22,806 nucleotides of DNA from a virus. The notes under the pieces were generated by a model. The model was not told the DNA's origin. It saw nothing but the letters and a program-made list of their open reading frames with translations, and searched no databases. Shown one piece after another: positions 1 to 22,806 of the stretch. Every line of letters begins with the position of its first letter. Position 1 is the stretch's first letter. Location of the stretch: IMG/VR virus record IMGVR_UViG_3300025890_000174, positions 1 through 22,806 of that record; one strand, 5' to 3'. The translations under genes and the position numbers were made by a program.

Positions 1-534
1 AACAGCGGGGAAGTGGACCGTTATGTGGTGTACAACTACACCGAACAGGTTTGGTATTACGGCTCGTTCGCTCGCACAGCGTGGGTGGACCGTGGGATCT
101 TTGACTTCCCGTTTGCTGCCAACACAGACGGCTACATCTACGAGCATGAGATTGGTTTTGATGATGGGACCACGGACCCCGAAACTCCTATTGTGGCATA
201 TATACAGTCCAGCCCCATGGATATTGGGGACGGCGAGCAGTTCATGCTGCTCCGCAAGATGATACCCGACGTAGACTTCAAGTCTTCAACAGCAATTATA
301 CCTGACGTAAACATAACGTTGGATGTAAAGAACGCCCCTGACGGAACGTACTCGGTTAGCCAGACAGATGCGTTTGTCAAAACCCAGTCCGTTCCTGTAG
401 ACTCTCGAACAGAGCAGCTTTACTTCCGCCTTCGTGGGCGGCAGATGCGGTTTAAGATCCAGTCAAACGACACGGGTGTTACATGGCGGTTAGGATCTCC
501 CCGGTTGGATCTTAGACCAGATGGGAGGCGGTAA
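1..534 (+). CDS. Head-tail / packaged-DNA stabilisation protein, P22 gp10-like (5' truncated)
   Basis: The reading frame is open from base 1, so the gene starts upstream of the window and only about the last 177 residues are present. A GTG at 13 is in frame but is probably an internal valine. Visible landmarks are a VYNYTEQVWYYGS segment, a DDGTTDPETPI segment and a C-terminal RGRQMRFKI...RLDLRPDGRR segment. I recognise these from phage proteins annotated as stabilisation proteins of the P22 gp10 type, which plug the portal and connect it to the tail after packaging. The mostly beta-strand, Tyr/Asp-rich composition fits a structural protein. The stop overlaps the next start (TAATG), placing it first in the visible late operon. 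Assignment to the family is by remembered resemblance; a generic tail-hub protein is the alternative. Confidence 0.62.
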   Translation, partial: NSGEVDRYVVYNYTEQVWYYGSFARTAWVDRGIFDFPFAANTDGYIYEHEIGFDDGTTDPETPIVAYIQSSPMDIGDGEQFMLLRKMIPDVDFKSSTAIIPDVNITLDVKNAPDGTYSVSQTDAFVKTQSVPVDSRTEQLYFRLRGRQMRFKIQSNDTGVTWRLGSPRLDLRPDGRR

Positions 535-827
535 TGTCTCGTCGTCTCTCCCGTCCTTACTTTCCTATTCCCCCCGCAGATTACGAGCAAAGGTATTTCG
601 CAGAGGTGCTTCGTTCGTTTTCTGTATTTTTGGAACAGGTACAAAACCCCGGGGACATTCGAGCGACAGAGATAACAATTACGAATTTGCAAAGTGATGA
701 CAGTGGTCTCCCGCCGGGGGCATTGTTTCAGCACGACGGAATTGTTAGAGTACCACAATCTAACCAGCCATACGTTCGCGGTTCTTCAGGAACAGGTACA
801 GTAGGCGCAGTAACGGTGACAACATGA
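534..827 (+). CDS. Small conserved phage structural protein, function unknown
   Basis: This 97-residue protein begins on the TAATG overlap with the upstream gene. It opens with a Pro/aromatic stretch (RPYFPIPPADYEQRYFAEVLRSF) split by a helical segment, and continues with a FLEQVQNPGDIRATEITITNLQ region and a Gly/Thr/Val-rich tail. Similar small proteins sit directly downstream of head-completion genes in uncultivated aquatic phages, so a virion or head-tail joining role is likely but inferred from position. There is no signal peptide, membrane segment or catalytic motif. The stop overlaps the next start as ATGA, which indicates translational coupling. Confidence 0.6.
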   Translation: MSRRLSRPYFPIPPADYEQRYFAEVLRSFSVFLEQVQNPGDIRATEITITNLQSDDSGLPPGALFQHDGIVRVPQSNQPYVRGSSGTGTVGAVTVTT

Positions 828-1045
828 CTGTAATTACAATGCCAGACGGCTCCCGCTGGAAACCTTCGACAAGTTCTGATACACTGCACTGTGTAAACTG
901 CGAGAACATCGTTGACACGCCAGCAGAAATCGCAAGTTACCCAGACGGGAATTGCCCTGACTGCGGAGAAAACTGGACTGGATCGGAAAGACGTAATACA
1001 AGTATTACTGTGACGGCCCCTGAACCTATATCGGGAGAAGCATAA
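824..1045 (+). CDS. Small zinc-ribbon protein
   Basis: This 73-residue protein carries two CxxC pairs, C23/C26 and C44/C47, with 17 residues between them. That is the layout of a zinc ribbon, so zinc binding is a good inference. It starts on an ATGA overlap with the upstream gene and its stop overlaps the next start (TAATG). Its position inside the late structural operon suggests a small virion-associated or assembly role, but no specific function can be read. The tail after the second Cys pair (SITVTAPEPISGEA) looks unstructured. Confidence 0.6.
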   Translation: MTVITMPDGSRWKPSTSSDTLHCVNCENIVDTPAEIASYPDGNCPDCGENWTGSERRNTSITVTAPEPISGEA

Positions 1046-1884
1046 TGAGTTTATTATCGACCCTTGGTGGACTGGTTGGTCTGGCAGTAGGTGGTCCCGG
1101 CGGGGCCGCTATTGGTGCGGGTATTGGTAGCCTTGCTGGAGGCGGGGATGCAGAGGACGCACTTAAAGCAGGCTTAATGGGGTTTGGTATTGGATCTATT
1201 CCGGGGATTCAGAACTTTGCGGCGAGCGCAGGTTCCGCTTTAGGTTTAGGTGGCGTAGGATCGAACGCGGCGTTGGCAGCAAATGCGCAAGCGCAAGGCG
1301 GCATCGGCACTCAATTAGGGCAGATGCTTACGGGCGGTGGAGCAGGGGCGAATATGGCACAGACTGCTCAGATGGCAAAGGCCGCGCCCGGAGCCGAAGC
1401 AGTAGCCCAAGGTATAGGCACGGGTGGGATCACAGGTTTGATGAACAACCCGTATGTTATGGCTGCACTACTCACAGGCAGCGAACAAGCCAACCCAAAG
1501 GTTGTTATGACTGACAAACAACGTGCTCAGATGGAAACAGGTGAGCGAAGTCCCGGCTATGGCGGGGCACGGATCGGTGCTCTGTATGTAGACAGTGCAA
1601 CAGGTCAGTATTATAATTCCAAAATGGAAAGAGACGCCGCAATTCGTGCAAGGCAAGAAGGTGAATTTGCCATGGGCGGCATGATCGAGGGCCCCGGCAC
1701 AGGAACCAGCGACTCAATCCCTGCTAAGATCTATCAAGATGGACAACCTGTACAAGAAGCGGCGTTGTCGGACGGTGAGTTTGTAATGACCAACGCTGCG
1801 GTTGCGGGAGCAGGCGGCGGGGATCGAGCCAAAGGGGCCGCTAAGATGTATCAAATGATGAAGCAGTTTGAGGAGAGAGCATAA
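1045..1884 (+). CDS. Glycine-rich virion protein with GTGTSDSIPA motif
   Basis: The protein has 279 residues. Residues 1-35 are a Gly/Ala-rich hydrophobic stretch with glycine-zipper-like spacing (GGLVGLAVGGPGGAAIGAGI). Residues 35-145 remain Ala/Gly/Gln-rich. The C-terminal region around 216-250 contains EGPGTGTSDSIPA and DGEFVMTNAAV, a segment I recognise from many phage minor structural proteins. It probably belongs to the virion, perhaps among internal or ejected proteins that insert in membranes, given the N-terminus. TAATG overlaps on both sides couple it to its neighbours. Role in the particle is inferred from composition and operon position. Confidence 0.6.
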   Translation: MSLLSTLGGLVGLAVGGPGGAAIGAGIGSLAGGGDAEDALKAGLMGFGIGSIPGIQNFAASAGSALGLGGVGSNAALAANAQAQGGIGTQLGQMLTGGGAGANMAQTAQMAKAAPGAEAVAQGIGTGGITGLMNNPYVMAALLTGSEQANPKVVMTDKQRAQMETGERSPGYGGARIGALYVDSATGQYYNSKMERDAAIRARQEGEFAMGGMIEGPGTGTSDSIPAKIYQDGQPVQEAALSDGEFVMTNAAVAGAGGGDRAKGAAKMYQMMKQFEERA

Positions 1885-3035
1885 TGGCTGAAGAAACCTA
1901 CCTCCAACAGACGCAGCAGCTTCTTCCCGAGTACCAAGAGTCGTTTCTCAAAAGCCTTTTGTTCTCGGCCTTTGATCCTTATGGCGGCTACGTTACCGAC
2001 GCGCAGGGCAACGTCCTACGCGAAGGTCGGCAAGGGGACGCTCTTGCAGAGGGAGAATCGTTCGTATCCCAGCCCACAGGGTTGGCGACCGAATCTCCTC
2101 TGTCCACGGTCCCCGAACAAACGCTGGCTAAGTTTGGTTATAAGGATCCACAAACTGGAGAAGTTAGTTACTCTGGGTTTACACCATCACAGACCGCAGC
2201 ATTGCAGTTGGGTGTGGGTCAGATTGGTGCGTACCAGCCTATGTTTGACTCGGCGTCCCAGACGTTTGCACAAGGGCTTGGCACTTATGGTGAAGCTGTG
2301 GACATGGCACGTCTTGGTGGTACAGCGCTTGCTGGCACTGCTGCCGAGTACGACCCTCAGTCATATCAGACATACTACGATCCCTTTGTGGAAGAGGTGA
2401 TCGACGAAACACAACGAGACATCGGAGACCAACAGCAACGTGAGTTGGCTCGGGTACGGGCTGGCGCGGTTGGCGCAGGGGCATTTGGTGGATCCCGTGG
2501 TGCGGTTGCAGAACAGGAACTGGCTCGGAACACTGCACGAGAGCAAGCTCGGGTTGGTGCACAGCTACGGTCCCAAGCCTACGGTCAGGCGCAGCAACAA
2601 GCGCAAGGCGCATTTGAGTCTGCACAGAAGCGTGGACAAAACGCTGCGCAGTTGTACGGCAACTTGGGTCAGGGGCTTGGATCTTTGGGTCAGGGTATGT
2701 TTGGTGCAGGCACCACACAGATGGCTGCGGGAGAAGCGACGCAGGCTGCGGGATCACGAGACGTAAACGCACTGTTTAACTTAGGCACATTGGAGCAGCA
2801 GCAATCACAAGCCGAGCTTGATGTGCAACGTTCCGCTGCCATGGAGAATGCGTATGAACCGTATCAACGTTTGGGCTTCTTGTCAGACATCTTCCGTGGT
2901 GTGCCATCGTTGTCAGGTTCTATGACCGCGGGTCTTGCTCCTACTAAAAACCCGACGCAAACATTCTTGGGGTACGGCATGGGGCTGTCAGGGTTACAGC
3001 AAGGTGGATATGGCGGAGTCTTTGGAGGTCAGTAA
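1884..3035 (+). CDS. Gln/Ala-rich virion protein, probable internal/ejection protein
   Basis: The protein has 383 residues. The central part (about 161-250) reads YYDPFVEEVIDETQRDI followed by a Gln/Arg/Ala-rich helical region with AGAFGGSRGAVAEQELARN, then repeated Gln/Ala heptad-like sequence. This pattern, a DP[YF]-V-V lead-in, a GAFGGSR turn and long Gln-rich helices, recurs in virion proteins of many phages and suggests a rod-like helical internal or tail protein. The C-terminus (about 340-383) is Gly-rich. It lies between two other low-complexity virion proteins and starts on a TAATG overlap. The specific structural role is unknown. Confidence 0.58.
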   Translation: MAEETYLQQTQQLLPEYQESFLKSLLFSAFDPYGGYVTDAQGNVLREGRQGDALAEGESFVSQPTGLATESPLSTVPEQTLAKFGYKDPQTGEVSYSGFTPSQTAALQLGVGQIGAYQPMFDSASQTFAQGLGTYGEAVDMARLGGTALAGTAAEYDPQSYQTYYDPFVEEVIDETQRDIGDQQQRELARVRAGAVGAGAFGGSRGAVAEQELARNTAREQARVGAQLRSQAYGQAQQQAQGAFESAQKRGQNAAQLYGNLGQGLGSLGQGMFGAGTTQMAAGEATQAAGSRDVNALFNLGTLEQQQSQAELDVQRSAAMENAYEPYQRLGFLSDIFRGVPSLSGSMTAGLAPTKNPTQTFLGYGMGLSGLQQGGYGGVFGGQ

Positions 3036-4483
3036 TGAACACACTTAATCGTCCTTTGTTTCAGAGATATGCACGTCGTCCCGCGCCACAGGGTCCAGTG
3101 GGGATTATGGCTTCCTCTCCTGAACTGATGCAAGCAGCAGCGCGGTATAACATTGGGGGTCTTGTAGAGCGAACCGACATTGATCCTTCAGAAATATTAA
3201 AGGGCGTTACGCCCATGCCCATGGTGCAACCAAATCCGATTGGGCAATTTGGTATGTTTCAAGCTCCAAAAAACACTACTCAACACCTTGAAGATATAGG
3301 AAATTCCGTTGGTGGAATACAAGAGGATATAAGGCGAGCAGGGGTTAACATAAATACTGCATCAGGAAATTTGGACACTGCCCGGTCTACGTTAGGAATA
3401 GAAGAACCATCGGGTGTTGATTTTGCTACGACTCAGCCTCTGCTGGGTAATGGGTTTGGTATTCCCGGGACGCCCGGGTACGGGCCCCCGGCGCTTGACC
3501 TCGATCCGATACAAACTACTACAAATTTGGCAGAGGGTGGCCCGGTACTCGGCTACAGAAGAGGGACCGTGGTGCAACCAACCGTGGACATCACCCAAGA
3601 GCCTATCGAGTTCCAAGAGACTGTGAGAACTCCGGGCAGTCGCGCTGGGGTGATAGTTGGAGAAACCACTGACAGTGCCGCAGCGGCACCAGATAACTCA
3701 GATGCGGATAAGTTAGCAAAGGCCGAAGAACTTGGGGCAAAGGCCGTTGAAGACGCACCGGAACCTGACAACAAACTTACGCCTTCTGAAGAGGCAGGAA
3801 AAATACTCGCAGGCATGGGTAAAGACGCACCCAAAGGAACCAAGGGAAAGATCGGTGCCATGAAGGATCTGATCAAAGAAACCTTTGGTGTAGATGCTTC
3901 TCGATACGACAACCTAAAAGCCTTGAACCGTGCAGCCGTGGGCTTTGCGATTGCGGAAGGCGGAGACATTGCCTCGGCACTCAAGCAGGGGGCAGCGGGG
4001 GCAGCGGCGATTGAAGAGAAGTCTTTGGCTCGTGATGACTCAATGTCCCAGATGGCTTTGCAACAAGTGTTTGCAGAGAAACTTGCAGGCATGAGGGCAT
4101 CTCGTTCGGGCGCGACGGATGGGTCTAACAAGTTCCGTAATCCTATCAATGCATTTCAAGATGCTTTGGAAAATGCTATGCGAATGGCTCAAGACGATGT
4201 GGTCGCAGCGCGTATTCGTAAGTCAGGGCAAACTATTGCGGAGTGGGCAGACGCACAAGCCCGTAACGTTGTAGCACAATCCTATACTCCTGATCAGTTA
4301 GTAGGCACTAGGTTTGCACAACCAGTCGAGGAAACAGACGCTGTTGACATTACCAAGCCAACTGCGACAGGCGGTGAAGAAACATCGGTCGATGTGCCTA
4401 CCACTCCGGGCGTCCGGTTTAGAGACAAAGAAACTGGTAAGATCATGGTCGTAGGGGAAGACGGCGTGGCTCGGGAGGAATAA
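3035..4483 (+). CDS. Virion-associated protein, low complexity, function unknown
   Basis: The protein has 482 residues and starts on TAATG. The N-terminus (RPLFQRYARRPAPQGPVGIMASSPELMQAA) is of a type often found on internal structural proteins of aquatic phages. Residues about 120-190 are Gly/Pro-rich. At about residue 199 there is a TPGSRAGVIVGE segment that recurs almost unchanged near the start of the next protein. Residues about 220-330 are charged and Ala-rich and probably helical; the acidic Thr/Val-rich tail ends in KIMVVGEDGVAREE. Placement directly before the giant internal protein suggests that they assemble together. No enzymatic motif was seen. Confidence 0.55.
   Translation: MNTLNRPLFQRYARRPAPQGPVGIMASSPELMQAAARYNIGGLVERTDIDPSEILKGVTPMPMVQPNPIGQFGMFQAPKNTTQHLEDIGNSVGGIQEDIRRAGVNINTASGNLDTARSTLGIEEPSGVDFATTQPLLGNGFGIPGTPGYGPPALDLDPIQTTTNLAEGGPVLGYRRGTVVQPTVDITQEPIEFQETVRTPGSRAGVIVGETTDSAAAAPDNSDADKLAKAEELGAKAVEDAPEPDNKLTPSEEAGKILAGMGKDAPKGTKGKIGAMKDLIKETFGVDASRYDNLKALNRAAVGFAIAEGGDIASALKQGAAGAAAIEEKSLARDDSMSQMALQQVFAEKLAGMRASRSGATDGSNKFRNPINAFQDALENAMRMAQDDVVAARIRKSGQTIAEWADAQARNVVAQSYTPDQLVGTRFAQPVEETDAVDITKPTATGGEETSVDVPTTPGVRFRDKETGKIMVVGEDGVAREE
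3629..3667 (+). repeat. TPGxRAGV segment, copy 1 (in the 482-residue virion gene)
   Basis: This stretch encodes TPGSRAGVIVGET. The next gene has TPGNRAGVVLGES at 4556-4594. The DNA is also alike: both begin ACTCCGGGCA, then TCGCGCTGG one base later, so this looks like a duplicated segment more than chance convergence. Confidence 0.6.
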
Positions 4484-7400
4484 ATGGCAGAAGGTCGATA
4501 TGAGATCCTACCTCCCAAAGAACCACGATACGAGATACTCCCCTCCACTGGAGCTACTCCGGGCAATCGCGCTGGAGTGGTGCTTGGAGAATCTGATTAC
4601 GACCCTACTGAATACGAAGGCGTAGCCCAAGAGTTTTTCGAGGGCGCATTCTCTGGTGGAACGAAGATCATACAAGGGGTTGCGGAGCTTGGCGCTCTGG
4701 CCTCGGATGCTGTTGCAGGGACAGACTACCACGAAGATTTGGTTCAGGGGTTTGAGGATTTCAGAGACAGACTTGGCCTTGATCCAATGGGAATTGCGGG
4801 GGCTATCAGTGAAGTAGGCGTACAGTTTGTTGTACCGGGGGCTTATGCTGCCAAGGGCATCCAAGCATTAAGCGCCGTAGCCAAGGCGGGGAAAGCAGGT
4901 AAGTTTATGGCGGGGCTTGGCGCTGCGGGGGTCGCGGATGCCGTCACTTCCACAAGCGACACTACCACCATTGGTGATTTTTTTGAGGGCGGACCCACAG
5001 AAACAACGGACCTAATTGGTCTGGAAGGCGAAGAGCGAGCACTAGAGGGCCTGATGAACAAGGCCAAAGTTGGACTGGAAGGGGCAGCGGGTATTGTTGC
5101 TGCGCCGTACATTGTTCGTGGTCTTAGCGCTACCGCAGGGGCCGCAGCCACCGCCGCTGGTCAGATACCTATCCTTACGCAAGCGGCTCGTGGGATTAAG
5201 GCTGGCGCAGAAAAGGTCGGGGGCAAACTCGCAGAGTTTGAAGAAGCAAAGCGCATGGGTGCGGAGCAAGGTGCGTTTAAAAATGGCGTGGCAGAAGCGT
5301 TGGCTACATTGCGGTATAGAGGCGTACTACCAGAGTCAGTTGCTGAATCTCGGTCCTTGATCCCGGGACTGACCGAAGCAGAAGTGAAAGCCGCGGATAG
5401 ATTAACCAACATATTAGACAAGCAACTTGATTTGTTAATGAAGAAGGCAAACAAAAAACTAGCGAAAGGCAGCAGGTTTGCTAAAGCAGACGCATACAAC
5501 GCCATCGACAAGTACCTGACAATGCCCGACAGAAAAGCCGCGGACGAACTGCTAAAGCAGTTTGATGAAGATATTGGCCTTACGTTGAAGACAATGCGCC
5601 GTCACTTAGATGAGTTGAGTACCAACATTCTGGAAAGTGATTTTCTCAAAAAGAATGACATGGTATCTAAAGACACAAAGAAGCTGCTGTCCGAAACCAT
5701 TCGAGGCAACCTTGGTTCGTACATGCGCAGGCGGTATCGTATTTTTGAAGACGCAGACTACAAACCCACAGACGAAGCGTTAGAGCAAGCCGCCTCTGGA
5801 TTTAAAGCTGACGCCGTTGCCGTGCAAGATGAACTGGCTAGAGTAGCTCAGAGCGCTCGGGATCCTAGAAGCGCACAAGACTTGGGACTTAGCGAAGACT
5901 TCAAACTACTTGGTCAGGTGACCGACGACCAAGCACGGATTGCCCGAGACAATTTCTTGGAACGCTATAAACGTCAGAGCAACAAGAAACCTTTTACAGG
6001 TATGGCTAAAGTAGCAGCCGATAAACTTAGGACAGATTTGTTTATCACACGGTCTAACCTAAAAGATTATCAAAAAGCTCTGCTCGGAGAAGTAAAGAAC
6101 CCACTGGAAAACTACGTCGCCACTGTGTCTGACATGGCGGAGTTCAACGCCGTGGATAACTACTTCGGAACCATACGCGCTGCGGCGGAGGCTGCGCCAG
6201 ATGGCATAGGTAAACTGTTCCGCAACACCGAAGGCATGTCCCCAGATCAAATCAAGATGATCGAAGAAGAAGGGTTCGTGGTCCTCGGTTCTGGAAGAGG
6301 CAGCAGTAAGGCTGACAAAACCAAGCCCGAAGACATCTTGGAGTCTGGGTGGGGTTCGCTGCATGGGTTCGCTGTTCCCGAACGGGTGTATCAGGATCTG
6401 ACGCGCAACGTTATTGGGGATACAGGTTGGCTAGGTAACAACCTTCGCTCGATATACTCTGGTTTTCTCCGTGTTAAAGGCGGCTCACAGTACGGTAAGA
6501 CCATCTTGTCCCCTATTACACAGATCCGAAATGTGACAACAGCAGTCGCTTTTGCTGCCGCGCAAGGCAACATAGGCAAGGGCGCAAACCTGTATGAGTC
6601 CTTGGCTCTGGTAATGAATAACCTACGCAAGATGCCACCTGAAGAAGCAGCCAAAGAGTACCAGAACCTGCTGAAGCTCGGTGTTGTAAACAGTCAAGCG
6701 GAGTTGCGCGAACTACAGGAACTGGTAGCCAAAGGGTTTGGTTACACTGACGAGAAAACCGTAGAAGGTCTTGCTGCCACCCGCAAGTTTGGGTCCAACC
6801 TTACCGACAACCCTATCCTCGGATTTTTACGGAACCGAGGTAAGAACGCAGAGAACTTCTACCAAGCTGGCGACGATATATGGAAGGTGTACAACTACAC
6901 GTTCGAAGGTAATAAGTTACGCAACGCCTTGGCTAAGATGACACCCGACCAGCAGTCGCAATACATCTTGCGTAAGTCTGGCAAGCCAATGTCCACCGAT
7001 GCGTTTATCCGAGAGGAAGCCGCCCGTGTGGTTCGCAACACAGTGCCGAACTATAACCTTGCACCCGAGGCTATCCGTGCATTGCGCCGTGCTCCAGTGG
7101 GTAACTTCATTGCTTTCCCTTACGAGATCATACGGACAGGGGTCAACACGATTGCCCGTGGCATCGATGAGTTGGCAGACCCCAACGTAGAGATCCAGAA
7201 GATTGGGCTGCGTCGTTTAACAGGGGCAATAACCACGTTTGGCGCACTGCCAGAAGGGGTATCTTCTCTAGGGTACAGTGTTTCCGGCGTCTCCAAAGAA
7301 GAGATGGACGCGTACCAAGATTCTCTTGCTACACCGTGGGAGAAGAACGCACGTCTGGTTCCGATTGGTCGCCACGAGGACGGCACACCAAAGTACATCA

Positions 7401-8548
7401 ACTACAGCTACTCGAACCCATACGACATGCTTGAGCGCACCACGATTGCAGCCATAAATACCTACGAACGAGGTATGCGGGACGGTAAGTCAACAGCGCA
7501 GATTGTGTTTGAGGCCGCGGGTTCTTCTTTAGAGGAGCTTTTTGATCCATTTTTAACAGAATCAATAGCACTGGCAGCGATGAGAGATGTTCTCCCAGAG
7601 GCCGATAGTGATGTACCTTTGTTGAAATATGCGTCTCAGCTTATTGGCACTCGGGGCGGTAAAACAATTACGGGTGCAAAGATCTACAACCCAGAAGACA
7701 ACGCAGGGGACAAAGCCGCCAAGTCGTTTGCTCACCTTGCTGATACGCTTTTGCCTGCGTTCATCCCCATAGATGAAAGTGGCGGGAAGATCGAGCCAAG
7801 TCGTTTTGCCCGTGGGGTTATCAACGGTTTGGATTTAAACGAAACACTGGGCATCAGCGAGAAAGATCGTATGCACCGGGTGCGAGATCTGTCTCAGGAA
7901 CTTGCTCGTGCTTTCTCTGGCATCACAGAGTCTGATTCCCAAGCATCTACTTCCTTGAGGTATAAAGGCTATGAGTTTTCCCAAAGGCGCGAAAATTCTG
8001 CTAATATATTTAACTCTATAGCTCGTCGTCCAAACGTAACACGAGACATGCTTATTGATGCGTATGACGATGCCAATGAAGCTAAGTTCAGAGCACATCG
8101 AGATTTCTATCAAGTCATGGAAGATGTAAAAAAGTTTGGCATGGAGGACGAGGATATCCTCCGCGTATTAAAAGAAGCTGGGGTTGGCGGCGCTAAAGCG
8201 TTGATTGCAGGAATTTACGTCCCGTATAAAATAGGCAAAAGTGTTTTAGGTGAGATGGCTCGTAATGATACAATTGATCTAATTCCATATGACTACATTG
8301 ATGATGTAACGTTACGGGACATCGACCGTTCGTTTGATCAACCCTTACCCACGGAACAAGAACCACGTTATGAGATTTTGCCCCCCGCAAAAGAACCACG
8401 TTATGAGATTTTGCCTCCGCTACAACAAGAAGGATCACTCCAAGTTCCGACAGGCCCTGTTCGCACGGCTGCGGTAAGTCCAGCGTTGCTGGGCGACAAC
8501 CCAATCGATGTCGCCCGGAACATGGAGATTGCTACAGCGTCTCGATAG
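4484..8548 (+). CDS. Giant internal virion protein (1354 residues)
   Basis: This is the largest gene in the window and ends the rightward late block. Its ATG directly follows the upstream TAA, with GGGAGG just upstream as ribosome binding site. The N-terminus has two RYEILP[PS] motifs (residues 5-21) and then the TPGNRAGVVLGES segment. Residues about 100-230 are Ala/Gly-rich and hydrophobic, possibly membrane-active. The middle is charged and helical. A conserved-looking region includes SPITQIRNVTTAVAFAAAQG and DIWKVYNYTFEGNKLRNALA. The C-terminus has two more PRYEILPP copies, then SPALLGDNPIDVARNMEIA. Size and position match ejection proteins of short-tailed phages (compare T7 gp16), which enter the cell with the DNA. 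I see no clear lysozyme or transglycosylase motif. Family assignment is by size, composition and context. Confidence 0.66.
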   Translation: MAEGRYEILPPKEPRYEILPSTGATPGNRAGVVLGESDYDPTEYEGVAQEFFEGAFSGGTKIIQGVAELGALASDAVAGTDYHEDLVQGFEDFRDRLGLDPMGIAGAISEVGVQFVVPGAYAAKGIQALSAVAKAGKAGKFMAGLGAAGVADAVTSTSDTTTIGDFFEGGPTETTDLIGLEGEERALEGLMNKAKVGLEGAAGIVAAPYIVRGLSATAGAAATAAGQIPILTQAARGIKAGAEKVGGKLAEFEEAKRMGAEQGAFKNGVAEALATLRYRGVLPESVAESRSLIPGLTEAEVKAADRLTNILDKQLDLLMKKANKKLAKGSRFAKADAYNAIDKYLTMPDRKAADELLKQFDEDIGLTLKTMRRHLDELSTNILESDFLKKNDMVSKDTKKLLSETIRGNLGSYMRRRYRIFEDADYKPTDEALEQAASGFKADAVAVQDELARVAQSARDPRSAQDLGLSEDFKLLGQVTDDQARIARDNFLERYKRQSNKKPFTGMAKVAADKLRTDLFITRSNLKDYQKALLGEVKNPLENYVATVSDMAEFNAVDNYFGTIRAAAEAAPDGIGKLFRNTEGMSPDQIKMIEEEGFVVLGSGRGSSKADKTKPEDILESGWGSLHGFAVPERVYQDLTRNVIGDTGWLGNNLRSIYSGFLRVKGGSQYGKTILSPITQIRNVTTAVAFAAAQGNIGKGANLYESLALVMNNLRKMPPEEAAKEYQNLLKLGVVNSQAELRELQELVAKGFGYTDEKTVEGLAATRKFGSNLTDNPILGFLRNRGKNAENFYQAGDDIWKVYNYTFEGNKLRNALAKMTPDQQSQYILRKSGKPMSTDAFIREEAARVVRNTVPNYNLAPEAIRALRRAPVGNFIAFPYEIIRTGVNTIARGIDELADPNVEIQKIGLRRLTGAITTFGALPEGVSSLGYSVSGVSKEEMDAYQDSLATPWEKNARLVPIGRHEDGTPKYINYSYSNPYDMLERTTIAAINTYERGMRDGKSTAQIVFEAAGSSLEELFDPFLTESIALAAMRDVLPEADSDVPLLKYASQLIGTRGGKTITGAKIYNPEDNAGDKAAKSFAHLADTLLPAFIPIDESGGKIEPSRFARGVINGLDLNETLGISEKDRMHRVRDLSQELARAFSGITESDSQASTSLRYKGYEFSQRRENSANIFNSIARRPNVTRDMLIDAYDDANEAKFRAHRDFYQVMEDVKKFGMEDEDILRVLKEAGVGGAKALIAGIYVPYKIGKSVLGEMARNDTIDLIPYDYIDDVTLRDIDRSFDQPLPTEQEPRYEILPPAKEPRYEILPPLQQEGSLQVPTGPVRTAAVSPALLGDNPIDVARNMEIATASR
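4496..4546 (+). repeat. N-terminal pair of RYEILPP-type motifs
   Basis: Two copies encode GRYEILPP and PRYEILPS, ten residues (30 bp) apart. Their codons differ from each other and from the C-terminal pair (for example ATC CTA versus ATA CTC for Ile-Leu), so the peptide is kept although the DNA has drifted. Confidence 0.85.
4556..4594 (+). repeat. TPGxRAGV segment, copy 2 (start of the giant virion gene)
   Basis: It encodes TPGNRAGVVLGES at residues 25-37 of the giant protein and matches 3629-3667 of the preceding gene at protein and DNA level. Confidence 0.6.
8358..8421 (+). repeat. C-terminal pair of PRYEILPP motifs, 33-bp direct repeat
   Basis: A perfect 25-bp repeat lies at 8358-8382 and 8391-8415 (period 33 bp, 11 residues). 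Both copies encode EPRYEILPP. The identity of the two DNA copies points to a recent duplication, unlike the N-terminal pair. Confidence 0.88.
8489..8518. other. Inverted repeat at the convergent gene junction
   Basis: GGGCGACA (8491-8498) and TGTCGCCC (8509-8516) form an 8-bp perfect stem with a 10-nt loop, extendable on the rightward transcript by a U-G and a C-G pair. It lies inside the last codons of the giant virion gene, 15 bp before the tail-to-tail overlap with the leftward block. There is no T-tract on either strand, so a factor-independent terminator is unlikely, but the position suits transcript-end structure or a pause site. Confidence 0.45.
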
Positions 8549-8738
8549 TTACCTTGACGCCATTGCCTCCGAACAACCGAACCAGTTCGTCGGCGCTTTC
8601 TTCGGTCTCGCGTAGTACATCTTCGTCATTGGTTAGCGCTGCTAAGTTAAGGGCTTCACCCACAAAATCCATAAGGGCTTGTACCTGCATACGATGCATG
8701 TCTTTCAGTCCAAGTGTTGGTATATTTGGATCGATCAT
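8532..8738 (-). CDS. Small acidic protein, unknown, last gene of the leftward block
   Basis: The product has 68 residues. I chose ATG 8738 rather than 8753 because it forms an ATGA overlap with the DNA polymerase stop and has GGGGAGA at good distance inside the polymerase gene. The sequence is helical and acidic (MQVQALMDFVGEALNLAALTNDEDVLRETEESADELVRLFGGNGVKVTIE, quoted in parts: MQVQALMDFVGEALN and ETEESADELVRLF). No domain is recognised. Its 3' end overlaps the end of the giant virion gene on the other strand by 17 bp, so the two operons converge without a gap. Coupling to the polymerase suggests a replication-related role, but this is only context. Confidence 0.6.
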   Translation of the reverse strand: MIDPNIPTLGLKDMHRMQVQALMDFVGEALNLAALTNDEDVLRETEESADELVRLFGGNGVKVTIETL

Positions 8739-10636
8739 TCTATTTCTCCCCAATCCGTTTTAATGTCTACGTCGATTTTAGATGGAACTTTGAGTGGTAT
8801 GCCTGTCTCCATGATCTCCTTTATCCTTGCTGCCTGATCTTCACTTTCTATGTTAAAGCATAGCTCATCATGTACCGTGAGCATAGGGGTAAGCCCCTCG
8901 TTGTAACAATCTAGCATGGCTTTCTTGGTTTGGTCGGCTGCTGACCCTTGGATCAAACGGTTGAGCGCCTTGTATGTGAAGGCTCGTTTGATGTCTTTGC
9001 CGTACTCCTTCTGTGCTTCGTCGTGAGATAGGGGTTTGCCTACTCCGAACTTAGTGGGCTCCCAAAGTGGAAACCTGCACTTACGGCCCAGCAGAGTGCG
9101 TATCTGACCGTTCTTGTCCGCCTGCTTGGTTGCCATGTCCGCAAGCTGCTTAACAAACGGAACCCTACTGCGGTGACGAGAGATTAGATCCTTGGCTTCT
9201 TGTGCAGCAATACCCAACTGGTCTGCCAGCTTGGCTACCCCCATGCCGTACATGATCCCAAGGTTCACGGTCTTCGCCTGCTTGCGTGTGATGCCTGCCA
9301 GATCGGCAACCATCTGGTGCAGGTCAACGTCCCCTCTATTAAACTCCTCGACCACATCGTCCACGACATGGCTACGGATTGAAGACGGTACGCTTGCAGC
9401 AAAGTGAACCAAGAGCCTCGGTTCTTGGCTCGAATAGTCAAACGATCCCCACTGCATACCCTCTTCTGGTATAAACAATCCGCGGATCAACTTCTTGATG
9501 TCGGGATCTCTGGCAGGAATTTGCTGGAGGTTGGGGTTGGACGACGAAAATCTCCCAGTCACAGTCCCACCTTCGTCTCGTCGTGTCGAGTGCAGTTCCG
9601 TATGGATGCGTCCGTTGTGCTCGTGCCGCAGGATGCTGTCAATAAACGTGGCGTCGGCCTTATCAAACTCCCGCAGCTTAACTAGCTGTTGGCATATCTC
9701 GGCGGGGTGTTCGTTCAGGAATGACTTGGTGAAGGATGGCGCACCTTTCTCCGTGGTAAGGTATTCCATACCCAGCTTGTCGAACATCTTCTGGATCGAT
9801 GCCGATGCCCAGATGTCCACCTCCATGCCAGCCTCTTTCTCGATCTTGCCACGCAATAGCTTCGACTGCTTACGGATCAGCTTCTTATTCTGCTCCGCCT
9901 TGTCCAAGTCTACGCGTACACCATTGGTTCGCATGTCCAGCATACAACGGATCAAACCGTTTTCGATATCCCAGATGTGCCAGAGTTCCTCCTCTTCCAG
10001 CTTGACCTTCAAGGCTTGCCATAGTTTGAGCGTAGCCACGGCATCCTGCTCGGCATAGGCCCCGACATATTTAGGGGGCAGCTTGTACATACCGGACTTG
10101 GGATCCACGCCCCACTCTTTCGCCGCCGCCTGTAGCAGCCGCTCGTTCTTACGCAGAGACACATAGTCCCGAGCCATAGCATCAAGGCCAAAGGACCAGC
10201 GGTTCTCATTGACCAAAGCCCCTGTAATCATAGTGTCGATGATCCGACCCTTGATCTCTATGCCCTCGGCCCTCATCCAACCCGCATCGTATGTTGCGTT
10301 GTGCATGATCACATTCATCTCGGGCACGGACATCTGCTTCTTGAGCCAGCGCAAGGTGAACTTGGGGTCTAGGTTATGGGAGTTTTCATGGCGGATCGGG
10401 AAGTACCCTTTGTATTCCCCTGCGGCTACCGCAATGCCAATGATGTGCCCATCCTTCCGCGCCCATCCCGGGCCCAAGGTTTTGATGTTGGGGTCATAGG
10501 TTTCCAGATCCACAGCCACTTCACTGTACCCTGTAAGATCAGGATACTCGGGCGGGATGTTCCAGTCCGCATCGATCAAGTCCAACTCGTTCTTGATCTG
10601 GTGGTGGAGATCACTCCCGAATAAGTTATCCTGCAT
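8735..10636 (-). CDS. polA-like: DNA polymerase family A with 3'-5' exonuclease domain
   Basis: Replicative phage DNA polymerase. Exonuclease motifs come first: VDLETYD (Exo I), HNATYD (Exo II) and YAEQD (Exo III), so proofreading residues are present. Polymerase motif A is DYSSQEPR (cellular form DYSQIELR), the O-helix is RKQAKTVNLGIMYG, and motif C is VHDE. The residue matching E. coli Phe762 is Leu (codon 9260-9262). There is no 5'-3' exonuclease domain, as is usual for phage enzymes. An upstream in-frame TTG (10648) with AGGA and ATG 10642 are possible starts; I chose ATG 10636 because GGAA lies about 7 nt upstream. It overlaps the 3' end of the DUF6378-like gene, and its own stop overlaps the next start (ATGA). 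Confidence 0.95.
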   Translation of the reverse strand: MQDNLFGSDLHHQIKNELDLIDADWNIPPEYPDLTGYSEVAVDLETYDPNIKTLGPGWARKDGHIIGIAVAAGEYKGYFPIRHENSHNLDPKFTLRWLKKQMSVPEMNVIMHNATYDAGWMRAEGIEIKGRIIDTMITGALVNENRWSFGLDAMARDYVSLRKNERLLQAAAKEWGVDPKSGMYKLPPKYVGAYAEQDAVATLKLWQALKVKLEEEELWHIWDIENGLIRCMLDMRTNGVRVDLDKAEQNKKLIRKQSKLLRGKIEKEAGMEVDIWASASIQKMFDKLGMEYLTTEKGAPSFTKSFLNEHPAEICQQLVKLREFDKADATFIDSILRHEHNGRIHTELHSTRRDEGGTVTGRFSSSNPNLQQIPARDPDIKKLIRGLFIPEEGMQWGSFDYSSQEPRLLVHFAASVPSSIRSHVVDDVVEEFNRGDVDLHQMVADLAGITRKQAKTVNLGIMYGMGVAKLADQLGIAAQEAKDLISRHRSRVPFVKQLADMATKQADKNGQIRTLLGRKCRFPLWEPTKFGVGKPLSHDEAQKEYGKDIKRAFTYKALNRLIQGSAADQTKKAMLDCYNEGLTPMLTVHDELCFNIESEDQAARIKEIMETGIPLKVPSKIDVDIKTDWGEIE

Positions 10637-11000
10637 CTTCATTTCCAATGCGTCGTTCCTTAAACCTCATAAACAACTCCAATCGTTTTTGTATTTCGCT
10701 CTCACGATCCCCGCACTCCGCACCCAGTGCCGAATACCCAGCCTTGTCTACCCAAGAGTCTTCGTGGCTAAGATCGTTCAGCAACCGAGCCGTCTTGACC
10801 CAGTCCATCATCAACGCAACATGTTGCGGGGTGACGTAACCATTGGTGCACTGTGCCTCTTTGATTATGAGGTTCCAACCATCAGCAATGCGAGTAAAGT
10901 TCTCGTATGCATCACCGTAATCCTTGGCCCTCTGACCATTTATAGTTTTCTTAGCCTCGGCTAAAACCTTATCTCGTTTCATCACTTTTCTAGAAACCAT
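10626..11000 (-). CDS. DUF6378-like phage protein
   Basis: The protein has 124 residues. The core reads TINGQRAKDYGDAYENFTRIADGW, then VTPQHVALMMDWVKTARLLND and DSWVDKAGYSAL. This matches my memory of DUF6378, a helical family frequent in phages near replication and nucleotide genes: an YGD..NF..IA motif, HVALMM, KxARL, DSWVDxAGY. Biochemical function is not established; the DSWVD/YGD acidic motifs recall all-alpha NTP pyrophosphohydrolases, but that is speculative. ATG 11000 is supported by GGAGG five bases upstream and sits next to the TGA of the regulator gene. Its end overlaps the polymerase start. Confidence 0.72.
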   Translation of the reverse strand: MVSRKVMKRDKVLAEAKKTINGQRAKDYGDAYENFTRIADGWNLIIKEAQCTNGYVTPQHVALMMDWVKTARLLNDLSHEDSWVDKAGYSALGAECGDRESEIQKRLELFMRFKERRIGNEDAG

Positions 11001-11651
11001 TCAATCCTCCAATAAATCTTGACCACGGGATTTAAGACATAATTTAAGCGGCGAGCGACGATCCCTCCCCGCCTTCCAATCATACGGCTCCCACGCAGGG
11101 TTCTTAACATCCATATACCCCAAATTAGACGCAACCTTGCGCATCTTCCGAAAAGCCTTAGCCTCTATCTGACGAACCCGCTCCCGGGAAACTCTCAAAG
11201 ATGCAGCGCACTCATCCAAACTCTGGTCATGCGCAAACCGCCGAGCTAAAACATCCCGCTCCCGAGGAGTTAGGTTCTTGGAAAACTGACTTAATACACT
11301 TAATTGCGATATAGTCTTTTCTGACGAACCCTCCTGAACTAACTTCTTTACGTCGTCCAAATCAAGATTAACCTCAGATGTCGATTTCCTCAAACGAAGC
11401 TCACGCATATGATCCGGCCACAAATCCTCCGGATCCCGGGCAACCATCCCCGCAATATCCAAAGCTAAATCCGTCCAACCCTTCGAATTATACGGAACAG
11501 CCTTCATCGTAATTAACTTATTTACCGTCTGATGCGAACGACCCATCTTTCGGCACATGTCCGCAACAGAAGAATAACGCTTACGTATCGCACGAAGTAA
11601 CCTCCCATTGCGAACAGTTACCTTTAAATTAAAATCTTCATCTCTCTTCAT
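11001..11651 (-). CDS. HTH / sigma-70 region 4 transcription regulator
   Basis: The protein has 216 residues. The N-terminal region (about 15-85) looks like a Cro/C1-type helix-turn-helix (VADMCRKMGRSHQTVNKLI) followed by DPEDLWPDHMRELRL. Residues about 125-173 are a textbook sigma-70 region 4: LTPRERDVLARRFAHDQSLDECAA, then VSRERVRQIEAKAFRKMR, the segment that reads the -35 element. No region 2 is present, so it cannot act as a full sigma factor; an anti-sigma, appropriator-like or DNA-tethering regulator of host RNA polymerase is more likely. The start is supported by GGAG in the upstream zinc-ribbon gene, with a 14-nt overlap. It may control the late/early switch, since no phage RNA polymerase is visible. 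Confidence 0.85.
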   Translation of the reverse strand: MKRDEDFNLKVTVRNGRLLRAIRKRYSSVADMCRKMGRSHQTVNKLITMKAVPYNSKGWTDLALDIAGMVARDPEDLWPDHMRELRLRKSTSEVNLDLDDVKKLVQEGSSEKTISQLSVLSQFSKNLTPRERDVLARRFAHDQSLDECAASLRVSRERVRQIEAKAFRKMRKVASNLGYMDVKNPAWEPYDWKAGRDRRSPLKLCLKSRGQDLLED

Positions 11652-11796
11652 CTTCCTGCTCCTTTGGATAATAGACTAACACATAACTTCCACACTCAGG
11701 GCATGACAGATTAGTTTCCATTGAAAACTCCTCGTCATCTTCCATGTCGTGGTCGCCACCCCAAATCAATTTACTTGCGCAATGCCAACAGTTCAT
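11638..11796 (-). CDS. 52-residue zinc-ribbon protein
   Basis: A short gene that fills the gap between the regulator and the 109-residue protein. It starts MNCWHCASKLIWGGDHD and has a second pair in LSCPECGSYVLVYYPK, giving C3/C6 and C32/C35 for one zinc site. I recognise the CWHC...WGGDHD...CPxCG...YYP pattern from small phage proteins. AGGGA lies seven bases before the ATG, and the upstream TGA ends one base away. The 3' end overlaps the regulator gene by 14 nt and supplies its ribosome binding site. Function is unknown; an adaptor to nucleic acid or host RNA polymerase is possible. Confidence 0.78.
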   Translation of the reverse strand: MNCWHCASKLIWGGDHDMEDDEEFSMETNLSCPECGSYVLVYYPKEQEDEER

Positions 11797-11797
11797 A

Positions 11798-12127
11798 TCA
11801 TTGTCCCTGAAACAGATTACTTTTCCATTGACACACCTTGTCTATGTGTGTGTGGCGTGTAGTAGGACGTACCATCCCCACCTTTTCAACCCATCCTAAC
11901 TTGCGCAGAGATGCCATCATAGCCCCCCAAACATTATGGTGGTAAGGATCTTCCATCCCTTGCGATCTACAAAACGCACAGATCTTTCCGCCCTCAACAA
12001 ACTCATGCTCGGACAAATACTTGGCTGCGTTGTCGTAGTATTCCTGTTTCCATTCATCGTTCGCATGGACATAGGCTCGTTCGATTTCAGCTTCGATAAA
12101 ATCAAAGCGCTCTTGCTCATTTGTCAT
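11798..12127 (-). CDS. Conserved phage protein, unknown, possible winged-helix fold
   Basis: The protein has 109 residues, with helix-rich N-terminus (EAEIERAYVHANDEWKQEYY) and a C-terminal half reading HHNVWGAMMASLRKLGWVEKVGM...HIDKVCQW. The NxWGAxxxxxxxxGWVEKVG...H...V..W pattern recurs in phage proteins near replication genes and resembles a winged-helix DNA-binding layout, but I cannot name the family with certainty. Two Cys (CAFC) are present but no second pair. The ATG overlaps the helicase stop as ATGA, so it is probably translated together with the helicase and may be an accessory factor. Confidence 0.62.
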   Translation of the reverse strand: MTNEQERFDFIEAEIERAYVHANDEWKQEYYDNAAKYLSEHEFVEGGKICAFCRSQGMEDPYHHNVWGAMMASLRKLGWVEKVGMVRPTTRHTHIDKVCQWKSNLFQGQ

Positions 12128-13656
12128 ATCGTATACCTGTATTTGTTATCGGTTTGTAAGACCCACAGGTTGTGCCGTGCTCGCGTGACGCCAACGTAAA
12201 ACACCCTGTGCTCATCGTCTTGGTGCTCGCTCTGGGTCGCTGCTTTCGTAGAGGCAGTGTACACCACAACGTTATCGTCCTCTCCTCCCTTCATAGCATG
12301 GAAGGTGGACAATTTTATACGAGGCTCGGACATCAAATCGTCACCTCTTCTCTCCATCGCGTCGATGTAATCACGATCCTCTGGGGACACACGCATAACA
12401 TCATACGCACTCGTCTCTGCGCCAACCACCAACCCGTATTGAAGCTGCAAAATCTCCATGTCTAACGTCGCGTCGAGCGGTAACAGATCCAGCATCTGCC
12501 TACTGTTGCGCTTCACAACCTTGTTCTTCCCCTGTTTTGGAACGGCCTCGTATAGATCCTTGATCCTTTGTACGCCCACCTCCCTGTCGGCACACAGATC
12601 GTCCCATGTTTGCAGGTTAGCTACCAGTTCAAGAGATATGCTTGGCCTTCCTTTCACAGAATACTTGAAGCCCGAGCGCCGTATGTACTTAGCCATGTCA
12701 CGCACCATGGAGTTCGTTCTTGCCATGAGCGTCCACGACCCCTCGTGCAACGGAATGTCCTGCATGTGGTGAACATACTCAACCGTCCCTTCTTCGTCTC
12801 GGGGCTTAAACATCTTGAGGTGACGGTCCTCAATCCTGTGTGCAATGGTTCTCGCCACTCGCCACACGGACTTTGGAATGCGGTAGCTTTGCTGCAAGAC
12901 CGTGATGTTCTCGGAGCTATTGTTAAACAGCTTAACATCTACGCCCGTCCACCTGTGGATGGCTTGATCATCATCCCCCGCGATGTAAACTTTGTCCGAG
13001 CGTTCCGATATCTTAGCTGCCATGTGCCACTGCAATGGCGTGAAATCTTGGGCCTCATCAATGAACAGGTAGTCTAGGTGGGGCGGCTCTCCGACCTCGA
13101 TGTACTTCTCGATCATGTCTACAAAGTCAAACTTCTCCGTGGCAATCTTGTACTCAACCATCTGTTGGTTCAGTTGCTCTAACTTTGGAAAGTACAAGTC
13201 CCTGTTCGCAGCCTCGTTAAACTCCACGTCCAGACTAACCATGCGCAGCCGCGCTCGATTAACCATCTGAAGATAGTCGGCTCCCTCTCCAGCTTTAAAG
13301 TTGGGGGTCAACACCCCATCATCCAAACTGGCATCCACTTTTCCATCGAAGTCTAGACCAAGTTGCTGCCCGATGTTGTCGTAGTCTTCCTTGTTCATAA
13401 CGTCTTGAGCTTGCAGTCCCAGCCCATGATACCCAAACGAATGGCTCGTCCGCATGTTGGGAAAGTGTTTCGGCTCCAATCTAAACTCCGCGCAGGCCCG
13501 TGTTACCATCTCCTCGATAGCCTTGCGGGTAAAAGATATCACCCCAATCCGTGAAGGGTGCACACCATCCTCCAACGCTCGTTTAATCTGCTGGATCAGG
13601 AAGTATGTCTTGCCTGTGCCGGGGGGACCAAGGATCAATTCCGCTTTAGGTATCAT
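12124..13656 (-). CDS. UvrD/Rep-type superfamily 1 DNA helicase
   Basis: ATP-dependent 3'-5' DNA helicase of the UvrD/Rep class, 510 residues from the chosen ATG. Motifs in order: GPPGTGKT (10-17, Walker A), DEAQD (200-204, Walker B), GDDDQAIHRW (227-236, motif III), QSYRIPKSV (256-264, motif IV), TFHAMKGGED (451-460, motif V) and VGVTRARHNLW (motif VI). An in-frame start 96 bp upstream (13752) exists, but the chosen ATG has GGGGAA seven bases away, starts right before Walker A, and overlaps the AlpA-like gene by only 11 nt. It is about 150-200 residues shorter than cellular UvrD, which is normal for phage versions. Likely unwinds the fork or processes recombination intermediates alongside PolA and the primase. 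Confidence 0.93.
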   Translation of the reverse strand: MIPKAELILGPPGTGKTYFLIQQIKRALEDGVHPSRIGVISFTRKAIEEMVTRACAEFRLEPKHFPNMRTSHSFGYHGLGLQAQDVMNKEDYDNIGQQLGLDFDGKVDASLDDGVLTPNFKAGEGADYLQMVNRARLRMVSLDVEFNEAANRDLYFPKLEQLNQQMVEYKIATEKFDFVDMIEKYIEVGEPPHLDYLFIDEAQDFTPLQWHMAAKISERSDKVYIAGDDDQAIHRWTGVDVKLFNNSSENITVLQQSYRIPKSVWRVARTIAHRIEDRHLKMFKPRDEEGTVEYVHHMQDIPLHEGSWTLMARTNSMVRDMAKYIRRSGFKYSVKGRPSISLELVANLQTWDDLCADREVGVQRIKDLYEAVPKQGKNKVVKRNSRQMLDLLPLDATLDMEILQLQYGLVVGAETSAYDVMRVSPEDRDYIDAMERRGDDLMSEPRIKLSTFHAMKGGEDDNVVVYTASTKAATQSEHQDDEHRVFYVGVTRARHNLWVLQTDNKYRYTI

Positions 13657-13867
13657 AGTCTTTTCCCCGTGGCCTGCTGTTGACCCAATCCTCAATCTCC
13701 GCCAACACCCAGCGCGATGCCGAGCGTCGGTTGTCATCGGACCCAAGGACAATGGGCTTTGGAAAGTCTTCTGTCATTTGCGCCAGCTTGTAGACGTAGG
13801 ACCGCGATACTCCCAGTAGATCGGCAACCTCTCCTACCCGAAGCAGTCTGTTAGAATGGGATGTCAT
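13646..13867 (-). CDS. AlpA/excisionase-like HTH DNA-binding protein
   Basis: This 73-residue protein reads LLRVGEVADLLGVSRSYVYKLAQMTEDFPKPIVLGS followed by SASRWVLAEIEDWVNSRPR. That is the MerR-like/AlpA layout: an HTH choosing DNA, a FPKPxxL turn and an RW...EIxxWxxxR tail. Such proteins act as excisionases or transcription regulators. With no integrase in view, a regulatory role is more likely. AGGAG lies seven bases before the ATG, inside the end of the primase gene (17-nt overlap). It is co-transcribed with primase and helicase. Confidence 0.85.
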   Translation of the reverse strand: MTSHSNRLLRVGEVADLLGVSRSYVYKLAQMTEDFPKPIVLGSDDNRRSASRWVLAEIEDWVNSRPRGKDYDT

Positions 13868-15377
13868 TGTTAATCTCCTGTACGGGCAACTCTACCTCGT
13901 CATCTTCAAACGCAGGAACCCACCAGCATCGAACCGTGGTTCTCTTCCCGCTCTTTCGTGTAATGTGTTGGGATCCATTGTCCCCACCCAAGTCTCGTAT
14001 CATCTGAATGATTTGTGCTCGGGTCTGAGCCGCAAACCTGCGGTGGTGCAAATACTCCAGTAAACCTTCCAGCTTAAACTTGGTCACCCCGTCATCAGTC
14101 CACGGCTTACCCATGTCGATCTCCTCTGGTGCCATCGCCCGAATGTGGCTTGTGCAATACGAAAACAAATGCTCTTTGAACTGACCAGCTATTGTCTCTT
14201 CATACGGCACGTCGATGTATGTCGCTTGGCTCATCGCACCATTGACCAGCTTCCGCCACTTGTCAGGCTTGGTGGTGGGGGGCATAAAGTTGCATTGCTC
14301 CATGCAAGCACGTTGCCAGAGCGTCTGGTTCTGTAGCTGTTCCGTGCTTAACTGAATGCGAAACCCATTCACGTCCATGAAGTATAGCCTCGGCTCCGAC
14401 AGCATGATTGTCAAGCCGCCTACCTGTGGCGCATCGGGCGCATCGTCGCTGATCCCATGCTTTGCCAACACGCAGAGAGATGGATCACAGTACGACTTGA
14501 ACGGCTCATCCTTACAGGTGTAGCTCCAATCCTTTTTCTCATGCTGCTTGATCACCGTCATAACTTCTGTCGATGGCAGCGGTGGGGAAAACAAGGTCCG
14601 GTTATATTCCTCCAATGAAGTTTGCCACGCGTCTGGAAACTTCTTCTTGCAATACACTCCGATAAAAAACAGCAGCTTGTTGCGCGGCTCGCTCTGTGGG
14701 CCGTCCGAGAAAATGTTTCGGATGCAGGGTGGGCCGTCCGAGAAATGTTTACGCACCTGTGTGGTGGATCTTATAGATTCCAGATCAGACAACTCGACAC
14801 GGTTCTTGTCGATTGCAGCCAGAAACTCATCCAGTTCCATAGCCTCGCCATCCTTGTCATAGCAAAAACGTTGGGGCATTTCGGCGTTGAAGTAGGGCAT
14901 GTTAATAAAATTGCCCACGTCTCCACGCTCAACGATGATCGTGTCTTGCTTTGGGAATATCTCCACACCGCTGTGACCCAGCATGATCGCCATCTCGGTC
15001 AAATATTCTCGGACCACCGCCGCCTGCTCCCACTCTTTCAGGAACAAATAGAGATGCGCCCCACCAGACTTAGACCGACACTGCAACAAAGGCAGACCCA
15101 GCTTCTGGATCTTAACTTGCAACTCTTTCTGGTTAAGATCGTAGACATCTACGTCGATGGCACCGAACTTACATTGGTTCTCCTCGTTGATCGGTATGGC
15201 ACCGACCCCTTGCTCACCGTTGATGTGAGACTGCACTAGCTTCTCGGTCAACGGCTCGCGTATAATTTTACTTTGACTTTCTGCCTTGCCCTTTCGACTT
15301 GTCCGTCCGACAGTCGTAGTGCCATGAGCATTCTTAGCCCCGACAAACGCGGCAAGCAGCTTCTTTGATTGTGACAT
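13851..15377 (-). CDS. Archaeo-eukaryotic-type primase (TOTE-like AEP domain)
   Basis: A 508-residue primase that probably makes primers for PolA. The AEP core is visible: GAIDVDVYD (catalytic D75 and D77), CRSKSGGAHLYLFL (H108), VEIFPKQD and GNFINMPYF, which match the primase domain found in TOTE systems and many phage primases. A second region has RNKLLFFIGVYCKKKFPDAW and Cys at 288, 297 and 302 (TCKDEPFKSYCDPSLC), similar to PriCT-type segments and possibly zinc-binding. The C-terminal third is unassigned. Two oddities: an 11-residue internal duplication of FSDGP near 211-227, and an SSB-like acidic tip (EINNDIPF). GGGAG six bases before ATG 15377 fixes the start. Confidence 0.85.
   Translation of the reverse strand: MSQSKKLLAAFVGAKNAHGTTTVGRTSRKGKAESQSKIIREPLTEKLVQSHINGEQGVGAIPINEENQCKFGAIDVDVYDLNQKELQVKIQKLGLPLLQCRSKSGGAHLYLFLKEWEQAAVVREYLTEMAIMLGHSGVEIFPKQDTIIVERGDVGNFINMPYFNAEMPQRFCYDKDGEAMELDEFLAAIDKNRVELSDLESIRSTTQVRKHFSDGPPCIRNIFSDGPQSEPRNKLLFFIGVYCKKKFPDAWQTSLEEYNRTLFSPPLPSTEVMTVIKQHEKKDWSYTCKDEPFKSYCDPSLCVLAKHGISDDAPDAPQVGGLTIMLSEPRLYFMDVNGFRIQLSTEQLQNQTLWQRACMEQCNFMPPTTKPDKWRKLVNGAMSQATYIDVPYEETIAGQFKEHLFSYCTSHIRAMAPEEIDMGKPWTDDGVTKFKLEGLLEYLHHRRFAAQTRAQIIQMIRDLGGDNGSQHITRKSGKRTTVRCWWVPAFEDDEVELPVQEINNDIPF
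14696..14750 (-). repeat. 33-bp direct duplication inside the primase gene
   Basis: GTGGGCCGTCCGAGAA starts at 14696 and again at 14729; both continue into A(3-4)TGTTT. The copies differ by one A, yet the gene stays in frame because the intervening bases compensate. They encode KHFSDGPP and NIFSDGPQ. Confidence 0.85.
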
Positions 15378-15398
15378 TTACTGCTCCCAAGTGAAATT

Positions 15399-15425
15399 GG
15401 GGGACGGCCTCAGTACCCGTCCCCC
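15399..15425. terminator. 9-bp hairpin between ssDNA-binding-like gene and primase
   Basis: GGGGGACGG (15399-15407) pairs perfectly with CCGTCCCCC (15417-15425) around a 9-nt loop. It occupies the only sizeable gap (55 bp) in the leftward replication block. On the leftward transcript the stem is followed by CAATTTC, a poor T-tract, so partial termination, transcript processing or 3'-end protection are all possible. It would lower primase expression relative to the upstream single-strand-binding-like gene. Confidence 0.5.
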
Positions 15426-15432
15426 TAGGCTG

Positions 15433-16224
15433 CTAGAAGGGGATTTCATCATCCTTCAATGGAGGAGTGGGGGTGGAGGCCCCTTCCTCTGGCGCAGCTT
15501 TCACTTCACCCGCAGCGATACTATCGCGGAAGGCTTTGGCTTCGAGCAAAAGGTCGCGGTCTTGGACCAAACCAACCTTGTCTACTTTGTAGTTGAACCA
15601 TGAACCTCGGTCATTGCTGTCTTGAACCGTGGTCAGTTTCCACTGTGTTGCGAACAGCGGAGGCAAGATCATCTGCCCAGTCTTCGGGTGCTTGATCTTT
15701 TGCATGGCGATCTTGGTCTTCCATTGACGGCTGACCTTTAGCTGAGTTGACTTCATGTCAACGACAACAGGTTGTGTGATGCCATCCTCGCCCACAATCA
15801 AACAGAAGTGCTGATCTGATTTGACCAACTCGTTTCCGTTAGGCAAGATTTCTTTGGACCCATCACGCTTGGTTTGTTGCAGCACAGGATCACTGATGGA
15901 TATCTCACCTTGGTATCCGCCGCCTTGTTCTCTCGGGACGAACTCCAGATACTTGGTAGTCTGATAGCAAGGCAGGATGTTGATACCCTCTTCCCCAACA
16001 AAGAGTTCCATGGTGACGTTGTTAAACATGTCACCCTCTTCGGAACCCTCAATGTACTCAGCTTCACGCTTCTTGAGTTGCGGGGACATGGCCTGCAAGA
16101 TACGAACAAACGGTATCTGCATTTCGCTACTGTCAAAGGTCGCACCCTCGCCAGCAAATCCCATGATGTCATCCATGACATCTGTGCTTAACTCTGCATT
16201 TTTCTTTTTAGCTACGGCACCCAT
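15433..16224 (-). CDS. Putative single-stranded-DNA-binding protein
   Basis: The protein has 263 residues from ATG 16224, chosen over an upstream in-frame start (16296) because GGAGG lies seven bases before it and the upstream TAA ends one base away (TAATATG). The core (about 30-230) reads QIPFVRILQAMSPQL, EGSEEGDMFNN, GINILPCYQTTKYLEF and KTGQMILPPLFATQW, a layout I recognise from a widespread phage family encoded beside primase and polymerase. A flexible Pro/Glu-rich linker (about 243-257) ends in DDEIPF, the acidic tip by which SSB proteins recruit partners. Fold and tail support ssDNA binding; the domain family itself is not named with certainty. Confidence 0.72.
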   Translation of the reverse strand: MGAVAKKKNAELSTDVMDDIMGFAGEGATFDSSEMQIPFVRILQAMSPQLKKREAEYIEGSEEGDMFNNVTMELFVGEEGINILPCYQTTKYLEFVPREQGGGYQGEISISDPVLQQTKRDGSKEILPNGNELVKSDQHFCLIVGEDGITQPVVVDMKSTQLKVSRQWKTKIAMQKIKHPKTGQMILPPLFATQWKLTTVQDSNDRGSWFNYKVDKVGLVQDRDLLLEAKAFRDSIAAGEVKAAPEEGASTPTPPLKDDEIPF

Positions 16225-16225
16225 A

Positions 16226-16783
16226 TTACTTCCTCCGGATCTGTGCAGTATTTGCAATGAACGCCCCGAACAGGTCGAGGTCGATTGGTTTACCATCCGT
16301 CACGCGCTCTTTAATAAACGCTTTGAGTGTGGATGGGTGGACGTGGGTCTTGGTCTTCGGGTCGAAGCCTCGTTCTTGTAACAGGCCCACTACATCCCCT
16401 GCTACGTTGTCTTCACCCTTGCCAAACGACACCGTGATATCGTTCTTTATTATATCGTCCAGCCCGTTGTCGCGCAGCCAATCAAAGGCAGCGTCTTTAT
16501 TCGCAACGGGTATTGAAGCAGACACAATCATCTTTCGCTCGACGACAGAACCATCGACATCAAGACGCTCGACCCCCATCTCATCCATCAAGGACGGGAT
16601 GTTCTCCACCGAGAGTTTGTGTTTCTCCTGCTTTAAACTTTTAATATAGTCTTCCGCTTCGCTGATCTTTGCTTCAACTTCGCGGAGTGATCGAACCAGT
16701 TGACTAAGTTGTTTTCCGGTTCCAGTATCGACAGAGGACAGGGCCTCGTCTTCGTCATACAAGTCTTCAAATATGTCACTCAT
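16226..16783 (-). CDS. Conserved phage coiled-coil protein, replication-associated
   Basis: The protein has 185 residues. It has an acidic N-terminus (IFEDLYDEDEALSSVD), a probable coiled coil at about 26-60 (LVRSLREVEAKISEAEDYIK), and a C-terminal part with GLDDIIKNDITVSFGKGED and HVHPSTLKAFIKERVTDGKPI. The IKN.I.V.FG.GE...VHP.TLKAF..E pattern recurs in phage genomes next to the single-strand-binding-like gene, so a partner role is plausible. No enzymatic motif was seen and function is unknown. GAGGA seven bases before the ATG supports the start. It is the first gene of the leftward replication block, directly facing the SNF2 helicase gene. Confidence 0.7.
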   Translation of the reverse strand: MSDIFEDLYDEDEALSSVDTGTGKQLSQLVRSLREVEAKISEAEDYIKSLKQEKHKLSVENIPSLMDEMGVERLDVDGSVVERKMIVSASIPVANKDAAFDWLRDNGLDDIIKNDITVSFGKGEDNVAGDVVGLLQERGFDPKTKTHVHPSTLKAFIKERVTDGKPIDLDLFGAFIANTAQIRRK

Positions 16784-16859
16784 AAGTTTTTCCTCTTCAG
16801 GGTTGATTTATCCGGTAGCCTCGTGCTATCCGTACAGTAGACAATAGTGGAGGTATATG
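16784..16859. promoter_or_regulatory. Divergent control gap between replication block and SNF2 gene
   Basis: These 76 bp separate the leftward replication block from the rightward helicase gene and must hold promoters for at least one direction. Two direct TATCCG copies (16809-16814 and 16827-16832) lie 18 bp apart and share TATCC with the boxes at 21.66-21.74 kb. A TTGATT at 16803 could be a rightward -35, but no good -10 follows. GTGGAGG upstream of 16860 is the ribosome binding site of the helicase gene. Confidence 0.45.
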
Positions 16860-18329
16860 ATGGTTGTCAACTACAAATATAAATTGCCACCTTTTAATCA
16901 TCAAGCCGAGGCGCTTGACACAGGGTGGGATCGCATCGAGTTCGGCTTGTTCATGGAGATGGGAACAGGCAAGTCAAAAGTTTTGATCGACAACATGGGT
17001 ATGCTGTACCTGTCTGGCCTGATCGACTTCGCCTTGGTCATCGCACCAAAGGGCGTGTACCGCAACTGGGTTGCCAAAGAAATACCCGAGCACATGTCCG
17101 ATGATGTACCGCACCGTGTCATACGGTGGGTCACCGCGCCAAACAAAAAACAACTAGCAGAAATGCGTTCAGTCAAAGACAAGTTCGATGGCCTGACAAT
17201 CTTTGTTATGAACGTCGAGGCTTTTTCTTCCCCCAAAGGTAATGCGTCTGGGCAATGGATGGGTCGTGCGCTAGGCTCAAACGGTATGATCGCCATTGAC
17301 GAATCAACCACAATCAAAAACCACAAAGCCAAGCGCACCAAGAACCTTATGAAAATCGCAGGGAACTTCAAGTACAAAAGACTGTTGACAGGCTCTCCGA
17401 TAACAAAAAGTCCAATGGATATTTATTCGCAGTGCGAGTTCCTTCGCTCTGGGTTGTTGGGTTTCGAAAGTTACTACGCATTCCAAGGTCGGTACGCAGT
17501 AATGCAGCGCCGCACCATGGGATCCCACTCGTTCCAGCAGTTGCTGGGCTTCAAGAACCTAGACGAACTGACCAATAGCATCGACACGTTTTCGTTTCGG
17601 GTGCTCAAAAAAGACTGCCTCGATCTGCCCGAGAAAATATACACCGCTCGCTACGTCACGCTGACCGACGAACAAATCAAGATGTACAACCAGATCAAGC
17701 AGCAGGCACTGATCCTACTCGACAATGGTGATCTAGTCTCGACCCCCGCTGTAATTACCCAGCTACTCAGGCTACAACAGATCATGTCTGGGCATGTCAA
17801 GACAGATGACGGTGACATCCTGACGTTTAAGTCATCGCGTATGGATGCGCTCGAAGAGATCATCGAAGAACATGACGGCAAGGCAATCGTCTGGTCGCGC
17901 TTCCGACACGACATCAAAGAGATCACCACCATGCTCAACAAAAAGTTCGGGGAAGGCAGCGCCGCTGCATACTTCGGGGATACGTCCGACGACGAGCGAC
18001 AAAGAATTGTCGAGCACTTCCAAGATCCAAACCACCCGCTGAAATATTTCATAGGCAACCCAGCCACCGCAGGCTACGGCCTCACGTTGACCGAAGCAAA
18101 CCTCGTGGTATACTATGCCAATGACTTCAATCTGGAAACACGCATCCAATCAGAGGACCGTGCACACCGGATCGGACAAAAGAACAACGTGACGTACATC
18201 GATCTGATCTCCGAGGGCACAATCGATGAGCGCATCGTCAAAGCATTACGGTCAAAGATCGACATCGGTGCTTTGGTGCTAGGAGAAGAGGCTAAACAAT
18301 GGCTAAAGTTAAATCCTACGAGGAAGTAA
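16860..18329 (+). CDS. SNF2-family superfamily 2 helicase/ATPase
   Basis: The protein has 489 residues. Motifs in order: PFNHQAEAL (Q-motif-like, 11-19), MEMGTGKS (Walker A, 33-39), IDEST (DExx box, 146-150), LTGSP (motif III, 176-180), NPATAGYGLTLTEAN (motif V region) and RIQSEDRAHRIGQ (motif VI, 428-440). These define an SNF2-type DNA translocase. Two ATGs are adjacent; I prefer 16860 because GGAGG is six bases upstream, versus three for 16857. In phages such enzymes occur with replication genes; a role at the fork, in recombination or in stripping proteins from DNA is possible. It is transcribed opposite to the replication block, so it may follow different timing. Its end overlaps the next gene by 31 nt. 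Confidence 0.93.
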   Translation: MVVNYKYKLPPFNHQAEALDTGWDRIEFGLFMEMGTGKSKVLIDNMGMLYLSGLIDFALVIAPKGVYRNWVAKEIPEHMSDDVPHRVIRWVTAPNKKQLAEMRSVKDKFDGLTIFVMNVEAFSSPKGNASGQWMGRALGSNGMIAIDESTTIKNHKAKRTKNLMKIAGNFKYKRLLTGSPITKSPMDIYSQCEFLRSGLLGFESYYAFQGRYAVMQRRTMGSHSFQQLLGFKNLDELTNSIDTFSFRVLKKDCLDLPEKIYTARYVTLTDEQIKMYNQIKQQALILLDNGDLVSTPAVITQLLRLQQIMSGHVKTDDGDILTFKSSRMDALEEIIEEHDGKAIVWSRFRHDIKEITTMLNKKFGEGSAAAYFGDTSDDERQRIVEHFQDPNHPLKYFIGNPATAGYGLTLTEANLVVYYANDFNLETRIQSEDRAHRIGQKNNVTYIDLISEGTIDERIVKALRSKIDIGALVLGEEAKQWLKLNPTRK

Positions 18330-18541
18330 TCGAAGCAATATGCGATTACAAAAAAGGCTGGACCAATCTGAACAGCGCAACGAGAGAGCTTAACGAATTG
18401 ACTGGGCTCTCTCCCGACATCGCCGCCGCCTTTCTCAAAGATATGAAACGCCACAACGTCACGCAGATCCGAGGGTACTCTAAAGAAAAAGATTACCAGA
18501 TCGCTGGCAAAAAAGGTAAGTTCAACGAGGCAAAAAAATAA
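18299..18541 (+). CDS. Small basic protein downstream of the SNF2 helicase, unknown
   Basis: The 80-residue product is Lys-rich and helical: SYEEVIEAICDYKKGW, then SATRELNELTGLSPDIAAAFLKDMKR, ending in GKKGKFNEAKK. The TRELNELTGLSPDIAAAFL stretch could be a helix-turn-helix-like segment but is not diagnostic. It starts within the helicase gene with GGAG/AGAGG upstream, so it is translated from the same message and may be a partner of the helicase or bind DNA. A hairpin follows its stop immediately. Confidence 0.6.
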   Translation: MAKVKSYEEVIEAICDYKKGWTNLNSATRELNELTGLSPDIAAAFLKDMKRHNVTQIRGYSKEKDYQIAGKKGKFNEAKK

Positions 18542-18557
18542 CCCCGCCGAAGCGGGG
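18529..18557 (-). terminator. Rho-independent terminator of the leftward small-gene block
   Basis: Read leftward, CCCCGC-TTCG-GCGGGG (18557-18542) is followed by TTATTTTTTT (to 18532): a GC stem with a UUCG tetraloop and a T-tract, a textbook intrinsic terminator for genes at 18618-21507. Read rightward, the same stem lies one base after the stop of the 80-residue gene but lacks a T-tract, so it may work weakly in that direction as well. The T-tract lies inside the Lys-rich end of the opposite-strand gene. Confidence 0.88.
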
Positions 18558-18574
18558 CTAGTTGTTGAGGTCAG

Positions 18575-18596
18575 TAGGCCACAGGCGTGGGGCCTA
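18575..18596. other. Second short inverted repeat in the intergenic gap
   Basis: TAGGCC (18575-18580) and GGCCTA (18591-18596) flank a 10-nt loop. It lies 18 bp from the terminator, between the two converging blocks, with no T-tract. It may be an auxiliary transcript-end structure. Confidence 0.35.
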
Positions 18597-18617
18597 TCGA
18601 GCAGTGGTATTACTATA

Positions 18618-18788
18618 CTACGCAGCTTCCATTTCAGCAATAGCTTTCCTAATCAAGACCGATAGTTGTCGGGCCATGGACCTTTGCTCTGACTGCGCCA
18701 ACTTGCGCAGCATGTCGTGATCCTCTTTGATCAAGCCAACGTTCTGAAACTGCTGCTTGTCTTTCTCTTCCATCTTCTTGCGAGCCAT
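18618..18788 (-). CDS. Ribbon-helix-helix (Arc/CopG-like) small regulator
   Basis: This 56-residue gene is the last of the leftward small-gene block. It reads MARKKMEEKDKQQ, then FQNVGLIKEDHDMLRKLA and SMARQLSVLIRKAIAEMEAA: a short strand-like lead-in and two helices joined by an SMAR-type turn, the ribbon-helix-helix plan. Such proteins bind operator inverted repeats as dimers. The ribosome binding site GGAGG is seven bases before the ATG and lies inside a 9-bp inverted repeat, so its translation or transcription may be controlled, perhaps by itself. It is too short for certainty, but start signal, domain and context agree. Confidence 0.75.
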   Translation of the reverse strand: MARKKMEEKDKQQFQNVGLIKEDHDMLRKLAQSEQRSMARQLSVLIRKAIAEMEAA

Positions 18789-18791
18789 GAC

Positions 18792-18834
18792 TTGTCCTCC
18801 ATTTGTTGTGTGCTTCTACACTACTGGAGGACAA
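18792..18834 (-). promoter_or_regulatory. Inverted repeat covering the ribosome binding site of the RHH gene
   Basis: TTGTCCTCC (18792-18800) and GGAGGACAA (18826-18834) are perfect 9-bp arms with a 25-nt spacer. On the leftward message the GGAGG of the RHH gene pairs with CCTCC upstream. Inside the loop, GTGT-N6-ACAC can form a second small stem. This could hide the ribosome binding site or serve as a protein operator. Confidence 0.6.
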
Positions 18835-18842
18835 CATGCAAT

Positions 18843-19166
18843 CTAATCCTTTTCGTCCCGAGCATCCCGAGCATCCTTCCGAGCCTCTCGGTCCATGGCA
18901 TGAATGAAACCAGCAGGAACCTTGCGCGTAATCCGAATGCAGCGCCACGGTATGTCGTCCCGCTTGTCAGAATAGTTCGGAATGCAGTGCGCCGTTACCT
19001 CGTCGCCAACCTCAATGTCCATGGCATCGACGATCCGCTTGTTAAAGAATACGCCGTCACCTTCCTCGTTCGATCCAAACGCACTGTCTGTATACGTCAG
19101 TTCCTCAATCAAAACTTCCATTTGTTCTGAATGAAACTTCTTCTTCGTTTCAAAAATTTGGCTCAT
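18843..19166 (-). CDS. Phage protein of unknown function, possible OB/cold-shock-like fold
   Basis: The protein has 107 residues. The middle reads GDGVFFNKRIVDAMDIEVGDEVTAHCIPN and then IPWRCIRITRK, a pattern of a VFF strand, a helix, a GDEV turn and a final VxI strand that resembles small OB-fold or cold-shock-like proteins in phages. This is a fold guess, not a firm family. The tail is a highly charged DREARKDARDARDEKD helix. AAAGGA lies seven bases before ATG 19166, within the end of the upstream 56-residue gene (17-nt overlap). Confidence 0.62.
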   Translation of the reverse strand: MSQIFETKKKFHSEQMEVLIEELTYTDSAFGSNEEGDGVFFNKRIVDAMDIEVGDEVTAHCIPNYSDKRDDIPWRCIRITRKVPAGFIHAMDREARKDARDARDEKD

Positions 19167-19320
19167 AAATTATTCCTTTCTCTTCTTGTTTCTTTAGATA
19201 GTTAAGCTCGTTGATAAGGCCCTCGATCCGCGGATCTCGGTGATTCTCCCATTCGATGTCGTCAATCTCCCGCGACAATTCCTTAATCTTTGTCGGTATG
19301 CACGTTACTCTTGGATCCAT
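19150..19320 (-). CDS. 56-residue coiled-coil-like phage protein
   Basis: This short gene starts MDPRVTCIPTKIKELSREID and continues with charged helical sequence (IEGLINELNYLKKQEEK), ending IIYEPNF. The heptad-like pattern of Ile/Leu suggests a small coiled coil. I recognise similar YLKKQ...YEPNF small proteins in phage genomes but know no function. A GAGGTGG lies 9-10 bases upstream. It overlaps the upstream gene by 38 nt in another frame and the downstream gene by 17 nt, and provides the latter's ribosome binding site. Confidence 0.58.
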   Translation of the reverse strand: MDPRVTCIPTKIKELSREIDDIEWENHRDPRIEGLINELNYLKKQEEKGIIYEPNF

Positions 19321-19441
19321 CTTGTGTGTCCACCTCTTTGTTTTTATCCCAAGGGTTGTCAGGCAACGTAACCTTCATGCCGTTCGCCATCTTGCGTTTG
19401 TAACCCTGCCATTCTTTGTCTTGTTCTGTCCATCTTTTCAT
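19283..19441 (-). CDS. 52-residue protein of unknown function
   Basis: A short gene reading MKRWTEQDKEWQGYKRKMAN, then GMKVTLPDNPWDKNKEVDTQ and a polar tail. The ATG forms an ATGA overlap with the upstream stop and has AGGGA seven bases before it, both strong start signs. It is basic at the N-terminus and polar at the end. The last 38 nt also encode the start of the next gene in a different frame. No family is recognised. Confidence 0.55.
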   Translation of the reverse strand: MKRWTEQDKEWQGYKRKMANGMKVTLPDNPWDKNKEVDTQDGSKSNVHTDKD

Positions 19442-19626
19442 ATCTGCTTCCCTGTGGCCCGAAGGTTCTTAACATAGGTATCCAACTCCTCACGCGCAGC
19501 GAACAACTCTCGATGCACGTTGGGCCGCGCATCACGGCGATACCGCTCATCTTGCAGCGCATCAACTTGCTGCTTGAGCCACCGCAGTTGCGACTGCTGA
19601 AACATGCTTAACTCTGCATCACCCAT
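19438..19626 (-). CDS. 62-residue helical protein of unknown function
   Basis: The product reads MGDAELSMFQQSQLRWLKQQVDALQDERYRR, then NVHRELFAAREELDTYVKNLRATGKQI (given in parts; Gln/Leu/Arg-rich helices). It looks like one or two amphipathic helices and perhaps a coiled-coil dimer. ATG 19626 is preferred over an in-frame start at 19686 because GGAG lies seven bases upstream and the overlap with the preceding gene falls to 8 nt. Its stop overlaps the next start as ATGA. Function unknown. Confidence 0.58.
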   Translation of the reverse strand: MGDAELSMFQQSQLRWLKQQVDALQDERYRRDARPNVHRELFAAREELDTYVKNLRATGKQI

Positions 19627-19861
19627 GGCCCAACTCCGGTCGGGCCTTGGGCCTGATAACTCTCGATGCAATGCTCGACACCTCACACGACATCATAATG
19701 TTCTTGCCGTACAAGTCGTACAATTCATCGTACAACGGCTCCGCAATGTTACGATCCATAACCGCCTGACAATGGTCCTTGCTTTGAAACCAAACCAACG
19801 TCTCAATCTCGGTCCCTTGAACTTCATACGACAAGACCAGCGCCGTGAAATACTCAATCAT
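19619..19861 (-). CDS. 80-residue protein of unknown function
   Basis: The product begins MIEYFTALVLSYEVQGTEIE and contains WFQSKDHCQAVMDRNIAEPLYDELYDLYG, then a SCEVSSIASRVIRPKARPELGHG tail. The alternation of a beta-strand pair, a helix and another strand (hxhhxx..W..S..hC..hm) suggests a small alpha/beta fold. The W.qSKDhC..Vm arrangement is seen in small phage proteins of unknown role. GGAGG six bases before ATG 19861 supports the start, with an 8-nt overlap on the gene before it. Confidence 0.62.
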   Translation of the reverse strand: MIEYFTALVLSYEVQGTEIETLVWFQSKDHCQAVMDRNIAEPLYDELYDLYGKNIMMSCEVSSIASRVIRPKARPELGHG

Positions 19862-20318
19862 CTATTTCCTCCACATCTATGTCCGCATGATATCTGTTGG
19901 GATGGCGTTGGTTCGCGTCCCAAGTGTAATCCTCCGCCGCCTTTCGTCTGGCGTCCGCTGCATCTTCCGCAACAATAATAAAGTCGTTGACCTGTGTCAC
20001 ACGAACATGAAACTCCTTAGGCGGCTCACAAGGCTGATCTGTGATATCATTGTAGTCGTTCAAATCTTTCCACCCGCGCCCATCATTCCAGTCCGCCTTC
20101 ACGTCACTATTGCGCAACTTCACACACATAACCAAGTTGCCTGCTTGCCCCCACAAAGCCGCTGTCTTTTCAGCCGTGTCAAAGTGGTCACGCATAACAG
20201 ATGCACTGTACGAGGATATGTCGTTGTCGAATGAATGAATCGTCGGGCCGTCGTCCATACAACTCGCATCCTGATACACCCCGATGTTTAGTATCTCTTC
20301 TTCAAACAAATAAGGCAT
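19854..20318 (-). CDS. Acidic phage protein of unknown function
   Basis: The protein has 154 residues from ATG 20318, chosen because the upstream gene ends at 20320; an earlier in-frame start would overlap it by 41 nt. The N-terminus (MPYLFEEEILNIGVYQDAS) and the centre (GRGWKDLNDYNDITDQPCEPP) are acidic. The C-terminal part (FHVRVTQVNDFIIVAEDAADARRKAAEDY) has the strand-turn-strand-helix layout of small DpnD/PcfM-like or phage modulator domains, a weak similarity. The last residues are DADIDVEEIDD. GGAGG is about 12 bases upstream, longer than usual. Function unknown. Confidence 0.6.
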   Translation of the reverse strand: MPYLFEEEILNIGVYQDASCMDDGPTIHSFDNDISSYSASVMRDHFDTAEKTAALWGQAGNLVMCVKLRNSDVKADWNDGRGWKDLNDYNDITDQPCEPPKEFHVRVTQVNDFIIVAEDAADARRKAAEDYTWDANQRHPNRYHADIDVEEIDD

Positions 20319-20319
20319 C

Positions 20320-20562
20320 CTACTTAACAACCTCCCAAACATTCTCAGACCCAGCATCAATACCAGTGTCCTTGATCAAACCTTTCTTGTGCAGGGCAGA
20401 CATAGTCACCCGAACCACGTTTAACGACAAACCAGTGCGGTCAGCTACCTGTCTCGCGGTCCCCGCACCTCGGCTCAACTCCGAAAGGATCTGCTCCTTG
20501 CGAGTTAGCTTCTCGTTACTCCGACGCTTCCGCGTCAACCGTTGCCAAAAATCCTTAATCAT
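20320..20562 (-). CDS. Winged-helix DNA-binding protein
   Basis: The product has 80 residues: a basic lead (FWQRLTRKRRSNEKLTRKEQIL), then a helix-turn-helix with ARQVADRTGLSLNVVRVTMSALHKKG (about 36-61) and a wing-like LIKDTGIDAGSENVWEVVK end. This is the common small winged-helix plan (LS.g..ta.qva..tgls...V...l..L.kkGli.). It is probably a transcription regulator of the phage. GAGGAG lies seven bases before ATG 20562, within the end of the upstream gene (8-nt overlap). Confidence 0.8.
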   Translation of the reverse strand: MIKDFWQRLTRKRRSNEKLTRKEQILSELSRGAGTARQVADRTGLSLNVVRVTMSALHKKGLIKDTGIDAGSENVWEVVK

Positions 20563-20767
20563 TTCTTTTCTCCTCTAGTAATGTATAGATTAGTTGGGTC
20601 ACGCATTCGAAATCTTCAACCGTGCCCCAGTTTACTTCCATGTCAGTGTGACCAAAGTCAGCATCCATCTCACGCATCTTTACAACCGCGTTCAACAACG
20701 TCTTAGCAGGCATCGTAAATGGAACCGCGCCGTACTCGTTCTCGTACCAACCATTAAGCGATCTCAT
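20555..20767 (-). CDS. 70-residue protein of unknown function
   Basis: Starting at ATG 20767 the protein reads MRSLNGWYENEYGAVPFTMP, then a helix (AKTLLNAVVKMREMDADFGH) and TVEDFECVTQLIYTLLEEKRND. The start was chosen over an in-frame ATG at 20830 because GGAGG lies seven bases upstream and the overlap with the previous gene drops to 14 nt. It is acidic overall. No family is recognised. Confidence 0.58.
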   Translation of the reverse strand: MRSLNGWYENEYGAVPFTMPAKTLLNAVVKMREMDADFGHTDMEVNWGTVEDFECVTQLIYTLLEEKRND

Positions 20768-21167
20768 CTTCGGGCCTCCAACGTTTGTCACTACAGTTGT
20801 ACTCACCCTCAAACAAACCACCTTCGTCACGGTAATCCGCCGTCACAACACAACCCAACTCATTAACCAAACGATCCCACACAGGGACAGGGGGAGACCA
20901 CGCAGTCCAACACTTGAACTCCAAAATTAATGACTCAACGTCACTATTCACACATCGAACGTTATCAACCTCACACAAATCCCACTTGGTTCCCCAGTTT
21001 TTTACACGCCAGTCATACCACGCAGGCACGTCACCTAAGTGATCGTTATACACCTCCAATGGCATCGGCTTAACCATCGAACAAAAGCTGGACAGATCAA
21101 AACTCAACGCACGAACCAACGGCTCTGGTCCAATGATACACACATTCTGATAACAATGATTAGGCAT
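20754..21167 (-). CDS. Api92-like (ferredoxin-like DUF1281) protein
   Basis: The protein has 137 residues. It begins MPNHCYQNVCIIGPEPLVRAL and has WYDWRVKNWGTKWDLCEVD at about 50-68, followed by LILEFKCWTAWSPPVPVWDRL. The pNHc.N.v.i.G and YdWr..NWGTKWd signatures are those of the ferredoxin-like Api92/YubB (DUF1281) family, carried by phages and plasmids; its function is not established. AGGAGG lies 12 bases before the ATG. It overlaps the upstream gene by 8 nt. Confidence 0.82.
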   Translation of the reverse strand: MPNHCYQNVCIIGPEPLVRALSFDLSSFCSMVKPMPLEVYNDHLGDVPAWYDWRVKNWGTKWDLCEVDNVRCVNSDVESLILEFKCWTAWSPPVPVWDRLVNELGCVVTADYRDEGGLFEGEYNCSDKRWRPEDEIA

Positions 21168-21507
21168 GACCCGACACCGCCTCCTCTAACTCGCGCAAGT
21201 AACCCTCTTGATACGGGCTGTCCGCAGGATCATCCTCAAAAGATCTTAGCGCCGTGTGAAGATCAAAACCTTCAACCAACATATCAGCACTCGCCGCCTC
21301 ACGACCCGCCTGATAATCTATAGGCAACTTCACATCATCTTTCGTACCCTCGATGCACTCGTAATACACCAAATCATTGGTGTCCCAGTAATCCTTAGAC
21401 CAATCTAACCAATGCTCGTAAGCCGCTTCCTTACTGTCGGCACGAACTTCAGTAGTGAAAAAATCACCGTCCTCGTCCTCGCGCCATGTAAATGTAAAAG
21501 TAGGCAT
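21160..21507 (-). CDS. Strongly acidic protein, first gene of the leftward small-gene block
   Basis: The protein has 115 residues with about 30 Asp/Glu against 9 Lys/Arg, a net charge near -21. The N-terminus (MPTFTFTWREDEDGDFFTTEV) is a probable beta hairpin, followed by helical and acidic segments (SKEAAYEHWLDWSKDYW, RSFEDDPADSPYQEGYLREL). No family is recognised. Extreme acidity and first position after the leftward promoter are typical of phage proteins that mimic DNA or bind host enzymes, but this is only a hypothesis. AAGGAAGGA lies about eight bases before ATG 21507. Confidence 0.66.
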   Translation of the reverse strand: MPTFTFTWREDEDGDFFTTEVRADSKEAAYEHWLDWSKDYWDTNDLVYYECIEGTKDDVKLPIDYQAGREAASADMLVEGFDLHTALRSFEDDPADSPYQEGYLRELEEAVSGHA

Positions 21508-21546
21508 AACTATTTCCTTCCTTAGTTACTTGTTGAACACATGCAA

Positions 21547-21573
21547 GTTATAGCATATCAGTGCAGTTGTCAA
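21547..21573 (-). promoter_or_regulatory. Leftward promoter candidate for the small-gene block
   Basis: Read leftward, TTGACA (21573-21568) is followed after 15 bp by TATAAC (21552-21547). The -35 is perfect for a sigma-70-type promoter; the 15-bp spacer is shorter than the usual 16-18. It sits about 40 bp before the first gene of the block. Confidence 0.6.
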
Positions 21574-21586
21574 GAACCTCGGTTCT
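21573..21586. promoter_or_regulatory. Operator-like palindrome touching the leftward -35
   Basis: AGAACC-TC-GGTTCT is a 6-2-6 palindrome directly adjoining (one base shared with) the TTGACA of the leftward promoter. This position suits a repressor or activator site. It is the only such palindrome noted here. Confidence 0.55.
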
Positions 21587-21658
21587 CGGACCTGAGTTAC
21601 ACTATAGCGCATTCTCCAGAGATTTTTTATTTTTTATTTTTTTTCATCCGAATTTACC

Positions 21659-21744
21659 GTATCCACCGTATCCAAACGTATCCCACCCTTATTTATATGC
21701 CTCGTACAGCCCAAGGCTGGATACAACTGGTTACGTTTGGATAC
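21659..21744. repeat. Cluster of five GTATCC boxes with a 13-bp inverted repeat
   Basis: GTATCC occurs at 21659, 21668 and 21678 (9 and 10 bp steps) and in inverse orientation (GGATAC) at 21719 and 21739 (20 bp step). Within them, GTATCCAAACGTA (21668-21680) is repeated perfectly in inverse at 21732-21744. Spacing near one or two helical turns places the boxes on one face of the DNA, as for cooperative protein binding. Confidence 0.75.
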
Positions 21745-21777
21745 ACTTCTCTGGAAAAAACCCCCTATATAGGAAAG

Positions 21778-21804
21778 TTGTCAAACACTTTCGCTTGGTA
21801 TAAA
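21778..21804 (+). promoter_or_regulatory. Rightward promoter candidate for the packaging genes
   Basis: TTGTCA (21778-21783), a 15-bp spacer and TATAAA (21799-21804) form a sigma-70-like promoter ending 27 bp before the terminase start codon. Its spacer equals that of the leftward candidate. It lies just downstream of the GTATCC boxes, which could regulate it. Confidence 0.58.
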
Positions 21805-21831
21805 TTGTTGGCAAGGCACAACGAGGAAGAC

Positions 21832-22392
21832 ATGGCAGCAGTAGAAAAAATCAACGGCAGACAGCTAACAAACCGCCAGAAAACATTTGCTAGGCATATT
21901 GTAGAAGGCATTTATTCCAACGCTGAATGTGCAAGGAAAGCAGGATACTCCACTGACGTGGCATCCAAGCAGGCATCAGTGTTGCTGAATGGCAGAGACT
22001 ACCCACACGTTCTGGAATATGTGCAGGAGCTTCGAACCGAGCGAGAGAGACGGTATGGTGTGACCACTATCGGGCAACTCGAACGGCTGCATCAACTGTC
22101 TCTTGGTGCGGAGGACGCGGGTCAATTCTCCGCCGCTATCAACGCAGAAAAAATCCGCGCTGCTCTGGGCGGCTTGACTGTTGATAGGCGAGAACAAATC
22201 AACTCCATAGATCAGATGTCAAGGGATGAGATCACCTCTCGTTTGGCGGCGCTGCAAAAGCAGTACCCCCAAGCCTTTGTGATCGATGGCACAGCAAAGG
22301 ATATCACACCGGATGAGCAAGGGACCGGAGGCGAACTTTTGGCAATCGATCAGGTCGAACCTGCCCAAGAATTGCTTCGCGACGAGGATTGA
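21832..22392 (+). CDS. terS: Terminase small subunit
   Basis: The 186-residue protein recognises phage DNA and recruits the packaging motor. The N-terminal part reads LTNRQKTFARHIVEGIYSNAECARKAGYSTDVASKQASVLLN, in pieces matching the Terminase_2-type pattern LT.RQ..F..hyv.G.sna.A..kAGYs...A...as.LL. The middle (about 65-125) is helical and would form the oligomerisation region. The C-terminus is acidic and Gly-rich. I chose ATG 21832 (GAGG five bases upstream) because the in-frame extension to 21541 encodes low-complexity sequence across the control region. The large subunit is not in the window; it presumably follows. Confidence 0.82.
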   Translation: MAAVEKINGRQLTNRQKTFARHIVEGIYSNAECARKAGYSTDVASKQASVLLNGRDYPHVLEYVQELRTERERRYGVTTIGQLERLHQLSLGAEDAGQFSAAINAEKIRAALGGLTVDRREQINSIDQMSRDEITSRLAALQKQYPQAFVIDGTAKDITPDEQGTGGELLAIDQVEPAQELLRDED

Positions 22393-22735
22393 GAACAAGC
22401 ACGGTGGCGGTGTGCCTGATGTACACCTAGTGTGGGACGGCCTTCCGTTCTGGCTGGAACTCAAGGTAAGCAAAGGTACGCGGGTAAATATCTCGCCTCA
22501 TCAAATCGCTTGGCACATGGCATATTACGCTCGCGGAGGGTCGAGTTTCTTCTTAGTAAAGAGGGCCAAGGAGCGTGATATAGTTTTATTTGGGGGGGAT
22601 CAGGGGCCCGAGGTGCTGGAAAAAGGGTGCTCTGCGCCCTGCGTCCTGCGGACCTGCGGCCCTGCGTCTTTGTTCGAGGGCCTGCGCCCTATTTTAGAGG
22701 CGCGTGTGCCTGCGGCCCTGCGTCCTGCGCCCTAG
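22313..22735 (+). CDS. VRR-NUC-type endonuclease (PD-(D/E)XK fold)
   Basis: A 140-residue nuclease that starts inside the terminase gene (80-nt overlap). Residues 26-51 read IENKHGGGVPD (catalytic D36) and FWLELK (E49, K51), followed by SPHQIAWH (Q64), the VRR-NUC arrangement common in phage proteins next to terminase genes. It may cut branched DNA before packaging or act as packaging partner. ATG 22313 is preferred to 22286 since AAAGGA lies upstream, though at 11 bases. The last about 35 residues are encoded by a CTGCG-rich repeat region and look added or degenerate; the family core ends near LFGGDQGPEVLEKG. Confidence 0.84.
   Translation: MSKGPEANFWQSIRSNLPKNCFATRIENKHGGGVPDVHLVWDGLPFWLELKVSKGTRVNISPHQIAWHMAYYARGGSSFFLVKRAKERDIVLFGGDQGPEVLEKGCSAPCVLRTCGPASLFEGLRPILEARVPAALRPAP
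22632..22729 (+). repeat. CTGCG-rich repeat array at the end of the nuclease gene
   Basis: CTGCG occurs nine times in 98 bp. The 16-mer CCTGCGGCCCTGCGTC is present exactly at 22653-22668 and 22709-22724. Composition is far more GC-rich than the surroundings and the repeat runs in different frames, so it is a DNA-level repeat and not a protein motif. Confidence 0.8.
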
Positions 22736-22759
22736 CGACACGGTACTATGCGCTAGGGC
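22729..22759. other. Inverted repeat over the nuclease stop codon
   Basis: GCCCTAGCG (22729-22737) and CGCTAGGGC (22751-22759) form a perfect 9-bp stem with a 13-nt loop, and the nuclease TAG lies inside the first arm. Transcript-end structure or a protein site are both possible. Confidence 0.65.
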
Positions 22760-22767
22760 AGAAGAAA

Positions 22768-22785
22768 AGAGGGCCGTGGCCCTCT
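22768..22785 (-). terminator. Second hairpin; intrinsic-terminator-like on the leftward strand
   Basis: AGAGGGCC-GT-GGCCCTCT is a perfect 8-bp inverted repeat. Read leftward it continues into TTTTCTTCT, so it resembles a terminator for leftward transcripts entering from the right edge. Read rightward it has no T-tract. No gene follows it inside the window. Confidence 0.5.
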
Positions 22786-22806
22786 GGTCTAGTGTTCTAC
22801 TATCGC

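Follow-up and report, generated by a model that had tools for sequence, protein, structure and literature searches.

In the ejected tunnel of phage T7, an N-terminal 'molecular tape' of gp16 stabilises the flexible C-terminal region of gp15 (PMC8954989), and in the virion core gp15 is arranged as an eight-fold ring and gp16 as a four-fold ring (PMC11784390). Little is understood of how ejection proteins recognise each other within the capsid, or of their re-assembly in the envelope, since these proteins diverge fast and offer few recognisable domains. To our knowledge, neither tandem terminal peptides nor swappable classes have been described for T7. In the polyketide and peptide megasynthases, on the other hand, protein pairing is set by docking domains, which are matched small elements at C-ends and N-ends that fall into several classes. 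The stretch of DNA analysed here (the window) is a 22,806-base virus record from IMG/VR, and its structural module comprises, in order, a tail/virion protein (phrog_3287), small proteins, and proteins of 279, 383, 482 and 1354 aa, the 383-aa one matching phrog_4287 'DNA ejection protein'; downstream of the last gene lie replication genes on the opposite strand. This order, in which phrog_3287, small genes and phrog_4287 precede the 482-aa 'mid' and the 1354-aa 'giant' protein, fits that of T7, where gp15 and gp16 are likewise large late proteins that stand next to each other and are preceded by a smaller ejection protein, and the T7 contact is at the same kind of junction, joining the C-end of the middle protein to the N-end of the giant one. 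Homology to gp15 or gp16 was not found with PHROGs, Pfam or a PDB sequence search, which returned only phrog_22602 and weak, unrelated PDB matches, and the lytic transglycosylase domain that characterises gp16 is absent by Pfam from the N-terminus of the giant protein, which is the motif region instead. We therefore do not claim membership of the T7 family, only that the pair may work like it. Elsewhere in the window, a gene resembling that of a terminase small subunit (21541-22392) shares its end, in another frame, with a small nuclease-like protein (22286-22735; phrog_2165/phrog_93 matches). The features with which we are concerned are as follows.

4484 to 8548, plus strand: giant virion protein of 1354 aa, bearing four motif copies (phrog_22602, 'virion structural protein')
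4496 to 4516, plus strand: N-terminal motif copy 1, RYEILPP
4526 to 4546, plus strand: N-terminal motif copy 2, RYEILPS
8366 to 8386, plus strand: C-terminal motif copy 3, RYEILPP
8399 to 8419, plus strand: C-terminal motif copy 4, RYEILPP
3035 to 4483, plus strand: preceding ('mid') protein of 482 aa, candidate partner, with no PHROG or Pfam match
4400 to 4480, plus strand: C-terminal tail of the mid protein, TTPGVRFRDKETGKIMVVGEDGVAREE, candidate socket, which co-varies with motif class and has predicted short beta strands (pLDDT ~85)

The giant protein contains exactly four copies of RYEILP, at residues 5, 15, 1295 and 1306 (nt 4496, 4526, 8366 and 8399), just as the initial annotation had it: two at each end and none between. 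No further copy occurs in the window in any of the six frames, and a random protein of the same composition would be expected to hold 5e-5. The annotation was also right that the two N-terminal copies are written in unlike codons (CGATATGAGATCCTACCTCCC and CGATACGAGATACTCCCCTCC), while the C-terminal pair has 25 bp in common at the DNA level (AAGAACCACGTTATGAGATTTTGCC); its placement of that pair 20-60 residues before the C-terminus was correct in kind and slightly wide in range, the copies starting 60 and 49 residues from the end. Tandem Repeats Finder reported no tandem repeat arrays. The body of the protein matches the phrog_22602 profile over residues 517-991 (E 3.8e-19), a match found in all 13 of 13 proteins when the giant protein is taken with the 12 relatives aligned with it, and Pfam domains were not found in it. 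Over the same residues it is homologous to gp123 of Cellulophaga phage phi18:3 (phrog_22602), a virion protein by MS/MS in which, unlike in the window protein, matching end motifs are not seen. Nor are matched end motifs evident in the closest cultured relatives by local identity (about 30-32%), phage 023Pt_psg01 and Pelagibacter phage HTVC027P. Mid and giant protein also have a further peptide in common, TPG(S/N)RAGV(I/V)(V/L)GE, with a single copy in each (3629-3664 and 4556-4591, the latter just after the N-terminal motifs); the giant protein of relative L001 has it too.

Among a first set of 34 relatives (L-numbers denote their loci), closely similar bodies carry unlike peptides, and the N-end and C-end peptides agree within each protein. 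For example, giant proteins whose bodies are 83-85% identical bear LFGVPV or EFVPQP in place of RYEILP. The classes in this first set are distributed as follows.

RYEILPP: window, L010/L011; L021, whose sequence covers only the C end; RYKILPP in L018
LFGVPV or MFGEPV: L001, L004, L006, L008
EFVPQPY: L007; L003, whose sequence covers only the C end
FEIIDPGTP: L005, L013, L020
LPPGFVPVT: L009, L019
FNPRFQ: L023, whose sequence covers only the C end

The switch between classes is local, since flanking genes are conserved between phages of unlike class: in comparisons of the window with L001 and with L007, identity is 91-98% for the 383-aa protein and 95-100% for the four proteins that precede it, and between L007 and L010 the polymerase, helicases and their neighbours are 99-100% identical. 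In the scanned loci each phage's motif is confined to the giant protein, the only exception being a short antisense ORF in L026 with one match. A random scatter of the motif through unrelated proteins, which would have spoken against docking, is not what a PRYEILPP scan of IMG/VR returned: it gave 10 stretches, six of them in the giant-protein family, two in an identical 29-aa ORF and two in isolated unrelated ORFs. Many relatives do lack PRYEILPP, an outcome that the initial annotation had counted against its reading, but they carry another matched motif at the same places, and this favours docking rather than refuting it. Two further observations concern the same relatives. An insert of ~150 aa, found in two clades (L010/L011, L020 and L021) at a site equivalent to window residue ~831 and missing from the window, has a pattern (VYRVG...SYTLNP...GEDEIII) that recalls ADP-ribosyltransferases, with no Pfam match. 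In addition, three consecutive proteins, possibly tail-fibre genes, are just 49-55% identical between L001 (9527-12884) and L007 (7035-10343), in a structural module otherwise largely 92-99% identical, and these vary along with motif class there.

What, then, changes with the motif? The mid protein taken whole is not a marker of class, since its similarity ignores class (the L010 mid protein is closest to that of L007, which belongs to another class), and we rejected it as such. Its final ~30 residues do follow the motif: RYEILP pairs with the tail TTPGVRFRDKETGKIMVVGEDG, FGxP with EYDALPPGSEFIQNGQKRKKP and FxPxP with a helix-hairpin tail, HQQANDAAKEKGEPFYTLDGKKFKVQ. Wider scans brought the collection to 183 usable loci, which after a redundancy filter left 78 complete proteins, 75 of them with a readable mid tail. 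In this larger set RYEILP recurs with the same tail in L119 and L131, at a body identity of about 36%, and FGxP recurs with its own tail in L116, L176, L107 and L143. For bodies less than 45% identical, a Mantel comparison of giant-protein N-terminus with mid tail gave r=0.52 (0/5000 permutations, permutation maximum 0.15), against 0.03 for the mid body (533/5000) and, for the gene before mid, 0.08 for its C-tail (105/5000) and 0.07 for its body (208/5000). With values of 0.03-0.08, both of these controls were ruled out as co-varying partners for distant pairs. At body identities of at least 45% every gene correlates somewhat, as shared ancestry predicts, and the mid tail is again the highest (0.78 vs 0.27-0.45). 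On a FastTree tree of the bodies there are at least 43 changes of N label and at least 41 of tail label, and independent pairs on the tree agree in 7/7 cases for FGxP, 6/6 for FxPxP and 3/3 for RYEILP, and no contrary pair is among those listed; these class patterns were defined after inspection, and the Mantel and shuffle tests are independent of them. An additional scan supplied 15 new usable pairs, a held-out set that is supportive but small: six have a similar tail in a distant phage, and by eye all six share the motif class of that phage, in a small test that includes the close kin L238 and L239; their N-similarity ranks were 2, 2, 5, 14, 2 and 10 of 61-66. The elements themselves are kept at the protein level rather than recently copied, because most codons have changed: the N ends of the window and L119 have 19/23 residues in common and identical codons at only 8/18 conserved residues, and the tails likewise at 8/18. 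Pfam and PHROGs matched the mini-domains to no named family; against Pfam Phage_tail_C (PF24243) the FGxP-type tails reach 14-15 bits, for a cut-off of 23.7, and the window tail has no match.

The far end of the giant protein mostly tells the same story. Both ends bear the same class in 45 of 56 scorable phages, against an off-class background of 1.7%, with another class at the C end in four phages and no matching C copy in 11/56; a protein's own N end scores 42.5 against its own C end, compared with 25.5 when shuffled (0/20000). Moreover, one phage's N motif recurs in the C end of a distant phage where their tails are alike (0.256 vs 0.130, 0/1000). Two exceptions are instructive: L122 has GLSxTPP and its tail at the N end and RYEVLPP at the C end, and L239 has LFGVPV with its tail and then NPFLSP. 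Both resemble swaps at the junction with a lagging C end, and in each the mid tail fits the N end. The two-ended pattern is thus usual, not universal; what stays constant is the match between tail and N-terminus. The same element at both ends is not limited to short peptides, because the L101 giant protein has a helical-hairpin-like element at each end. The original proposal of a docking motif that ties both ends to one partner accordingly gains partial, indirect support from co-variation, short of universality; rather than portal or capsid, which it listed along with core protein, the partner best supported is the C-terminal tail of the preceding protein (3035-4483).

At the level of sequence, the roles are reversed in some relatives. 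Here the N end of the giant protein has no short motif and starts MPTYSIQGPDGKTYSIEGPEGATREQ... instead, which we read from its sequence as a beta-beta-alpha unit, and the C-end of the mid protein is a short peptide of the form G-(F/W/Y/I)-x-(V/I/L/E) (7/8 vs 0/67 others; Fisher p 4e-9, for a pattern picked after inspection). A tblastn search retrieved eight complete phage genomes in which a gene with a predicted beta-beta-alpha N-terminus comes right after a gene for a peptide-ending protein, the ends being GGYKIIGVK, SGWKVERMD, PGWSVEVSP, AGWSVKVK, GSGEWTVKEKK, TGSWGIREIK, DGYTIEQVD and SQFKVIR; seven of the eight fit G-aromatic-x-V/I closely and the last loosely. Several of these pairs lie within annotated ejection modules (DNA injection protein, lytic transglycosylase, or a place beside an internal virion protein). 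Podophages that show this junction include Ochrobactrum phage OH (p38/p37, with p38 ending in GGYKIIGVK), Microcystis phage Mvi-Yong1342-1, Stenotrophomonas phage BUCT555, Thiohalocapsa phage MD04 and isolate ct7QV12. In these podophage modules a G-(W/Y)-x-(V/I) ending, or a near variant of it, comes before a beta-beta-alpha start, which is the pattern of the reversed family members L115, L127 and L194; unlike the window, they carry the peptide on the upstream protein and lack RYEILP, and kinship of the bodies is not demonstrated. We also saw a mid C-end 'YPN...LxxxY' together with giant-protein (N/D)PF motifs in L112, L130, L258, L261, L269 and L271, and a giant-protein N-end 'YPMYSDKSDDxLVxGY' with a mid C-end DPLxL in L079 and L092, and these two types are possibly a homologous pair in reversed roles. 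Searches by tblastn with the helical-hairpin and YPN-type elements gave no matches in the phage collection, and matches to the YDALPPG tail were disregarded (E >= 1).

We think it probable that two adjacent core/ejection proteins are joined by an exchangeable docking pair of peptide and domain, and it is from the patterns above that we infer binding. The last ~25-40 residues of the mid protein would form a small domain, a short beta-strand tail in the window phage, that would bind the tandem peptides at the giant protein N-terminus and also their counterparts close to its C-terminus, which most phages have. Both ends of the giant protein would then be held by subunits of a mid-protein ring, and this might take place in the capsid, in the ejected conduit or in both, if these are indeed ejection proteins of the T7 gp15/gp16 kind. 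Each phage would have one specificity class; classes would move between phages as a small cassette, made up of the mid tail and the giant-protein N-terminus, while the bodies stay; the C-terminal copy would usually follow; and in some lineages it would be the giant protein that carries the domain and the mid protein that carries the peptide. Tandem peptides would be compatible with a 2:1 subunit ratio, which is speculation on our part. Reading the mid stop codon as Gly yields natural tail-motif fusions for the window and some relatives, where this stop shares its frame with the start codon that follows. In AlphaFold predictions the tail of the RYEILP-type fusion folds into three short strands (pLDDT ~85) and its peptides stay unplaced (pTM 0.39), and the FVPIP-type fusion has a helix and hairpin (pLDDT ~87), its first peptide forming just a two-residue strand (pTM 0.50). 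Structure prediction against the neighbouring virion protein, as suggested at the outset, thus makes it plausible that mid tails are small folded units, but docking gains no support from the fusions.

One competing idea is that the mid/giant junction is a recombination hot spot, where tail and N motif travel together without touching. The two lie within ~200 bp of each other in the DNA, and the bodies and neighbouring genes do not move along with them, so linkage alone could yield their pairing. However, the C-terminal copy is ~4 kb away and still matches in 45/56 phages, and across distant phages with like tails; tail and motif pairs persist though most codons have changed; and unrelated phages have reversed pairs of another kind at such junctions. 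Agreement at the C end and role reversal speak for function and against linkage alone, which we consider unlikely. A similarly low probability attaches to the idea that both ends bind another virion or assembly protein (portal, scaffold or head protein) and that the mid tail separately binds this same third partner. Head and packaging genes lie outside the contig, and the co-variation test spans the mid protein and the gene before it; but the comparable upstream structural proteins are 95-100% identical (383-aa protein, 91-98%) in the window, L001 and L007, which have three unlike classes, and the reversal of roles between mid and giant protein is hard to account for in this way.

The initial annotation had also allowed for a processing role, which we found to be without support. 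Motifs that serve as processing or encapsidation signals, and change along with a protease or packaging machinery, would suit terminal placement, and in P1 the case of DdrB is a precedent for giant virion proteins of other phages being processed before packaging (PMC5512222). Against this, there are 2-4 copies per end-pair, their compositions are very unlike (RYEILPP, LFGVPV, NPYLNL) and do not suggest sites for a single protease, and class follows the mid tail, which makes such signals very improbable. Least credible of all are neutral short repeats kept through slippage or gene conversion between the ends: the copies are short and tandem, and the C-terminal pair is DNA-identical over 25 bp, but N and C copies use unlike codons, and RYEILP with its tail persists at ~36% body identity after most codons have changed.

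Returning to the docking pair, there is a bolder version of it, to which we would give about an even chance: that podophages possess a modular docking code of ~20 peptide:mini-domain classes, swapped as cassettes and reversible, with one socket holding both ends of the giant protein. If true, the code would keep the ejection proteins of co-infecting phages unmixed and set core assembly. Being readable from sequence, it would predict partners in uncultured phages, supply small pairs suited to binding and structural studies, and account for the exchange of ejection-module parts that stay matched; and cultured phages with the G-aromatic peptide and beta-beta-alpha pair make it directly testable. 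The docking domains of megasynthases work like the mid/giant pair, as a functional analogue, in that the C-end and N-end elements of the window family co-vary in classes. The phage proteins are unrelated to megasynthases, and in them the peptide class is found also at the partner's far end and the roles are reversible. In the open-access papers searched we found no prior report of a swappable, reversible, multi-class docking code in this setting. Docking pairs elsewhere, and a contact at this very place in T7, are already known; the swappable and reversible code is the new part.
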